From Candidatus Scalindua sp. (GTDB lineage Bacteria > Planctomycetota > Brocadiia > Brocadiales > Scalinduaceae), in contig JASMMK010000054.1 of NCBI GenBank assembly GCA_030748215.1, positions 1 through 64,000 of the forward strand: DNA of 64,000 nt, written 5' to 3'. Below the pieces are notes generated by a model. It had not been told where the DNA came from and ran no database searches. It worked only from the letters and a program-made list of their open reading frames with translations. The position numbers were made by a program, and so were the translations under genes. This document shows positions 1-64,000 of this stretch, piece by piece; the first letter of the stretch is position 1; each line of letters starts with the position of its first letter.

Positions 1-444
1 TCAGGTGCAGGACCTGAAGGTTCCGAACAAGCAGGTCAAAAAGGCCAGGATGGTCAGGGAGAAACTCAAGAGTCGGGAGGAGCTGATCTTGCATCCGGTC
101 AGGACAAAGAGTCAGGTGCAGGATCTGAAGGTTCCGAACAAGCAGGTCAAAAGGGTCAGGAAGGTCAGGGAGATACTCAGGAGTCAGGAGGATCTGATCT
201 AGCGTCCGGTCAGGATAAAGAGTCAGGTGCAGGACCTGAAGGTTCCGAACAAGCAGGTCAAAAGAGTGAGGAAGGTCAGGGGGAAACTCAAGAATCAGGG
301 GGTGATGATCTTGCATCCGGTCAGGATAAAGAGTCAGGTGCAGGAACGGAAGGTTCTGAACAAACAGGTCAAAAGGGTCAGGAGGGTCAGGGAGAAGAAC
401 AAGATTCAGGAGGTGATGAGCTCGCATCTGGTCAGAAGAAGAAA
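1..444 (+). repeat. 111-bp coding tandem repeat, four copies
   Basis: Near-identical units begin at 1, 112, 223 and 334, each starting TCAGGTGCAGGA or close to it. The period of 111 bp is 37 codons, so copy-number change keeps the frame. A degenerate fifth unit is recognisable from about 445. The array runs off the left edge, so total copy number is unknown. Confidence 0.95.
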
Positions 445-1302
445 CCTGGGACTGAATCGGAAAGTTCCGAGCAGACAGATCAAGATGGCTCTGGTAATCA
501 AGGTGAATCACAAAGTGCTGGAAGTGCAATGACCGCAGACGGCAAAGGAGACGATTCAGGTACAGAACCCGGAGGTACAAAGGCATCTCAGCAGCAATCA
601 GGCTCAAAAGGATCTGAAGATGGTCAAGGTAACGAGCCCGGTGATAAAATCTCTTCACAGATGGCCGGTAAGAGCGGGAATAAAGGTCCAGGTGATTCTG
701 CTGAAGGTCCTGGGGATTCAATACAGAAACAAGCAGGACAAAAACAGGGTAGTAGCGAAGGCGGTAAAGGAGGTAAACAAAGTAGTTCTGACTTGAAAAA
801 GGAAATAGCAGGTCAGATGGCTGATTTGTCCAGTCAGATATCTGCTCTGGAGAAGGAGATGGGGTTTGATAACAAGGATGGCCTGGAAGGTAGTAATAGC
901 CAGGAAGAGCTTGATGGTCAGCAGCCTGGAGAGACAAAGAGTAAGAGAAAGACGCTGTCGAGAGAGGAAAAGACAGGTACTGATGAAAAAGATGTTCCTT
1001 CCGGAGATAAACCCGGAAAAGAGTTATATTCTGCTGAACAAGAGAATATTGAATTGCCTGAAAATACGGATAAAATGAAAATGAGAATAGAGGGGGAAAA
1101 CGATGAACTCGGCACATTGAGAGAAACGGTATCTACCGGCAAGGGAAAACCTTCCAGACAAAGAAGGAAACTTCCCACGGTAGGTTATGACGATGCGGTA
1201 AAAAGTAGTGAAGAGCAGGCGGAAGATGATACAATGAGAAAGACTTCAATACCTTTAGAATATGAGGATATTATAAAGAAGATTCATTCTGACAAGGAGT
1301 AG
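1..1302 (+). CDS. Gly/Gln/Glu-rich repeat protein, C-terminal part (gene cut by left edge)
   Basis: The reading frame is open from base 1, so the gene starts outside the window; an internal ATG at 529 is not the start. The first 148 residues are four near-identical 37-residue units rich in Gly, Gln, Glu and Ser (core SEQAGQKGQ), then a decayed fifth unit, then a longer hydrophilic tail ending in a charged segment (EYEDIIKKIHSDKE). No membrane segment is visible in this part. It stops 3 bases before the MoxR gene. In planctomycetes a large membrane protein with a disordered Gln/Gly-rich tail (DUF4175-like) often precedes MoxR; that identity is inference because the conserved N-terminus is missing here. 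Confidence 0.75.
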   Translation, partial: SGAGPEGSEQAGQKGQDGQGETQESGGADLASGQDKESGAGSEGSEQAGQKGQEGQGDTQESGGSDLASGQDKESGAGPEGSEQAGQKSEEGQGETQESGGDDLASGQDKESGAGTEGSEQTGQKGQEGQGEEQDSGGDELASGQKKKPGTESESSEQTDQDGSGNQGESQSAGSAMTADGKGDDSGTEPGGTKASQQQSGSKGSEDGQGNEPGDKISSQMAGKSGNKGPGDSAEGPGDSIQKQAGQKQGSSEGGKGGKQSSSDLKKEIAGQMADLSSQISALEKEMGFDNKDGLEGSNSQEELDGQQPGETKSKRKTLSREEKTGTDEKDVPSGDKPGKELYSAEQENIELPENTDKMKMRIEGENDELGTLRETVSTGKGKPSRQRRKLPTVGYDDAVKSSEEQAEDDTMRKTSIPLEYEDIIKKIHSDKE

Positions 1303-1305
1303 AAA

Positions 1306-2358
1306 GTGACAAAAACAGAAAAAAATGAGGAAGTAAGTGATATAAAAAAAGAGATAGACAGATTCAAAAAGGACTTCAATAGTATAACGGAAGAAATTGG
1401 CAAGGTAATAGTAGGGAACAGGGACATTGTAGAGAAGATATTAATAGGTTTCTTTGCAAAGGGACATGTTCTTCTTGAAGGTGTTCCGGGCCTTGGAAAG
1501 ACTCTGCTTGTTAAGTCTTTAAGTAAAGCACTCGGGTTTGATTTTAAGAGAATACAGTTTACACCTGATTTGATGCCTGCAGACATAACGGGTACTCAGA
1601 TTGTTGTGGAAAAAGGTGGTGGTAGAAAAGAGTTCGAATTTACACCAGGACCTCTTTTTACTAATATATTGCTTGCTGATGAGATTAACCGTGCCACACC
1701 AAAGACACAATCAGCTATGCTGGAAGCCATGGAGGAGAGACAGGTGACTGTTGCGGGAAAGTCCCACGGATTGAGAGAGCCATTCTTTGTTATGGCAACT
1801 CAGAATCCGATTGAGATGGAAGGGACTTACACTCTGCCGGAAGCACAGATGGACAGATTCTTCTTCAGATTGCACATAGCTTTTCCAAAGTTCGAAGAAC
1901 TAAAAACAATCTTGAGACAAACAACTGTCAATGAAAGCTATAATATCCAACCTGTATTTGATTCCGGATCTGCAGTTAAAAGGGTTGCTGAGATGAGAAA
2001 GCTGGTACGCGAAGTATTGGTTTCGTCAGAGATGGAAGACTATATTACCGGTATTATATTGGCAACTCATCCTGACAGCAAAGACGCTCTTGATTCTGCT
2101 TCTGATGGGGATAAGATCGAGGATCTTGTAGGACGTTATGTTACATATGGGGCAGGGCCGCGTGGTGCACAGGCGGTGACGTTAGCGGCCAAGGCAAATG
2201 CTCTTCTTGATGGTAGGCCTAACATATATGAGGGAGATGTAAAGAAGGTTGCCGTGTCAGCACTAAATCATAGAATGCTTTTAAATTTTGAGGCTGATGC
2301 AGACAATGTTAAGTCACACCATATCATTGAGAAAATATTAGAGAAATTAAAAAAATAG
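1306..2358 (+). CDS. moxR: MoxR-family AAA+ ATPase
   Basis: A 350-residue AAA+ ATPase of the MoxR group, which act as chaperones with VWA-domain partners in assembling or activating enzymes and envelope complexes. Walker A is GVPGLGKT (about residues 59-66) and Walker B is LLADEINRA (about 122-130). The family signatures EFTPGPLFTNI, MATQNPIEMEGTY and PEAQMDRFF are present, and the C-terminal lid carries YGAGPRGAQA. The GTG start lies 3 bases after the upstream stop, with no better start nearby. DUF58 and two VWA membrane proteins follow, the usual MoxR operon order, so all are probably co-transcribed. Confidence 0.95.
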   Translation: MTKTEKNEEVSDIKKEIDRFKKDFNSITEEIGKVIVGNRDIVEKILIGFFAKGHVLLEGVPGLGKTLLVKSLSKALGFDFKRIQFTPDLMPADITGTQIVVEKGGGRKEFEFTPGPLFTNILLADEINRATPKTQSAMLEAMEERQVTVAGKSHGLREPFFVMATQNPIEMEGTYTLPEAQMDRFFFRLHIAFPKFEELKTILRQTTVNESYNIQPVFDSGSAVKRVAEMRKLVREVLVSSEMEDYITGIILATHPDSKDALDSASDGDKIEDLVGRYVTYGAGPRGAQAVTLAAKANALLDGRPNIYEGDVKKVAVSALNHRMLLNFEADADNVKSHHIIEKILEKLKK

Positions 2359-2402
2359 ATCGTACTAAATCGTTTATAAATAGTTTTTCCAAAAGCGATA
2401 TA

Positions 2403-3350
2403 TTGTCTATAAAGATTTATTATGAGGATTATGAGGCCGGTTATATGCTTGGAGATATTTTTGACTCTAAATTCCTGAAAAAACTTGATTCCCTATGCCT
2501 TGAGTGTAAGAAAACCTATGGTGGGGTAAGGAAGGGCAATTACGAGGCAGCTAATAAAAAAGGTACCAGTATAGAATTTGCCGATTATCAGGAGTACATG
2601 CCAGGAGATGATTTCAGGTATATTGATTGGAATATTTATGGACGTCTCGACAAGCTGCTGGTAAAGACCTTTAAGGAAGAAGAGGAATTATCTGTCCATA
2701 TCTTATTCGATGTGAGCCGGTCGATGTTGTATCCTGAAGAGGACAAAAAATTTGATTACGCAAAGGACCTTGTAATTGCTCTGAGCTATATTGCATTGTC
2801 TAGTAAGAACAGTGTGAGGCTGGCAACAATGGTCAATACAGATAAGATCTCTCAAAACAGGACTCCTTTTTTTCAGCAAGAAGAGAATATATTTGTGATA
2901 GCTGATTTTTTGAAGAAACTTGTGCCGAAAGGTGAACTGGATTTTATTGATTATATTTCAAAGTATATACATGAAGTGAAAGGGAGAAGAGGTACGGTTA
3001 TTGTTATATCAGATTTTATGATGAAGCCGGAAATTTATACCAAGGGATTCAATTACTTAAGATTCAAGAATTTTGATATTAAGGTTATACAAATCCTGGG
3101 GGAAACTGAACTTGATCCTTTTGGTAAAAAAAGCAAGAATCAGGTGATAGATGTTGAAACAAACCAGAAGATGAATATTAATTTTTCAGAAGCAAATAGA
3201 AAAAAATATAAAGCAGCTATGGAAGAACATAACCAGCGACTGAGTCGCTTCTGCCGGATAAACAGAATTGTTTATTCACTGGCTAAAACAAACATAAAAT
3301 TTGAAGATTTCATTCTGCGCGAACTACCGAGAATCGGGTTCGTAAGATAA
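2403..3350 (+). CDS. DUF58 domain protein
   Basis: A 315-residue DUF58 protein with the hallmark PGDDFRYIDWNIYGRLDKL (about residues 67-85), followed by a VWA-like fold starting ILFDVSRSM (DxSxS metal site, about 103-108). DUF58 proteins are the standard partners of MoxR ATPases and lie between moxR and batA-type genes, as here. The start is TTG. The frame stays open further upstream into the 44-base gap after moxR, so the N-terminus is not certain. No signal peptide or membrane segment is visible. Confidence 0.92.
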   Translation: MSIKIYYEDYEAGYMLGDIFDSKFLKKLDSLCLECKKTYGGVRKGNYEAANKKGTSIEFADYQEYMPGDDFRYIDWNIYGRLDKLLVKTFKEEEELSVHILFDVSRSMLYPEEDKKFDYAKDLVIALSYIALSSKNSVRLATMVNTDKISQNRTPFFQQEENIFVIADFLKKLVPKGELDFIDYISKYIHEVKGRRGTVIVISDFMMKPEIYTKGFNYLRFKNFDIKVIQILGETELDPFGKKSKNQVIDVETNQKMNINFSEANRKKYKAAMEEHNQRLSRFCRINRIVYSLAKTNIKFEDFILRELPRIGFVR

Positions 3351-3361
3351 ACTAGTTATTT

Positions 3362-3374
3362 TCCGCCCCGGGCG
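3362..3374. other. GC-rich palindrome between DUF58 and BatA genes
   Basis: CCGCCCCGGGCGG is a self-complementary run in an otherwise AT-rich 52-base gap, about 30 bases before the next start. No T-run follows, so it is not a standard terminator. It could modulate expression of the downstream VWA genes. Confidence 0.4.
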
Positions 3375-3402
3375 GTATCACTGTAATATAAACAGATAAT
3401 TT

Positions 3403-5343
3403 ATGGGTTTTCTAAATTTACTTGCATTTGGATATTTAGCATTAATCGGACTAGTAGTATTTTTCTACATTTATAATAAAAAGACGAATGTAGTACATGT
3501 ATCAAGTTTGATTCCATGGGGCATACTGAAGGAAGATACTGTAAGCAGTAAAATATTTAAGATTGATCTTCTTTTCGTGTTGCAAACGCTCCTCATAATG
3601 CTTCTTGTTTTCTTTCTGGCAAAACCATACCTTAACTCCAGCATAATTAACATATCCGGAAAAAATGTTGTTCTTGTTGTTGATTCGTCAGCAAGTATGC
3701 AAGCTGTTGAAGGTAATGAGACGCGTTTTGACAAAGCCAGATCTCAAGCGCTAAGAATGATAGGCAAGCTGGGGCAAGAGGACAAGATGATGGTTATCTC
3801 CTCAAATTATTCTTCCAGGGTTGTCAGTGATTTTACCGATGATAAGGCTAAATTGAATAAAACAATTACAGACTTAATGCCAAAGGATACTGGAACAAAT
3901 CTTGATGAGGGGGTGAGTCTGGGAGTTTCGTTTCTTAAGAATGCTGAAAGAGGAGAGATGTATGTGTTAACAGACAGATCGGCTTCTTCAATAAACTATA
4001 CTAATTTAAAGTCTGGAAATATAAAATTTATTACGTTTGGAGAGGCGTCTGACAATGTTGCTATTACATCTCTTGATGTATATCAGGACATGTTTAAAGA
4101 TTATAGAGAACGTGAAGCTTATGTCACAATTGAAAACTATGCAAATAATAGTAAAACGGTCAGGTTAACTGTTTTTCTGAACGACGAAATTATAATGGAA
4201 GAAGAATTGGATCTGGTTGGTAATGAACAAAAAACATTAAGTGTGATGAATCTTAATGCACCAGGTATCCTGAAAGCCAGTATACAGACAGATGACCTTC
4301 TTTTAGTAGATAACACGGCTTACGCAATAATTAATGAGATAAAGCCTATCAACATATTATTAGTTTCTGACAATTACAGGCTGAGAGACGAGCTTGCAAA
4401 AATAGAACAGAGTACCCGTCGGATAATTGTAACCCATATTGCAACATCTGAATATGAACAAGAAGATATAAAGAATTATGATGCCGCAATTTTTCACAAG
4501 TTTTACCCGAATAATAATCCCGATATTAATGTACTATATATAATGCCATATTTGTATATAGCGAATTCAGGATCTGAAGGCGTAAAAGAAGCTGGCGACT
4601 TCGGTAATGTTCTGATTAGCGAGAATGACCTGGTATTGACGGTAAAGATTTTAGATTGGGACACTACGCATCCTGCTATGTTACATCTGACTAACCTGGA
4701 CGATTTAGATATTAAGGGTGCATTCACAATGAAACCTCCGGATTGGTCAATACCATTGATAAAAGTTTCAGATAATTTGAAAGATTCCCCCATTGCCTTT
4801 GCCGGGTGGTATGAAGGAAAGAAGATAATTTCACTGGGATTTGATCTGAGTGAATTTGATTTTTCAAAATCAGATGGTTTGCGGATGCTGATTATGACAC
4901 TTAATATAATCCAGTGGTTGAATCCATATGAAGCGGTGGATAATAGTAAGTTATTAACCGGCGGTCAGTACCGGTTGAACTATGCTTTGACAGAAGGCGT
5001 TGAGATAGTAACTCCTCAAAACGAGATTCTGGAATATAATGCTAAGAACGATGCCACTGAAGCAAATTTTGTTTTTAACAAAATAGAATATACGGGGGAG
5101 TATAAAATTTCTGGTACTAACTTCAATAACAGGTTTGTGGCAAATCTTTTTGACGCAAATGAATCCAGGATTGCACCGGAATTAACAGGTGACGAAGAAC
5201 TCAAGTTTGAAGAAAAAGAGGCTGAAACACTAATTAAAGATGAAAAAAATGAATTTGGAAAATATATACTCTTACTAGTGCCATTTATACTTTTTATCGA
5301 ATGGTTACTCTATCACAAAAAAGTAAGGGCCGGCACAGTTTAA
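3403..5343 (+). CDS. BatA-type membrane protein with VWA domain
   Basis: A 646-residue membrane protein. The N-terminus (FLNLLAFGYLALIGLVVFF, then VSSLIPWG) is the BatA N-terminal signature. A second hydrophobic helix lies at about 55-75 and a VWA domain with metal-site motif DSSAS at about 94-98. A long beta-rich periplasmic-type region follows, with a final helix near 622-640. It probably sits in the inner membrane and works with the MoxR/DUF58 pair. The exact substrate of this operon type is unknown; published roles range from enzyme maturation to envelope stress. Confidence 0.9.
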   Translation: MGFLNLLAFGYLALIGLVVFFYIYNKKTNVVHVSSLIPWGILKEDTVSSKIFKIDLLFVLQTLLIMLLVFFLAKPYLNSSIINISGKNVVLVVDSSASMQAVEGNETRFDKARSQALRMIGKLGQEDKMMVISSNYSSRVVSDFTDDKAKLNKTITDLMPKDTGTNLDEGVSLGVSFLKNAERGEMYVLTDRSASSINYTNLKSGNIKFITFGEASDNVAITSLDVYQDMFKDYREREAYVTIENYANNSKTVRLTVFLNDEIIMEEELDLVGNEQKTLSVMNLNAPGILKASIQTDDLLLVDNTAYAIINEIKPINILLVSDNYRLRDELAKIEQSTRRIIVTHIATSEYEQEDIKNYDAAIFHKFYPNNNPDINVLYIMPYLYIANSGSEGVKEAGDFGNVLISENDLVLTVKILDWDTTHPAMLHLTNLDDLDIKGAFTMKPPDWSIPLIKVSDNLKDSPIAFAGWYEGKKIISLGFDLSEFDFSKSDGLRMLIMTLNIIQWLNPYEAVDNSKLLTGGQYRLNYALTEGVEIVTPQNEILEYNAKNDATEANFVFNKIEYTGEYKISGTNFNNRFVANLFDANESRIAPELTGDEELKFEEKEAETLIKDEKNEFGKYILLLVPFILFIEWLLYHKKVRAGTV

Positions 5344-5373
5344 GGCCTTATTCTAAATGTCTACAATGAACTG

Positions 5374-5423
5374 AAGTTTGAAGTCCCTAAAGTTTTGTAA
5401 TAACTTTAGCTCACTTTAAACTT
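5374..5423. repeat. Short palindromic repeat, CTAAAGT family copy 1
   Basis: The left arm at 5374-5395 (AAGTTTGAAGT, then CCCTAAAGTT) is matched by the reverse complement of 5402-5423 with a few mismatches, around a 6-base loop. The same motif, in longer form, occurs at 49598-49746. It lies in the gap between two VWA genes of the same operon, so the transcript would carry a long hairpin. Confidence 0.7.
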
Positions 5424-5432
5424 ATTAATAAA

Positions 5433-8057
5433 ATGGAATATCAATTTACCAATCCTGATTATTTAAAGTTTTTGTATGCGCTACCTGTTTTCTGGATAGT
5501 GTCAATATTTGGATACCGTCATTTATCGGTTCCTAAAATAATTCTTACCACATTCTTGAGATCTATGGTGTTCCTGCTTGTAGTTATAGTACTGGCCGGA
5601 TTAAGTGGAAAGGAAAAGTCTAATCGTGAAGTTAGTGCTGTGTTCCTGATGGACATGTCTGATAGTATCTCATGGGAAGGTAAGGAATGGATGTGGAACT
5701 ATGTAAAAGATCTAAATGGGACATTGGATGAGAAGATTAAAAGAGGAGTGGTAGTTTTTGGTGGTGAATCAAGAGCTATTACGCCAACTCTCACGGAAGA
5801 TATGGAACTAGAAAGCATGCTTGGAAGCATTACAGATTCAGGTATCAGTACGGATAGAACTGACATTGCAAGTGGCATAATGGCAACCCTTGGTATTATG
5901 CCGGAAGATTCTTCCAAAATTGTGATTTTACTTTCAGATGGGAATCAGAATCTGGGTGAAGTAGAAAGTGCGGCCTTAATGGCGGCAAGCAATGATGTAA
6001 AGGTCTTTGTGGCATCTCCTCCAGATATCCAGGAGGTGGGAGAAATATTAGTGAAAAAAGTATTGGCTCCCAAGGAAATAAATGAAGGTGAAATGATTAA
6101 CGTAAAAGTTGTTATTGAAAATAGAAATGAGGGAGCGGTTAAAGGTTATTTAAGGTTACATAACAAGGATGGTATTTTGAAAGAGTGGAACACCGAATTC
6201 AAAAGTGGAATAAGTGTATTTGAGGTACCATATAAAAGTGACGAAAAAGGGTTTATAAAGTTTAATGCAAGCCTTGATATTGAAGATGACGGACTGGATT
6301 TAGATAAGGAGAACAATAGTAAATTCGCATTTGTTAATGTTTCGGATAAGACGAGACTGCTATATATTAACGGTGTCAAAAAGGAGGAGATGTATCTTCC
6401 TGATGCTCTGGAAGATAAAACAATTGATGTTGAGATAAAGGGGCCTGATCAGATACCTAAATCGCTACAGGAATTTCTTAAATATGATAGTATAATTTTT
6501 TCAAATGTTTCAAAAGATTCTATTAGTGATGAGCAGATGGTATTGATAGAAAAGTACGTAAAGGATTATGGTGGTGGGTTTGTGATGACATGCGGCGCAA
6601 ACATCACTGCTGAAGGTGGGTATTCCGGGACTAAAATAGAAGAAATTCTGCCGGTTAAGATAATAGGTGGAGAACCGCCTAAAAAAGAGAAAAAAACAAG
6701 ACTTTCCTTGATCTTAATTATAGATAAATCAGGGAGTATGTTGGGAAAGAAAATGCTCTTTGCCAAGAAGGCATCTATTGAATTGATCAAACAGCTGAAG
6801 GAGAATGATAATTTTGGTATTATTGCATTTGATACAGCTCCGCATACTATTGTTGGACTAAAATCCAAGGAGGACGTTAAGAAAGAAATCATCAGGAAAC
6901 TGAGTATGTTAAATGCGGATGGGGGAACGGATATATTCCCTGCCATGGATTCTGCTTACCGGCAGATCAGGCAGAAGAATTCAAAGGTGAATCATGTCAT
7001 TCTGCTTTCTGATGGAAACACAAAATCCATATATTATCATTATAATAAAATGATCAGCAAGTTTCAGCAGGCACATATAACGGTTTCAACCATCGCTCTT
7101 GGGACGTGGCTCGTGAATACAAAACTACTGCAGGATATTGCCAAGAAGACAAAAGGGCAGTTTTATCAGATATCCGACATAATAAGGCTGCCAAGGTTGA
7201 TAATAAAGGACTCAGAATTCTTTGTATCGCAATCAGATTTTCATGAAGAACATTTTTATCCTTCAATCAATCAGAAAAGTCAGATATTGAAAGGTATATA
7301 TGATAAGCAGTTTCCTCCGCTCAAAGGGCACACAATCACAGAAGCAAAAGAAAATGTTGAAGTTCCACTGGTAACAAACATAATGGGGAAAACTGATCCG
7401 ATCCTGGCTGATTGGCGATATGGTTTAGGCAAGGTAGTAGTTTACGCGTCTGATGCAAATGCGAGGTGGTCGTCAAAGTGGATTAACTGGTCAATGTTTA
7501 ATAAGTTCTGGTCACAAGTTGTGAGGTGGTCAATGAGAGATATATCTAAAGCTGATTATAGTATTAAGATCAAAACTGATGGCGATGCAATATCCTTACA
7601 AATAGAGTCGACATCTCTCTTAGGGGATGATACAGAGCTTGAAGTCAGTTTAATATCACCGGACTTTGCTGACAGTGGCCAGGGACTTCTCCTTAAACAG
7701 GTTGCACCAAAAAGATTTTTGTCAGAACTGGAAGATATTAATCCGGGCATTTATAACTTGAAAATATCAAGGGTAAGGGATGGAAAGGTTATAGACTTAA
7801 AGACAAAAGGATTACTAATTCCGGAAAAAGCAGTCACAAAACCGCTTGAGTACGCGGTTCAAGGCAATAACACTGTGCAGCTTAAAAATATTGCGGAGAT
7901 CACTGGTGGAAAGTATAATCCAATGAAGGAAGAGATAACAGTAGAGGAAGAAGAGGTAATAATATTTAAGAGCCTTGCAGGTTTTATAATTCCCCTGGCT
8001 CTCTTTCTGTTCATTGCCGATATTGCAGTAAGAAAATTTAATAGACAAGGGGCTTGA
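5433..8057 (+). CDS. Large membrane protein with two VWA domains and a glutamine-amidotransferase-like region
   Basis: 874 residues. Two N-terminal helices (about 11-28 and 40-58) are followed by a first VWA domain with DMSDS at 74-78. Next is a beta-rich segment and a class-I-amidotransferase-like piece (YDSIIFSNV, DYGGGFVMTCG). A second VWA with DKSGS lies near residue 430, followed by YGLGKVVVYASDANARWS and a C-terminal helix. The amidotransferase-like part shows no Cys-His-Glu triad in the usual setting, so it is probably structural. This is the usual last large gene of planctomycete MoxR operons. Its stop is 6 bases before the PDZ gene. Confidence 0.88.
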   Translation: MEYQFTNPDYLKFLYALPVFWIVSIFGYRHLSVPKIILTTFLRSMVFLLVVIVLAGLSGKEKSNREVSAVFLMDMSDSISWEGKEWMWNYVKDLNGTLDEKIKRGVVVFGGESRAITPTLTEDMELESMLGSITDSGISTDRTDIASGIMATLGIMPEDSSKIVILLSDGNQNLGEVESAALMAASNDVKVFVASPPDIQEVGEILVKKVLAPKEINEGEMINVKVVIENRNEGAVKGYLRLHNKDGILKEWNTEFKSGISVFEVPYKSDEKGFIKFNASLDIEDDGLDLDKENNSKFAFVNVSDKTRLLYINGVKKEEMYLPDALEDKTIDVEIKGPDQIPKSLQEFLKYDSIIFSNVSKDSISDEQMVLIEKYVKDYGGGFVMTCGANITAEGGYSGTKIEEILPVKIIGGEPPKKEKKTRLSLILIIDKSGSMLGKKMLFAKKASIELIKQLKENDNFGIIAFDTAPHTIVGLKSKEDVKKEIIRKLSMLNADGGTDIFPAMDSAYRQIRQKNSKVNHVILLSDGNTKSIYYHYNKMISKFQQAHITVSTIALGTWLVNTKLLQDIAKKTKGQFYQISDIIRLPRLIIKDSEFFVSQSDFHEEHFYPSINQKSQILKGIYDKQFPPLKGHTITEAKENVEVPLVTNIMGKTDPILADWRYGLGKVVVYASDANARWSSKWINWSMFNKFWSQVVRWSMRDISKADYSIKIKTDGDAISLQIESTSLLGDDTELEVSLISPDFADSGQGLLLKQVAPKRFLSELEDINPGIYNLKISRVRDGKVIDLKTKGLLIPEKAVTKPLEYAVQGNNTVQLKNIAEITGGKYNPMKEEITVEEEEVIIFKSLAGFIIPLALFLFIADIAVRKFNRQGA

Positions 8058-8063
8058 AATAAC

Positions 8064-8864
8064 ATGAGATTATATGTTTTATTTTTTATTACTATCTTTT
8101 CATTGGGCATTTTTATTTCAACTGTTCATGCACAGTCAATCTTCTCGGGAATGATCTTTTCTGAGAAAAAAGAGGGTTTGAAAATTGTTGAAGTGCAGTC
8201 CGGGAGTCCGGGTTTTGATGCGGGATTGATTAAAGGCGATATCGTCCTTGAAATAGAAGGTAAGAAAATAAGATCCTTGCCAGATTATGTGAAAATATCT
8301 AGAAAAATAAAAGATAAAAAAGTTGAAGCATCATTAGTGATCCTCAGAAAGGATGTTGAATATGATGTTACTATAATGATCTATAGTATTCCGATTTATA
8401 AAAACTGGCAAGAAAAGGTGGCCAAGCCAATTAAGCTTCCGCGAGGGCTGACAAAGACACCGTATATATACTGGGTTGGCAAGGGTTACAGAGCACTAAA
8501 AAAACGTATGAAAAATAAGCCTGTTGATGTTAAAATTGAAAATTACAATAAGGCCTTAGAGTATCTTTTGAATGCACTACACTATCGACCGGAATCTATA
8601 GATACAGCACTCCAGATTGCCAGTGCCTATCATAAACTCGGTAACCTTTACACTGATAAGAAAACTGTAAAAGAGAGTGTGGTATTCTACAGGAAGTCTA
8701 TTAAGTACTTTAACGGTTGCTTCAAAAAGACTGATGGAAAAGAGTATCTGAATAAAATTTTGACAAATTTGCAGGAAATAGAAACAGAACTAAATAAGAT
8801 TAAATCTGACGAAGCAAAACCCGCATTAGAAACCAAGAGAAAAAGTTTAAGCATTCCTCAATAA
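8064..8864 (+). CDS. Secreted PDZ-domain protein with TPR-like tail
   Basis: 266 residues. The N-terminus is a signal peptide (LYVLFFITIFSLGIFISTVHAQ). A PDZ domain covers about 30-105, with VQSGSPGFDAGLIKGDIVL as its ligand-binding loop region. The rest is helical, with one TPR-like stretch (YNKALEYLLNALHYRPESI). No protease domain is present, so it is a scaffold or ligand-binding protein rather than a DegP/CtpA enzyme. It starts 6 bases after the VWA gene and is probably the last member of that operon. Confidence 0.82.
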   Translation: MRLYVLFFITIFSLGIFISTVHAQSIFSGMIFSEKKEGLKIVEVQSGSPGFDAGLIKGDIVLEIEGKKIRSLPDYVKISRKIKDKKVEASLVILRKDVEYDVTIMIYSIPIYKNWQEKVAKPIKLPRGLTKTPYIYWVGKGYRALKKRMKNKPVDVKIENYNKALEYLLNALHYRPESIDTALQIASAYHKLGNLYTDKKTVKESVVFYRKSIKYFNGCFKKTDGKEYLNKILTNLQEIETELNKIKSDEAKPALETKRKSLSIPQ

Positions 8865-9029
8865 AAATAATCGTTTAATTGATGTTATCTCCTGCTGTTT
8901 GAGACACATTTGAGGTTGCAGAGAGATATGGCTCTGTTAAAGTGGGGAATCTAGAAATTAGTATCCATGTCAAGAGGATGACTCTAGAATTCACAATTAC
9001 TAATAATTAAATAAACAGGTTTTTATCAA

Positions 9030-10010
9030 ATGACAAAAAAATATTATCTCTACTTATTAATAAGCTTATTATTACTTGCCGGATGCAAAACTACAGATGT
9101 ATCACTGATACCATACAGAAAGGAATATTCAAAGTTTGTAAATGATGTTGCAATAATGCATTATCCTGAGAGCCCTCAAATAGACGTAGACATCAGAAAT
9201 GATGAAATGTTTATTTCGTCACTGGTTGCAGGGCCTATGATTATACCGCAATTGATGATGATGCTTGCCAAGAATTCTGCAAATGAGGAAGATGCTATGG
9301 CTTTTAATGAAATAATATTTGACTTGAACATTGGTGACGTATTATGTGAAAAGCTTAATACCAAATTCCAACTCTGTTCCTATTTCCATGTGATACCTCA
9401 GAAAAGTATTGTTAGCAGCAACATCTTATGGAGACTGATGGAGAAAAAAGATAAAAATGTAAAGGACTATGTACAAGTGGGTACAGAATTGGGGATCGAT
9501 ACTATACTCGAAACAGACGTGTTGTCGTTTGGTATAAAAGACCCAGGAATTTTCTCTGATCCTTATGCCTTTATTAAGGTCGATGTTAAGATGACTACGG
9601 CGGCAGGAGGTACGGTTATATGGAGGGATATTGTACAGGCACGAACGGAGATAGCGATGAGTACTGTAGATTTGGTAGACATGGTGTATACAGACGAAGA
9701 ATTTCTGAGGAAAAAACTGGAAGAGGTTGTGGATGCGGTTTCAGAGCAGTGTATGGAGAAAATGGGTTTTGATACACATAATACATATTTGCTGGATAAA
9801 GATTATATCAAGAAAAGCAGATACAAAATAAACATTGCTGATAAACTCAATGAATTAAATCTGCTCAGGCATGAAAACATTATATCCAGCATTGATTACG
9901 ACAAAACAAAGCATGATTTGATAGAAAAAGCAAAAGGTACAAATGGTGCTGTCTTAGATGCCGAAACTAAACTAAGCTCCACTGCAATAACAATTCCAAC
10001 AGTAAAATGA
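9030..10010 (+). CDS. Lipoprotein of unknown function
   Basis: 326 residues beginning with a lipoprotein signal peptide and lipobox (LLLLAGC, Cys about 19). The mature part is mixed alpha/beta, with no motif I recognise. It contains TELGIDTILETDVLSFGIKDPG and VDVKMTTAAGGTVIWRD, reminiscent of envelope lipoproteins that build beta-rich assemblies, but I assign no function. The C-terminal 70 residues are charged and helical. It is separated from the PDZ gene by 165 bases and probably has its own promoter. Confidence 0.75.
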   Translation: MTKKYYLYLLISLLLLAGCKTTDVSLIPYRKEYSKFVNDVAIMHYPESPQIDVDIRNDEMFISSLVAGPMIIPQLMMMLAKNSANEEDAMAFNEIIFDLNIGDVLCEKLNTKFQLCSYFHVIPQKSIVSSNILWRLMEKKDKNVKDYVQVGTELGIDTILETDVLSFGIKDPGIFSDPYAFIKVDVKMTTAAGGTVIWRDIVQARTEIAMSTVDLVDMVYTDEEFLRKKLEEVVDAVSEQCMEKMGFDTHNTYLLDKDYIKKSRYKINIADKLNELNLLRHENIISSIDYDKTKHDLIEKAKGTNGAVLDAETKLSSTAITIPTVK

Positions 10011-10075
10011 CTATTCCGGTTTCAGTTATGTGAATATTGATTTTGCTCTAAGTTTACAAATTTTACCAGAATAAT

Positions 10076-10672
10076 ATGAGAAAGTTTTTCTTGATTAACA
10101 TCCTGGTCTTTTTCTTCATCTTTATTCCAATTCGAACTATATCGTTAGTTGCGGAAGAGGAACCGGTACTAACGGAACTTCGTTCTTCTTATATGAATTT
10201 AACTGTTTCACAAGTTCAGTCAATGACAAATATCTCCGTACGTAGAAAGAAGGCGTGGGGCTTTTATGGGCATAGTACAATACAGCATGAATACGAAATA
10301 AAAATAATTGCTAATGAAAAGGTTGTAATTGATCATGCTACCGGTTTAATGTGGCAACAATCAGGTTCTTACGACTATATGAGAAGGAAAGAGGTGAAAA
10401 AATGGTTAAGAGGTTTGAACAGTAAGGGCTATGCCGGATATAATGACTGGCGTATACCGACGGTAGAGGAGGCGTCGTCGTTACTTGAGGCCAGTGAAAA
10501 GAATGGCAATTTATACATAGATACTGTGTTTGATAAAAAGCAAAGATGGCTATGGACAGGTGACAGTTGTAGTTCTGGCGGCATGTGGCGTGTATACTTT
10601 GATGACGGCTACGTAGATTGGGGAGACGTAAGTCTCCTTTTTGTACGCCCGGTTCGCAATATAATGAAATGA
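10076..10672 (+). CDS. Secreted DUF1566 (Lcl-type C-terminal) protein
   Basis: 198 residues with a signal peptide (FLINILVFFFIFIPIRTI). The DUF1566 pattern is clear: VIDHATGLMWQQSGS, then WLRGLNSKGYAGYNDWRIPT with the conserved Trp-Arg-Ile-Pro-Thr, then WLWTGDS and a final LFVRPVRN. DUF1566 domains are found in bacterial surface and lectin-like proteins, with function largely unknown. It follows the lipoprotein gene by 65 bases in the same direction. Confidence 0.85.
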   Translation: MRKFFLINILVFFFIFIPIRTISLVAEEEPVLTELRSSYMNLTVSQVQSMTNISVRRKKAWGFYGHSTIQHEYEIKIIANEKVVIDHATGLMWQQSGSYDYMRRKEVKKWLRGLNSKGYAGYNDWRIPTVEEASSLLEASEKNGNLYIDTVFDKKQRWLWTGDSCSSGGMWRVYFDDGYVDWGDVSLLFVRPVRNIMK

Positions 10673-10884
10673 TTTAGTTAAATCTAATTATTCCTTCAAC
10701 TTTAGAGTCTGCTGATAACCTTGCTGGTTATTCAACTCATTCAGCTTCACATCTTTTTCCGCTTGATTTCAACAATTACTTAAGTATTATGACAGTTATT
10801 ACTAGATAACCTACTAAATTCACGCCACACTGAAATCCTCTCTACAATATGATTGGTAAGCATTTCATAAGGAAGAGGTGTTGT

Positions 10885-11081
10885 ATGATTGATAACAAAA
10901 CATTGCAGGTTTTATCAAGTGTTCAGCTTTTTAAAGGGCTTACAGAGATATACTAAAATACTTGTAGGAAGACTCCGGCATATTAACAAGAAATATGACG
11001 AGATATATATTCTGTAAGTGTATTTGAAGAATGTGAATACACGAGTCATCTTAAATAAAGGAACTCTCATTGATAATTGAC
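10885..11081 (+). pseudogene. Remnant of a cyclic-nucleotide-binding domain protein
   Basis: An ATG preceded by GGAAGAGG opens 22 residues, MIDNKTLQVLSSVQLFKGLT plus EIY, which match the start of cNMP-binding domains (LxxVxLFKGL), and then stops. Further domain pieces appear in shifted frames: YDEIYIL near 11017-11037, VSVFEECEY near 11018-11043, and RVILNKGTLIDN near 11043-11078. The fragments are in the right order for a CRP-like beta barrel but with much of the domain lost. I read it as a decayed gene with several indels. Identity rests on short matches. Confidence 0.45.
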
Positions 11082-11534
11082 AGAGTGGAGTATTGTAATT
11101 GCTATCCTTATGGTTCTGCCTGGAATGCTGCATTTACATTCCTGGGAACAATAACACCAAACTCCAAAGAGATGAGATATGAAATTCAGGGTGATGATAT
11201 TTTTGCGATAATCTCAAGCTACAACACAAAAGAACATCACAAATTTGAGGCACATCGTGAGTACGTTGACATTCAGTGTATTCTAGAAAGTCAGGAGATC
11301 ATCGAGTCAACAACATTAAATGAACTTACCGTTGATATACCATATGATTCGGAGAAGGATATTGCATTTTATCTAAAGACAGATAGTCGAAAGGTTATTT
11401 CTCACTTAATGCCAGGAATATTTATTGCCTTTTTTCCACATGATGCCCATATGCCTGGTGTTTCTGTAGGAGACTTTCCAGTATTTGTGAAAAAAGTAGT
11501 AGTAAAGATAAAGGCAGAACTGTTAAGATCATGA
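11070..11534 (+). CDS. YhcH/YjgK/YiaL family (DUF386) protein
   Basis: 154 residues, the usual family length. The start MIIDRVE fits the family's common N-terminus, so the TTG at 11070 (AAAGGAAC upstream) is preferred. Conserved pieces are HHKFEAHREYVDIQCIL and FPHDAHMPGV, whose His and Glu residues form the cupin metal site. Relatives act on sialic acid or sugar anomers or sit in biofilm loci; the substrate here is unknown. The start overlaps the tail of the decayed cNMP-binding gene. Confidence 0.88.
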   Translation: MIIDRVEYCNCYPYGSAWNAAFTFLGTITPNSKEMRYEIQGDDIFAIISSYNTKEHHKFEAHREYVDIQCILESQEIIESTTLNELTVDIPYDSEKDIAFYLKTDSRKVISHLMPGIFIAFFPHDAHMPGVSVGDFPVFVKKVVVKIKAELLRS

Positions 11535-11602
11535 ATCTTTTATGCCACAAAGTTCAAAAAGTGGTATTTGTCACTTATGGTTATGGGGAATTTGAATAAT
11601 AG

Positions 11603-12499
11603 ATGAAAAGATTTAAAGATGGGCTTGTTCCGCGCGATATAAATAAAGGGTTTTATAGAAATATAGAGCTTGGTAAGGATGTCGTATTACAAAGAATAGA
11701 AATAGGTAATCAGATCAGAGAAATGATTGCTTCTCACGTCGGTTTATCGGGTACATCAAATACTAACAGAGAAACAATTAATGCCAGTATCAATTTGCTT
11801 TCCTATGACAATAGGGATGTAGGCAATGGTATGTACGGACTGAAAGCATCGTTTGAGTGGAATATATCAGAAGTAGCCTGGCAAATAGAGCAAAATGTAG
11901 ATGAATTTAAGGAAATGATAAAGATTATTTATGATTCTCTGGAGCCTTCAGTTGCAGAGCTGAGATTTGTAGCACAGGAAGATTATGAAAATGGCAGAAT
12001 CGCTGATGCAGTGGATAATTTCTCTAAATTATCTCAATGTTGTGAAAATGATTTTTCTGTTTTCTTAAGTCTCGGAATCATCAGCCTTTTTCACGAAGAA
12101 GATAAAGAAAAAGCTTTAGAGTATTTTAATAAGGCTGTAGAGATTGTTGAATCACAATCTGATTTCTACACGAGTTACGCTTTGCTATTTAAAGCATTCG
12201 TACTACGGAATATTGATCGTATTGATGAAGCTCAAAAATTTTCAAGGCAGGCTGTAGATTTGTCTCCTGACTTTACTGAAGCGCTATATCAGAATGCACA
12301 ATACAGTGCACTATTGAAAAATACAGATACGGCTATCTCATCGTTAAAAACAATAATCGGCATTGATATTCTCTATAGTCTGAAAATTACTAATGAGAAG
12401 GATTTTGATGGAATAAGGCCTCATTCTGGAGGCTATTGCCGTAGTTTCGTGTGTTCTAATGGTGTTTGTGCCTACTATTGGTCCTCGTATGAAATGTAA
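11603..12499 (+). CDS. TPR-repeat protein, probably frameshifted near its 3' end
   Basis: 298 residues as read. The N-terminal 110 residues are unassigned; residues about 115-270 hold TPR-type helices (EDYENGRIADAVDNFSKLSQ, KALEYFNKAVEIV, IDEAQKFSRQAVDLSPDF). The text then reaches DFDGIRPH, where TPR proteins usually go on to another helix, but continues as Cys-rich GGYCRSFVCSNGVC. A shift to the +1 frame at about 12423 gives ILEAIAVVSCVLMVFVPTI, a clean membrane helix, then a charged tail ending at a TAG at 12570-12572. The annotated 3' end is therefore probably an artefact of a one-base indel. Confidence 0.75.
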   Translation: MKRFKDGLVPRDINKGFYRNIELGKDVVLQRIEIGNQIREMIASHVGLSGTSNTNRETINASINLLSYDNRDVGNGMYGLKASFEWNISEVAWQIEQNVDEFKEMIKIIYDSLEPSVAELRFVAQEDYENGRIADAVDNFSKLSQCCENDFSVFLSLGIISLFHEEDKEKALEYFNKAVEIVESQSDFYTSYALLFKAFVLRNIDRIDEAQKFSRQAVDLSPDFTEALYQNAQYSALLKNTDTAISSLKTIIGIDILYSLKITNEKDFDGIRPHSGGYCRSFVCSNGVCAYYWSSYEM

Positions 12500-12733
12500 A
12501 AAAATCTATGCTCGTATTCAACATAAGGAGAGTATTATAGATGATACAATAAAAGCGATTGAGCAGAAATAGTGTGATTAACGATATTCTACTCATTTTT
12601 ATTGTCAATTAATTCAATTATTTAATAGGAAACGAATTATGCATGATCAGTTTTTGTAAGCATATCCTTGTGTAATTATAGTGGTTCTCTCCATCATGAT
12701 TTGGTAATAAAGTCTATGGATTGGGTGCTTAGG

Positions 12734-13804
12734 TCATTCAGGTTTGTTAGCTTTGTGTACTTCGCCTGTTATAGGTATATTGATGACCGGCAGTTCTTCG
12801 CTGTTGGTAGTAAGCTCCAGAAGCCCGTCAATTCTACCAACAGGAGCGTCATTATGAAGTTTAGTTTCTATCAGACAGTGAGGGTTTCTTTGATCATATC
12901 TTTCGTCAATGTTAACACTTAAATAATCCGGTGAGATTTTACTGCTTAAAATTCTTATGTGGCTTTCGTTTATTTTGACAAAAAGCTTTTTAGTTATCTC
13001 TCTTCCTTCCGAAACCGTGCCGTAATATATTCTTCTCTGGTTTATGGTAATATCACCTTCCACTACACCATAAAATATAATACTGGTTTTTGGTTGTTTG
13101 GTGCTGTTTGATTCCAGAAAGATCTTGCCACTGAATCTGCCAATTTCATGATGGTTCTTTAATGTGGCGGTGATAGTGTATTTTCCCTCCCGGTTGTCTG
13201 TCACAGAGGTCTCTACATATGGTTTAGATGAAGTAACCTTTACTACTTCAAAATCAGGGCCTGACTGTGATTTTACGACAACCTTGACGGTGTTGTCTGA
13301 TTGGTTATCTGCACGGAAAGAGCCAAAGTTGATATTTTTTGGTTTGAAACTGATCTCTTCAATAACTTCTCCGGAAATAGTTAACTTATGGTTAGAGGTA
13401 TTCGGGTCATTACTTAAGACGGATATGGTTTTGGTGACTTTTCCTCCATAGCTCACTGTATTAAGAGTAGCTTTAATCTCTCCTGTTTCTCCTGGAAGAA
13501 TAGTATTGTTAGAAAGTACCACAGCAGTGCATCCACAGGAAGGTTTTACTTTTTTAATTTCCAATGTGGCTTTACCCCGGTTTTCGAACTTATACACATG
13601 TTCAACCCTATCTCCTTTGTAGGCTTTACCAAAATCAAAGTTTGGGTTCTCAAAAAAGATTACCGGTCTTTTGATTAAAGTGCTGTCGGTACCGGTATCT
13701 ATGTCACTGGATATGCTTTGTGCCGGCAGCAAACCTGTATTAAGAAAAAGCATCATCATTATGGACATGATGCAGATCGGAATTGTTATGTGAGATCTTC
13801 TCAT
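12734..13804 (-). CDS. Secreted DUF1573 protein
   Basis: 356 residues with a signal peptide (CIMSIMMMLFLNTGLLPAQS). The DUF1573 motif is plain: NFDFGKAYKGDRVEHVYKFE, then VKPSCGCTAV and LPGETGEIKATLNT. Two or three further Ig-like ASH-type beta domains follow. DUF1573 proteins are periplasmic or surface beta-sandwich proteins common in planctomycetes and Bacteroidetes, with function poorly known. It is transcribed towards the frameshifted TPR gene. Confidence 0.88.
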   Translation of the reverse strand: MRRSHITIPICIMSIMMMLFLNTGLLPAQSISSDIDTGTDSTLIKRPVIFFENPNFDFGKAYKGDRVEHVYKFENRGKATLEIKKVKPSCGCTAVVLSNNTILPGETGEIKATLNTVSYGGKVTKTISVLSNDPNTSNHKLTISGEVIEEISFKPKNINFGSFRADNQSDNTVKVVVKSQSGPDFEVVKVTSSKPYVETSVTDNREGKYTITATLKNHHEIGRFSGKIFLESNSTKQPKTSIIFYGVVEGDITINQRRIYYGTVSEGREITKKLFVKINESHIRILSSKISPDYLSVNIDERYDQRNPHCLIETKLHNDAPVGRIDGLLELTTNSEELPVINIPITGEVHKANKPE

Positions 13805-14051
13805 TTAGTCTAAATTATAGTTAATATCAAAAGACAAGGCAAACTAGTTTTGTAAATGTTTTACTAGTCAGGATTGTGCATAACAGATCAGATGCCTGTA
13901 GAAGGTGTTCGGTAAAAAATACTTTTAGCTTTGACCTCTTTCACACTGTTACTACAAATCTGGCAAAAGACTGTTAGTTCAGGTCTTTGTGTTTCCAGTA
14001 TTTGGTACCTTGAAGCGTGGCCTGTAAAGCTGCTCCCGCCTCTGTCAGTTG

Positions 14052-14543
14052 TTAAGTGATGATGTCAAGATCTGATGATTGTGCTGCTGAATGTGCAGCA
14101 CCTTTTTCGCCTGATTTAAAAGCAGCGTCTGCCTGACCGGCAAACTCCCAGCCCTTTTCAACAAATTTATCCATGTCCTCCTGCTTTCTGAAAATGATTA
14201 CCGCCCTGAAATCCTTCACTCCAAGACCGAGTCCTGCTCCCAGGGTTCTCATCTTCATAAAAACTGGGTTTCTGCCTTTATTGTCAGTAACTATTCCGTA
14301 GCCACTTCCACTGCTGAGCAGGAACAGATTTGTGTTAATATTGCTGAACACACCATATCCGGCAGATTTTCTAATTTGTTCTTTTGCAATAGGTATCTCT
14401 TTATACAGACGTGCCAGTGTGCCATTCTTCATATCAAGGACGTACTCCCTCTGTTCAACAACACTGTTGCCCTTAATTGTAGCACAACCTGTCAGTAGGG
14501 CTATCGTGAATAAAATTGCCAGGGTTTTGCTAATAGGTTTCAT
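14052..14543 (-). CDS. SYLF-domain lipoprotein with a premature stop
   Basis: 163 residues read from the ATG at 14543, which has an AGGAG site 10 bases upstream; the ATG at 14582 lacks one. A lipobox follows (IALLTGC). The SYLF (Ysc84) lipid-binding domain shows KSAGYGVFSNI, SSGSGYGIVTDN and FRAVIIFRKQEDMDKFVEKG. The frame hits TAA at 14054-14052 just after DLDIIT, but the same frame continues QLTEAGAALQATLQGTKYWK and ends at TAA 13976-13974. Family members end with a Tyr-Gln-Leu-Thr motif and YWK, so the TAA probably replaced a Tyr codon. Loss of 26 residues may or may not abolish function. Confidence 0.85.
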   Translation of the reverse strand: MKPISKTLAILFTIALLTGCATIKGNSVVEQREYVLDMKNGTLARLYKEIPIAKEQIRKSAGYGVFSNINTNLFLLSSGSGYGIVTDNKGRNPVFMKMRTLGAGLGLGVKDFRAVIIFRKQEDMDKFVEKGWEFAGQADAAFKSGEKGAAHSAAQSSDLDIIT

Positions 14544-14790
14544 GTATATCTTTCTCCTCGTTTTATGTTGTTGGAATTGCATAAAATAACTTTAAGGGTG
14601 TGTAAGTGAAAAATGAACAACCTTTTTTCTTATCAACTATACTATATTAATTCAATTTGTAAACATCGCAACTACTTTTTTTTTGACTAAAAGATTATAG
14701 ATGTTAAGTATTAGCTGCCTTGCAATTCAAACTCAGTATTGTCATTTGTGCATAGTATGGAGACAGATAAAGAGAAGGGTTCAAAATGAA

Positions 14791-14831
14791 AAAGGGCACA
14801 GCAGGTTGTCTGCTTATGCCCTTTAAGAGTT
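14791..14831. terminator. Bidirectional intrinsic terminator
   Basis: AAAGGGCA at 14791-14798 pairs with TGCCCTTT at 14817-14824, and the inner AGCAG pairs with CTGCT. A run of seven T follows on the plus strand and an A-rich stretch precedes it, giving T-rich sequence after the stem on the minus strand. It lies just downstream of the mlaC-like gene (minus strand), which it most likely terminates. Confidence 0.75.
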
Positions 14832-14864
14832 TTTTTGAAATTACATATATGCTTCTTAAAGAAA

Positions 14865-15509
14865 TTACTCAACAAACTTGGGTTGACCATCCAGAGACAA
14901 GGAGGCGGTTTTTATTGCAGTGATATCTTTGCCTTGTTTTTTCATCATTGTGTTCAACATCTCTTCATATGAAGCCCTAACAAGGGTATTGGTGATTTGA
15001 CTACGGTAATTATTGACCAAGCTTACACCCTCCATAACCAGATCACAGATTAGCCATTTTCCATTTTCACGGAGTAAATAAAAATCTGCGGAAACTTCCT
15101 TACCAGACTTTGTTAGAAGGGTAGTTTGCACTCTGGCAGATTTATTGAATTGTTTTTCCTTTAATGAAATAATCTTCTTTCCAATGAGAGGGTTTGCCTT
15201 CTTAATGTAAGAACACTTGAGATGGTTGGTAAACAACTCTACAAATTCAGATCTTTGCTCATAGAGGCATTTACTCCAATACTCACCCATGACTCTTTGA
15301 GATATCTCTTCAAAATTAAAGGAAGATGAAATCGCATCCCACTGTTTTGCCTTTCGTTCATTGATATCATCTATTCTATTTAAAGAAGATTCGCTAAGTA
15401 TAACTTTTTTAACGAGTGCACCAGGTTCCCCAGACCACAAATAAGATTGATTAACCGTGATTGCAAAAATACTAACTAATATTACAAACATAATTTTTCT
15501 GTGTTTCAT
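14865..15509 (-). CDS. MlaC/Ttg2D-family periplasmic phospholipid-binding protein
   Basis: 214 residues with a signal peptide (MFVILVSIFAITVNQSYLW). The body has the MlaC pattern: FNFEEISQRVMGEYWSKC, then EFVELFTNHL, VSADFYLLRENGKWLICDLV and a helical tail beginning VSLVNNYRSQI. MlaC shuttles phospholipids between the outer and inner membranes. No mlaE/F/D neighbours are present, so here it is an orphan. A structured leader lies 55 bases upstream of the start. Confidence 0.85.
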   Translation of the reverse strand: MKHRKIMFVILVSIFAITVNQSYLWSGEPGALVKKVILSESSLNRIDDINERKAKQWDAISSSFNFEEISQRVMGEYWSKCLYEQRSEFVELFTNHLKCSYIKKANPLIGKKIISLKEKQFNKSARVQTTLLTKSGKEVSADFYLLRENGKWLICDLVMEGVSLVNNYRSQITNTLVRASYEEMLNTMMKKQGKDITAIKTASLSLDGQPKFVE

Positions 15510-16323
15510 CGTTGCCCTCCATTTAAAAAAATTATAATTGCATACTGTTTATATATCCTGAGACTTGCGCTTAATGGGCCGTTGTAGACTAAAGCTCCAT
15601 TAGCCACCTTTTGAAAACTCATGCATCTGAGAAGAGCGCAAGCAACATGCCATTTCTTATAATTAACCAGTTGTTTATATGTTTATAATATCCATTTATT
15701 GTGCTTCACAAATAATTTTGTTAATAAATCAGAGCCAACAAGGAATCAATATATACGACGCCCTTATAGTCTATACTGTATATAGTGTACGTATAAAACA
15801 ACTTGTTACTCGAAATCTCACACGGACATATACACTTTAATGCTTTGAATCATGATGAACCTGTTTAATTCGAAACCGGGTGCTTTTAATAAAAATTTAC
15901 AAAATGACTGAAATATATCGACAGCCACCGGGAAAAATTGTCCAATTTTGATACGGCAAAATACAAATATGAAACATGATAGTGAAAATAATGAATGTTT
16001 GTAAAGAACTTGAATTAGATAGGTGAAGGAGGGGTAGTTTACATTGTGAAATATTTCACTTTCATAGCGTAATCAAGTGGAATGGCTAAGTCAGAAAACT
16101 ATTGTCTGATGTCGAAGTTGGTTTATAATATGGCGGTGAACATGTTCCACTTTTTTAATGTGTTAGCTTGGAAGCTGAAATGGTGTTTTATTCGATATTT
16201 TGGTTATTTTAGCAGGTTTTATCGTGTGAACAGCGTACCCTGATGTTTAGACTACCTTGTACAATACCACCATATGCTGGACATAGTTTACATTGTTTCT
16301 TAATTAAAAACTATCAAGAGATC
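15510..16323. other. 814-base intergenic region with a structured mlaC leader
   Basis: I see no gene here. The only strong structure is at 15564-15642, next to mlaC. The rest (15650-16320) is AT-rich with scattered short ORFs lacking start signals or recognisable protein. It should contain the divergent promoters for the mlaC-like gene (minus) and the oxidoreductase (plus). Confidence 0.6.
15564..15642 (-). promoter_or_regulatory. Possible three-way-junction RNA in the mlaC leader
   Basis: The outer arms CTTGCGCT (15564-15571) and AGCGCAAG (15635-15642) are perfectly complementary over 8 bp. They enclose two more stems: AATGG (15573-15577) with CCATT (15597-15601), extended past a one-base bulge by two GC pairs, and CTCA (15618-15621) with TGAG (15628-15631). 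On the minus strand this lies about 55 bases before the mlaC-like start. The fold is by eye; I match it to no known riboswitch. It could also be the end of a small mobile element. Confidence 0.4.
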
Positions 16324-17301
16324 ATGTACAAAATTGCCTTGATTGGAGCAGGTCAAATTGGAAGTCGACATTTACAAGCACTAGCTAAATCAGAAATCCC
16401 TATTTCTGTAGAAGTAGTCAGTAGAACATCTCAATCTTTAGTAGAAGCAAAGGAACGTTTTGAGCATATCAAAGGTACTGGGCTTGTCAAAAGCGTAAAA
16501 TATTTTCAGTCGATAAAAAGTCTGAGTAATTCAATTGACATCGCTATAATTGCGACAAATTCTGATGTACGCAGAAAAGTGATTGAAGAGGTTATGCAAT
16601 ATAAAAAAACACGCTTCCTGCTTTTAGAAAAAGTTGTTTTTCAGTCTGTCCAGGATTTCCATGAAATAATAGATTTACTTAAAATTAGTCAGGTCAAAGC
16701 ATGGGTTAACTGTCCGAGAAGAATGTACGATTTCTATCTAGAAGTACAGAAAAATTTAGGAAATGGAGAACCGATAGTTTGTGATATACGGGGTGGGAAT
16801 TGGGGAATGGGCTGCAATAGCATCCATTTTATTGACCTTATATCTTATGTTTCAAGAGAGATTGATTTTAGAATTACCCGTTCTGATTTAGATCTAGAGA
16901 TTCTTGCTAGCAAGCGAGAAGGTTTTCTGGAATTCACTGGCTCTCTGCGTGGCGTTACAAGGAATGGCAGTAAATTTTCATTGATTTCTGATAAAAAATC
17001 TAATGTGCCATGTGTAATCACTATTAAGGGGGATACATCACGATATATTATTTTCGAGTCTAAAGGTAAGGCCATACGAGCACACAAATCTAATAATTGG
17101 AAAGACGAAGAAGTGCAATTTTCAGTTCCTTATCAAAGTCAGTTGACTCATTTAGCCGTTAGTAAGATCTTGGTTACTGGGCAAAGCGATCTCACGCCTT
17201 TGCAATTGTCTTTTGAATTTCACAAGCCATTACTAGAAACTTTTACACAACATTTAGAACATGTTGTAAATATACGATACGGAAGTTGTCCAATTACTTG
17301 A
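16324..17301 (+). CDS. Gfo/Idh/MocA-family NAD(P)-dependent oxidoreductase
   Basis: 325 residues from the ATG at 16324, where KIALIGAGQIGSRHLQAL gives the Rossmann GxGxxG at the expected N-terminal position. A longer frame to 16243 adds 27 unlikely residues. FLLLEKVVFQS and WVNCPRRMYD match the substrate-binding part of the family (EKP-type and nearby motifs). Such enzymes oxidise or reduce sugars or sugar nucleotides, often for surface polysaccharides. It stands alone, followed by minus-strand tRNA genes, so the substrate cannot be told. Confidence 0.85.
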   Translation: MYKIALIGAGQIGSRHLQALAKSEIPISVEVVSRTSQSLVEAKERFEHIKGTGLVKSVKYFQSIKSLSNSIDIAIIATNSDVRRKVIEEVMQYKKTRFLLLEKVVFQSVQDFHEIIDLLKISQVKAWVNCPRRMYDFYLEVQKNLGNGEPIVCDIRGGNWGMGCNSIHFIDLISYVSREIDFRITRSDLDLEILASKREGFLEFTGSLRGVTRNGSKFSLISDKKSNVPCVITIKGDTSRYIIFESKGKAIRAHKSNNWKDEEVQFSVPYQSQLTHLAVSKILVTGQSDLTPLQLSFEFHKPLLETFTQHLEHVVNIRYGSCPIT

Positions 17302-17311
17302 TGGAAAAATG

Positions 17312-17389
17312 TGGGGTGAGTGAGGGGATTCGAACCCCCGACCCCCAGGACCACAACCTGGTGCTCTAACCAGCTGAGCTACACCCACC
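17312..17389 (-). tRNA. tRNA-His (GTG)
   Basis: The minus strand folds as a cloverleaf: acceptor GTGGGTG with CACTCAC, anticodon loop TTGTGGT, T-loop TTCGAAT. The extra G at position -1 opposite discriminator C73, diagnostic for tRNA-His, is present. The 3' CCA is encoded (17312-17314). Confidence 0.96.
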
Positions 17390-17415
17390 ACATTACTTTT
17401 GTGAATTGATTACTA

Positions 17416-17489
17416 TACGCCAGGGAGGGCTCGAACCCCCGACCCTCAGATTAGAAATCTGATGCTCTATCCAACTGAGCTACTGGCGC
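17416..17489 (-). tRNA. tRNA-Arg (TCT)
   Basis: The minus-strand cloverleaf has acceptor GCGCCAG with CTGGCGT, anticodon arm TCAGA-TTTCTAA-TCTGA and T-loop TTCGAGC. The anticodon is UCU. The CCA is not encoded. It lies 26 bases upstream of tRNA-His on the same strand, so the two are probably one transcript. Confidence 0.95.
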
Positions 17490-17684
17490 TTAGTTTGTAA
17501 TTGCTTATATGTCTAGGGTTTATGGGTCTGCCGCCTCTCGTTGAATTCCGTCGAAGAACCCTCATAAACACTGTTTTTTACGGTAAATCAAAGAAGGATT
17601 ATATATCTGCAAAAACAAAATTGCAAGTTCTAATAACCTTACTTTTCAAAGCCTATTCAATCAAACTTCGGAAGTTGCCGGGTA

Positions 17685-18473
17685 TTATCCACTCTTTGTA
17701 TCATTGAATATGTCGTTGGCTTCCTTAGGATTTGCATCCTTGTGGATAATGGCGTGCAGCGCCTTTGCCATAGCAACAGGGTGCTTATGTTGCCAGATAT
17801 TTCTTCCGAGATTCAAGCCGATAGCTCCCTTTGTCATACCGTCATGGACGAACTCAAACACAGGAAGTTCTGTATCGAACTTTGGTCCACCTGCTATAAC
17901 AATTGGGACAGGGCAACCTTCAGTAACCTTTTCAAACTCTTCACACCAATATGTTTTTACTACCTTGGCGCCGATCTCAGCAGCGATGCGACAACACAGT
18001 TTAAGATACCTTGCATCGCGTTTTTCCATCTCTTTTCCAACAGCCGTAACTGCCATAACTGGAATACCGTACTCCTCACACTCGTCTACAAGCTTCCCAA
18101 GATTGAGAAGTGTCTGGCGTTCATAATCACTACCTATAAATACAGACAGGCCAACTCCTGATACATTGAGTCTTACAGCGTCCTTTATGGAAGTGGTGAG
18201 TCCCTCATTTGCCAGATCTCCTCCAATCACACTTGTACCGCCGGATACACGAAGTATGACAGGTTTGCTGTCAACCGGATCTATGGCAGCACGCAAAACA
18301 CCTCTTGTGACAAAGAGTGCGTCACAGTATTCAATAATCGGTTTAATTGTTTCTCCGGGTTTCTCCAGACAATTTGTGGGTCCAAGGAAATACCCATGAT
18401 CAATAGGCATGAACATACATTTGCCATCAGATCCCATTATCGAAGAGAGTCGGTTTTTCATTCCCCAATCCAT
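17685..18473 (-). CDS. LsrF/DhnA-type class I aldolase family protein
   Basis: 262 residues of the DeoC/LsrF/FbaB superfamily (TIM barrel). Visible features are MFMPIDHGYFLGP at the first strand, GAKVVKTYWCEEF with the Schiff-base Lys, VIAGGPKFDT at the phosphate site, and the LsrF-like ending GLNLGRNIWQHKHPVAM. Relatives are LsrF (autoinducer-2 thiolase), the archaeal-type dehydroquinate-pathway ADH synthase and class IA fructose-bisphosphate aldolase. The C-terminal region favours LsrF-like. No lsr transport genes are near, so the substrate is open. Confidence 0.85.
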   Translation of the reverse strand: MDWGMKNRLSSIMGSDGKCMFMPIDHGYFLGPTNCLEKPGETIKPIIEYCDALFVTRGVLRAAIDPVDSKPVILRVSGGTSVIGGDLANEGLTTSIKDAVRLNVSGVGLSVFIGSDYERQTLLNLGKLVDECEEYGIPVMAVTAVGKEMEKRDARYLKLCCRIAAEIGAKVVKTYWCEEFEKVTEGCPVPIVIAGGPKFDTELPVFEFVHDGMTKGAIGLNLGRNIWQHKHPVAMAKALHAIIHKDANPKEANDIFNDTKSG

Positions 18474-18878
18474 TTCTACACCTCCATTTTTAAAATGTTA
18501 TTTCGTATATTTTTTACCTATTTATCAGGTCATGCAATTTAACATAAAATTACATAAATCAATATTCTATATCAGGAAAATATCATTAACCTTCACAATT
18601 GGAGAGCTAGCATAGAAAATTCAATTTGGTATGTCAACGGAAAATGTCTATATGTAATTAAATGGGCAAAAGTTTCATTGTTTACTGTATACATTTTAAA
18701 AAACACCGTTTTCTTTGAACTTACGATCTGAGGTATATCTTTTGCGTATATTATAATTCTCATTATTACCTAATAGGCTAATCATAGAATGGAACATGGA
18801 TTACACCGTTTTCTGTACTGTTTAAATAAGACATAACATGTTAATGTAGTAAGGTTTATCATTCTGGAGGTTTAGACA
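18474..18878. other. 405-base intergenic region with a spaced direct repeat
   Basis: No gene is seen. The 12-mer ACACCGTTTTCT occurs at 18703-18714 and again at 18803-18814, exactly 100 bases apart and upstream of the plus-strand secreted-protein gene. It may be a pair of regulator sites. Confidence 0.4.
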
Positions 18879-19394
18879 ATGAGTTACTTATTACTAAAAA
18901 GAACATATTTAATGGTACTGTTGAGTATTGCAGTGGTGGTCATTTTTGCAACAATTGGTAAGAAAAATGTTCAGGCAGGCGAAGTTGAGCACTCATTTTA
19001 TCTGCCAAGTATTTTCAAACAAGGAATAGATGAACATCTGAAAGAGATAAGGTTTGCAGCAAAATATCCCGGTGTTATCGAAGCTGATGCTCCCTGGGAA
19101 CCGGTGGAAAGGGAACTGACAATAATGCTCTATGACCAGGAAAGAAAGCCCCTTGCAAGCAAGAAGGGCATGAGCCCTGTCCATCTTGATTACACGTATA
19201 CTCAAGTGCAATTAAACAGAGCAAAAATATTGGGTAATACACTCAAAGTTGGTCTTTCAAAATCTCCTCTTAAGACGATAAGCGGAAGCATTAAGATTCG
19301 CATTCCAGATAAAAAAGTGATTGAAGAAGATGACTCTATAAACGTTCGTGGCCCATTCGGAACCTTTAAAGAAGAGGTAGTGGAGGAAGAATAA
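18879..19394 (+). CDS. Small secreted protein of unknown function
   Basis: 171 residues. A strong GGAGGT precedes the ATG, and a signal peptide follows (MVLLSIAVVVIFATIG, possible cut after VQAGE). The mature part is beta-rich with an acidic C-terminus ending KEEVVEEE. I recognise no family. The paired 12-bp repeats in the upstream gap suggest it is individually regulated. Confidence 0.7.
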   Translation: MSYLLLKRTYLMVLLSIAVVVIFATIGKKNVQAGEVEHSFYLPSIFKQGIDEHLKEIRFAAKYPGVIEADAPWEPVERELTIMLYDQERKPLASKKGMSPVHLDYTYTQVQLNRAKILGNTLKVGLSKSPLKTISGSIKIRIPDKKVIEEDDSINVRGPFGTFKEEVVEEE

Positions 19395-19408
19395 AACTCC
19401 ATATTTCA

Positions 19409-20314
19409 TCAAGATAAACTATCATAGCTGATTGAGCGGAAGAATTCAGTCCGCTCCTTTCTGTTTTTAGGTGGTGGTCCCTGGGAAAGGGAGTATAGTC
19501 TCAGTGGTTCGTCACACTGTTGACACAGATGAAAAGGCATAGTGCTTTTCAGAATATCCTGCTTTCTTTCCGCAATTACAGAAATATCATCATCAATCAA
19601 ATTCCCGATTCTTGTTGCACCGGTTAAGTCATGGCAACATGCCAGCACTTCTGCTTCCCATGTAACAAAAGTGTGGAATTGAAACAAGCCACAACTTCCG
19701 GAGTCCAGCCCAAAAGTTTTTAGTTTATATATTTCAGGATTTTTTAGATTTCCTCCACGTCCGTGACATACAGTCATATCAGCTTTGATATTCCGTTCCT
19801 TCCAGAATCTGACAAATGCCCTTAGTTCATCACTGCTTATTTCAGTTGTTATACCTGCAACCCTCAAACCAACTTTTCCGCGAGATAGATTGGCCAGTTC
19901 CAGTGTCCGCTTCAAGGCATCTTCATAAGGTACCATATGGCATAGTTTTTCAAATACATCTCTTTGTATGCTTGGAAATGAAACGGTAATAGAGTTTGGG
20001 TGGGACTCTACAAGTTTTTGTGAAATGCTCTCATTTAATGCTTCAGGATTTACCACTACTCCTACATCACAACCTTTATTACGAATCTCAGATATCCATT
20101 CGAAAACGTTGGGATGTGACAGAGGGTCACCCATTCCGGAAAATGTAATAAGGCTTTCTTCTCTGATAAGTTTATCTGATACGATATTAAACACATCTTC
20201 CGGCATCATGCCTTTTGGTCTGGAGATGGATTCACGAGGGCACATGAGGCATTCGCTACCGCATTGGTTGGTGAGTTCCATATCCACTGATACAAACGAC
20301 CAGTCAGAAGGCAT
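19409..20314 (-). CDS. Radical SAM protein with SPASM-like C-terminus
   Basis: 301 residues from the ATG at 20314, which overlaps the WbsX-like stop by 11 bases; a longer frame to 20494 would overlap that gene by 191 bases. The 4Fe-4S site CGSECLMC (Cys 18, 22, 25) is followed by ITFSGMGDPLSHP, equivalent to the family GGEP. A second Cys cluster appears near CCHDLTG and CQQCDEP, as in SPASM enzymes. Partnering with a WbsX-like gene suggests a role in modifying a surface glycan or peptide. Substrate unknown. Confidence 0.85.
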   Translation of the reverse strand: MPSDWSFVSVDMELTNQCGSECLMCPRESISRPKGMMPEDVFNIVSDKLIREESLITFSGMGDPLSHPNVFEWISEIRNKGCDVGVVVNPEALNESISQKLVESHPNSITVSFPSIQRDVFEKLCHMVPYEDALKRTLELANLSRGKVGLRVAGITTEISSDELRAFVRFWKERNIKADMTVCHGRGGNLKNPEIYKLKTFGLDSGSCGLFQFHTFVTWEAEVLACCHDLTGATRIGNLIDDDISVIAERKQDILKSTMPFHLCQQCDEPLRLYSLSQGPPPKNRKERTEFFRSISYDSLS

Positions 20315-21431
20315 TCTGTTTTGCCTCCATGACCGCTTCCAGCCACGCAGTACCGAAGCGTTTGTCCGGTTCCAGGTAATGACCTTCACTCCACTCATTC
20401 CATGATGCAATGAATGAGAGTTGAGGCTTGTTGAACTCTTTTGTATATTTGATTGCACGGCCAAGAAAATCGGAGAATAGTGAGGGGTCTTCATTTACCA
20501 CTACAGGCCACCAGGGGTAGCGTTCAGGTTTATGATAGCCTTTAACAGCGGCCCGTGGTGTTGCATCCCACCCGGGCGAAACAGATGGGAAATATGTAAG
20601 TCCTGACTTATCGGCAAATCCTTTCCATTCGCTGCTACGCTTCTTTACCAGTTTTCCATAATCCTGCTGGTACTCACCCTTCCAGTCAGGAAGCCATACA
20701 TAGTGGCTAATACTGTCAAACCCTGCTTTTTTGAACTCACTAATTTTTGCAGGTGCCGGATTAATGGCTATCAGGTGAAGGCCGGGATAGCCTTTTTTTC
20801 TCAGATAGTCTTTAGCTTTATGGATCGCCAGTGACGCAAGTCCTTCGCCCAACTGTCGTAGAAAAAAGGTGCTGTCAAATATGGAGAACATTGGCATTTC
20901 GTTTACGCGAAAATAGTTTGATCTTGAAAAATATTTCTCCTCGATGAATTTTATCAGCTCTACAAAATCATCCGGGTCAGTGTAAACAAGTCTGCCCGGA
21001 CCAATGTTATGGCTGGATTTGTGTTTTACCGGAAGGATTCCCCTGGGCATACGGTTTGCCCACATCAGGGCGAAAGGAAAATCACCGCTACCATCAGTGG
21101 CGAGAAATCCATTATCCAGGGCTGCCTCTAAGACACGCTTTCCCCGTGACCAGAAAAAGCCGTGTACAAAGAAGTCCACACCATATTTACGTGCAAGGCC
21201 AACTTGCTTCTGTGCGGTAGAGGGAATTGAATCATCATAAGGGTCATCATCAGGCAGCCGCGGCTGGTTATGATCAGAGAACCGTTTCGGTGCATTCATC
21301 ACAAGATCCCATTCACTCCAGCCTGGCGAAAATTTCCTGTCCCGTTCAGCACAAGCATGCCAGCCCGGATATACATACGCGCCGATTTTTATATTATTAT
21401 CTGAATCACTCAATTCTTCATTTCCTGCCAA
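20304..21431 (-). CDS. WbsX-like / GH99-like domain protein
   Basis: 375 residues from a TTG at 21431 (start uncertain). The family pattern is clear: IGAYVYPGWH, GWSEWDLVMNA, KYGVDFFVHGFFW, FALMWANR, YFRVNEMPMFSIF and the ending IASWNEWSEGHYLEPD. These proteins resemble GH99 endo-mannosidases and are found in O-antigen and exopolysaccharide loci; glycoside hydrolase or transferase activity is not settled. It is translationally coupled to the radical SAM gene downstream. Confidence 0.88.
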   Translation of the reverse strand: MAGNEELSDSDNNIKIGAYVYPGWHACAERDRKFSPGWSEWDLVMNAPKRFSDHNQPRLPDDDPYDDSIPSTAQKQVGLARKYGVDFFVHGFFWSRGKRVLEAALDNGFLATDGSGDFPFALMWANRMPRGILPVKHKSSHNIGPGRLVYTDPDDFVELIKFIEEKYFSRSNYFRVNEMPMFSIFDSTFFLRQLGEGLASLAIHKAKDYLRKKGYPGLHLIAINPAPAKISEFKKAGFDSISHYVWLPDWKGEYQQDYGKLVKKRSSEWKGFADKSGLTYFPSVSPGWDATPRAAVKGYHKPERYPWWPVVVNEDPSLFSDFLGRAIKYTKEFNKPQLSFIASWNEWSEGHYLEPDKRFGTAWLEAVMEAKQNAF

Positions 21432-21604
21432 ACTGGAAAGTAACGTAAAATGTCATTTTTGCATTCAGTTTTAATTTGTATCATTTTATTCCCAATTTTT
21501 CCATTTTTTTAAGAATTACGACTTAACCATTTTATAGGGTAAAATCACAGAAATTTCCTAAAGAATAGTGATAAGAATACCGATAATAAGTACAGGGAGA
21601 TTAG

Positions 21605-21913
21605 TTGAGACAGCAGAGGAAACACTTATTAGTGTTAAAAAAGTTCACTCATATGATAAGGATGAACATTGATATGGATAATGAGACATATTCCGCGCTT
21701 ATTAAAACAATTAAGGAACGGATTGAGTATCTGGAGAATAACGATCCGGGTAATCCAAATCTTGAAGAACTTAAATTGCTGTTGTCAGACAATGTATCGA
21801 AAGATGGGAAAATCCAGGTCAGGTTTTCCCTGTTGAATAAAAAAGCCCATTATCATTTCTCAAACTACGCAGACTATCTTCACAGGTACGAGAAAGAGCA
21901 CTTATGTAATTGA
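21605..21913 (+). CDS. Small hypothetical protein
   Basis: Up to 102 residues. The TTG at 21605 has GGGAGA 6 bases upstream; an ATG at 21662 (MNIDMDNETY) is also possible and would give 83 residues. The body is helical (IKTIKERIEYLEN), then beta-like, ending HYHFSNYADYLHRYEKE. I recognise no family. It is convergent with the TPR gene, 10 bases apart. Confidence 0.5.
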   Translation: MRQQRKHLLVLKKFTHMIRMNIDMDNETYSALIKTIKERIEYLENNDPGNPNLEELKLLLSDNVSKDGKIQVRFSLLNKKAHYHFSNYADYLHRYEKEHLCN

Positions 21914-21923
21914 TTCATTAACA

Positions 21924-23930
21924 CTATCCCAGATGCGTTGCAAGCAATCTTGATTTTTCTTTGATAAACGATTTTGTTTCATCGTCAATATCAGCATTTT
22001 CAAGCCACGAATCTAATTTGCTGAAATCCCACCATACAGTAAAATTGCTTTTAAGGATTTGATCAAGTTCTCTTTCTGATAGAGATGTATCCGCGCCAAG
22101 AAGCTTCTTGACAATGCAATCGATATAAATGGCCAATGCCTTTGTCTCTTTATTATTTGATAAAGCCAGCGCCTTTGTAATAGCAGCTAGTGCGCTATCA
22201 TAATTACCTGTAAAGATATCTATTTTTGAAAGGTATACGTAGTGATAAGCATCCTCCGGGGCTAACTCGATTGCTTTATTATAATCTGCTGATGCTTTCT
22301 CATACTGCTCAAGTCCGCTATAAGCAAGTCCTCTATTACTATATACAGTGTCATTTTCAGGATCTAATTCTATTGTTTTACTATAGTCTTTAATTGCCTT
22401 CTCGTACTGCCTGGTTGTAAAAAGAATGTTTGCTCTGTTGTTGTAAGCAGGAGCATATTCCGGGTCGAGCTCAATTGCTTTAGCGTAGTTTATAATTGAA
22501 TTCTTATACTGTTTGAGTCTGCCATAAGCATCTCCTTTTCTGCCGTAAGCGATTACATTTTCAGGGTCTAATTCGATTGTCTTATTGTAGTCTTCAATCG
22601 CCTTCTTATACTGCTTGAGACTATAATAGGCATCCCCTCTGTTAAGATAAGCATATTGATTTTCCGGGTTTAATCTTATTGTATCACTTAAATATGTAAT
22701 TGAAGAAGGATGGTTCTCATTAGAATGTTCACTAAAGCCTTCTTTATGTCTGCCTTCAAAAATATATTCTCTCTCTGCCTTCTTCTTGGTTAGAACTTCA
22801 TCGTAGTCAAGTAGAGTGGTAATCGTTCTATCCGGAGCTATCTGGGCTTGTTTGTTCGTTGCCGCTTCATCTGACTCTTTACTTGAATTGACAGGTAAGC
22901 TCTCTACTGAATCTTCTCTCTTTGTAGTATGTGATGGTGCCTCTGTCTGTTTTCTATCCTCACCTTGCAAATCAGCTAAAACTCTGTTTTTTTTGAGTCC
23001 AATCTTTTTTTCTGATTTGCCAAATATCTTATCTGCTCTTTCGTCTAGCCTGGAATTCAATTCCTGACGTAACTCATTAATAGCGCTTTCTGACTTCTCT
23101 TTTATAAGTGTGTCTGTGTAGTCCTTTGTGGCATATTTTGTAGCTTCCATATTGGCTTGTCTTTGCATCTCTGCCATTACAGTATCGTTTGCTGTTTCCT
23201 TAATTTTGCTGTAACCAATCAATGAAAGAATGATTATCACGACAACAAAAGCAGAGCCAATGCCTATGCCTATGACGTACATGCGATTTGCCAGTGTTGT
23301 CGACCTTGAGGTTTTTAGCAACTCTTCTGCATGCTTCCTATACTCATTTCGTAAACTGGATGAAATGTTGTCAATTTTTAGTTTTATTTTTTCATCAAGC
23401 TCATATAACAGTTTAGTAGTATTCTCTTCAATTTTGTCTTCTGTGCCAGAACGTAATGCATTGATGGTGTCACCTATTTTTTGATCAAACGCATTAGATA
23501 GTCTGGTTAGACTCTCTTCTTTTTCCTTCTCTATGTCGGAGCGTAATGTATTGATGGAGTTCTCTATTTTTTGATCAAACGCACTAGATAGTCTGGTTAG
23601 ACTCTCCTCTATTTTCTTTTCAATGTCAGAATGTGCTGCATTAGTAGCGCTCGCTACCTTTTGTTCATACTCGTTAGATAGATTAGTTATAGCTTCCTCC
23701 AATCTGCTTTTTATGTCAGAATGTGATGTGCCAATGGAAGCTTCTGCTTTTTCTCGTGTAGGTTTTTCTGAAAAGTCCTTTGTGGTCTGTTTTGTCGGCT
23801 CCGGATCAGTCTGATTTTCGATAGGCGGTGTTGTAGAATCTTTTGTGGTGTTTTTACTCTTGTTGGACCCAAAAAATGAAAGAAATCCTTTTTTTGATGC
23901 CTTTGTGGGGTGCTTCTTATTCTCTGCCAT
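21924..23930 (-). CDS. Membrane-anchored coiled-coil protein with TPR domain
   Basis: 668 residues. Residues 1-70 are Lys/Thr/Ser-rich; about 71-194 form four 30-residue coiled-coil repeats (pattern SDIEKKIEESLTRLSSAFDQ). One membrane helix lies at about 218-239 (GIGIGSAFVVVIIILSLIGY), then a second coiled coil. From about 430 six or more TPR units follow (YSLKQYKKAIEDYNKTIELD and similar). There is no signal peptide, so the N-terminal coiled coil is probably cytoplasmic and the TPR part on the other side of the membrane. Probably a scaffold. A GGAGAG site lies before the ATG. Confidence 0.85.
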   Translation of the reverse strand: MAENKKHPTKASKKGFLSFFGSNKSKNTTKDSTTPPIENQTDPEPTKQTTKDFSEKPTREKAEASIGTSHSDIKSRLEEAITNLSNEYEQKVASATNAAHSDIEKKIEESLTRLSSAFDQKIENSINTLRSDIEKEKEESLTRLSNAFDQKIGDTINALRSGTEDKIEENTTKLLYELDEKIKLKIDNISSSLRNEYRKHAEELLKTSRSTTLANRMYVIGIGIGSAFVVVIIILSLIGYSKIKETANDTVMAEMQRQANMEATKYATKDYTDTLIKEKSESAINELRQELNSRLDERADKIFGKSEKKIGLKKNRVLADLQGEDRKQTEAPSHTTKREDSVESLPVNSSKESDEAATNKQAQIAPDRTITTLLDYDEVLTKKKAEREYIFEGRHKEGFSEHSNENHPSSITYLSDTIRLNPENQYAYLNRGDAYYSLKQYKKAIEDYNKTIELDPENVIAYGRKGDAYGRLKQYKNSIINYAKAIELDPEYAPAYNNRANILFTTRQYEKAIKDYSKTIELDPENDTVYSNRGLAYSGLEQYEKASADYNKAIELAPEDAYHYVYLSKIDIFTGNYDSALAAITKALALSNNKETKALAIYIDCIVKKLLGADTSLSERELDQILKSNFTVWWDFSKLDSWLENADIDDETKSFIKEKSRLLATHLG
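23361..23720 (-). repeat. 90-bp coding repeat, four units
   Basis: Units of 30 codons encode SDIxxxxEEx(I/L)TxLSxxxxQK at residues 71, 101, 131 and 161 of the coiled-coil TPR protein. The middle two are nearly identical in DNA and protein; the outer two are diverged. This points to recent duplication of the inner unit. Confidence 0.8.
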
Positions 23931-24172
23931 CGCTACTCTCCTTCGAATCAGGCTAAGTGCATCGAGTGATTTTCACGTGTTATAGCAAATATATGTGGAT
24001 TGTTCAAGAGTGGATAGCTTTGAGCAGATCTCAAGATAAAAATGGTACATACTATGGGTTATTTTCATGGTTGACAAACAAACAGGGAGTAAATAGAATA
24101 TTTAGTAGTTTGCGGAGTTGCGCTTGTGCGTACAAATGGTTTTGACTGTTAACATTGATTCTTTAATATAAT
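23931..24172. other. Intergenic region before the structured RNA
   Basis: Together with the RNA element this makes a 449-base gap between the TPR gene and truA. I see no supported gene in 23931-24172. It should hold the TPR-gene promoter (minus) and the promoter for the RNA and truA (plus). Confidence 0.4.
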
Positions 24173-24260
24173 GGGGTGCTGGTGTCGGGGAAAAGCCTTG
24201 ACAGTAACTTACCTAGTTTTGGGCTTATCTGGGTAGCTTCGCCACCAAGCACCCCTTTTT
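24173..24260 (+). ncRNA. Candidate pseudoknotted RNA ending in an intrinsic terminator
   Basis: The outer stem GGGGTGCT+GGTG (24173-24184) pairs with CACC-A-AGCACCCC (24243-24255) with one bulge, followed by TTTTT. Inside, AAGCCT (24193-24198) can pair with GGGCTT (24221-24226), while TTACCTAG (24209-24216) can pair over 8 bp (G-U allowed) with CTGGGTAG (24229-24236). The two inner helices interleave, forming a pseudoknot. It lies 120 bases upstream of truA. It lacks the SRP RNA tetraloop region and I match it to no named family. Folding was done by eye. Confidence 0.5.
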
Positions 24261-24379
24261 AGTTCCATTGAGAATAAGCTTTCAGTACATTTGTTTATTA
24301 TCTGCTCTTAGCTCACTCTTTAACCGGCGCTGTCCCTTTGCTTTAATGAACTATGCTTCTCCTCTTGTAGAAACTTCTC

Positions 24380-25111
24380 GTGAATAACATAAAACTTGTT
24401 ATAGAGTATGATGGTACGAATTATGTCGGGTGGCAGCAGCAGAAGAATGGTATCACAATTCATGGAAAGCTTACCAAAGCGATAGAGAAGGTTGTTCATG
24501 AAGAGGTAACACTCCACGGTTCTGGCAGAACTGACGCCGGTACTCACGCAGTTGGTCAGGTTGCAAACTTTCAAATTGAATCGAAAATTCCTGTCTATAA
24601 CCTGGTAAAGGCAATAAATTCTTATCTTCCAAAAGACATCGTAGTAAGATCTGCGAAGAAAGTTCCTGAGAAGTTCCATTCCCGCTATAGTGCAAAATCC
24701 AAGACATACTGTTACACGATTTTAAACAGCAAGATCAGAGATGCAATCGGCGGGGATTATTGCCTACATTACAGTGTTCCTTTAGATATTGAAAAAATGC
24801 AGAAAGCGTCAAAGGCACTGATGGGCAAACATGATTTCAGTGCATTCAAATCAAAATCAGAAGTTCTCAGTAGTGTAAGGACTATAATGAAACTGGAGAT
24901 TAAAAAGAAGGGTAAATTCTTGACGTTTACTATTGAGGCAGACGGGTTTCTGTATAAAATGGTCAGGTCAATTGTTGGAACCTTGCTTGAGGTAGGTAAG
25001 GGGAAGATGACCATCACAGAATTTAAAAAGATAGTAAAATCCAGGACCAGGGAAAAGGCAGGAAATACTGTTGCAGCAAGCGGTTTATGCCTTTTAAAGG
25101 TTAAGTATTAA
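24380..25111 (+). CDS. truA: tRNA pseudouridine(38-40) synthase TruA
   Basis: 243 residues from GTG at 24380. The N-terminus IEYDGTNYVGWQQQ and the catalytic GSGRTDAGTHAVGQ (Asp about 52) are diagnostic. The C-terminal LYKMVRSIVGTLLEVG is the second half of the duplicated fold. The enzyme makes pseudouridine in the tRNA anticodon arm. It begins a plus-strand run of translation-related genes. Confidence 0.97.
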   Translation: MNNIKLVIEYDGTNYVGWQQQKNGITIHGKLTKAIEKVVHEEVTLHGSGRTDAGTHAVGQVANFQIESKIPVYNLVKAINSYLPKDIVVRSAKKVPEKFHSRYSAKSKTYCYTILNSKIRDAIGGDYCLHYSVPLDIEKMQKASKALMGKHDFSAFKSKSEVLSSVRTIMKLEIKKKGKFLTFTIEADGFLYKMVRSIVGTLLEVGKGKMTITEFKKIVKSRTREKAGNTVAASGLCLLKVKY

Positions 25112-25204
25112 TCGTACAGTTTTATCTTGGTAATCAAGAAAGACATTTGTTAAAATCAAAAACCGATAAAAAGTGAATCTTAATGGCAAAATAGAGAGGT
25201 TAAT

Positions 25205-25528
25205 ATGACGATTAGTATTCAAGATTTTTCTCAAATAGACTTAAGGGTTGCAGTGATAACTGCTGCTGAAGAGCACCCGGATGCAGATAAACTGCTGGTT
25301 CTGAAGGTTGATGCAGGTGATGGAGAGAAACAGCTGGTGGCTGGCATAAAGACTCATTACAGTGTGGAGGAGCTCGTTGGCAAGAAAATCATTGTTGTCA
25401 ATAATCTTACCCCGGCTGTTTTAAGAGGCGTGGAAAGCAACGGTATGCTTCTTGCCGCAAGAGATGGCGATGATGTAGTATTAATTACTACAGATAAGGA
25501 CGTAGGACCCGGTTCCAGGGTTCAGTAA
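25205..25528 (+). CDS. tRNA-binding domain protein (MetRS beta / CsaA / Trbp111 type)
   Basis: 107 residues forming a single EMAPII-like OB fold: IDLRVAVITAAEEHPDADKL, then LVAGIKTHYSVEELVGK, VVNNLTPAVLRGVESNGMLL. This equals the C-terminal appendix of methionyl-tRNA synthetase, here free-standing, and dimerises to bind tRNA. AGAGAGG precedes the ATG. It lies between truA and an rRNA modification gene. Confidence 0.92.
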   Translation: MTISIQDFSQIDLRVAVITAAEEHPDADKLLVLKVDAGDGEKQLVAGIKTHYSVEELVGKKIIVVNNLTPAVLRGVESNGMLLAARDGDDVVLITTDKDVGPGSRVQ

Positions 25529-25577
25529 TAGTAATTAGAATAGAGCGAATTTTCCTTTATTTTCTATATAACAAATC

Positions 25578-26300
25578 ATGGAAAGACTCCACAAATTTTT
25601 AGCTGAAGCAGGTCTGGGTTCCAGACGCAAATGTGAAAGCTTAATAGAATCCGGACGTGTATCAATTGGTGGTAAACGTGTAACGAAGATGGGCCAAATG
25701 GTAGACCCGGTTAAGGACAGAGTTTATTGTGACGGCGAGTCTATAAAAAAGCAGAAGAAGATATATTTCCTTCTCAATAAACCCAGAGGATATGTCTGTA
25801 CAAATGTTGCACACTCTAAGGACCCCAGGGCTATTGATTTATTAAACCATATAGAGCAGAGAGTATATACCGTAGGGCGGCTTGATAAAGATAGTGAAGG
25901 GCTTATTATAATAACTAATGATGGCGAACTGGCAAATCTGCTTTCTCATCCCAGGTATGGAATAGAGAAGACATATTTAGCAGTAGTTAAAGGAAGAGTT
26001 TCTGATCCGTCTATACGAGCTCTCAGGCGGGGCGTTTGGATTTCTGAGGGCAAGGCATCGCCTGCCAGGGTTAAAATTATTTCAAGAAGATACAAGCACA
26101 GTGCCATAGAGATAGTGCTCAGAGAAGGTAAGAACAGAGAGATCAGACGCATACTTGCTAAAATAGAACATCCGGTTATCTCACTGAAAAGAGTGGAAAT
26201 CGGGCCTTTGAAAATGCACTACAATCTAAAGGTTGGAAAATACAGGGCACTAAGTAAGAAAGAGGTTGAGAGCTTGTACGCACTCGCGGTTTCCTGTTAA
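25578..26300 (+). CDS. rluB: Ribosomal large-subunit pseudouridine synthase, RluB/RsuA family
   Basis: 240 residues. An N-terminal S4 RNA-binding domain (MERLHKFLAEAGLGSRRKCE) is followed by the RsuA-family catalytic domain with YTVGRLDKDSEGLIIITNDG (Asp about 103). The ending EGKNREIRRILAKI is typical. The family modifies 23S (RluB/E/F) or 16S (RsuA) rRNA; length and the S4 start favour RluB, but specificity cannot be proven from sequence alone. Confidence 0.92.
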   Translation: MERLHKFLAEAGLGSRRKCESLIESGRVSIGGKRVTKMGQMVDPVKDRVYCDGESIKKQKKIYFLLNKPRGYVCTNVAHSKDPRAIDLLNHIEQRVYTVGRLDKDSEGLIIITNDGELANLLSHPRYGIEKTYLAVVKGRVSDPSIRALRRGVWISEGKASPARVKIISRRYKHSAIEIVLREGKNREIRRILAKIEHPVISLKRVEIGPLKMHYNLKVGKYRALSKKEVESLYALAVSC

Positions 26301-26342
26301 TATTTTGATACATCACGAGAAAAGAAAAACGGAGAGATATAA

Positions 26343-27626
26343 ATGACGCAGTTAAAGCAGGCGAGGTTAAACAAAATAACACCTGAGATGGAACGGGTTG
26401 CACAGCTTGAGGGCTGCGATGTTGAAACTTTAAGGTCAAACATGGCTGAAGGAAAGGCCGTAATTCCATGTAATAAGAAGCATTCAATAAAGAAAATCTG
26501 TGGTATAGGCAAGGATCTTAGAACTAAAGTCAACGCAAACATCGGTACGTCAGCTGACTATCATGGCGTGGAAGAAGAGCTGGAAAAACTTCGTGCCGCT
26601 GAAGACGCACAGGCAGATACCGTAATGGATCTCAGTACTGGTGGGAATCTCCGTGAGGTCAGGCGGGAGATTATGAGAAACTGTTCGATTACAATAGGCA
26701 GTGTTCCTATCTATGAAGCTGCAGTTGATGCAGTTACGAAAAAGCACTCAGTCAGAGATATGACGGCCGCAAGCATGATTGACGCGATAAAGCGTCATTG
26801 CGAAGATGGGATCGATTATATTACGGTCCATTGTGGTGCGACACATGGTGTCTTGAAACATCTGATGGATCAGAAAAGAGTATGCGGTGTTGTCAGCAGG
26901 GGAGGTTCCTTTCTTGTAGATTGGATGTCTTTTCATAAGAAAGAAAACCCGCTTTACGAACAGTTTGATGAGATTTTGTCGATCGCACATGAATACGATG
27001 TAACCCTGAGCCTGGGAGATGCATTGAGGCCGGGCGCATTAGTGGATGCTTGTGACAGGGCTCAGATTTATGAATTGAATGTATTGGCAGAGCTTACTCA
27101 AAGAGCGTGGGATGCGGATGTACAGGTTATAGTAGAGGGCCCGGGACACGTTCCTCTCAATCAAATTCAATCTCAGATCCAGTTACAGAAGGAACTTTGC
27201 AAAGGTGCACCATTTTACGTTCTTGGACCAATTGTAACAGACATTGCCCCGGGTTATGATCATATCACATCTGCAATAGGGGGTGCTATTGCGGCATCCG
27301 CCGGTGCTGATTTTCTGTGTTACGTTACACCGACAGAACACCTGGGGCTGCCGAAGCCACAGGATGTACATGATGGTGTAATTGCGGTGCGTATCGCAGC
27401 ACATGCTGCTGATATCGCAAAAGGTATAAAGTCTGCCTGGGAATGGGACAAAACAATGTCTCAGCTCAGACGAAAGCGTGACTGGGAAGGGCAGTTCTCA
27501 ACGTGTATTGATCCGGATCATGCGAGGAAAATAAGAGAAAAGGGCACACCACAGAATGCTGACGTTTGCTCAATGTGTGCTGAATTTTGTGTTTTTAAGG
27601 TGGCAGATGACGGTACAGATAATTAA
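26343..27626 (+). CDS. thiC: Phosphomethylpyrimidine synthase ThiC (short type)
   Basis: 427 residues, a radical SAM enzyme turning aminoimidazole ribotide into the thiamine pyrimidine. NANIGTSADYHGVEEELEKL, MDLSTGGNLREVR, VEGPGHVPLNQI and YDHITSAIGGA are all ThiC signatures. The C-terminal cluster motif is CSMCAEFC (about residues 409-416), spacing CX2CX3C, as I recall for short ThiC of archaea and anaerobes; the long E. coli type is CX2CX4C. The related 5-hydroxybenzimidazole synthase (BzaF) is an alternative. No TPP riboswitch fits in the 42-base gap before it. Confidence 0.92.
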   Translation: MTQLKQARLNKITPEMERVAQLEGCDVETLRSNMAEGKAVIPCNKKHSIKKICGIGKDLRTKVNANIGTSADYHGVEEELEKLRAAEDAQADTVMDLSTGGNLREVRREIMRNCSITIGSVPIYEAAVDAVTKKHSVRDMTAASMIDAIKRHCEDGIDYITVHCGATHGVLKHLMDQKRVCGVVSRGGSFLVDWMSFHKKENPLYEQFDEILSIAHEYDVTLSLGDALRPGALVDACDRAQIYELNVLAELTQRAWDADVQVIVEGPGHVPLNQIQSQIQLQKELCKGAPFYVLGPIVTDIAPGYDHITSAIGGAIAASAGADFLCYVTPTEHLGLPKPQDVHDGVIAVRIAAHAADIAKGIKSAWEWDKTMSQLRRKRDWEGQFSTCIDPDHARKIREKGTPQNADVCSMCAEFCVFKVADDGTDN

Positions 27627-28308
27627 ACACATAGACATTGAGGGGCCGGGTACTATAGGCGGTTTCCTGGATGACGATGGTATCCCCTACAATGTAATAG
27701 ACGTTTTTAACGAAGAGCCTCTGCCAAATTCCCTTTCTAACACATCTGCCGTTATTGTACTTGGTGGACCAATGAATGTATATGAAGAGGAGAAATATAC
27801 TTTTCTTAAACAAGAAGATGAATTTTTGAAAGAGGTTATTGAAGAGGGGTTGCCAACTTTGGGCTTTTGCCTTGGCGCTCAATTAATTGCAAAAGCAACA
27901 GGGGCATTGGTAAAACAAAACCCTCAAAAGGAGATCGGTTGGTTTAGTGTCTCGGTGACCGGGGAGGGTTCGGATGATCCTCTATTTCGAGGGTTTCAAG
28001 AAGAGTTTGACGTATTCCAGTGGCATGGGGATACGTTCGATATCCCTGAAGATGCTGTCAGGCTTGCCGAATCAGAACTTTGTCCAAATCAGGCGTTCAG
28101 GGTCGGTAGCAATATTTATGGCCTGCAGTTTCACGTTGAAGTAACTGACGAAATGATCTATCAGTGGCTTGATGCTTACAGAGATGAAGTTAATTCTTTA
28201 ATAGGCATAGTAGATCCCGACCAGATTATTGCTGTTACGAAAACAAAATCAGAGAGCTACAAGGCGCAGGCAAGGCAGTTTTGCTCAAACTTTGTTAAAC
28301 TGTTATAG
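27607..28308 (+). CDS. Class I glutamine amidotransferase (GMP-synthase-like)
   Basis: 233 residues from the ATG at 27607, inside the last codons of thiC (20-base overlap); the frame's earlier ATG at 27556 would add 17 unlikely residues. The triad is visible: nucleophile Cys in LGFCLGAQLIAKATG, and His with Glu in LQFHVEVTDEM. It resembles stand-alone GATase proteins of the GuaA-like group. Overlap with thiC suggests co-translation; the physiological amide acceptor is unknown. Confidence 0.9.
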   Translation: MTVQIIKHIDIEGPGTIGGFLDDDGIPYNVIDVFNEEPLPNSLSNTSAVIVLGGPMNVYEEEKYTFLKQEDEFLKEVIEEGLPTLGFCLGAQLIAKATGALVKQNPQKEIGWFSVSVTGEGSDDPLFRGFQEEFDVFQWHGDTFDIPEDAVRLAESELCPNQAFRVGSNIYGLQFHVEVTDEMIYQWLDAYRDEVNSLIGIVDPDQIIAVTKTKSESYKAQARQFCSNFVKLL

Positions 28309-28318
28309 ATATTAATTT

Positions 28319-28352
28319 CTCAATTCCTAAATCCCTCAATCCTTAAATCTAA
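28319..28352. repeat. Short TAAATCCCTCAATCC repeat before cobO
   Basis: Imperfect 7-9-base units (CTCAATTCCTAAATCCCTCA, then ATCCTTAAATC) fill the gap between the amidotransferase gene and the broken cobO. Similar in style to the other intergenic short repeats but different in sequence. Confidence 0.45.
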
Positions 28353-28359
28353 ATTAATA

Positions 28360-28927
28360 ATGTCCAAAACACCTGAGATCTCCAGACTTGTTCCCGAAGA
28401 GAAAAAGGGCCTTATCGTGGTCATTACAGGTAATGGCAAGGGGAAGACTACTTCCGCTCTTGGTATGGCCGTCAGGCTTGCGGTCATGATATGAGTGTAT
28501 CTATTATACAGTTTATGAAGGGGGACCTCTATGCCGGTGAGTGGGATGGTATAAAGAAGCTGGGTGATAAGGTAGAACTGATATCCACAGTAAGGGGTTT
28601 TGTGGCATACAAGGGAATCCGTTTTCACATGAAGAACATAGAGAGAATGCTCAGTATGCTATTAAACTTGCAGACCAGAAGATGGAATCAGGGAAGGTCG
28701 ACATTCTTATCCTTAATGAGATAAACAATGCCATTAAACTTCGTTTAGTTGATTTATCACAACTCCTCGCAATCATTAAAACCAAACCTCCACTTATGCA
28801 CCTGGTGCTAACCGGGCGCGATGCTCATCCTGAGATAATTGAATTAGCTGATATTGTAAGTGAAGTTAATGAAATTAAGCATGCCTACAGAAAAGAGATT
28901 GAACCTCAACCGGGTATTGATTACTAA
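28360..28927 (+). pseudogene. cobO: Cob(I)alamin adenosyltransferase gene with two frameshifts
   Basis: Three consecutive frames together make one CobO/BtuR-type protein. Frame 1 from 28360 gives KGLIVVITGNGKGKTTSALG (P-loop) and stops soon after at TGA. Frame 3 continues GHDMSVSIIQFMKGDLYAGE through about 28630. Frame 2 then gives EHRENAQYAIKLADQKMESG and VDILILNEINNAI to the stop at 28927. All expected motifs are present in order, so the decay is recent or reflects consensus errors. The intact enzyme adenosylates corrinoids in B12 synthesis. Confidence 0.9.
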
Positions 28928-29095
28928 AAGAGACAGCAATAATACCCACGGTTCCCGGGTTTACAACTATTTTACGCTTGCTTTTAATATTCTACATTTC
29001 TACTATAAAACGTTGTATGTAATGCTTGTTGATAAGTTTTAAGAGTAGATGCCATTAGGAAGGCTTAATATTAGCTCTAAGGGAAGGGATATTTA

Positions 29096-30280
29096 GTGGA
29101 TACTATACGAAAAGAAATTTTGAAATGTCTGGATGATTTTTCATCCGATGATGATAAGCTTATCTCTGAGCTTAATCATATAACCGAGGAAAATGGTGAC
29201 GAGGCGTATCAGGTTCTTTTCAGTGTAATAACTCATCTTGATTTATCACCTGAGCAGGCAGTGGATTATTGGAAGCAGATTGTCAATCATAGAAATATTA
29301 TGAGTGACTCTCTGGGAAGGGGTGTAAATTTAAGGACAGCAATATGTGACTACTTCTGCACAATCAATAAATCCATGACGAATCCGATAATAATTGAGAT
29401 TCGTGTCCTGGAAGATGCACTCTATTCTTTGAGGTACGACAGCCTTACAGGTCTTTACTCTCGACGTACTTTTGAAGAAGTGTTTGCGAGAGAAGTCGAA
29501 CGTGCAAATCGCTATGGCAAGGAATTGTCCGTTCTATTTTTTGATCTTGATGATTTTAAGCAGGTAAATGATACGTTTGGGCATTTGGCGGGAGATGATG
29601 CTCTGGAGCATGTTGCCCGGATAGTAATGGGTGAAGTCAGGACTATTGATATTGCTGCACGTTATGGAGGGGAAGAAATTGTCGTTGTACTGCCTGAAAC
29701 AGAAAAGGCAGCTGCTTTTGTAGTCGGAGAGAGAATTCGTGAGAAAGTGGAAGATATGAAACTTGCCTATAATGATAAGATAATCAATTTAACCATTAGT
29801 GGTGGTATTGCAACCTTACCACTAGATGCAACTGATACAAAAGACCTGATAGCAAACGCTGATATTGCTGTTTATAAAGCCAAAGAAGAGGGTAAAAATA
29901 ATATTGTAATTTACTCTGAGAACAGACGCCGTTTCATTCGAGTAGATTTTATCACTGATATTGATGTCCGTGAAATTGATTCCAATGAGGCGGTTGATGT
30001 TTTGGGTATAAAAAGCACAGACCTGAGTACGGGAGGAATTCTTTTTAAATCCAGTCACTCCATAGATATGGGTACTCAAGTACAACTTCAAATACCCACC
30101 GGTATGACAGGTGAGCCTTTGTTGGTTGTCGGGACAGTTGTTCGTGTTGAGAAATTTGGATCTAATCAATTTGACATTGGAATCTCATTTATAAAAGTAG
30201 ACGGCTCCGCGAGAAATGAGCTTTCAAGATGTATCAGGAAGTGTATATGCGAGGAAATATCTATTCAACCAGAAGGGTAG
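29096..30280 (+). CDS. Diguanylate cyclase (GGDEF) with C-terminal PilZ domain
   Basis: 394 residues from a GTG after AAGGGAAGGGA. Residues 1-120 are helical and unassigned, perhaps sensory. The GGDEF domain follows (LTGLYSRRTFEEVFAREVER, FDLDDFKQVNDTFGHLAGDD) with signature GGEEI. An RTID inhibitory I-site lies exactly five residues before it, implying an active, product-inhibited cyclase. A PilZ domain from about 278 shows RRRFIRV and DLSTGGI, the c-di-GMP-binding pattern. Both making and sensing c-di-GMP in one chain is notable. Confidence 0.93.
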   Translation: MDTIRKEILKCLDDFSSDDDKLISELNHITEENGDEAYQVLFSVITHLDLSPEQAVDYWKQIVNHRNIMSDSLGRGVNLRTAICDYFCTINKSMTNPIIIEIRVLEDALYSLRYDSLTGLYSRRTFEEVFAREVERANRYGKELSVLFFDLDDFKQVNDTFGHLAGDDALEHVARIVMGEVRTIDIAARYGGEEIVVVLPETEKAAAFVVGERIREKVEDMKLAYNDKIINLTISGGIATLPLDATDTKDLIANADIAVYKAKEEGKNNIVIYSENRRRFIRVDFITDIDVREIDSNEAVDVLGIKSTDLSTGGILFKSSHSIDMGTQVQLQIPTGMTGEPLLVVGTVVRVEKFGSNQFDIGISFIKVDGSARNELSRCIRKCICEEISIQPEG

Positions 30281-30522
30281 AATGGCAATTATAATCATTG
30301 ACATTGCGACATCTCACATTTAATATATCTCTGAGATATTTACACATTCTTGTGTTTGAAGCTAAACATAAATAATAACGTTCAGAAATTTGTTGGGTAT
30401 TATTAATATAGATATAAACGAAAAACGTTTGTTGAAAAAATTAATACGTTAATAAATAGATGAAGGGTTATTTCCAATACAATTTTAATGGTACTATTTT
30501 AACTTAATAGCAGGAGGTTAAA

Positions 30523-30759
30523 ATGCCGTATGATAAAGCATTGGATGAATGTGTAATCGCAAAATCGTGGGAAAATGATCAAGAGAAATTGACGGCAAGT
30601 ATTTTTTCATATAATAAGGGTATTAAAAAACTGCAACTCACCCGGGAGAATAAAAACAGTAAGGGTGAGCTCCGGTTTGCGAAATTGGGAAGGTTGACTA
30701 AAGAAGAGGTAGACGCTCTTCTTCCTTTAATTAATGAAGTACGTACTAGTATGGATTAG
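30523..30759 (+). CDS. Small hypothetical protein
   Basis: 78 residues with a strong CAGGAGG seven bases before the ATG. The protein is basic and soluble: KSWENDQEKLTASIFSYNKG, LRFAKLGRLTKEEVDALLPL. No family is recognised. The clear ribosome site and coherent composition support a real gene. Confidence 0.65.
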   Translation: MPYDKALDECVIAKSWENDQEKLTASIFSYNKGIKKLQLTRENKNSKGELRFAKLGRLTKEEVDALLPLINEVRTSMD

Positions 30760-30839
30760 TACTAAAGCAGTAAGTAGCAGAATGATTTAACAGAGTTCTG
30801 TTGTGGCTTTATATATTCTTCAATTCCGTAGCTAACGGT

Positions 30840-31075
30840 ACTCGTACAGATAGATACCAGTCCTAACGGCTGAGCCGGAAGGACTGGTGGGAGTTAGAAC
30901 GGGTAAATCAAACTTGTCATATCCAGACAGTCGCCTGAGAACTACCCTGTGGGCGGCTACGAGGTTTGTCCCAGGCTGGACACCATGGCACCGATGCCAA
31001 TCAACTAAGCTGAATCAACAACATCTTCTAATAAAGGTAGCCCCGGTTAGTGACAGGTAAGGACAATAACGTTGT
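30840..31075 (+). ncRNA. Unassigned structured intergenic stretch before miaB
   Basis: Several strong helices lie close together in a 365-base gap: CCAGTCC (30857-30863) with GGACTGG (30881-30887), holding CGGCTGAGCCG in its loop and a symmetric UAA/GAA internal loop; AGTCGCC (30929-30935) with GGCGGCT (30952-30958); TCCAG (30922-30926) with CTGGA (30975-30979). The base composition is more GC-rich than the flanks. I find no RNase P, tmRNA, 6S or group II domain V signature. It could be an RNA gene, a leader of miaB, or a mobile-element remnant. Confidence 0.4.
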
Positions 31076-31124
31076 CTTGAATACATAAATAATAATTTTG
31101 TGATTAAGAAAGACGGAAATCTAT

Positions 31125-32495
31125 ATGATAAGTAAACCAAAAAACTTGAAAGACAGTTCACTGAAGGTATACATCAAGACCTTTGGCTGTCAGATGAATA
31201 AGCTGGACACAGAGTTGTCAATAGGTTCACTTACAAAAAAAGGTTACTCGTTTGCCGAGGATGAGAACGATGCAGATGTTATTCTCCTGAATACCTGCAG
31301 TGTCCGTGATAAGGCGGAACATAAAGTATATTCACAACTCGGCAGTTTGAGAAGTCAAAAGGAGAAGAACCCTGAACTGATTCTTGGTGTTCTTGGCTGT
31401 ATGGCACAAAACGAGGGAGATAAGATTTTCAAACGCATGCCGCATGTTAATCTTGTTTGCGGAACAAGGATGTTTTCCAGGCTTCCTGAATTACTTGATG
31501 AAATCAGTGGAAGTAATAAACACGTTCTGGCTATTGATGAAGACGGAGAAGTTAATTTTGACAGGATGGTTACTCAGAGGCAAAACCGATACAACGCTTT
31601 TGTTTCCATTATGAGGGGATGCGATAATTACTGTTCTTATTGCATTGTGCCATATGTCAGAGGCAGAGAATTCAGCAGAACAGTAACAGACATCGTAGAC
31701 GAGGTTAAGAAGCTTGCGGATGATGGGTGTAAAGAGATTACACTGCTGGGCCAGAATGTAAACTCTTATGGGAAAGGTTTGGATGGAAAAGTAACTCTGG
31801 CTACCTTGCTGAGAGAACTTGATCCAATAGACGGTATAGAGAGAATTCATTTTATTACATCTCATCCTAAAGATATGACCAGAGAAATCCTGGAGGCTGT
31901 CGGAGAATTACCGGGAGTGTGTGAGTATTTACACATGCCGGCACAATCAGGTTCAGACAGAATATTAGAAAAAATGAAACGGCAGTATACTTCAGCACAT
32001 TATAGAGAACTCGTTGAGATGGCCAGGTCAATAGTGCCGGGCATTAAGATCGCGAGTGACTTTATAGTGGGTTTCCCGGGTGAAACAGAGGAGGACTTCC
32101 AGGATACAGTGGACCTGTTGAGAGACGTTCGTTGTCAAAGTAGTTTTATATTTAAATACTCACCACGAACAGGGACTGCAGCTATGGAATTAGTCGATGA
32201 CGTTATAGAAGAGACAAAGAAAAACAGAAATCATATACTGTTAGAATTGCAGAAAAAAATAAGCACTGAAGAAAACATGAAAATGCATGGAAAATCTGTA
32301 GAGATTTTAGTGGAAGGTGAAAGTAAATCCGATGCAGGCAGACTAGTTGGAAGAACACGTCAAAACCATATTGTTGTCTTCAGCCCGCCCTTAGAAGTTA
32401 ATCAAGCAGGTGTATCTTCCGCACTGTCTGGTACGCTTATCAATGTTGAAATTGCAGACTCAACAGATCTGACACTTTTCGGTGTTATAAAATAA
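31125..32495 (+). CDS. miaB: tRNA-2-methylthio-N6-dimethylallyladenosine synthase MiaB
   Basis: 456 residues. The N-terminal UPF0004 domain has TFGCQMNKLDTEL, LLNTCSVRDKAEHK and GVLGCMAQ, giving three cluster Cys. The radical SAM cluster is CDNYCSYC (about 166-173), followed by VPYVRGREFSR. A TRAM domain ends the protein. GCQMN and the overall length fit MiaB rather than RimO or MtaB. It acts on A37 of tRNAs reading UNN codons. Confidence 0.96.
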   Translation: MISKPKNLKDSSLKVYIKTFGCQMNKLDTELSIGSLTKKGYSFAEDENDADVILLNTCSVRDKAEHKVYSQLGSLRSQKEKNPELILGVLGCMAQNEGDKIFKRMPHVNLVCGTRMFSRLPELLDEISGSNKHVLAIDEDGEVNFDRMVTQRQNRYNAFVSIMRGCDNYCSYCIVPYVRGREFSRTVTDIVDEVKKLADDGCKEITLLGQNVNSYGKGLDGKVTLATLLRELDPIDGIERIHFITSHPKDMTREILEAVGELPGVCEYLHMPAQSGSDRILEKMKRQYTSAHYRELVEMARSIVPGIKIASDFIVGFPGETEEDFQDTVDLLRDVRCQSSFIFKYSPRTGTAAMELVDDVIEETKKNRNHILLELQKKISTEENMKMHGKSVEILVEGESKSDAGRLVGRTRQNHIVVFSPPLEVNQAGVSSALSGTLINVEIADSTDLTLFGVIK

Positions 32496-32516
32496 TCATA
32501 AGAACTTACCGCAGTT

Positions 32517-32549
32517 AGCTCGTAACCCACAACTCGCAACCCGAAACTC
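32517..32549. repeat. AACTCGCAAC-type short repeat
   Basis: CTCGTAACCCACAACTCGCA and following ACCCGAAACTC form an imperfect tandem of about 8-10 bases between convergent miaB and apgM. The same core appears, as its complement, near 36625-36650 and at 36868-36892. Confidence 0.6.
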
Positions 32550-33744
32550 AAGTGGCATCACCTTTAATGAACTGGCTCATTAGTTGGTACCCTTTTTTTA
32601 CCTTCAAGCCAGTCTGTTCTGCATTTGATTCCGAGAACTCCAGGTTACTCTTATTATCACAGCCGGTTCCATACATAGCAAATGGTACCGGGTCTGAAGT
32701 GTGAGTTCTCTTGCTTATTGGTGTATAGTGGTCTGGAAGGACAAGAATACGAAAATCGTCATATTTTTCCAGCGCTTCAAGAACTGGGCCTACAATTTTT
32801 TTATCAATATTTTCAATAGCACGAATTTTTTCATGAGTATTACCTTCATGTCCTGCCTCATCCGGCGCTTCAATATGTACCAGGACCAGATCATGAGTCT
32901 CCAGTGCTTCAATTGCGTATTTTGCCTTAGCATCATAATCTGTGTCCAGGTATGCTGTAGCTCCAGGTACCTCTATAATATCCCAGCCAATATAAGTTGC
33001 CAGCCCTCTCAGTAAATCAACACCTGTTATGACTGCACCTGAGATTCCATACAACTCCTCGAAAGGTGTTAATGATGGCCGCTTTCCCTGCCCCCATAAC
33101 CAAATCATATTTGCGGGGTTTTCGCCAAGGTCCAGCCTTACCTTATTCACCTCATGGTTTTCAAGTAAATGGAATGAATCCCGCATCAATTCAAATAGAA
33201 TTTCACTACCCGTTCCCTTCGGTAAATTCTTTGTTATCGATTTACCTATAATATCGTGCGGTGGGGTGCAATCAGCTTCTAACGGAACATCCCCGCTGTA
33301 AACCATTATGTTACGGTAACTCGTCCCTGCATAAAATTTTACGTCTTTATCGGCAAATTTATCATTCAGAACTGACATAATAAGTTCTGCTTCTTTATCT
33401 GAAACATGTCCCGCACTGAAGTCTGCCAGTATGCCCTCATTTGCTGTAATGAGATTGCAACGGACAGCCCAATCGTTCTCGCCCAGTTCGATACCCAGGC
33501 TTACAGATTCCAGCGGTGCTCTTCCAGTATAACAATCCTCCGGGTTATAACCCAGGACAGAAAGGCCTGCAACATCGCTTCCGGGTTTAAAGTTCTTAGG
33601 TATGGTATTGACGACACCCATTATTCCATTAGATGAGATATTATCCATGTTTGGTGTCCTGGCAGCTTCCATTGGAGTCCTTCCGCTCAGCTTCTCCAGT
33701 TTATAATCGGCCATTCCATCCGGGATGATAACACAAAATTTCAT
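32548..33744 (-). CDS. apgM: Cofactor-independent phosphoglycerate mutase, archaeal type (ApgM)
   Basis: 398 residues of the alkaline-phosphatase superfamily. KFCVIIPDGMAD holds the first metal Asp; GSDVAGLSVLGYNPEDCYTG contains the nucleophilic Ser; HIEAPDEAGHEGN and VLPDHYTPIS supply metal His and Asp. Length and motifs match ApgM, not the 510-residue GpmI type. It interconverts 2- and 3-phosphoglycerate. It is convergent with miaB. Confidence 0.94.
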   Translation of the reverse strand: MKFCVIIPDGMADYKLEKLSGRTPMEAARTPNMDNISSNGIMGVVNTIPKNFKPGSDVAGLSVLGYNPEDCYTGRAPLESVSLGIELGENDWAVRCNLITANEGILADFSAGHVSDKEAELIMSVLNDKFADKDVKFYAGTSYRNIMVYSGDVPLEADCTPPHDIIGKSITKNLPKGTGSEILFELMRDSFHLLENHEVNKVRLDLGENPANMIWLWGQGKRPSLTPFEELYGISGAVITGVDLLRGLATYIGWDIIEVPGATAYLDTDYDAKAKYAIEALETHDLVLVHIEAPDEAGHEGNTHEKIRAIENIDKKIVGPVLEALEKYDDFRILVLPDHYTPISKRTHTSDPVPFAMYGTGCDNKSNLEFSESNAEQTGLKVKKGYQLMSQFIKGDAT

Positions 33745-34029
33745 TTAATTTTGCCTTTCTACCTCGTTAACACGGTTAGATAGGGTTTTTACCTCTTTAG
33801 TCAAGTGTCTTGTTGTAGAATGAATTTCAGCATATTTATGATTGAGAATATACATTTATTGATAAAATTCAATATAACAGACACCTGCTATTAAATCAAT
33901 GCATTTTGAGTGTAAACGTTTATAAAAACGCCACTTGTCAATAACATCCATATGTTTTTTTCTTGTCATGTTAAACCCTCTTTGATAATATCAAATGCTA
34001 TTTATATATAGAGAGGTAAACATCTCAAA

Positions 34030-34956
34030 ATGATAAGCTTAAAAGACAAAGATATAATCTCCATTCTGGACTTTACGAAGGAAGAGATATTATATATTTT
34101 GGAAATCTCCGCCAGGATGGAGAGAGAAACTTGTCCTGATATTTTAAATGGAAAGATACTTGCAAACCTGTTTTTTGAGCCTTCCACCCGAACGAGATTA
34201 AGTTTTGAAGCGGCAATGAAACGGATGGGCGGACAGGTTATAGGGTTTGATGAATTAGGCACAACGTCCACGGTTAAAGGGGAATCGTTAAGAGATTCTG
34301 TCAAAATAATTGAGGGCTATTGTGACATCATTGTTTTAAGGCATTTTCTTGAAGGTGCTTCCCGGCTTACGGCGGATTCCGTAAGCATACCGGTTGTTAA
34401 TGCCGGTGACGGGGCGAGTCAACATCCGACACAGACCTTTGTCGACCTTTATGCCATAATGAAGGCAAAAGGCGATATCGAGAACCTGTCGGTTGGATTT
34501 CTGGGTGATCTGAAATATGGTAGGACGGCCCACTCACTGGCATACGCTCTTTCACATTTTAATGCTGATATGTGCTTTATTTCACCTCCAAGTCTCAGAA
34601 TGCCTAAAGACTATATAGAGGAGCTGGAAATAAGGGATGTTTCGTTTCAGGAAGTTGACTCCATATCTGAAGTCAGTGAGAAGCTTGATATCCTTTACTG
34701 TACAAGGATACAGAAGGAGCGATTTGCAGAGCCTGTGGAGTATGAGAAAGTAAGGGGGCTCTACAAACTCAGCAAATCTATTATGGACGAGCTTGAGATT
34801 AAAGACGACCTTAAAATTCTCCATCCACTGCCGCGAGTAGAAGAGATGGATGAGAGCCTGGACGCAACAGAATATGCCATGTATTTTCAACAGGCTCATA
34901 GTGGTATTCCGGTTAGAGAAGCGCTTTTAGCCCTGGTACTAGGTGTCATAAAATGA
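34030..34956 (+). CDS. pyrB: Aspartate carbamoyltransferase catalytic chain
   Basis: 308 residues. FEPSTRTRLSFEAAMKRMGG is the carbamoyl-phosphate site, QHPTQTFVDLYAI the second, and LHPLPRVEEM the C-terminal aspartate-binding part. AGAGAGG lies upstream of the ATG. It catalyses the first committed step of pyrimidine synthesis. Its stop overlaps the pyrI start (ATGA), so the two chains are translationally coupled. Confidence 0.97.
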   Translation: MISLKDKDIISILDFTKEEILYILEISARMERETCPDILNGKILANLFFEPSTRTRLSFEAAMKRMGGQVIGFDELGTTSTVKGESLRDSVKIIEGYCDIIVLRHFLEGASRLTADSVSIPVVNAGDGASQHPTQTFVDLYAIMKAKGDIENLSVGFLGDLKYGRTAHSLAYALSHFNADMCFISPPSLRMPKDYIEELEIRDVSFQEVDSISEVSEKLDILYCTRIQKERFAEPVEYEKVRGLYKLSKSIMDELEIKDDLKILHPLPRVEEMDESLDATEYAMYFQQAHSGIPVREALLALVLGVIK

Positions 34957-35402
34957 AAAAACTAGAAGTTTCTGCAATCGAAGAGGGCACTGTTATTGAT
35001 CAGATTGCAAATAAGAGCACGTTCAAGGTTGCCAATATATTGAACACCCAGAAGCTAGAGCAGGTGGTGCTGATCGGTTTTAACCTTTCCAGTAAGAAGT
35101 TAGGTAAAAAAGGTATCATAAAGATAGGCGGCAGGCTCCTTACACAGGAGGAAGTAAATAAGATTTCACTGATAGCACCGGATGCTACTGTGAATATTAT
35201 CAAGGATTCGGAAGTTGTAAAAAAATTCACGGTTGATATTCCGGACTCTATAGAAGAGTTTATGAAGTGTTTTAATCCGAATTGCGTCAGTAATAATCAG
35301 AAGATTATAAGCAAGTTCCATGTGATAAATAAGGATCCTATAAGGATAAGATGTCACTATTGTGAACGTCACATGGGTGTAGATGATATTGAGTTGGTTT
35401 AA
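34953..35402 (+). CDS. pyrI: Aspartate carbamoyltransferase regulatory chain
   Basis: 149 residues. The nucleotide-binding N-domain includes LEVSAIEEGTVIDQI; the zinc domain has CFNPNCVSN and IRCHYCERHM, giving the four Cys ligands. Together with PyrB it predicts a class B ATCase regulated by CTP/ATP. The 4-base overlap with pyrB favours balanced synthesis. Confidence 0.96.
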   Translation: MKKLEVSAIEEGTVIDQIANKSTFKVANILNTQKLEQVVLIGFNLSSKKLGKKGIIKIGGRLLTQEEVNKISLIAPDATVNIIKDSEVVKKFTVDIPDSIEEFMKCFNPNCVSNNQKIISKFHVINKDPIRIRCHYCERHMGVDDIELV

Positions 35403-35479
35403 CTGCTTAACCCGACTTTCATATAAGAGAGAAGAGAAGTTAGAAATTAAAATTAGTTTTAGAGAATGGAGAGAAAGAG

Positions 35480-36091
35480 ATGGTAGAAACAACGATTGAG
35501 AAGAAACTTAACGATGATATTCTTGAAAAGAATACATTAAGGAATGAGATTGAGGGATGTGTGCGAACTGTCTCTAAATGGAGAGACAAGCTTGCTGATA
35601 TGAAAAGTTTCCAGGGGCAGACTAAATATGCCGATTCAATAAAACGCTATGTTACCAGGATAGAGGGCCTTCGCGTAGAGCTTAATCAGTTAAATGAAGA
35701 GGTGGAAAAAAATATCCGTGAGACTGGAGAGTTCTCCGATAAGGACGTAAAAGCGTTTACCTCACAGCTGGAGAAGGAAGTTAGTAAGTACATAGGCGAG
35801 ACCGAGAAAAGCTCACCTAAGAAAAAAATTAAAATAAAAGCAAATCCTGCTCAGGCTAAAAAGAAATCAAAGGCAAAGTCAAAGGGGACTGGAAAAGGAG
35901 TAGGAAGTTTAGAGCAAAAGATAGAAAAGGCGATTGGAAAAGTTAGTAAAGACATGGAAGAGGCGGAACGTATTGCAGGGAAAATGATAATATTGAATAA
36001 GAATCTGAAAAAGGTTGACGGATCAGCTTCGGACGGCTCATATACTCAGGAACTCAAACGTATCGCACGTGAAAAAGCAATTTATAGTTAG
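35480..36091 (+). CDS. Lys-rich coiled-coil protein of unknown function
   Basis: 203 residues, AAGAGATG start region with GAGAGAAAGAG upstream. Mostly helical heptads (YVTRIEGLRVELNQLNEEVE) with a basic linker (PKKKIKIKANPAQAKKKSKA) in the middle. No signal peptide or membrane segment. The basic linker could bind nucleic acid; that is speculation. No family recognised. Confidence 0.7.
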   Translation: MVETTIEKKLNDDILEKNTLRNEIEGCVRTVSKWRDKLADMKSFQGQTKYADSIKRYVTRIEGLRVELNQLNEEVEKNIRETGEFSDKDVKAFTSQLEKEVSKYIGETEKSSPKKKIKIKANPAQAKKKSKAKSKGTGKGVGSLEQKIEKAIGKVSKDMEEAERIAGKMIILNKNLKKVDGSASDGSYTQELKRIAREKAIYS

Positions 36092-36126
36092 TTTCTAAGC
36101 TGGAAATTTCTATGCTGTATAAGGGG

Positions 36127-36155
36127 TGGCATGGACAGGCTTATTTGTCCGTGCT
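36127..36155 (+). other. Hairpin after the coiled-coil gene
   Basis: GCATGGACA and TGTCCGTGC pair over 9 bp with one G-U. It resembles the nirS terminator stem (GTACGGACAAA / TTTGTTCGTGC), but no T-run follows, so it is at best a weak terminator or processing site. Confidence 0.4.
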
Positions 36156-36183
36156 ATTCACTGAATTTGAGATTGTGTTAAAT

Positions 36184-36269
36184 TGGTGGGCGGAGAGGGA
36201 GTCGAACCCTCACCTCCTTGCGGAGAAGGGATTTTAAGTCCCTCGTGTCTGCCATTCCACCACCCGCCC
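36184..36269 (-). tRNA. tRNA-Leu (TAA)
   Basis: A class II cloverleaf on the minus strand: acceptor GGGCGGG with TCCGCCC, anticodon loop CTTAAAA reading UUA, long variable arm CTCCGCAAGGAG, T-loop TTCGACT. The 3' CCA is encoded. Confidence 0.96.
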
Positions 36270-36285
36270 ATCCAAATACAAAAAA

Positions 36286-36361
36286 TGGAGGCGGCACAGG
36301 GATTCGAACCCTGGATAACGGATTTGCAATCCGCTGCCTTAGTCCACTTGGCCATGCCGCC
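36286..36361 (-). tRNA. tRNA-Cys (GCA)
   Basis: The minus-strand cloverleaf has acceptor GGCGGCA with TGCCGCC, anticodon loop TTGCAAA, T-loop TTCGAAT, discriminator U73 and encoded CCA. It lies 16 bases upstream of tRNA-Leu on the same strand. Confidence 0.96.
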
Positions 36362-36894
36362 TCATATGATGTTCACATCTTAAGTTGTTTTAATCTTGGT
36401 AGTTATGCGATTCCGTAGCTCTCTCTTCCTTAACTGTTTCAACTCATTTAAAATCGCAATTCTACTGTAATTATGCGGTAATTACGGTGATTTTAAAGAT
36501 GCGATTATATATTCAAATGTACAAATTGCAAGGGGAATAATAAGGACTTGCGGGAAAAGGATATTCACCGTAGAGGCGCTGAGAACGCAGAGTAATAAGG
36601 ATAAAACTATCGGGGTGGGAATACGAGTAACAGGTTGCGAGTTGAGGGTGTTGATAAGATGGTTGGGGACGTGATTTCTAGGTGTTATCAAATATGTATT
36701 GCACCATTATTTCATAAATATCTCTATTAAGCTCTTCATTTTCAACACATTTCTTAATTATACCAAATGCATCTATAGGGGCTGACGAATACATAACTAA
36801 ACCTATTGACTATGAACATCTAAGTGAATGCATACTAGTTGATCTTATAATGAAAAAGAGAGATTGACGAGTTACGAGTTGCGAGTTGAAGATT
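36362..36894. other. 533-base gene-free region carrying dispersed repeats
   Basis: No gene is supported. It holds CACCGTAGAGGCGCTGAGAA followed by CGCAGAG (36566-36592), close to a short repeat seen in many unrelated environmental bacteria. It also has two copies of an AACTCGCAAC-type repeat, near 36625-36650 and at 36868-36892 (as its complement GTTGCGAGTT). It probably also contains the promoter of the Cys/Leu tRNA pair. Confidence 0.6.
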
Positions 36895-38952
36895 CTACTT
36901 CTCCGTTTGATTCAATTGACTTTCGATCATTTCAATCATATCCTTTGCTTTGGATGCTTCTTTGAATCTTGTTGAGATTTCCAGGGAGTTCTTAAATTCA
37001 TTCAGAGCACTATTCGTATTACGGTTTTTGTAATGTGCCATCCCAAGGTGGAATCGTATTGTGGGTGAGTTTTTTCGTGATGCTATTGCGGTCTCCAGGC
37101 TCTCTACGGCTTTGTTGAAATTTCCCTTCTTAAAATATACCCAACCCAGGGTGTCAAGAATTGCAGCATCCTTTGGGGCTAACTTTGCGGCTTTAAGAGC
37201 AAATTTCAGGCCTTCATCAAGATTGGTTTCGTTCTCAGCATAGTGATAAGCCAGCTCATTATATCCTACGGGAGAATCAGGCTCCAAAGTAACTACATGT
37301 TTATATTCGATCAACGCCTCGTCCAGCTTTCCCTGCTGTGAATATATATGTCCTATAGAGAGGTGGATTGATGCATTCTTTGGATTTAGACCAGCAAGTT
37401 TTTTATATTCTCCGATTGCATTGTCAGTTTCACCCATTAGCAGATAAAGTTTTGCAAGGTCGTAGTGAGGAGATGTAAAATCAGGTTGTATCTCGACTGA
37501 TTTTTTCAGTTCTGCAAAGGCCCGGCTGAAATCTTTCTTATCTATCAGTGCTTTACCCTTTACATACAATGTGAGCGGATTGTACGGGTGGATTACTAGT
37601 GCAGCATCTGACATCTTAATTGCTTTGTCATACCATTTATTGAGATAGAAAAAAATAGCAAGGTTTGTGTGTGCAAAAGATTTTACAACTACCTCGTCAG
37701 ATCTCAGGTCAAGGTTCTTTGATCTGAAACCGTTAATAAAATTATCGGATAGTTTTAAACTCTCATTTGCCGTTTTGTGTTTTTCCTGTGAGAGGTAAAG
37801 ATTAGTCAACAAAATGTTTATCATTGGATGATGGATCTTGGGTGTAACTTCCATTGCTTTCTTCAGATATACTTCTGCTGTGTTGTGATTGCCTTCAATG
37901 TGGTTTAACAGACCGCTGGCTATCATCATGTTGCCTATTCCGGCATCAATACTTTCAGCTTTCTCTATTGCTTCTCTGGCAGATTTAAAGTCTCCACTTG
38001 CCATCTGGAAAGTAGCTAAAAGGTAATTTCCTTCAAAGGATGATTCCTGTATCTCTATAAACATGATGATGCTTTTAATGGCATCGCTGAAGTTGTCTAA
38101 ATACGAGTAAGATCTGGCTAGTATAAGATACGCAGATGCAGTGTCCTGATCAATTTTCAGAATCTCGATAGATTCCTCAATTGCATCTTTGAACCTTCCC
38201 ATTTGAAGATAAAGTGCAGCAAGGCTCTGACGGGCTCTGATAAAAGTGGGTACTTTTTTAATTACAAGCTTATATTGTTCTATCGCCTTTTCGTAGCCGT
38301 TCAACCCGACCAGTATTGTCGCAAGGCCCATTCGTGCCATATGCTCGTCCTGGTCAATTTCGAGTGCTTTTTTATAGTTCTTGAAGGACTTTTCAGCATT
38401 TCCCTGTAACAGGTAGTTTATGCCAAGGCCAGTAAATGCTAACGCGAGTTCCGGTTCGCTCTCAGCCGCCTTTCTGAAATATGCATCAGCTTTTCCAAAC
38501 TCTTTTTTGTCTGTGTGTATCCTTCCCAGGTAGTAGAGTGCGAGGGGGTTGTCTTTGTCCAGGGTTATAGATGCCTGGCACTCTTCAACAGCCTCATCAA
38601 ACTTCTGCTGGGAAAGCAAAATTATTCCTTTTGATAGATGTGTAAGCGATAGATTGGTAGAAGCCTCTTTTAAAGAGTCAATCAACTCCTGTGCCCTGTC
38701 AAAATTTCCGATTGAAGCGTATGCAACTTGCAGTAGCTCGTAAGCGAGAACGCTTTTCTGGTTAATTGCCAGAAGCTCTTCGCAATTCTTAAACACCTCA
38801 ATGAATTTTCCTCTTCTTAAGTTATAAAATGCCTGGTTCTGAAGTTCGAATACTGAGGGTTCAACTCTCAAAATAGAGATAGCATGGGAAGGTGTGCTAT
38901 TCTGAAAGATAAACAGGCATATTATTGAAATGATCAGAAGTTTAATTTTCAT
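36895..38952 (-). CDS. Secreted TPR-repeat protein
   Basis: 685 residues with a signal peptide (IKLLIISIICLFIFQNSTPS). The remainder is an almost continuous TPR array, about 16-18 units (for example DNPLALYYLGRIHTDKKEFG, YNELAYHYAENETNLDEGLK). The layout is like PEP-CTERM-system or exopolysaccharide-linked TPR proteins, but no exosortase genes are near. It begins 2 bases after purN ends, on the same strand, so it is probably co-transcribed with purN. Confidence 0.88.
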   Translation of the reverse strand: MKIKLLIISIICLFIFQNSTPSHAISILRVEPSVFELQNQAFYNLRRGKFIEVFKNCEELLAINQKSVLAYELLQVAYASIGNFDRAQELIDSLKEASTNLSLTHLSKGIILLSQQKFDEAVEECQASITLDKDNPLALYYLGRIHTDKKEFGKADAYFRKAAESEPELALAFTGLGINYLLQGNAEKSFKNYKKALEIDQDEHMARMGLATILVGLNGYEKAIEQYKLVIKKVPTFIRARQSLAALYLQMGRFKDAIEESIEILKIDQDTASAYLILARSYSYLDNFSDAIKSIIMFIEIQESSFEGNYLLATFQMASGDFKSAREAIEKAESIDAGIGNMMIASGLLNHIEGNHNTAEVYLKKAMEVTPKIHHPMINILLTNLYLSQEKHKTANESLKLSDNFINGFRSKNLDLRSDEVVVKSFAHTNLAIFFYLNKWYDKAIKMSDAALVIHPYNPLTLYVKGKALIDKKDFSRAFAELKKSVEIQPDFTSPHYDLAKLYLLMGETDNAIGEYKKLAGLNPKNASIHLSIGHIYSQQGKLDEALIEYKHVVTLEPDSPVGYNELAYHYAENETNLDEGLKFALKAAKLAPKDAAILDTLGWVYFKKGNFNKAVESLETAIASRKNSPTIRFHLGMAHYKNRNTNSALNEFKNSLEISTRFKEASKAKDMIEMIESQLNQTEK

Positions 38953-38954
38953 AA

Positions 38955-39587
38955 TTAGTGGTTTAGGATTCTGACTTTTCCTTCATCAACTATTAATTTT
39001 CCTTCAGCAAACAGGCGTATTGCATCCGGGTAAGCTATGCACTCTTCCTTAAAAACCTTTTGCGCAAGTGTGTCCGGAGTGTCATCGGTGTCTACATGAA
39101 CAGTTCTCTGAATGATTATCGGCCCACGATCATATTCATTATCAACAAAATGGACAGTACAACCAGATATTTTGACACCACTATCAATTGCGGCCTTGTG
39201 GACATGGTGTCCATAATATCCTTTTCCACAGAAGGAGGGGATCAATCCAGGGTGAATGTTCATCACCTTGCCCGTATATGAATCCGGAATTTTGAAAAGG
39301 TGTAGAAATCCGGCAAGTATTATCAGATCAACAGGATATTTTTCAATCTCTTTTATTATTCTGTTACTGAAAGTTTCTGTCTGGTTATGGCCTTTGTGTT
39401 GTACTATGGCTGTGGGAATACTATTCTGTTCTGCTCTCTTAATACCATAGGCATCAGGAGAGTTGCATACGACAATCTGGATTCTGGCATTAAGGGAGTT
39501 GTCGTTTATTCTGTCAATAATGTTTTGGAGTGTTGTTCCGCTGCCGGAAATGAGTATTGCCAGATTAAGAGTCTTGGATGCAGGCAT
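38955..39587 (-). CDS. purN: Phosphoribosylglycinamide formyltransferase
   Basis: 210 residues. The N-terminal LAILISGSGTTLQNIID is the phosphate site; NIHPGLIPSFCGKGYYG contains the Asn-His catalytic pair and HFVDNEYDRGPII the catalytic Asp. It transfers formyl from 10-formyl-THF in purine synthesis. Other purine genes (purSL, purQ) lie 3-7 kb away on the opposite strand. Confidence 0.96.
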   Translation of the reverse strand: MPASKTLNLAILISGSGTTLQNIIDRINDNSLNARIQIVVCNSPDAYGIKRAEQNSIPTAIVQHKGHNQTETFSNRIIKEIEKYPVDLIILAGFLHLFKIPDSYTGKVMNIHPGLIPSFCGKGYYGHHVHKAAIDSGVKISGCTVHFVDNEYDRGPIIIQRTVHVDTDDTPDTLAQKVFKEECIAYPDAIRLFAEGKLIVDEGKVRILNH

Positions 39588-39621
39588 ATTTTGTGTTCGG
39601 TTAAAAGTGACTATCCGTACT

Positions 39622-39648
39622 CGCCAGAACAGACATGTCGGGCTGGCG
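39622..39648. other. Hairpin upstream of purN
   Basis: CGCCAG (39622-39627) and CTGGCG (39643-39648) flank a loop containing the palindrome GACATGTC. It lies 35 bases before the purN start in the purN leader. No T-run is present. A regulatory or repeat role is possible. Confidence 0.35.
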
Positions 39649-39727
39649 AAAGGTAAGTGAGCAGAAGTTCAAAGTGAACTATAGTTAAATGGAGGATAAA
39701 TTTCAGTTTTTCTTTTCAATTTTAAAT

Positions 39728-40249
39728 CTATTTTATCCCCTTATGCTGGGTGACCTTGACCCAAATTGGTGTATCAGAAAGGGATTCTTCCTGAACGTGT
39801 TTGATGATTTCTGTTGTGTGTTCTATAATCTCCTCTCTCTTGCAATTTGACGGGAAGAAGTGGAGGATTTCTGTTTCGACTTCACTTCCTTCATCTGCAT
39901 GTGCTTTGTCAGGGATGATATCTAATGAATAGTCCAGAGGTATTATTCCACGATATTTACGGAGCAGTTCATCGTAATCATGAAAAATATTTTGCATGAG
40001 AATCCTTGGGTCTTCTGTTTCATCAAGTTCTTTCTCAATTATTGTTTTATGTAAATCAATCAAATACTCCCGTTCTTTACCAAACTCTGTGTATTGGTGT
40101 TCGTATGTACATGAACTGGTTTTCTCATAAGATTCTTTGATTGCAGTCAGTTTTTCGAACTTACCTTTAAACCACTCCTCGAATCCCTTCTGCAACTGTT
40201 CAAGATTGAAGCCAACTCTTTTTGCCATATCTATCAACATTTCTCTCAT
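39728..40249 (-). CDS. Hypothetical cytoplasmic protein
   Basis: 173 residues, helical and acidic in the middle (DLHKTIIEKELDETEDP), ending in a beta-like segment (TPIWVKVTQHKGIK). No signal peptide, membrane helix or known motif. It follows the secreted 171-residue gene by 40 bases on the same strand. Confidence 0.65.
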   Translation of the reverse strand: MREMLIDMAKRVGFNLEQLQKGFEEWFKGKFEKLTAIKESYEKTSSCTYEHQYTEFGKEREYLIDLHKTIIEKELDETEDPRILMQNIFHDYDELLRKYRGIIPLDYSLDIIPDKAHADEGSEVETEILHFFPSNCKREEIIEHTTEIIKHVQEESLSDTPIWVKVTQHKGIK

Positions 40250-40289
40250 AATATTATCCTTCTTCCTGTTTTATCAATTTAAACCTTAA

Positions 40290-40805
40290 TTACTGTGTCA
40301 GGTTTAAGAGTACTTTCCATCTGCCCTCTTCATTTACCAGTGTAAAGGTTCCTCTCTCTTCAACCATTGGTACATTGCCCTTTTTCAAGTACTGCTTCAG
40401 CATATATCTGGCTGCTTCCTGTGGGTTTTCCATGCTTTTTGGGCCATGAAAAGGCCCGAATATTTCTCCCATGACTTTGGACATGTCCGGGGATGTTACG
40501 GTAATATTGACGGATGCACTCTCTTCATTTATTACAGTTTCATTCACCTTGTACTTGCGTAGCGAAGAAACTGTCTTTGCTATTTCACGGGCAAAAGGAT
40601 CATCAAGGCTGTTCTGTTTTATAAATTCAACTCTACTTATAGTGCTCTTGTCTGCCTTTGAAAGATAACTGTACGTTTTTTTCAGGTTATTTGAATAGAG
40701 CGATTTTAAGTACTTTGTCAGTACTTGATCCGGTGCTTCCTTCCCAAAACCAAATACAGGATTGGTAATCAGAAGAATTATTATTATTGTAGTAAGTTTT
40801 CTCAA
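40290..40805 (-). CDS. Secreted NTF2-like (DUF4878-type) hypothetical protein
   Basis: 171 residues with a signal peptide (LTTIIIILLITNPVFGFG). The pattern APDQVLTKYLKSLYSNNLKK...SYLS and the final RGTFTLVNEEGRWKVLL resemble small NTF2-like lipoprotein domains. It begins 8 bases after accA ends. The family call is tentative. Confidence 0.7.
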   Translation of the reverse strand: MRKLTTIIIILLITNPVFGFGKEAPDQVLTKYLKSLYSNNLKKTYSYLSKADKSTISRVEFIKQNSLDDPFAREIAKTVSSLRKYKVNETVINEESASVNITVTSPDMSKVMGEIFGPFHGPKSMENPQEAARYMLKQYLKKGNVPMVEERGTFTLVNEEGRWKVLLNLTQ

Positions 40806-40813
40806 GAAAAATA

Positions 40814-41869
40814 TTATCCGGCTTTAGCTTGCTTCACGCTACCAGGTATTTCAGACTGGACTTGCGACTCTTCTCCGCCCAGAAAACTGCCAATTTTCCT
40901 ATACTTTTGATATCTTTTCTCGATCAATGTGTCTATGGGTATCGCCTGGAGTTCATCTATATATCGAACGATAGTTTCCTTTAATATTCTGGTCATCTCC
41001 TTCGGATTATTGTGTGCTGCTCCTATCGGTTCAGGAATAATTTCATCAACTATTTTCAGCTTATGTAACTCCTTTGCCGTCAAATGCAGGGCGTTTGCAG
41101 CATCTTCTGAATGATCTTTGCTTTTCCACAAGATAGCCGCACAGCCTTCAGGTGATATAACAGAGCAATAAGCGAATTCAAGGATTGAGAATTTATCACC
41201 CACGCCTATTCCCAACGCTCCTCCGCTTCCTCCTTCTCCAATGACAATACAGATTATGGGAGTTCTTAGCTTGCTCATTTCTGCAATATTAATAGCTATT
41301 GCATGTGCCTGGCCACGCTCCTCTGCTCCTATATCCGGATTTGCTCCCGGTGTGTCGATTAGCGTAACTATTGGTAATTTGAATTTCTCTGCCAGTTTCA
41401 TTTTCTGTAATGCTTTTCTGTATCCTTCCGGGTTGGGCATTCCAAAGTTGCTTTCGATTCTCTCTTTTGTTGTTTTCCCTTTATGTTGACCAATGATCAG
41501 TGCCTTTTTCCCACCAATAGTACCGAAACCTGTGACTATGGCGTTGTCATCTCCGAAATTACGATCTCCGTGCAGCTCAACAAAGTCGTCAACCATCAGT
41601 TCCAGATGGTCAGAGAATGGCGGTCTAAGATGATGACGTGCAACTTTTACTATTTCGTAGGGGGTAAGGTTGGAATACATCTTTTTCTGAAGATCAGTTC
41701 TCTCTTTTTCCAGTTTTTCTATTTGAGCAGGTGCGTCTTCCAGGTCAGTATCATCTTTTAGTTCCTGGATACGTTGCTCTAATTCAAGAATAGTGTCTTC
41801 CATGGATTTTGGTTCTGTAGTTTTTGTACTTTTTGGTTTTGCGCTTTTCCTTTTTATACCTTTGGTCAT
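40814..41869 (-). CDS. accA: Acetyl-CoA carboxylase carboxyltransferase subunit alpha
   Basis: 351 residues from the ATG at 41869; a GTG four codons earlier is possible. A Lys/Thr-rich N-terminal tail precedes the usual LELEQRIQELKDDTD. GFGTIGGKKALIIGQHKGKT, LIDTPGANPDIGAEERGQ and GEGGSGGALGIGVGD are family signatures. It forms malonyl-CoA with AccD, which is not in the window. It probably heads a minus-strand run through purN and the TPR gene. Confidence 0.96.
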   Translation of the reverse strand: MTKGIKRKSAKPKSTKTTEPKSMEDTILELEQRIQELKDDTDLEDAPAQIEKLEKERTDLQKKMYSNLTPYEIVKVARHHLRPPFSDHLELMVDDFVELHGDRNFGDDNAIVTGFGTIGGKKALIIGQHKGKTTKERIESNFGMPNPEGYRKALQKMKLAEKFKLPIVTLIDTPGANPDIGAEERGQAHAIAINIAEMSKLRTPIICIVIGEGGSGGALGIGVGDKFSILEFAYCSVISPEGCAAILWKSKDHSEDAANALHLTAKELHKLKIVDEIIPEPIGAAHNNPKEMTRILKETIVRYIDELQAIPIDTLIEKRYQKYRKIGSFLGGEESQVQSEIPGSVKQAKAG

Positions 41870-42077
41870 AACAAATTCCACGTTAAAAGCTATAAAGTTA
41901 CAATTAATTTGCAGTTGCTACAAACTTCTTAAGATTCTAACATTTTTTTTGGGCAAATCAAGGGAATATGGACTATTTAAAATTGACAAAATTCTAATAC
42001 AAGGTTAACATCGCCATCTAAAATTTACCCTGGATTTGTAAACTTAATTTAAGATTTTTTTGGGAAAAATACAGCAA

Positions 42078-42944
42078 ATGAACTTCGGAGTTGTTGCCAT
42101 AGTTGGGACGGGTTTGATAGGCGGATCAGTAGGACTTAGCTTGAAAAAGAGAGGTCTAGCTACGAAAATTATAGGTATTGGACATCGTAAAGTCTCAATA
42201 AATAAGGCACTTAAGATAAAGGCCATAGATGAAGGTTCAACCAGTGTTGAAAAAACGGTAAAACAGGCTGACGTTATAATACTGGCAACTTCTGTAAATC
42301 TCATACCTGATTATGCTAAGCAAATAATTCCTCTGATGAAGAAAACGGCGATTCTTACTGATGTAGGAAGCACTAAGGGTCATATTGTTTCTCAGGTAAA
42401 CGCTGAGATCAGGAGTGTATGTGGCAGTGGGAAATCAAATTTTATAGGTGCACATCCTCTTGCCGGTTCAGAACAGAGAGGTATAGATTCTGCCAGGGCT
42501 GACCTTTTTGATGGAAGTGTATGTGTGCTCACGCCAACAAACCTCAATACAAAGAAAAATATAACAAGGTTGTCGAATATGTGGAAAGCATTGGGAGCCA
42601 GAATAAGCATTATGACCCCTTCTAAACATGATGAGGTCCTGGCACTTGTCAGCCATCTTCCTCATTTCGTTGCATCCAGTCTTGCCGGTGTTATTGATGA
42701 GAAACATTGGAAATTTGCAGCCAGCGGATTGAGAGACACGACAAGGATTGCCTCAGGAGACCCTGATCTCTGGTTAAGTATAAGCAAGCAGAATAAGCAG
42801 AAAATAGTTAAGGCACTGAGACGTTTTTCCAAAGAGGTAGAGTGTACGATAAATGACATGGAGAAGGTAAGCGATAAGAAGTTGTTAAATCGACTGAAAA
42901 AGGCAAAGAGTGTTCGTGATAAGAAAAAATGGAAACAAGAATAG
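42078..42944 (+). CDS. tyrA: Prephenate dehydrogenase family protein
   Basis: 288 residues from ATG 42078; a TTG at 42060 adds six residues. The Rossmann motif VAIVGTGLIGGSVGLSLKKR lies at the N-terminus. TDVGSTKGHIV and FIGAHPLAGSEQRGIDSA (conserved His) and VSHLPHFVASSLAG identify TyrA, which oxidises prephenate or arogenate for tyrosine. There is no fused chorismate mutase or ACT domain. It overlaps purSL by 16 bases. Confidence 0.94.
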   Translation: MNFGVVAIVGTGLIGGSVGLSLKKRGLATKIIGIGHRKVSINKALKIKAIDEGSTSVEKTVKQADVIILATSVNLIPDYAKQIIPLMKKTAILTDVGSTKGHIVSQVNAEIRSVCGSGKSNFIGAHPLAGSEQRGIDSARADLFDGSVCVLTPTNLNTKKNITRLSNMWKALGARISIMTPSKHDEVLALVSHLPHFVASSLAGVIDEKHWKFAASGLRDTTRIASGDPDLWLSISKQNKQKIVKALRRFSKEVECTINDMEKVSDKKLLNRLKKAKSVRDKKKWKQE

Positions 42945-45841
42945 AGGTTTTTACTAAAGAACATTTTCCTGACTCAGTCGGAAATGAGATAGCTTCAGAG
43001 GTTGAGCATATCGGGATTACATCGGTAGATGAGATCCGCATGGTGCAGGTATACCTGGTAGACGGAGATCTGTCCGGTGAGAACATTAGGAGAATCTGCG
43101 GCGAACTCTTAATCAACGGACTGACACAGGATTATATCTGCATTAATGGGTCACCAAATCAACCTGAGGTACAGGCAAGCGAGATCAAGCTTGGCCCCAA
43201 ATGGCAAGGAGATGATACTCATGCGATTGAGGTGACACGCAAAAGAGGTGTGATGGATCCGGTAGAATCCACCGTGATCAAAGGGATTAAAGATTTAGGT
43301 CTGAGTGCAAGATCGGTAAAGACTGCAAAGAGATTTCTGATAGCCGGTCAGCTTACGACTGATCAACTCGAAACTATCGCAAACAAAGTACTTGCTAACA
43401 AGATAATAGAAGATGTCTTCATAGACAAAGATAATCTGTTTTATGAGGGCAGAAATGAAGCAATAGATGAAGTCTTCCACAGGCAGGAACTTGATATTCT
43501 GGATGCAGATGATGAACAGCTTCTGGAAGTCAGTGAGCGTGGGCAGATGTATCTGACTGTTGAAGAGATGAGAACTGTCCAGAAATATTTTGTCACACTG
43601 GGTAGAAAACCTACCGATGTTGAACTGGAAACAGTTGCTCAAACGTGGTCTGAGCACTGCATGCACAAAACGTTTAAGGGGATTATAGATTATAATGGAG
43701 AGCATATCGATAATCTTCTTGCCAATACAATAGTAAAAGCTACCTCAGAATTGAATAAGCCATGGTGCGTTTCTGTATTTAAAGATAATGCGGGGATAAT
43801 TGAATTTGATGAAGACTACAACATCTGCTTCAAAGTTGAGACACACAATCATCCATCTGCTATAGAACCTTATGGTGGCGCTAATACTGGAATTGGTGGG
43901 GTCATAAGAGATACTTTAGGTACCGGGTTGGGAGCCAAGCCGATTTTAAATACTGATGTTTTCTGCTTTGGTTCTCTGGATATGCCACAGGAAACGATTC
44001 CGGAAGGTATTCTTCATCCAAAAAGAATTTTTAAAGGTGTCGTTTCAGGTGTCAGGGATTATGGTAACCGTATGGGGATACCTACCGCAAACGGTTCTAT
44101 TTTTTTTGATGAAAGGTATACCGGTAATCCACTTGTTTATTGTGGGAATGTAGGATTGATTGCGAAGGATAAGTGTGAGAAGGAGTCGTACAAAGACGAC
44201 TTGATTCTGCTTGTGGGCGGCAGGACTGGTAGGGACGGCATACACGGAGCGACATTTTCATCCGTAGAATTGACGCATGAATCGGAAATGATATCCGGGG
44301 GTGCGGTTCAGATCGGTGATCCGATAATGGAGAGAAAGGTTACGGACGCACTCTTAATAGCGCTGGATCTCGGTTTGTACAATAATATTACCGATTGCGG
44401 AGCCGGGGGCCTCTCTTCTGCAGTGGGTGAGATGGGAGAGGAGCTTGGGGCTGTAGTTGATCTTGAAAAAGTGCCTCTTAAATATGATGGGTTGTCTTAT
44501 TCAGAGATCTGGATTTCAGAGGCCCAGGAAAGAATGGTTCTTTCTGTACCGCCTGAAAATATGGAGGAGATCAGAGCAGTTTTTGAAGGGGAGGATGTAG
44601 AGGCTACTTTTATTGGAAAGTTTACCGGAGACAAAAGATTGCACCTGAGATACAAAGGTGAAACAGTTGCTGACATTGAAATGACATTTCTGCATGATGG
44701 AGTGCCCAGGACCACACGGAAAGCAACGTGGCAACTACCGTCTCATAAAGAACCGGAAATAGAAGTGAAGAAGGATTATGGTGAAGATTTGAAAAAAATC
44801 CTCTCTTCATGGAATGTCTGCAGCAAAGAGTGGGTAATTCGTCAATATGATCATGAGGTACAGGGCGGAAGTGTGCTGAAACCGTTGGTGGGAGTAGATA
44901 ACGATGGCCCCGGTGATGCGTGTATAGTCCGGCCTGTTTTAAGCTCTAACAAAGGAATAATTGTATCGAATGGTATGAATCCTAAATATGGAGACATAGA
45001 TCCTTATCATATGGCCTCTTCGGCAATTGACGAGGCTTTACGACAAGTTGTATCTGTGGGAGGCAGTCTGGAAGAAGTTGCTCTCTTAGACAATTTCAGC
45101 TGGGGTAATACCAGTAAACCTGAATGTCTGGGAGATCTTGTCAGGGCGTCAATGGGGTGTTATGACACTGCGCTTTATTATGGAACTCCATTTATATCCG
45201 GCAAGGACAGCTTGAATAATGAGTATACTGTCGGGGACAAAACGATTGCAATACCGCCCACTCTCCTGATCTCTGCTATATGTGTAATGCCGGATGTTGC
45301 CAAAGCGATTTCAATGGATGTGAAATCACCCGGTAATCTTATCTATATTGTAGGCATGACAAAAAATGAATTTGGTGGTTCGCACTACTATCTTACTCAC
45401 GGTTTTGTAGGGAATTCAGTACCAAGAGTAGATACGGAGATTGCAAAGAGAACTATGGATTTACTTGCAAGTGCTACAGGAAATGGTTTGGTCAGATCAT
45501 GTCATGACTGTTCTGAAGGTGGCATTGCTGTTACGGCAGCTGAAATGAGCTTTGCGGGCGGATACGGAATGGAACTTGATCTGTCTCAAGTGCCTGTTGA
45601 AGAGGGGATTGTCAGGGACGATACTGTTCTTTTTGCAGAATCCAACACGCGGTTTGTTGTAGAAGTGGAACCGCAGCAACAGAGCGCATTTGAGGAAGCA
45701 ATTGATGGTGTTTCGTATGGTTATATAGGAAAAGTGGTAGAAAGTGATATGCTTACCGTCTTATCTCTGAGCGGCAAGAAAGTGATCTCGGAGAGGATCT
45801 CTGACCTTAAGAATGCATGGCAGGCAACTCTTACTTTGTAA
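42929..45841 (+). CDS. purL: Phosphoribosylformylglycinamidine synthase, tandem PurS-PurL fusion
   Basis: 970 residues. The first 200 or so hold two PurS-like ferredoxin folds (RMVQVYLVDGDLSGENIRRI and SARSVKTAKRFLIAGQLTTD). The PurL synthetase follows, with TWSEHCMHKTF, VETHNHPSAIEPYGGANTG, NITDCGAGGLSSAVGEMGEE and, in the second half, SCHDCSEGGIAV. PurQ is a separate gene 16 bases downstream. The fusion replaces the free PurS found in Gram-positives and archaea. Confidence 0.95.
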   Translation: METRIEVFTKEHFPDSVGNEIASEVEHIGITSVDEIRMVQVYLVDGDLSGENIRRICGELLINGLTQDYICINGSPNQPEVQASEIKLGPKWQGDDTHAIEVTRKRGVMDPVESTVIKGIKDLGLSARSVKTAKRFLIAGQLTTDQLETIANKVLANKIIEDVFIDKDNLFYEGRNEAIDEVFHRQELDILDADDEQLLEVSERGQMYLTVEEMRTVQKYFVTLGRKPTDVELETVAQTWSEHCMHKTFKGIIDYNGEHIDNLLANTIVKATSELNKPWCVSVFKDNAGIIEFDEDYNICFKVETHNHPSAIEPYGGANTGIGGVIRDTLGTGLGAKPILNTDVFCFGSLDMPQETIPEGILHPKRIFKGVVSGVRDYGNRMGIPTANGSIFFDERYTGNPLVYCGNVGLIAKDKCEKESYKDDLILLVGGRTGRDGIHGATFSSVELTHESEMISGGAVQIGDPIMERKVTDALLIALDLGLYNNITDCGAGGLSSAVGEMGEELGAVVDLEKVPLKYDGLSYSEIWISEAQERMVLSVPPENMEEIRAVFEGEDVEATFIGKFTGDKRLHLRYKGETVADIEMTFLHDGVPRTTRKATWQLPSHKEPEIEVKKDYGEDLKKILSSWNVCSKEWVIRQYDHEVQGGSVLKPLVGVDNDGPGDACIVRPVLSSNKGIIVSNGMNPKYGDIDPYHMASSAIDEALRQVVSVGGSLEEVALLDNFSWGNTSKPECLGDLVRASMGCYDTALYYGTPFISGKDSLNNEYTVGDKTIAIPPTLLISAICVMPDVAKAISMDVKSPGNLIYIVGMTKNEFGGSHYYLTHGFVGNSVPRVDTEIAKRTMDLLASATGNGLVRSCHDCSEGGIAVTAAEMSFAGGYGMELDLSQVPVEEGIVRDDTVLFAESNTRFVVEVEPQQQSAFEEAIDGVSYGYIGKVVESDMLTVLSLSGKKVISERISDLKNAWQATLTL

Positions 45842-45856
45842 TACGAATTAATAACT

Positions 45857-46669
45857 ATGGCAGTTGATAATAATAAACCAAGGGCCGTAATACTTCGTAC
45901 GGCCGGAACTAATTGCGCTTACGAAACTAAGTATGCCCTTGAAAAAGCTGGTGCTGATGTGGATCTAATGCATGTCAATCAATTGGTCAGGGACAAAGGT
46001 TTATTGAGCCCATATCATATCTTTGTTTTGCCCGGTGGATTTACTTATGGGGATGACATTGCTGCTGGAAAGGTTTTGGCAAATCAGCTCAGGCAACAGA
46101 TACTGGATGAACTTACAAAGTTTGTTGATGACGGTAAGCTGATAATTGGTATCTGTAATGGTTTTCAGGTCTTAATGAAAATGGGACTATTGCCAGAGGT
46201 TAATGGGGCGCAGACATCTCTGGCCGGCAATAAACAACGATTTACTTTGACTTACAATGACTCAAATAAGTTTGAAGATAGATGGGTGTATTTGAAATCA
46301 GACTCAAATAAGTCTGTTTTTGTAGATAATGACAGTTTTATGTATGTTCCAATAGCCCATGCCGAGGGGAAATTTGTTTCAGAGAGCCAGGAAGATATAG
46401 AGAAACTTGATAAATCCGGGCAAATAGTATTTAAATATGTAGATAAAAATGGTAATATATCTGATTACCCGTGGAATCCAAACGGTTCTTCCGGGAATAT
46501 TGCAGGTGTATGCGATTCGACGGGCAGGGTTCTTGGTATGATGCCGCATCCTGAGCGTCATGTTGACCCGACTCAGCATCCTAGATGGACCAGGGAAGGG
46601 TTAAAAGCAGAAGGTGACGGGATCGTCATATTTAAAAATGCTGTAAATTATATAAACAGGACATTTTAA
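45857..46669 (+). CDS. purQ: Phosphoribosylformylglycinamidine synthase glutaminase subunit
   Basis: 270 residues of a class I glutaminase. The nucleophile lies in IIGICNGFQVLMKMGLLPE and the His-Glu pair in MMPHPERHVDPTQHPRW. VLPGGFTYGDDIAAGKVLA is also typical. It supplies ammonia to PurL, and the 16-base gap argues for one operon. Confidence 0.96.
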   Translation: MAVDNNKPRAVILRTAGTNCAYETKYALEKAGADVDLMHVNQLVRDKGLLSPYHIFVLPGGFTYGDDIAAGKVLANQLRQQILDELTKFVDDGKLIIGICNGFQVLMKMGLLPEVNGAQTSLAGNKQRFTLTYNDSNKFEDRWVYLKSDSNKSVFVDNDSFMYVPIAHAEGKFVSESQEDIEKLDKSGQIVFKYVDKNGNISDYPWNPNGSSGNIAGVCDSTGRVLGMMPHPERHVDPTQHPRWTREGLKAEGDGIVIFKNAVNYINRTF

Positions 46670-46693
46670 TTCACGATATCATAAGGAGAAGTT

Positions 46694-47167
46694 GTGGAAG
46701 TTAAAACCGTAGATATAAAACCTGTGGCCGGGATTGTTTCAGAGTATAGCGATGACTATGATTCTAACTTGATAGCAATCCTGCAGCAATCGCAGGATGA
46801 ATATGGATACTTGCCGAAATCTGTATTGAAAGAGATTTCCAGGTTAACGGAAGTGCCACTGACAAGAATCTTTGGTGTTGTCACGTTTTATTCACAATTC
46901 ACTCTTATACCACGCGGTAAGCACGCGATAAAGATTTGCAACGGTACTGCCTGCCATGTAAGAGGTGTGGACGAAGTCAAAGAGAGTGTGAAGGAACATT
47001 TAAACGTGGTCGAAGGGGAAACTACTGCAGATTATCAATTTACACTGGAAACAGTTGCCTGTATCGGGACTTGCTTTCTTGCACCGGTAATGATGGTAGA
47101 TGATAGATATTTTGGTAAGTTGACGACCGATTCGGTAACAGACATAGTGAAAGAATATTCAAACTAA
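46694..47167 (+). CDS. nuoE: NuoE-like [2Fe-2S] NADH dehydrogenase subunit
   Basis: 157 residues from a GTG after AAGGAG. The thioredoxin-like 2Fe-2S fold has CNGTAC (Cx4C) and CIGTC (Cx3C), the four cluster ligands. LAPVMMVDDRYFGKLT ends it. With the following nuoF-like gene it forms the NADH-oxidising module used by complex I, Hnd-type hydrogenases or NAD-linked formate dehydrogenase. No nuoG or catalytic subunit is adjacent. Confidence 0.93.
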   Translation: MEVKTVDIKPVAGIVSEYSDDYDSNLIAILQQSQDEYGYLPKSVLKEISRLTEVPLTRIFGVVTFYSQFTLIPRGKHAIKICNGTACHVRGVDEVKESVKEHLNVVEGETTADYQFTLETVACIGTCFLAPVMMVDDRYFGKLTTDSVTDIVKEYSN

Positions 47168-47183
47168 TACTTAGGACTAGAAG

Positions 47184-48830
47184 ATGCTAAAAAGATTAAA
47201 ATCACATGATGACCTTATTGCCATGAGAAAATCTGGTGATAAGAAGATTAAGCAGGAGAAGGTAAAAGTCTCTATCTGCATGACCGGCTGTCGAGCCTTG
47301 GGTGCTCAGGAGGTTTATGAAGAGTTCAGTAAGCAGATTAAGAAACAGAAATTGCAGGACAAAGTTGAGGTTGTAGAGACCGGATGTCAGGGGCTCTGTG
47401 CAAGGGCTCCGGTTATGACTATAGACCCTCCTGGTGCTCCTAGTATTTTTTACGGCAGGGTTACTGTAGATATTGTGCCGGATGTTATTTCCAAGACAAT
47501 ATTGCAAGGTGAGGTTATAAAAAAACTATGTTATGCTGAGGCTGGTAAAAAAATACCTTACATGAAGGATATACCGTTTTATAACAGACAGAATAAAGTT
47601 GTTCTGAGAAATTGTGGGGTAGTTGATCCGAACAGTATTGAACAATATATAGAAAGAAAAGGCTATGACGCGTTCGCAAAAGCTCTTTTTGAATTTGATC
47701 CGGAACGGATAATCAGCGAGATTACTAGTTCGGGTATAAGGGGTCGTGGAGGTGCAGGTTTCCCCACAGGGCTTAAGTGGGGATTCTGCAGGAAGGCGAA
47801 AGGCGATATAAAATATCTGATATGTAATGCTGATGAGGGTGATCCCGGGGCGTTTATGGATAGAGCTATCCTGGAAGGTGATCCCCATGCAGTAATTGAG
47901 GGGATGCTGATTGCCGCTCGTGCAATTGGTTCTGAAAAAGGCTATGTTTACGTACGGGCTGAGTATCCAATTGCAGTCAATCATCTCAGGAATGCAATTG
48001 CACAGGCCAGAAGACTGAATTTGCTGGGTAATAATATTCTCGGTTCGGGGTTCAATTTTGATCTGGAGATTAAGATGGGTGCAGGCGCTTTTGTTTGTGG
48101 TGAGGAGACGGCACTCATCGCTTCTATTGAAGGCAAAAGAGGAATGCCTCGTCCTAGGCCTCCATTTCCTGCAAATTCCGGATTGTGGGGTAAACCGACT
48201 AACATTAACAATGTAGAGACATTGGCTAATATACCGGTGATAATTGCTGAAGGTGCCGATTGGTATAGACAGCTTGGTACAAAGAACGGCTCAGGAACTA
48301 AAATATTTGCACTGGCAGGAAAGGTGAAGAATACCGGTTTGGTAGAAGTCCCAATGGGAACAACCTTGAGAGAGATTGTTTTTGATATAGGAGGCGGTGT
48401 TCCCGGGCGTAGTGGGTTTAAGGCAGCTCAGATGGGAGGACCTTCAGGTGGTTGTGTACCTGAAGAACACCTGGATTTGCCAATAGATTATGAATCTGTA
48501 CAAGCAGTTGGCGCTATCATGGGTTCTGGCGGTCTGATTGTTATGGACAATGATACGTCGATGGTTGACATCTCAAGATACTTCATGGAGTTTGTGCAGG
48601 AGGAATCCTGTGGTAAATGTGTGCCTTGCAGAGTCGGTACCAGAAAGATGCTGGATATATTGATAAGAATAACCAAGGGTGAAGGTGTCAGGCGTGATGT
48701 AGAAGATTTAAAAGAGATGGCAAATGTTACACAGTCTGCATCTTTATGCGGGCTTGGACAAACGGCTCCAAATCCCGTGTTGTCTACAATAAGGTATTTC
48801 ATGAACGAATATGAAGCCCTGATAAAATGA
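47184..48830 (+). CDS. nuoF: NuoF-like NADH-binding flavoprotein with N-terminal [2Fe-2S] domain
   Basis: 548 residues. An N-terminal thioredoxin-like domain (SICMTGCRALGAQ, VETGCQGLCARAP) precedes the NuoF core: GRGGAGFPTGLKWGF (NADH), NADEGDPGAFMDR (FMN), then ESCGKCVPCRVGTRKM and SLCGLGQ for the 4Fe-4S. The extra N-terminal domain is the HydB/HndC layout, but the C-terminal 2x[4Fe-4S] ferredoxin common there is absent. It overlaps the next gene by 4 bases. Confidence 0.94.
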   Translation: MLKRLKSHDDLIAMRKSGDKKIKQEKVKVSICMTGCRALGAQEVYEEFSKQIKKQKLQDKVEVVETGCQGLCARAPVMTIDPPGAPSIFYGRVTVDIVPDVISKTILQGEVIKKLCYAEAGKKIPYMKDIPFYNRQNKVVLRNCGVVDPNSIEQYIERKGYDAFAKALFEFDPERIISEITSSGIRGRGGAGFPTGLKWGFCRKAKGDIKYLICNADEGDPGAFMDRAILEGDPHAVIEGMLIAARAIGSEKGYVYVRAEYPIAVNHLRNAIAQARRLNLLGNNILGSGFNFDLEIKMGAGAFVCGEETALIASIEGKRGMPRPRPPFPANSGLWGKPTNINNVETLANIPVIIAEGADWYRQLGTKNGSGTKIFALAGKVKNTGLVEVPMGTTLREIVFDIGGGVPGRSGFKAAQMGGPSGGCVPEEHLDLPIDYESVQAVGAIMGSGGLIVMDNDTSMVDISRYFMEFVQEESCGKCVPCRVGTRKMLDILIRITKGEGVRRDVEDLKEMANVTQSASLCGLGQTAPNPVLSTIRYFMNEYEALIK

Positions 48831-49582
48831 AGAAAATTGTGGTTGCAGGTACGTCAAGTGGAGTAGGTAAGACTGCTGTAGCGTCGTTTCTCTTAAGTAG
48901 TTTGTCTGGACGTACACAATTACATAGTAAAAAGCATGGAGAAGTAGTCCGGCGTGGACGCGTATTACAGCATGCAGGCGGCACTTCTTATGATGCACCA
49001 GAATACTCACCTGACTTAAATCCTTCCGAAAGCTTATGGAGTGCGTTGAAAATAACCATAAGGCATGAAGGCTCCTGCCCCAGACACACGGACTGTGATG
49101 CGTGTGATGCAGGATATGAACCTTTTGAAGTTATAACAGATGATACTGTTCTAATGGAAAAAGGAAAAGACACTGACCAATTGTCAAAAGCGGGAGCCAG
49201 TAAAGTTGTCTGGCTTCTGTCTGATCCAAGTGTTGAAGCGGCCGGCATTACGGCTGCGCTGGACTGTTTTGGCAAAGAACAAAATTTGGTAATAGAAGGC
49301 AATAGTTTTCTTCGTGTTAAAAGTGCGGATGTGGCAATTTTAGTTGTATCTCCTCTGATGTATAAGATAAAGAGATCTGCTAAGCTATTGCTTAATAAGA
49401 TAGACTTCATTGTTATCAACCTGCACAAAAACCATACGGTTAAAGAGATTGAGGCCTGCAAAGAAAAGATGATTACTTTTGGATTTGATGTACCATTTTA
49501 TGTTGTCAACCCTCATCAGAGTGCAAATTATTCCAACCAAGTGTTTATTGAGAAGATACAGGATGTTTTGTTTAGAACATAG
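48827..49582 (+). CDS. P-loop NTPase, MobB-like, with an apparent in-frame transposase fragment
   Basis: 251 residues. VVAGTSSGVGKTAVASFLLS is a SIMIBI P-loop; the body has ALKITIRHEGSCPRHTDCDA, KDTDQLSKAGASKVVWLL and NLVIEGNSFL, a pattern like MobB or dethiobiotin-synthetase relatives. Between LSSLSG and SALKITIRHEG lie about 43 residues (48911-49039) ending APEYSPDLNPSESLW, the third catalytic-motif region of IS630 transposases. Removing it restores a normal-looking P-loop protein. Coupled to nuoF by ATGA; function unknown, possibly cofactor insertion for the nuoEF-linked enzyme. Confidence 0.8.
   Translation: MKKIVVAGTSSGVGKTAVASFLLSSLSGRTQLHSKKHGEVVRRGRVLQHAGGTSYDAPEYSPDLNPSESLWSALKITIRHEGSCPRHTDCDACDAGYEPFEVITDDTVLMEKGKDTDQLSKAGASKVVWLLSDPSVEAAGITAALDCFGKEQNLVIEGNSFLRVKSADVAILVVSPLMYKIKRSAKLLLNKIDFIVINLHKNHTVKEIEACKEKMITFGFDVPFYVVNPHQSANYSNQVFIEKIQDVLFRT
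48911..49039 (+). mobile_element. IS630-type transposase remnant inside the P-loop gene
   Basis: About 129 bases (43 codons) reading in frame with the host gene. YSPDLNPSESLW matches the PxYSPxLNPxExxW motif around the last DDE residue of IS630-family transposases; the preceding GRVLQHAGGTSYDAP matches the stretch before it only loosely. No inverted repeats are visible at the edges. Edges are inferred from where MobB-like sequence stops and resumes. Confidence 0.55.
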
Positions 49583-49597
49583 TGCGGCAAAGCCGCA

Positions 49598-49746
49598 ATC
49601 AAGTTTAAAGTGACTAAAGTTTGAAGTGCCTAAAATTATGGAGTTTTCTTGTTTATTTAACTTTAGCTTACCCGCCGAAGGCGATAATTAAAGAAACACT
49701 TTTACTTTAGGCACTTTAGCTCACTTCACACTTTAGTCACTTTTAA
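49598..49746. repeat. Palindromic repeat, CTAAAGT family copy 2 (MITE-like)
   Basis: The left arm (about 49600-49640, AGTGACTAAAGTTTGAAGTG) matches the reverse complement of the right arm (about 49700-49745, CACTTCACACTTTAGTCACT) with small differences. The middle also contains CACTTTAGCTCACTT. It fills the 180-base gap before recJ and shares its core with 5374-5423. Confidence 0.7.
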
Positions 49747-49761
49747 CATTTTATTAACAGA

Positions 49762-51696
49762 ATGGCCATCCAAGAATTGTCCCAAAAGAAATGGGTAATC
49801 CCTCCTTTGAATGTAAATCTCCAAAAAGAGATTTCAGATGCACTTCATATTTCTCCGTTATTATCACAGTTGTTGATCAATAGAGGTCTCACAGATGTGA
49901 ACTCTGCCAAAACATTTTTAGATTCAACTCTGTCTCAACTTAGCGATCCTATGTTGCTGCCGGATATCGTAAAATCGAGTGAGAGAATTATTGACGCGTT
50001 AAGTAAAGGCGAGAAAATTACGGTTTATGGTGATTATGATGTTGATGGTATCTCTTCTACAGCATTGATGGTGCAGTGCCTTGAGGCTCTTTCCGGATTA
50101 TATTGGAACCAGAAATCAGAAATCGATTATTATATACCGGATCGTCTGGATGAGGGCTATGGTTTAAGCGTTGAAGCAATAGAGATGCTGAGCGAAAGGG
50201 GTACAAAGGTTATTATTACGGTTGATTGTGGTGCTAACTCTTTTGAAGAAGCTAAATCTGCCAGGGAAAAAGGTATTGATCTTATAATTACTGATCATCA
50301 TGAACCCGGAGATAATTCATCAGGTAGTGGTGAAGAGGCTATGCTACAAAACTCGCTGTCTTGTGGCTGTGACGATGCTTTCGGACTGATTAACCCTAAA
50401 CTGACAACCTCAAATTATCCTTTCAGAGATCTCGCGGGTGTTGGAGTTGCTTTTATGCTTGCATGGGCGTTGGGGCAGATTGCTTCTACCCGTGCCGGTA
50501 CTGCCAGTCAGGATTGCCCGGTAGGGCAGAAAGAGGCTGATCCGTCAGGCAAACCTCAGAATAGGAAAGTTGCAGTTGAGTTTAAAGATTTCCTTATGGA
50601 TGCGATAGGGTTAGCCGCTTTAGGTACATTAGCAGATGTGGTTCCTTTAAAGCAGGAAAACAGGATATTGGCAAAATATGGTCTTAGTTCTCTACAGAAT
50701 TCTAAAAATCATGGAGTTAATGCATTAAAAGAAATTGCAGGACTTAAAGACAAAACAATTCTTTCCTCGCATGTAGGATTTAACTTGGGGCCAAGAATCA
50801 ATGCTGCCGGTAGAGTGGGGGATGCGAAAAAGGGAGTAGAGCTATTGACCGTAAAGTGTGAGAATAAGGCGAAGGAGATAGCCGAATATCTGGAGAGTGA
50901 AAACAAGAGAAGACAAAAGATACAGAGCGATATATTGAAATCGGCAAGGAAGAAGATATTAGACGATGTTGATATCGACTCTGAAATGTCAATTATAATA
51001 TCTGATGACAGTTGGCACCAGGGGGTTGTCGGTATCGTCGCTTCAAGGCTTGCATCTGAATTTTACAGACCGGTTATCATTATCGCGACTGATGGTGAGG
51101 TAGGGAGTGGTTCCGCGCGGTCAGTACCCGGTTTCAACTTATATAATGCTCTGGCAAAATGCCAGGAATATTTTACGGACAGAAAGATACTGATTACATT
51201 TGGAGGGCATGCACAAGCTGCAGGATTGAGTATATTGAAAAAGGATATTTCTGAGTTTAAGGAAATTTTTAATACCGTTTCTATAGAACTGATGGATGGG
51301 GAGGATTTCACTCCGACTCTGAATATTGACCTTGAAGTCAAACTGTCATCACTATCAAGTGCTCTTTTGAAAGAGATGAAATGTCTGTTTCCTCATGGAG
51401 AAGGTAATCCTGTTCCTGTATTTGCTACAAGGAATGTAAAAGCTGTTGGCCAGGTGCGTCGTTTTGGAGTGAATGGTAAGCACCTGGGTTTTTATGTACG
51501 GCAGGGATATATTTCATTCAAAACCGTTGGATTTGGTATGGGGGACAAAATAGAAGATCTTAAGCAAAACAATGGAAATTGTTCTATCGCCTACGTGCTC
51601 AGGCCGCCATACCGGAAAGAGGCAAATGGTATGTACAGCAACAATATGACGTATAAAGAAGAGATAGAGCTTGAGTTAAAAGATATTTCTACTTGA
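49762..51696 (+). CDS. recJ: Single-stranded-DNA-specific exonuclease RecJ
   Basis: 644 residues. The DHH phosphoesterase motifs are present: ITVYGDYDVDGISSTALM, IITVDCGANSFEEA, LIITDHHEPGD and GTLADVVPL. The DHHA1 part has GGHAQAAGLSI. An insertion of about 30 residues (around ASTRAGTASQDCPVGQKEAD) lies before the last DHH motif. RecJ degrades ssDNA 5'-3' in recombination and repair. Confidence 0.96.
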   Translation: MAIQELSQKKWVIPPLNVNLQKEISDALHISPLLSQLLINRGLTDVNSAKTFLDSTLSQLSDPMLLPDIVKSSERIIDALSKGEKITVYGDYDVDGISSTALMVQCLEALSGLYWNQKSEIDYYIPDRLDEGYGLSVEAIEMLSERGTKVIITVDCGANSFEEAKSAREKGIDLIITDHHEPGDNSSGSGEEAMLQNSLSCGCDDAFGLINPKLTTSNYPFRDLAGVGVAFMLAWALGQIASTRAGTASQDCPVGQKEADPSGKPQNRKVAVEFKDFLMDAIGLAALGTLADVVPLKQENRILAKYGLSSLQNSKNHGVNALKEIAGLKDKTILSSHVGFNLGPRINAAGRVGDAKKGVELLTVKCENKAKEIAEYLESENKRRQKIQSDILKSARKKILDDVDIDSEMSIIISDDSWHQGVVGIVASRLASEFYRPVIIIATDGEVGSGSARSVPGFNLYNALAKCQEYFTDRKILITFGGHAQAAGLSILKKDISEFKEIFNTVSIELMDGEDFTPTLNIDLEVKLSSLSSALLKEMKCLFPHGEGNPVPVFATRNVKAVGQVRRFGVNGKHLGFYVRQGYISFKTVGFGMGDKIEDLKQNNGNCSIAYVLRPPYRKEANGMYSNNMTYKEEIELELKDIST

Positions 51697-51740
51697 AAAT
51701 GAGATAACGGTTTATTAACATAACACTTACAATCCAGAAC

Positions 51741-52622
51741 GTGGAATACTTGAGATTACAGGAAGTTTTAATTCAGCTATGGGTTTTCAGTCTGGGACTC
51801 GTTTTCGGGAGTTTTTTGAATGTTTGTATTTATAGAATTCCCGAAGGGCTCTCATTGTTGTGGCCGGCTTCTAAATGCGTTAATTGTAGTAAACGTGTAG
51901 TGTGGTATGATAATATTCCGGTTTTTAGCTACCTTTTTCTTAAAGGCAAATGCAGACATTGTCAACATAAGATTTCAGCATTATATCCTATAACAGAGAT
52001 AATTACAGGTATTGTTTTTCTGTCCCTGTTCCATAGCGTTATAATGGTAAAGGATGATTCAATTTGTGCCTATATCTTATATTTGATTTTTTGTTGCCTT
52101 CTTATTGTCGGTTCTATTGTAGATTTAAAGCTTTATATCATACCTAATGAAATTACGTATACCGGGCTGATTTTGGCCCCAATAGCTGGCCTTTTGTGTG
52201 TGGGGAGCCGTAATTTGAATAGCGCACAGGGGTATTTTGATAATAGTGCCAACCAATGGATGGCTTCCCTGCAGACAACAATGATAGGGATTTTTGTTGC
52301 CGGAGGAATGATTTATCTATGTGGCGTTATTGGTAAGCTGGTGTTTAGAAAAGATGCAATGGATTTCGGTGATGTAAAGCTTATGGGTGTGATAGGTGGC
52401 TTTATAGGGTGGAAGCTGGCGGTTGCAACTTTCTTCCTTGCTCCTTTTTTTGGATTATTGTTTGGTATACCCAGGATTATTTTAAAGAGAGGTAAGATGA
52501 TTCCTTACGGTCCGTTTTTATCACTGGCCGCCTTCACATGTTTGCTGTTTCAAGATGTTACTGTTGGAATTATTGACAATTATTTAGATGTTTATATAAC
52601 GCTTTTCTTATATCTTTTTTAA
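51741..52622 (+). CDS. pilD: Prepilin peptidase (A24 family)
   Basis: 293 residues from GTG at 51741. GLVFGSFLNVCIYRIPEG and the two CxxC pairs (CVNCSKRV, CRHCQHKI) form the N-methyltransferase part. SIVDLKLYIIPNE and DFGDVKLMGVIGGFIGWK carry the two catalytic Asp. About seven hydrophobic helices are visible. It cleaves and methylates type IV pilin or type II secretion pseudopilin precursors; no pilus genes are in the window. Confidence 0.95.
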   Translation: MEYLRLQEVLIQLWVFSLGLVFGSFLNVCIYRIPEGLSLLWPASKCVNCSKRVVWYDNIPVFSYLFLKGKCRHCQHKISALYPITEIITGIVFLSLFHSVIMVKDDSICAYILYLIFCCLLIVGSIVDLKLYIIPNEITYTGLILAPIAGLLCVGSRNLNSAQGYFDNSANQWMASLQTTMIGIFVAGGMIYLCGVIGKLVFRKDAMDFGDVKLMGVIGGFIGWKLAVATFFLAPFFGLLFGIPRIILKRGKMIPYGPFLSLAAFTCLLFQDVTVGIIDNYLDVYITLFLYLF

Positions 52623-52733
52623 ATGTTTTGTACTTTTAAGAGCTAAGTGAGATAAGTTAGAAGTAAATAGACAAGGTTCTATAAGAAGTTTTTTCAACTC
52701 TTGTGGTTTTAATTTTAGGGAATGGAGGTATCT

Positions 52734-53384
52734 ATGGGGTACAAGTCAGGATTTGTAAAATGTTTCTTTTTATCGCTGATAATTTTATCTGTGGGATGTG
52801 CAGAGTTAACGAGTCTCCGGGAAGAAAAAGTGTTAATGACTCAAAGAATAGAAGAGCTGCAAAGTGAAAATGAAGGTTTGGATTCTAGATATGCTCTTAG
52901 CGAGGAAGAGAATGCAAGGCTGATTGATGAGAAGAACAGATTGGAGGATTCACAACGCAGTATGGAAGAGAGATTGAAAGGAACCGGCGTAAGTGTCAGG
53001 ATCAAGGAAGGCCATATTTCCGTTGTCCTCCCTTCGTCAGTGTTATTTAACTCTGGACAGATAAAGCTGAAGAAAGCGGCAAAAAGCAGTCTTTCTAAAG
53101 TATGTCGTATTCTTGAAAAAGATTTTCCGAATGAAACTATACGGGTTGAGGGACATACAGATAATGATCCAATTAAACGCACGAAACAACTTTATAAGAC
53201 CAATTGGGAGCTTTCTGCTGTGAGGGCTGCAACGGTGCTTCATTATCTTATAGATAATTGCCATCTGGATCCTAAGAAGTTATATCTTGCCGGTTTCGGA
53301 GAATTCCAACCAGTTGCTAGTAACAAGAACAAAAGCGGTAAGAAGAAAAATAGAAGAGTGGAGATTGTTGTTCTGACAGACTAA
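52734..53384 (+). CDS. OmpA-family peptidoglycan-binding lipoprotein
   Basis: 216 residues from the ATG at 52734, which has GGAGG five bases upstream; the ATG at 52722 overlaps that site. A lipobox (LSVGC) is followed by a coiled coil ([16 protein letters not shown]). An OmpA-like domain follows with [48 protein letters not shown] and NRRVEIVV. It tethers the outer membrane to peptidoglycan. Its stop overlaps the hisH start by one base. Confidence 0.92.
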
Positions 53385-54064
53385 TGATAGCGATTATTGA
53401 CTATGGCATGGGTAACCTGAGGAGTGTTGAGAAGGCGTTTGAAAAAGTCGGTTTTGATACTGTTGTAACTGATAAGCCAGGAATTATAGAAAAAGCGGAC
53501 AAGATTGTGCTGCCGGGTGTTGGTGCCTTTAAGGACGCTAAAGATGGTTTACAGGAAAGGGGTTTGATTGAACCAATTACAAACCATATAAAACAAAACA
53601 AGCTTTTTCTGGGGATTTGCCTTGGACTGCACCTGCTCTTTACGAGAAGCTATGAAGATGGAGTACATGAAGGCCTCGATATTGTTCCTGGTGAAGTAGT
53701 CAGGTTTAATGCAGACAGACTGAATATGGATAATACATGTGGGCAAAGAGAGGTGGCAGGAGCACTTGATGAGTTGCCAGTTGCAAACAACCAGAAGCTG
53801 AAAATACCTCATATGGGCTGGAACACTATACAAGAGAAGAAAGAAGTTCCGGTCTTAAAAGGTTTACCTGTTGATCCATATATGTACTTTGTGCACTCTT
53901 ATTTTGTAGTTCCGGATAGAGGTGAAGTTGTTGCGGCCGAGACGGAGTACGGTGTACCATTTGTTTCAATGATTTCTATAGATAATATATTTGCAATGCA
54001 GTTTCATCCTGAGAAAAGTCAACAGTATGGTTTGGCGATTCTCAAGAATTTTGGAGAATTATGA
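53384..54064 (+). CDS. hisH: Imidazole glycerol phosphate synthase subunit HisH
   Basis: 226 residues of the class I glutaminase. [18 protein letters not shown] is the family start; the nucleophile is in [11 protein letters not shown] and the His-Glu pair in [17 protein letters not shown] is also HisH-typical. It feeds ammonia to HisF in histidine synthesis. It starts within the stop of the OmpA gene; no other his gene is near. Confidence 0.95.
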
Positions 54065-54105
54065 TCTAAATAATTGTTAATAGTGAACTCTCTAAGGAGG
54101 CAGCG

Positions 54106-56169
54106 ATGGGGCAATATGAAACGAAAGACATTAGAAACGTGGCATTTGTTGGGCATGGTGCGTCAGGAAAGACTTCGCTGGTAGAAGGCATACTGTTTAA
54201 GGCTGGTGCTACAAAACGTTTAGGTTGTGTTGATGAAGGTACTTCCATTTCAGATTTTGATCCTGAAGAAAAAGAGAGGAAGACCACCATCGATTCTTCA
54301 ATACTACATTGCAATTGGCAGGATAAAGAGATAAATGTAATTGATACTCCCGGCTATCCGGATTTTATAAGCGGTGCAATAGGTGCGTTAAATGCAGTGG
54401 AAACTGCAGTGGTAGTAATTGCCGCTACAAGCGGGATACAGGTCAATACTCAAAAGATGTGGGATATTGCAAGTGAAGCAGGGCTGGCACGAGTAGTTGT
54501 GGTCACAAAGATGGATGGTGATAATATTGACTATCCTGCACTTCTGGATTCTATTCAAAATGCATTTGGTGAAGAGTGTATACCTTTGATGTTGCCTGTA
54601 GGGCATGGGTCAGAGTTTAAAGGGGTGGTAGATATATTTAATCTGCCTGATGAAGTACCTGGTGAAGTGATTGGTGATGTTGATAGCAGTCGTGAGAAGC
54701 TGGTTGAAGGTATAGTCTCTGTTTGTGATACTCAATTGGAAAAATATCTTGAGGGGCAGGAAATATCTGATGAAACACTTCAGGGGTGTTTTAACACTGC
54801 AATTGCTGCGGGTAGTATAGTACCTGTTTTGTGTTGTGAGAACAAGACGGGCTTGGGTGTTGAAGGTGTTGTAGATGTGATTGCAAAATTTCTGCCATCT
54901 CCGGAAAAGAGCTTGTCCTGTAAGTGTATGAGTGTGGATGGCGATAAGGTGTCTGAAGAGGAACAAGATGTAGAGGTTTCGAAAGACGCTCCTTTCAGTG
55001 CGCAGGTATTCAAGTCAATTACGGATCCCTTTGTTGGTAAGCTTAGTTTTTTTAGAATACATTCTGGTACATTGGAAGGTCATCCTGAAGTCTACAACTC
55101 ACGTTCAAAGAAAAACGAAAAGATTGGGCACATGTTCAGGACTTTCGGAAAAGAACAAGAGGAAATCAAGAGTGCTATACCTGGTGATATTGTAACGGTT
55201 TCAAAAATTGATGATATATCTGTTTCAGATACATTATGTGATCCTGACACGAAGGTTAAGTTTAAGGATATTAAATTTCCAAATCCTATGGCTTCTCTGG
55301 CTATCGAGCCTAAAAGCCGTGGGGCAGAACAGAAAATAAGCGAAACTTTAAACAGGTTGGTAGCGGAAGACAGTACATTTAAGGTTTCAAGAGATGTCCA
55401 GACGCATGAATTAGTTGTTACGGGTATGAGTAATCTGCATCTGGAGGTTATCTTGAGCAGGTTAAAGAGCCGTTATGAAATTGATGTAGATTCGCGACAA
55501 CCTAAAATTCCACACAAAGAGACGATTACAACGAAAGCTAGTGCGCAGTATAAACATAAAAAACAGACCGGAGGTAAGGGGCAGTATGGAGAGGTCTACA
55601 TACGTATAGAACCGTTAGAGAGAGGAGCCGGCTTTGAATTCACAACTAAAATTGTCGGCGGAGCAATTCCATCTCAATACATTCCAGCTGTAGAGAAGGG
55701 TTTAAGAGAAACAATAGCCAAGGGAATTCTAAGTAATAATCCGGTAGTAGACGTTAAAGTAGAGCTATACGACGGCACTTTTCATAATGTTGATTCCTCT
55801 GAAGCTGCGTTTAAGATAGCTGCATCAAAAGCATTTCACCTGGCATTTAATGATGCAAAGCCTGTTTTACTGGAGCCTGTGGTTAATATAGAGGTGACCA
55901 TTCCTTCAGAGTTTATGGGTGAGATAACAGGAAATCTTTCTTCCAGGAGAGGCCGGGTGCAGGGTATGGATGCTTTTGGAGATCTCCAGGTCGTTCAGGC
56001 AAGTATCCCTATGGATGAGGTAAAGAACTACGAAACAGAACTGAAGTCAATGACAGGCGGCAGAGGTTCATATACTATGGAGCTTTCGCATTACGATATA
56101 GTTCCATCACACCTTGTTCCGGCAATTATTGCTGAAGCAAAGAAGGATGCTGAAAAGACAGACAAATAG
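54106..56169 (+). CDS. Elongation factor G-like GTPase (EF-G2 type)
   Basis: 687 residues. The GTPase has GHGASGKTSLVEGIL, VIDTPGYPDF and VVTKMD (TKxD instead of NKxD). The switch-I region reads KERKTTI instead of the canonical RGITI. Domains II-V are complete (KQTGGKGQYGEVYIRIEPLE, ITGNLSSRRGRVQGMD). These traits place it with the EF-G-like paralogs, whose role in translation is less clear than that of FusA. An AAGGAGG site precedes the ATG. Confidence 0.92.
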   Translation: MGQYETKDIRNVAFVGHGASGKTSLVEGILFKAGATKRLGCVDEGTSISDFDPEEKERKTTIDSSILHCNWQDKEINVIDTPGYPDFISGAIGALNAVETAVVVIAATSGIQVNTQKMWDIASEAGLARVVVVTKMDGDNIDYPALLDSIQNAFGEECIPLMLPVGHGSEFKGVVDIFNLPDEVPGEVIGDVDSSREKLVEGIVSVCDTQLEKYLEGQEISDETLQGCFNTAIAAGSIVPVLCCENKTGLGVEGVVDVIAKFLPSPEKSLSCKCMSVDGDKVSEEEQDVEVSKDAPFSAQVFKSITDPFVGKLSFFRIHSGTLEGHPEVYNSRSKKNEKIGHMFRTFGKEQEEIKSAIPGDIVTVSKIDDISVSDTLCDPDTKVKFKDIKFPNPMASLAIEPKSRGAEQKISETLNRLVAEDSTFKVSRDVQTHELVVTGMSNLHLEVILSRLKSRYEIDVDSRQPKIPHKETITTKASAQYKHKKQTGGKGQYGEVYIRIEPLERGAGFEFTTKIVGGAIPSQYIPAVEKGLRETIAKGILSNNPVVDVKVELYDGTFHNVDSSEAAFKIAASKAFHLAFNDAKPVLLEPVVNIEVTIPSEFMGEITGNLSSRRGRVQGMDAFGDLQVVQASIPMDEVKNYETELKSMTGGRGSYTMELSHYDIVPSHLVPAIIAEAKKDAEKTDK

Positions 56170-56333
56170 AGAGAAAGTTGTTTTAGGTTATTTGTTTTTT
56201 CACTATGGTTCCAATACTACATTCCTTCAGAGTGAACAATAAAAGTTTTATTAAGTTCATGTATCACTTTTTGCCGTTTTAGCGGTCTGATCCGTGACAT
56301 AATGTCCTTGGTATTGCTGAATTGCAATATGTA

Positions 56334-56348
56334 TTGACATGTTGTCAA
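56334..56348. promoter_or_regulatory. Possible CRP/FNR-family operator
   Basis: TTGACATGTTGTCAA has arms TTGACA and TGTCAA around 3 bases. It resembles NnrR/DNR/FNR sites, but the spacing is one base longer than their usual TTGAx-N4-xTCAA. It lies about 570 bases before nirS, far for direct control unless the leader is long. Confidence 0.25.
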
Positions 56349-56818
56349 GGGTGGGGATATAAAGAGACTGCGAACGGTTTCCCACATAAAAAAATAAGGC
56401 CTGTAAGCATAAGTTGTCTAAGCACTTATTATAACCATATCGATTCTGTTTATCTTTCTTGCCTGTGGCACTTCTTTTGCTCGAACCTTTTGAGCATATC
56501 AACCAAAAAGATTATCATTGATGGAAAAGATTTCGTTGAATAAAAAGTTTTTTGAAAATTAAACAAGTTATGGTTTTAGTGAAGTAATGGTATCAATTTA
56601 CAAATTAAAACATAAATGTTAATCTGTCTTCAAAAAATAATTTAACCTTAGATCTTATAAAATATTGTTGCTGATTATGTGCTTTACGGTTTGGCGGTAT
56701 ATCAAGGATCAAGGGGTACCCCGAGTAGATGATAATGCGGCTGATTGCAGGTAAGAACACGGTTTGCCCAGAGAAGTTCGTCGAGCATGAAATCTATGTA
56801 TTTGAATATTACCTTTGA

Positions 56819-56866
56819 AGTTTTGTACCATGCCCATGAAAGGAGGGGGTAGGGATGTACAAAACT
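56819..56866 (+). promoter_or_regulatory. Hairpin in the nirS leader
   Basis: AGTTTTGTAC (56819-56828) and GTACAAAACT (56857-56866) are perfect 10-bp complements. The stem can be extended by AT/AT and CCC/GGG past small bulges, around an A/G-rich loop containing AAAGGAGGGGG. It ends 39 bases before the GGAGG of nirS. It may control translation or mRNA stability. Confidence 0.5.
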
Positions 56867-56918
56867 CTAGTGGAAAGGCGAGGCTTTTATCAAATCCAAT
56901 TTCATGGAGGTTAAAGTT

Positions 56919-58583
56919 ATGCGAGAATGTTTAATGGCGTTTATGTTAGTCGTTGCTTTCATGGCTGGTAGTATACAGGCAATAGCAGAGGAAGCAACAG
57001 AGGAAGTAAAAGTGGAGTCTGAGGTTGCATCTGAGACGGAGATTGTCCTTACCCCTGAAGAGTTCGAAAAATGCAGGGTGATTTACTTCGACCGTTGCGC
57101 TGGCTGTCATGGAGTTCTGAGGAAAGGAGCTACCGGACCGGATCTGACTCCAGGCAAGACGAAAGCCAAGGGGACAAAAAAGCTCAGAGAATTTATATGG
57201 TTTGGAACCGGTGGAGGCATGCCTGGCTGGGGAAAAATGGGTACTATCACCGCAAAAGATACAGACCTGTTGGTAAAGTACATTCAGAACGATCCTCCTG
57301 TTCCTCCTCAATGGGATATGAAGAACGTTAAAGCCAGTTGGAAATTGTTGGTTCCGCCCGAAGAACGTCCCACTAAGCCGGAGCACGATCGTGACGTGGA
57401 TAATATGTTTGCTGTGGTTCTGCGCGATGCCGGTCAGATAGCGATTATAGACGGTGACACGAAAGAAGTTGTAAGTACAGTTGATTCTGGTTATGCAGTA
57501 CACATCACCAGGATGTCAATGTCAGGAAGGTATGTGTATTCCATAGGCAGGGATGGCAAGTGTACAGTGATAGACCTCTGGATGGCAAAGCCTGATACCG
57601 TGGCAGAGATCAGATGCTCTCTTGATGCGCGATCCGTTGATGTTAGCAAGTTCAAAGGTTTCGAAGACAAGTACGCCGTAGTAGGCGGCTACTGGCCGCC
57701 TCAGTTTGTGATACTTGACGGCGCGACACTTGAGCCTATTAAAATCGTTAGTACTCTGAGCTACACTTATGATACGGAAGAGTTCCATCCGGAGCCTCGT
57801 GTAGCAAGTATTGTAGCTTCGCACTTCGCACCCGAATGGGTGTTGAACATTAAGGAAACAGGGCAGGTATGGCTCGTGGATTATACTGACCCAAATAGCC
57901 CTGGAATTAAAATGATTGAGGCCGAACGCTTTCTGCATGACGGAGGCTGGGATTCAACCAAGCGCTACTTCCTCGTGGCAGCGAATGCAAGGAACAAGAT
58001 AGCGGTCATAGATGCCAAGGAAAAGAAACTTGTTGCCCTTATTGATACCGGTGGCATTAAACCGCATCCCGGAAGAGGGGCAAACTGGATTGATCCGGAG
58101 TTCGGTCCGGTCTGGGCTACTGGGCACATTGGCGATAGTGTGGTGTCAGTGATAGGAACTGATCCGGTAAACCATCCGGAGCATGCCTGGAAAGTGGTCA
58201 GGAAAATAAATTCGCTTAGTTCCGGCAACCTGTTTATTAAGACCCATCCGAATAGTAAATGGGTTTGGCTTGACACTCCCCTTAGCAAGAAAGCGAAATA
58301 TAGGACAACTGTTGCTGTCTATGACAAGGCAAATATGGCAGCCGGGATATTCAAAGAGTTGAAAGTCGCTGATTATGGTAAGGCTGTACACATGGAGTAC
58401 AATAAAGCAGGAGACGAAGTTTGGATAAGTATCTGGGGTAACCTGGGCGATGCCGAAAAGGGCCAGGCAGGTGAAATAGTAGTTTTCGATGACAAGACCC
58501 TTACAGAGAAAGCAAGGATAAAAGGCCTTCTCACGCCTACGGGTAAGTTCAATGTGTACAACACAGTGCATGACTTGTATTAA
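56919..58583 (+). CDS. nirS: Cytochrome cd1 nitrite reductase NirS
   Basis: 554 residues from the ATG at 56919, placed eight bases after GGAGG; an ATG at 56904 overlaps that site. A signal peptide (LMAFMLVVAFMAGSIQAIA) exports it. The c-heme domain has RCAGCHGVLRKGATGPDLTP (Cys 60, 63, His 64). The eight-bladed d1 propeller shows YAVHITRM (His 195, d1 ligand), FLHDGGWDS (His 339) and PHPGRGAN (His 382), the two active-site His that NirF lacks or alters, so this is true NirS. It ends LTPTGKFNVYNT. It reduces nitrite to NO in the periplasm. Confidence 0.97.
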   Translation: MRECLMAFMLVVAFMAGSIQAIAEEATEEVKVESEVASETEIVLTPEEFEKCRVIYFDRCAGCHGVLRKGATGPDLTPGKTKAKGTKKLREFIWFGTGGGMPGWGKMGTITAKDTDLLVKYIQNDPPVPPQWDMKNVKASWKLLVPPEERPTKPEHDRDVDNMFAVVLRDAGQIAIIDGDTKEVVSTVDSGYAVHITRMSMSGRYVYSIGRDGKCTVIDLWMAKPDTVAEIRCSLDARSVDVSKFKGFEDKYAVVGGYWPPQFVILDGATLEPIKIVSTLSYTYDTEEFHPEPRVASIVASHFAPEWVLNIKETGQVWLVDYTDPNSPGIKMIEAERFLHDGGWDSTKRYFLVAANARNKIAVIDAKEKKLVALIDTGGIKPHPGRGANWIDPEFGPVWATGHIGDSVVSVIGTDPVNHPEHAWKVVRKINSLSSGNLFIKTHPNSKWVWLDTPLSKKAKYRTTVAVYDKANMAAGIFKELKVADYGKAVHMEYNKAGDEVWISIWGNLGDAEKGQAGEIVVFDDKTLTEKARIKGLLTPTGKFNVYNTVHDLY

Positions 58584-58618
58584 CAGATTGTTTGGGTTGT
58601 TTTAATAGTTTATAGGTG

Positions 58619-58658
58619 GGTACGGACAAATTGTATTTGTTCGTGCCTGTTTTATTTT
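58619..58658 (+). terminator. Intrinsic terminator after nirS
   Basis: GGTACGGACAAA (58619-58630) pairs with TTTGTTCGTGCC (58636-58647), allowing G-U pairs, followed by TGTTTTATTTTT. It separates nirS from the nirJ-like genes and should make nirS mRNA more abundant than the biosynthesis genes. Confidence 0.8.
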
Positions 58659-58691
58659 TCCTTTCTTCTCGATTGAAAGACGCGGTGCCGA

Positions 58692-59903
58692 ATGATAAAT
58701 TGCACAAAACTTTTACAGAGCACAGAAACGCTGAATGAGATAAAAAGGTACTCAGCAATCAAAAAGGAGACGCCAAAATGGATGCTTCGCTTCTCTAAGG
58801 CAACTTCTCCTATGGTGGTTTGGAATGTAACCAGAAAGTGCAATCTGAGCTGTGCCCACTGCTATATTAACGCGGTAGGACCGGAAGAAGCAGAGTCTGA
58901 AGAGGATATGGGTGATCTGACGACCAGAGAGGCGATGGATATGATCGATGATCTGGTGGCGATAAAAACGCCCATGCTGGTTTTCTCAGGCGGTGAGCCG
59001 TTGCTGCGAGAAGATATATATGAGCTTAATGTGTATGCCATGAAGCGCGGGCTCAGGACCATACTGTCGACCAACAGTACCCTTATAACCAGGGAAACGG
59101 CAAAAAAAATCAAGGAGGCCGGTTTCGCCTATGTAGGTGTCAGCCTTGATGGTACCGAAGAAGTTCACGATAGCTTCCGTGGGGCCAAAGGGGCCTTTGA
59201 GAAGTCGATTCAGGGGCTGAGGTATCTCATGGAGGCGGGGGTTAGGACAGGTGTGAGGTTTGCTATTACAAATCAAAACTACGATGAGCTGCCCAAGGTC
59301 CTGGAACTAACCAGGCGGGAGAAAATTCCAAGGTTCTCACTTTTTCAACTCGTATACGGTGGCAGAGGAAAGGAGATTATCGACTGGGATATCTTCAACG
59401 ATCAGCGAAGAGAGGTGATGGATTATGTAATAGAGGAGGCCAGAGTGAGCAACGGTATGAATATAGTTACGGCCGATAACTATGCCGATGGTATTTACCT
59501 TCTGCAAGACGTTGCAGAACACGACCCGGAGCGTGCTGCTGAGGTGGAAAAACTACTTGCCATGCAGAGTGGTTGTCCTGCAGGGGACTGTCTTGCGAAC
59601 GTGGACAATCGAGGTGACGTGCATCTCTGTCCTTATTGGCAGAGCCGGACACTAGGTAATATTCGGGAGAAGAAGTTAAGCGGTATCTGGTTTGACGAGG
59701 ACAACGACATCCTAGTCAAAATGAGGGACAAAACACGCTATCTTAAGGATAAATGCGGGAGATGCAAGCTTAGTCACCTATGCATGGGATGCAGGGTAAG
59801 GGCAGAGGTTGCTTGTGGCGATCCTTTTGGAGAAGACCCGGCATGTTATCTGACAGAGGAGGAAATTAGCGGAGCAAAGGTTCGGTTACATGATAGAGGT
59901 TAG
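58692..59903 (+). CDS. NirJ-like radical SAM/SPASM protein 1
   Basis: 403 residues. Cluster motif CNLSCAHC (Cys 50, 54, 57), then LVFSGGEPLLREDIYEL, YVGVSLDGTEEVHDSFRG and the heme-synthesis-type VYGGRGKE. The C-terminal clusters read CPAGDCLANVD, HLCPYW, CGRCKLSHLCMGCRVRAE and DPACYLTEEE. The last pieces are typical of NirJ/AhbC/AhbD enzymes acting on siroheme-derived tetrapyrroles. Its position after nirS supports heme d1 synthesis. It overlaps the second copy by 14 bases. Confidence 0.88.
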   Translation: MINCTKLLQSTETLNEIKRYSAIKKETPKWMLRFSKATSPMVVWNVTRKCNLSCAHCYINAVGPEEAESEEDMGDLTTREAMDMIDDLVAIKTPMLVFSGGEPLLREDIYELNVYAMKRGLRTILSTNSTLITRETAKKIKEAGFAYVGVSLDGTEEVHDSFRGAKGAFEKSIQGLRYLMEAGVRTGVRFAITNQNYDELPKVLELTRREKIPRFSLFQLVYGGRGKEIIDWDIFNDQRREVMDYVIEEARVSNGMNIVTADNYADGIYLLQDVAEHDPERAAEVEKLLAMQSGCPAGDCLANVDNRGDVHLCPYWQSRTLGNIREKKLSGIWFDEDNDILVKMRDKTRYLKDKCGRCKLSHLCMGCRVRAEVACGDPFGEDPACYLTEEEISGAKVRLHDRG

Positions 59904-61053
59904 CAGGATACTGGTATCGGAGAAATTTGAAAACAAAGCCCTTCGCCATAAGCGCAGTGGAGGCTCTGCGCCGGTTGTGGTATGGTGCACAACTAAGAGG
60001 TGCAACCTGGACTGCATGCACTGCTATTCCGGTGGGAATACTGCTTCTGATGGTGAACTCTCGACCGATGAAGCAAAAAAAATGCTTGATGAACTTAAGG
60101 ACTGTGGCTCTCCATTTATGATACTCTCTGGTGGTGAGCCTTTTTTACGGACGGATGTTTTCGAGCTGGGGCGCTATGCCAGGGAGATAGGTTTAATGGT
60201 CATCGTCTCTTCCAACGGTACTACAGTCACTCCTGAGATAGCGGCAAAGGCCGCAGATGCCGGCTTCGGATACGTTGGTGTCAGCCTGGATGGCCTGGCC
60301 GAGACGAACAACTATTTCAGGGGCAGTGGAGATGCTTATAGCAATGCACTTCAGGGAATGCGGAACCTACGTGATGCCGGGATAAAGACAGGTCTGCGGT
60401 TTACTATGACCAGGCACAACTGTCATGAACTTTCAGGGATTATGGATCTCCTGATCAAGGAAGGTTTTCATCGTCTCTGCGTTTATCATCTTGAATATGC
60501 TGGTCGTGGGAAGGAACTTATGGATAACGACTTATCTCCAGATGAGCGGCGGAAAGCCGTGGATAGTCTGTTCAAAAAAACCGTTGAGATAAACCGTCAC
60601 AATCACGATCTTGAAGTCCTCACCGTTGGAAACTACGCTGATGCCGCCTACATCTACATGAAAGTATTGAAGGAAAACCCGGAAAAAGCTGAGGCAGCAT
60701 ACGAACACTTTCTTCGTAACGGCGGTGAAGGCTGCGGTGAAAAGCTTGCTTACATAGACGAAGTGGGCAATGTTTACGCCAGTCAACACCTGAAGACTAA
60801 ACTGGGTAACATCAGGGAGAGAAGCTTTGATGATATCTGGAATGGTGATAATGAATATCTGTGGGAACTCAGGAATAGGGAAGGGTTGCTCCGCGGGAAG
60901 TGTGCTAAATGCAGGTTTCTGGAAATTTGCAGGGGTGGTTCAAGGGCCAGAGCCCTAGCGGTTTATGATGACTTTGGTGCTCCTGACCCGAGCTGCTACT
61001 TAACCGAAGAGGAAATTCTAAAACCAATGCATGAGGAGGTACGGGATGATTAA
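59890..61053 (+). CDS. nirJ: NirJ-like radical SAM/SPASM protein 2 (closest to NirJ)
   Basis: 387 residues. CNLDCMHCYSGG (Cys 38, 42, 45), then MILSGGEPFLRTDVFELG, YVGVSLDGLAETNNYFRG and YHLEYAGRGKELMDNDL. Unlike copies 1 and 3 it lacks the CPAG and HLCPYW motifs and instead has VYASQHLKTKLGNIRE, similar to the region in proteobacterial NirJ as I remember it. It keeps CAKCRFLEICRGGSRARAL and DPSCYLTEEE. NirJ replaces two propionates of didecarboxysiroheme by oxo groups. Of the three this is the best candidate for true NirJ. Confidence 0.85.
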   Translation: MIEVSRILVSEKFENKALRHKRSGGSAPVVVWCTTKRCNLDCMHCYSGGNTASDGELSTDEAKKMLDELKDCGSPFMILSGGEPFLRTDVFELGRYAREIGLMVIVSSNGTTVTPEIAAKAADAGFGYVGVSLDGLAETNNYFRGSGDAYSNALQGMRNLRDAGIKTGLRFTMTRHNCHELSGIMDLLIKEGFHRLCVYHLEYAGRGKELMDNDLSPDERRKAVDSLFKKTVEINRHNHDLEVLTVGNYADAAYIYMKVLKENPEKAEAAYEHFLRNGGEGCGEKLAYIDEVGNVYASQHLKTKLGNIRERSFDDIWNGDNEYLWELRNREGLLRGKCAKCRFLEICRGGSRARALAVYDDFGAPDPSCYLTEEEILKPMHEEVRDD

Positions 61054-62197
61054 TTTCAGCCGGCTGCTCAAGGTAAGGGAGACGGCCAGGGATGTTAAAA
61101 AGCACCACAACAAGAGGGCTGATGAGGTGCCAAAACATCTCATCAGATATGCGAATGTCAAAGCCCCCATGGTGATATGGAATATCACCAGAAAGTGCAA
61201 TTTCTCATGTGATATGTGCCACCTCGGCTCTGCTCTTGAGGCGGATAGTGATGAGTTGACTACGCAGGAAGCCTTAGAGTTTATTGACCATATGGCATCA
61301 ATTAAGGTTCCTATGATCTCTGTCTACGGAGGAGAGCCCTTAACCAGGGATGACTTCTTCACACTTGCAGGCCACGCCCACAATAGTGGACTTAGGATTA
61401 TTCTTTCCAGTAACGCCGCCCTTATAACAGAGAAAACCGCCAGGGAAATTGCAGAGTCCGGTATCTCATATGTGGGAATTGATATGGACGGGTTTTCTCA
61501 GATAAGTGGACGCATGGATGTTATTGCAGGGCTGGAAAAAGCTAAGCCTGCTATGGAGTACCTCAAGAATGCAGGAGTGGGATGTGGTGTGCGGATTACG
61601 ATAGGAGACTTCAACCTGTCTCAGATGTCGCCCATTATCAAGGCTATCGAGAATACTGGACTTAAAAGATTTGCGGTTTGTCAGCACATAGACGGCAGTG
61701 ACTGGAAGGCCGTAAAGAAAGAGAGACGGAAAATCATTGACTATCTCATTGATTATGCGGTGGAGAACCCCGAGATGGAGGTTGTTACCGAACAATTATA
61801 TGATGACGGCGTTTACCTTCTGCAACGTGTTGCAGAGAGTGATCCGGGACTTGCTTCCGAGATGGAGAAGCTGCTTGCAAGACAGGGTGGTTGTCCGGCA
61901 GGGGACAGAATTGTCAACGTGGACTACCTGGGCAATGTGCACCTATGCCCCTACTGGCAGGATCGGACAATTGGCAATATCAGGGAACAGAAGCTCAGTG
62001 ATATATGTTTTGACGAGGAGAACGAGATCCTCGCAAAGATGAAGGATAAAACTCAGTATCTCAAGGGCAAGTGCGGGAGGTGTGTGCATAAACACCTTTG
62101 CAGGGGATGTGGGGCCAGGGCAGAGGAAATGTGCGGCGATCTCTTCGGGGCGGATCCAGCTTGCTATCTGACCGAGGAGGAAGTAGCAGCGGTATGA
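61046..62197 (+). CDS. NirJ-like radical SAM/SPASM protein 3
   Basis: 383 residues from the ATG at 61046, which has GAGGAGGT six bases upstream and overlaps the copy-2 stop. It is close to copy 1: CNFSCDMCHLG (Cys 51, 55, 58; the usual Tyr after the third Cys is His), ISVYGGEPLTRDDF, YVGIDMDGFSQISG, then CPAGDRIVNVD, HLCPYWQDRTIGNIREQKLS and CGRCVHKHLCRGCGARAEE. Shared C-terminal motifs make copies 1 and 3 a pair distinct from copy 2. Its own step is unknown. Confidence 0.87.
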   Translation: MINFSRLLKVRETARDVKKHHNKRADEVPKHLIRYANVKAPMVIWNITRKCNFSCDMCHLGSALEADSDELTTQEALEFIDHMASIKVPMISVYGGEPLTRDDFFTLAGHAHNSGLRIILSSNAALITEKTAREIAESGISYVGIDMDGFSQISGRMDVIAGLEKAKPAMEYLKNAGVGCGVRITIGDFNLSQMSPIIKAIENTGLKRFAVCQHIDGSDWKAVKKERRKIIDYLIDYAVENPEMEVVTEQLYDDGVYLLQRVAESDPGLASEMEKLLARQGGCPAGDRIVNVDYLGNVHLCPYWQDRTIGNIREQKLSDICFDEENEILAKMKDKTQYLKGKCGRCVHKHLCRGCGARAEEMCGDLFGADPACYLTEEEVAAV

Positions 62198-62217
62198 CAG
62201 TTTTAGAATATCTACCT

Positions 62218-62697
62218 TTATCCTGAATCTGTAAAGTCTAATTTTGTTTCTGCGTTATTGTTAAAACTGTCATGGCATGCGTCACACGATCTTACCAGGT
62301 TGCCAAATTCAAGATTAGCTTTATCGGTGTTTTGATTATTACTGTACGAAATCAACTTATTTAAAGCGTTGTTAAAATTGCTGCTTAATTCCATAAACTC
62401 GTTTGAAACATCATTGTTCTCAATCATATATAATTCAACACAATTAAAGCCTATGTTCTCTTTGAGCTCTTCTGCCCACATAGCCATTTGAGCCCAGTCA
62501 CTGTTCTCCACCGTCCTTGCCAGTCTTCTCATAGCCGTGGACGCTTTCTTCATGGCACCTGCCAGACTGTCATGATCTGATGTAGGTGCCTCTACATCCT
62601 CAACCCTTTCTATCTTTACCTCCTCAGATTTCTTGCAGGAAGCAGTGACTATGGATATTCCGATGAATATGGCAAAAATTATGAGTGAATATTTCAT
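62218..62697 (-). CDS. Mono-heme cytochrome c lipoprotein (c'/c556-like)
   Basis: 159 residues. A lipoprotein signal (FIGISIVTASC) is followed by an all-helical domain with one heme site near the C-terminus, SCDACHDSF. A C-terminal CxxCH in a helical bundle is the class II (c'/c556) arrangement. The start overlaps the HEAT gene stop (ATGA). Convergent with the nirJ-like genes, 20 bases apart. It could pass electrons to NirS. Confidence 0.82.
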   Translation of the reverse strand: MKYSLIIFAIFIGISIVTASCKKSEEVKIERVEDVEAPTSDHDSLAGAMKKASTAMRRLARTVENSDWAQMAMWAEELKENIGFNCVELYMIENNDVSNEFMELSSNFNNALNKLISYSNNQNTDKANLEFGNLVRSCDACHDSFNNNAETKLDFTDSG

Positions 62698-63566
62698 TTT
62701 CCCTCTATTTCTTCTAGTGCCTCTTCTGCCTTCCTCCAGACACCTCTATCATTATCTTCAAGTGTATCAATTAAGTGTTCAACTGCACGGGCATCCTTGA
62801 TTTTTCCCAATGCCTCTGCCGCACACCACTGGACAGTGGTGTTGTCATCCTTCAGTGCATCAATTAATGGTTGAACTGCGCTGGCATCCCCTAGTTCTCC
62901 CAGTGCACCTGCTGCATCTCGTCGGACGCTGCTTTCATTGTCCTTCAACGCGGCGATCAATGGCTTAACAGCACGTGCATCCTTTATTTTTCCCAGCGCC
63001 CTTGTCGCGGCGTCCCGGGTGCTGGTGTCGACATCATTCAAAGTTGCAATCAAGGGCTCAACAGCGCGTGCATCCTTTATCTTTCCCAGTGCTGCCGCCG
63101 CATACTGCCTGACTCTACTGTCACTGTCTTTCAATGCAGAAATCAAGGATTCCACTGCTGGTGGCCCTATCTCTCCAAGCGCTCCTGCTGCACTCCACCG
63201 AACACTTTTATGATTATCATTAAGGGCAATAATCAGGGGCTCTATTGAGCGTGCATCCTTTATCTCTCCCAGCGCCTCTGCTGCGCTTTGCCGGACAGTT
63301 CTGTTATTATCACTTAATGCAGTGATCAGGGGTGCAACTGCGCGAATCTCTTTTCTCTCGCCCAGCTGCTCTGCCGCCATCTGCCGGACACTTCTGTCTT
63401 TATCCTTAAGCCATTGGATTAACGTGGCCACTTTGTCAGTTGTGCCTTCATCTGTTCTGTCTTTGTTGGTTTTGCCGCATCCGACAAACGATAGACTAGA
63501 AACGATGAGTAGTGTAACTATTGATGTCTTAACAAGGTTCAATACAGTGAGTTTACTATATAGCAT
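62694..63566 (-). CDS. HEAT-repeat (PBS-lyase type) lipoprotein
   Basis: 290 residues. Lipobox SFVGC, then about eight HEAT/PBS-lyase repeats of 31 residues with pattern DARAVEPLIxALxDxxxxVR and AAxALGxIK. The repeats are very alike, so recent duplication is likely. Repeats of this kind bind proteins or tetrapyrroles (phycobilin lyases). Coupled to the heme lipoprotein, a chaperone or scaffold role for that cytochrome is a reasonable guess. Confidence 0.9.
   Translation of the reverse strand: MLYSKLTVLNLVKTSIVTLLIVSSLSFVGCGKTNKDRTDEGTTDKVATLIQWLKDKDRSVRQMAAEQLGERKEIRAVAPLITALSDNNRTVRQSAAEALGEIKDARSIEPLIIALNDNHKSVRWSAAGALGEIGPPAVESLISALKDSDSRVRQYAAAALGKIKDARAVEPLIATLNDVDTSTRDAATRALGKIKDARAVKPLIAALKDNESSVRRDAAGALGELGDASAVQPLIDALKDDNTTVQWCAAEALGKIKDARAVEHLIDTLEDNDRGVWRKAEEALEEIEGK
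62740..63410 (-). repeat. 93-bp coding repeats (HEAT units)
   Basis: Tandem units of about 93 bases encode the HEAT repeats; the phrase GCATCCTTTATyTyTCCCAG recurs at nearly even spacing on the plus strand (near 62789, 62978, 63071 and 63257). Units differ enough to be aligned but share long identical stretches. Confidence 0.75.
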
Positions 63567-63699
63567 AATATCCTGGCATAAATAGATTTGCGAATTACGG
63601 TTTAGGCAAGTGAGCTAAGATTAACAGCGAATATCGAAGATTGGAGTACTTGTCACGTCGGCTGTGTCGAATCGTATATTGATATTCTTCATGAGGGAA

Positions 63700-64000
63700 T
63701 TATTCAACTGTAATAGTCCCTATCATCCCCACATCAACATGAGAATCACAGTAATAAGGAAATGTGCCGGTAGAGTGAAAAGTGTAGGTAAAGCTCCCCG
63801 AAGCCATTTTACCTGTTTTCCAGAAGCCATCAGGTACACCCTCTCTTCCGTCTTCCGTTTCAATTACTGGTCCACTTGCTACTTCGTGAGGTTTGCTGCC
63901 GGTCACGACCCATTTCACACTATCACCTTGCTTAATCGTTAAGGAAGATGGAACAAACTCATAATCACCCGTCATCTCAACAATATGTGTTGTTGGCTCG
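63700..64000 (-). CDS. Cupredoxin (plastocyanin/azurin-like), N-terminus beyond right edge
   Basis: The frame stays open to the window edge (EPTTHIVEMTGDYEFVPSSL), so the ATG at 63975 is probably internal. YEFVPSSLTIKQGDSVKWV begins the beta barrel; the type 1 copper ligands are His in KPHEVA, then Cys and His in YYCDSH and Met in VGM. Such small copper proteins carry periplasmic electrons, and one next to nirS could be its donor. It is probably the first gene of the cupredoxin-HEAT-cytochrome group. Confidence 0.88.
   Translation of the reverse strand, partial: EPTTHIVEMTGDYEFVPSSLTIKQGDSVKWVVTGSKPHEVASGPVIETEDGREGVPDGFWKTGKMASGSFTYTFHSTGTFPYYCDSHVDVGMIGTITVE

Follow-up and report, generated by a model that had tools for sequence, protein, structure and literature searches.

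The nirS locus and its three radical SAM genes

The window, i.e., the whole stretch of 64,000 nucleotides that was analyzed, originates from Candidatus Scalindua, an anammox bacterium. In this window, the gene of a cytochrome cd1 nitrite reductase is followed by three overlapping genes for NirJ-like radical SAM enzymes, named here J1, J2, and J3, in the order nirS-J1-J2-J3 (Table 1). The open reading frames encode 403, 387, and 388 amino acids, respectively. J1 starts 108 bases after the end of nirS, and the overlaps are 14 bases for J1/J2 and 23 bases for J2/J3. The preliminary description of the sequence was correct on this arrangement. Moreover, dN/dS values of 0.04–0.21 show that J1, J2, and J3 evolve under purifying selection.

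The product of the upstream gene was a true NirS, as it was aligned over nearly its full length to solved cd1 enzymes with an E value of 1e-189, compared with 8e-46 for NirN and 8e-9 for NirF. The d1-pocket residues Arg156, His182, Arg198, His327, His369, and Arg372 (P. aeruginosa numbering) were all conserved.

Table 1. Positions of the genes and cluster motifs at the nirS locus of the window
Feature	Position	Strand	Basis
nirS, cytochrome cd1 nitrite reductase, c-heme motif CAGCH	56904..58583	+	Cytochrom_D1 451 bits
J1, radical SAM enzyme, 7-Cys SPASM domain	58692..59903	+	profile matches, alignments
J1 radical SAM cluster motif CX3CX2C (C50, C54, C57)	58839..58862	+	invariant in J1 alignment
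J1 SPASM cysteines C295, C313, C355, C358, C364, C367, C385	59574..59846	+	alignment
J2, radical SAM enzyme, 4-Cys auxiliary cluster motif of NirJ/AhbC type	59890..61053	+	profile matches, alignment
J2 radical SAM cluster motif (C38, C42, C45)	60001..60024	+	invariant in J2 alignment
J2 auxiliary cluster motif CX2CX5CX21C (C338, C341, C347, C369)	60901..60996	+	alignment
J3, divergent radical SAM enzyme, 7-Cys SPASM domain	61031..62197	+	profile matches, alignment
J3 radical SAM cluster motif (C56, C60, C63)	61196..61219	+	invariant in J3 alignment
J3 SPASM cysteines C288, C306, C348, C351, C357, C360, C378	61892..62164	+	invariant in J3 alignment

Each of the three proteins matched the Radical_SAM and SPASM models of Pfam and the NirJ1/AhbC/NirJ group of NCBIfam, the latter with E values of 1e-73 to 1e-118, far beyond chance. 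J1 and J3, but not J2, contain the stretches CPAGD and HLCPYW, just as previously noted, and the underlying cysteines were kept in all Brocadiales loci examined. The full SPASM motif (CX9-15GX4C - CX2CX5CX2-3C - C) was found in J1 and J3 of every locus, while J2 has only the truncated four-cysteine kind. The combination of CX3CX2C and CX2CX5CX20-21C was exact in J2; in J1 and J3 it was embedded within the fuller SPASM motif. Full SPASM domains are typical of oxidative radical SAM enzymes and are also common in peptide maturases. The FRG..GAF and LVYxGRG stretches, which are conserved in NirJ and AhbC, were missing from J3. In known enzymes, the seven-cysteine pattern is that of AhbD, and the four-cysteine pattern is that of NirJ and AhbC (PMC10452713, PMC12505453).

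Relationship to NirJ, AhbC, and AhbD

In the phylogenetic tree, J1 and J3 formed one old clade and J2 another, neither of which fell inside NirJ, AhbC, or AhbD, and NirJ was a clade of its own with support of 100/100. A single clade of the triad was rejected by the AU test (p 0.0005), and a grouping of J2 with NirJ was disfavoured (p 0.023). As the active-site and cluster residues of the three proteins also differ, the genes are not the result of one recent NirJ expansion, and a lineage-specific expansion was rejected by the tree and the AU test. Thus, the two outcomes that the preliminary description had set against its own proposal, i.e., one ordinary NirJ expansion with identical active sites or a grouping of J1 and J3 with AhbC/AhbD, did not occur.

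The family scores of J1, J2, and J3 were all below the curated cut-offs. For NirJ (TIGR04051), 356, 334, and 247 bits were obtained against a cut-off of 515, although this is a weak test because a clear NirJ of another genome (G036) reached only 386. The respective scores were 385, 380, and 250 bits for AhbC (TIGR04546, cut-off 650) and 252, 232, and 166 bits for AhbD (TIGR04545, cut-off 500). In the case of NirJ1/NirJ2 (TIGR04054/TIGR04055, cut-offs 650/500), they were 392/212, 394/219, and 260/140 bits.

The triad shares with NirJ the radical SAM core, the linkage to NirS, and the Arg of the VGxRF motif. J2 additionally has the CX2CX5CX20-21C auxiliary motif and the His of SHL/YHL, so that both the His and the Arg conserved in NirJ/AhbC are present. 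Unlike NirJ, J1 and J3 carry three extra SPASM cysteines and a Gln at the His position, and the triad has no adjacent NirF, NirN, or NirDLGH. AhbC, the didecarboxysiroheme deacetylase, was the closest curated group along with NirJ1 and has an N-terminal start of the same kind (MI..S/T-K/R-L). With AhbD, the heme b synthase, J1 and J3 have in common the full SPASM motif with two predicted auxiliary clusters, but they lack the eighth cysteine (C223 of M. barkeri AhbD), so their AuxI would have three Cys ligands. The sister of J2 in the tree was a group of haloarchaeal TIGR04347 proteins (99/94), possibly through long-branch joining; these proteins occur in other organisms and in another context, with no nirS nearby.

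The same arrangement is present in S. profunda, where cluster scal02098 consists of nirS and three nirJ-like genes with no clear nirN or nirF (van de Vossenberg 2013). That report devotes two sentences to it, without a tree, motifs, distribution, or mechanism. The bare arrangement has thus been in print since 2013, and the distribution, the heme b genes, the tree, the SPASM classes, and the archaeal recurrence are added here.

Distribution of the triad and other tetrapyrrole genes

A total of 75 genomes of the class were scanned. The triad was found in 13 of them, with nirS directly upstream every time, and in none of the genomes without nirS (Fisher p 4e-12, a value inflated by relatedness). 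One genome (G009) has two such loci. In G006, the end of nirS lies at a contig edge and is directly followed by an ABC transporter gene, and the triad was not found. The scan matches from Elusimicrobia and Phycisphaerae were AhbC and AhbD pairs and not triads. A contig labeled 'Desulfobulbaceae' (L126), 93% identical, is probably a misbinned Scalindua contig.

NirC, NirN, NirJ, and NirF are the usual set accompanying nirS. The preliminary description had noted the absence of nirF and nirDLGH at the locus, and they are indeed absent there; a search for Cytochrom_D1 relatives extended this to nirF and nirN in the whole assembly. Neither NirF nor NirN was found in the 13 triad genomes, in which NirS was the only Cytochrom_D1 protein at E 1e-15. 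An ordinary NirF would have been seen, since the NirF of relatives was found at E 1e-32 to 1e-35. The sole other Cytochrom_D1-like protein of the source genome (contig C45) was rejected as a hidden NirF because this beta-propeller resembles S-layer protein 1l0q and hydrazine synthase beta more closely than NirF. Elsewhere, the genome may encode a NirF-like propeller that is very divergent, or a NirC-like cytochrome among its many small c-type cytochromes.

By contrast, three class genomes (G034, G036, and G057) have NirS-cytochrome c-NirN-NirJ-NirF without the triad; the canonical order is that of Kuenenia kuste4136-4140, nirS-nirC-nirN-nirJ-nirF (PMC6423088). The triad and NirF/NirN were mutually exclusive (Fisher p 0.0018, again inflated by relatedness), and one genus holds both types, with the triad in G054 and G059 and the canonical set in G057.

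The cassette was also present, across a contig break, in an archaeal MAG (lineage JALUUU01), where J1 is about 70% and J2 67% identical. The NirS of this MAG lies far outside all other NirS, and Pro replaces Arg372 (PHPGPG). Triad genomes are not the only ones with NirS and no recognizable d1 genes, as five archaeal MAGs of one phylum (that of G075) have nirS without NirF or NirN; in all four of those checked further, the best NirJ-family match was AhbD-like.

The search for ahbAB proposed in the preliminary description yielded one AhbA/AhbB-type pair on another contig (C1), not linked to nirS, which provides the siroheme decarboxylase that the d1 pathway needs. One such pair was present per genome, with or without nirS.

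A possible variant route to heme d1

Three distinct radical SAM enzymes behind nirS, as read from their sequences, point to a putative alternative way of building heme d1, the green heme of NirS. The triad likely has a d1 role, and its product would be heme d1. We consider, with a probability of about one half, that nirS-J1-J2-J3 is a cassette making cytochrome cd1 together with its heme d1 via a variant route. The single AhbA/AhbB pair, common to heme b synthesis, would decarboxylate siroheme to give didecarboxysiroheme (DDSH). J2, which has one auxiliary cluster and retains the His and Arg conserved in NirJ/AhbC, would cleave off both propionates, on rings A and B, as NirJ does. J1 and J3, with full SPASM domains, would perform the oxidative steps that form the keto groups and the acrylate double bond, for which the canonical route uses NirF/NirC and NirN, respectively (PMC13168839). 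We infer this allotment of steps to the individual enzymes, and J3, from which the FRG..GAF and LVYxGRG stretches are missing, may not act on DDSH. Of the roles offered in the preliminary description, the split of side-chain and oxo reactions is still the best idea, while an unrecognised tetrapyrrole became less likely and heme b was not sustained.

More tentatively, J1–J3 might complete heme d1 in the cytoplasm, the two full-SPASM enzymes making the keto groups and the acrylate in place of the periplasmic NirF/NirC and NirN, so that the whole route would rely on radical SAM enzymes. The finished heme would then be exported, perhaps by the product of the ABC exporter-type gene found downstream of the triad in relatives. 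The triad may also be relevant to how the heme is transported, as the canonical route ends in the periplasm after an unknown transport step (PMC13168839).

It was not until 2026 that the canonical keto step was assigned to NirF and NirC. A lineage with NirS and without NirF/NirN that keeps three conserved radical SAM enzymes would have solved the same chemistry independently, and the swap between the triad and the canonical set inside one genus offers a natural test case. Among marine anammox bacteria, Scalindua is the dominant group, and S. profunda NirS is highly expressed, so that heme d1 synthesis in Scalindua bears on a main step of marine nitrogen loss.

It is less probable, but worth weighing, that the triad performs the NirJ step only, with the propionate removals split or a complex with non-catalytic members, and that unrecognised proteins outside the cluster introduce the keto groups and acrylate. 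Canonical NirJ alone deals with both propionates (PMC12505453), and NirF, NirC, and NirN are periplasmic (PMC13168839), so unrelated periplasmic proteins could substitute for them. The stretches missing from J3 fit this explanation, and the NirS-only archaeal MAGs suggest d1 genes beyond the known ones. However, all cluster cysteines of J1 and J3 were retained across two distant lineages, both proteins are under strong constraint, and their extra auxiliary cluster motif suits oxidative chemistry. Moreover, the search for Cytochrom_D1 relatives gave just the one beta-propeller described above.

That NirS uses a tetrapyrrole other than heme d1, e.g., one that lacks the acrylate or carries a single keto group, is improbable. 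The lack of NirF and NirN in triad genomes, the presence of three enzymes and not one, and the Pro at Arg372 in the archaeal MAG would agree with such a product, but the NirS of the window retains every d1-contacting Arg and His checked and aligns over nearly its full length to solved heme d1 enzymes.

There is only a slight chance that the substrate of the triad is a peptide or NirS itself, in a RiPP-like or protein maturation, and not a tetrapyrrole. In addition to the frequency of full SPASM domains in peptide maturases, the solved structures nearest to the AlphaFold2 model of J3 (pLDDT 84.6) were PqqE, SuiB, and anSME, and a candidate RiPP partner is annotated for the haloarchaeal sister of J2. 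By sequence, however, J1–J3 fall into the NirJ/AhbC tetrapyrrole group, with scores well above those for any peptide maturase model. The fold search cannot be taken in favour of a peptide substrate, since no tetrapyrrole radical SAM enzyme of the NirJ/AhbC group was among the solved structures matched.

Finally, despite their kinship to AhbC and NirJ1, J1–J3 are hardly conceivable as AhbC/AhbD duplicates for heme b by the siroheme route, against which stand separate proteins exceeding the curated cut-offs for AhbC (contig C66, 737 bits) and AhbD (contig C37, 504 bits, cut-off 500), the triad itself scoring far lower and lying outside both clades. Heme b synthesis is accounted for by separate genes for AhbA, AhbB, AhbC, and AhbD. 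AhbC-like genes were found in nearly all class genomes, whereas the triad tracks nirS. In G008 and G010, the lack of AhbC was only apparent and due to a split at a contig end.

The nirS-J1-J2-J3 locus and its distribution

As nirS clustered with three nirJ-like genes was reported for S. profunda (van de Vossenberg et al., PMC3655542), this arrangement was already known; no clear nirNF homologues were found there, and nirD and nirH were expressed (PMC3655542). No later treatment of it was found in the literature searched. The window lies on contig C54 of a genome (2.4 Mb, 66 contigs) that is 95% complete. The three overlapping radical SAM genes behind nirS (J1, J2, and J3; together, the triad) showed dN/dS values of 0.04–0.21 against five orthologues, which are in the purifying range. 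The window NirS was matched nearly end to end by solved cd1 enzymes (E 1e-189), while the matches to NirN and NirF were far weaker. The heme d1/substrate contacts of the NirS structure paper (Arg156, His182, Arg198, His327, His369, and Arg372; PMC7278500) were kept in LRDAG, GYAVH, IGRD, FLHD, and PHPGRG, the mapping of numbers to motifs being our own.

Coordinates of nirS, the triad genes, and ABC exporter-type genes
Feature	Coordinates	Position
nirS	window 56904-58583	
J1	window 58692-59903	108 bases behind nirS
J2	window 59890-61053	14-base overlap with J1
J3	window 61031-62197	23-base overlap with J2
ABC exporter-type gene	L062:11045-13036	behind triad
ABC exporter-type gene	L061:4433-6391	behind triad
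ABC exporter-type gene	L065:3515-5521	behind triad
ABC exporter-type gene	L066:11488-13283	behind triad
ABC exporter-type gene	L068:2312-4303	behind triad
ABC exporter-type gene	L100:11262-13271	behind triad

J3 orthologues (identity at least 78%) were detected in 13 of the 75 genomes of the class, nearly all genomes compared being drafts or MAGs. All 13 also possessed J1 and J2, in constant order behind nirS. Among the named relatives with J1 85–94% identical, most were Candidatus Scalindua, with S. rubra and S. arabica in their number, which makes the host of the window an anammox bacterium of the Scalindua group. Full NirS was found in 16 of the 75, namely these 13 and three genomes (G034, G036, and G057) in which NirS, cytochrome c, NirN, NirJ, and NirF lie in a row and the triad is missing; Kuenenia shows the same gene order (PMC6423088). 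At the threshold used, no triad genome held a Cytochrom_D1 protein besides NirS. The triad was associated positively with nirS (Fisher p 4e-12) and, among nirS genomes, negatively with NirF/NirN (p 0.0018), both p values being inflated by relatedness. A single genus holds two triad genomes (G054 and G059) and the canonical G057, which is a natural swap within the genus. Triad-type NirS formed its own clade, and canonical-type NirS grouped with proteobacterial NirS. No further triads emerged among 392 genomes sampled from the phylum.

Several minor features were also observed. An ABC exporter-type gene (ABC_membrane plus ABC_tran), whose product may export heme d1 or one of its precursors, lies directly 3' of the triad in most relatives and is absent from the window. 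Cytochrome c'-like, plastocyanin-like, and Rieske/cytochrome b genes occur near the cassette (window 62218-62697 (-) and 63700-63975 (-); L060:2857-4314). One Scalindua genome (G009) carries two complete loci, L064 and L065. In G006, a contig is cut off within nirS, so that the C-terminal end of the gene (L104:6409-6641) lies at its border, 89 bases ahead of the ABC transporter gene; no triad was found in G006, possibly owing to loss or assembly artefact. A contig of 'Desulfobulbaceae' MAG CSMAG_637 (L126) with J1-J2-J3-ABC, J1 and J2 being 92–93% identical to the window, is probably misbinned.

Motifs, fold, and phylogeny of the triad proteins

At all loci, that of an archaeal MAG included, J1 and J3 show the pattern CX12GX4C - CX2CX5CX2C - C, and J2 carries only CX2CX5CX21C. 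Judged by sequence, the J1/J3 pattern is a full SPASM, shared with M. barkeri AhbD, which holds two auxiliary [4Fe-4S] clusters, and with further enzymes that catalyse oxidative reactions (PMC10452713). The J2 pattern is that of NirJ/AhbC, whose single auxiliary cluster is the proposed electron donor (PMC12505453). Since AhbD C223 has no counterpart in J1/J3, their AuxI is predicted to have three Cys ligands. The Arg of VGxRF, NirJ Arg169 in our mapping, is kept in all three proteins; the His of SHL/YHL is kept in J2 and is Gln in J1 and J3. The FRG..GAF and LVYxGRG stretches are gone from J3, and its predicted structure (pLDDT 84.6) nevertheless retained the radical SAM/SPASM fold in full, the closest structural matches being PqqE, SuiB, and anSME.

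The tree with NirJ, NirJ1/2, AhbC, and AhbD suggested in the preliminary description was built (84 rows, LG+C20), and the triad was not a single clade: forcing it into one was 38 log units worse (AU p 0.0005). J1 and J3 formed one clade (support 100/100). J2 formed a separate clade, to which a haloarchaeal TIGR04347 protein was sister (99/94), possibly by a long-branch effect, and forcing J2 with NirJ was 9 log units worse (AU p 0.023). Canonical NirJ and AhbC were separate clades, with AhbD, NirJ2, and similar proteins at the opposite end. The TIGR04347 protein (L189:4001-5206) has CX3CX2C intact, and its annotation as a 'pseudo-SAM' protein with a RiPP partner seems doubtful. The nearest outgroup of J1/J3 was archaeal proteins in the AhbC position (L202:7506-8714 and L204:4469-5659), which carry the full 7-Cys SPASM motif and adjoin siroheme decarboxylase-like genes.

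Proposed role in heme d1 synthesis

Heme b synthesis by the siroheme route, an earlier proposal for the triad, was discarded, because dedicated enzymes are encoded elsewhere in the genome: a single AhbA/AhbB pair on contig C1, AhbC on C66 (737 bits; cut-off 650), and AhbD on C37 (504 bits; cut-off 500). One AhbAB pair was present per genome, with or without nirS. Separately, genome G000 encodes a 587-aa radical SAM protein that resembles NirJ2/AhbD and is extended at its C terminus (contig C17, L059:1221-2984; NirJ2 score 330 against a cut-off of 500).

In the canonical route, two propionates of didecarboxysiroheme (DDSH) are cleaved by NirJ and released as acrylate (PMC12505453). The two keto groups, whose oxygen comes from water, are formed by NirF with NirC, and the ring D acrylate is the work of NirN, the final steps being periplasmic (PMC13168839). 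Triad genomes have the DDSH-forming enzymes and lack NirF, NirN, and canonical NirJ. We consider that the triad serves heme d1 synthesis, with a probability of roughly 80%. In the simplest reading, the NirJ/AhbC-like J2 would remove the propionates, and J1/J3, whose SPASM domains suit electron removal, would perform the oxidative steps; for this division of labour, we see even odds.

Archaeal occurrences

In the archaeal MAG G075 (JALUUU01, 'archaeon isolate 128-326'), NirS-J1 runs off one contig, and a second carries J2-J3-cytochrome b, with cytochrome b directly behind J3; the two contigs are inferred to adjoin. J1 and J2 were 70–72% and 67% identical to those of the window, J3 was recognised by profile, and NirS was very divergent. 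As the triad thus sits behind two very different NirS proteins, a functional tie between triad and NirS is argued for. This cassette may stem from MAG contamination. An ahbA-ahbB-ahbC operon and AhbD are likewise encoded by G075 itself.

G075 probably belongs to Hydrothermarchaeota, the only phylum of archaea for which a nirS survey reports NirS (PMC10999283). NirS was present in five further MAGs of this phylum (G087 L214, G088 L215, G086 L216, G083 L217, and G082 L211), in which no NirF, NirN, or triad was found; the best NirJ-family match was AhbD-like in the four checked (G083, G086, G087, and G088). These five may either take up heme d1 or use another d1 gene set. In G086–G088, nirS adjoins prenyltransferase-like and oxidase-like genes.
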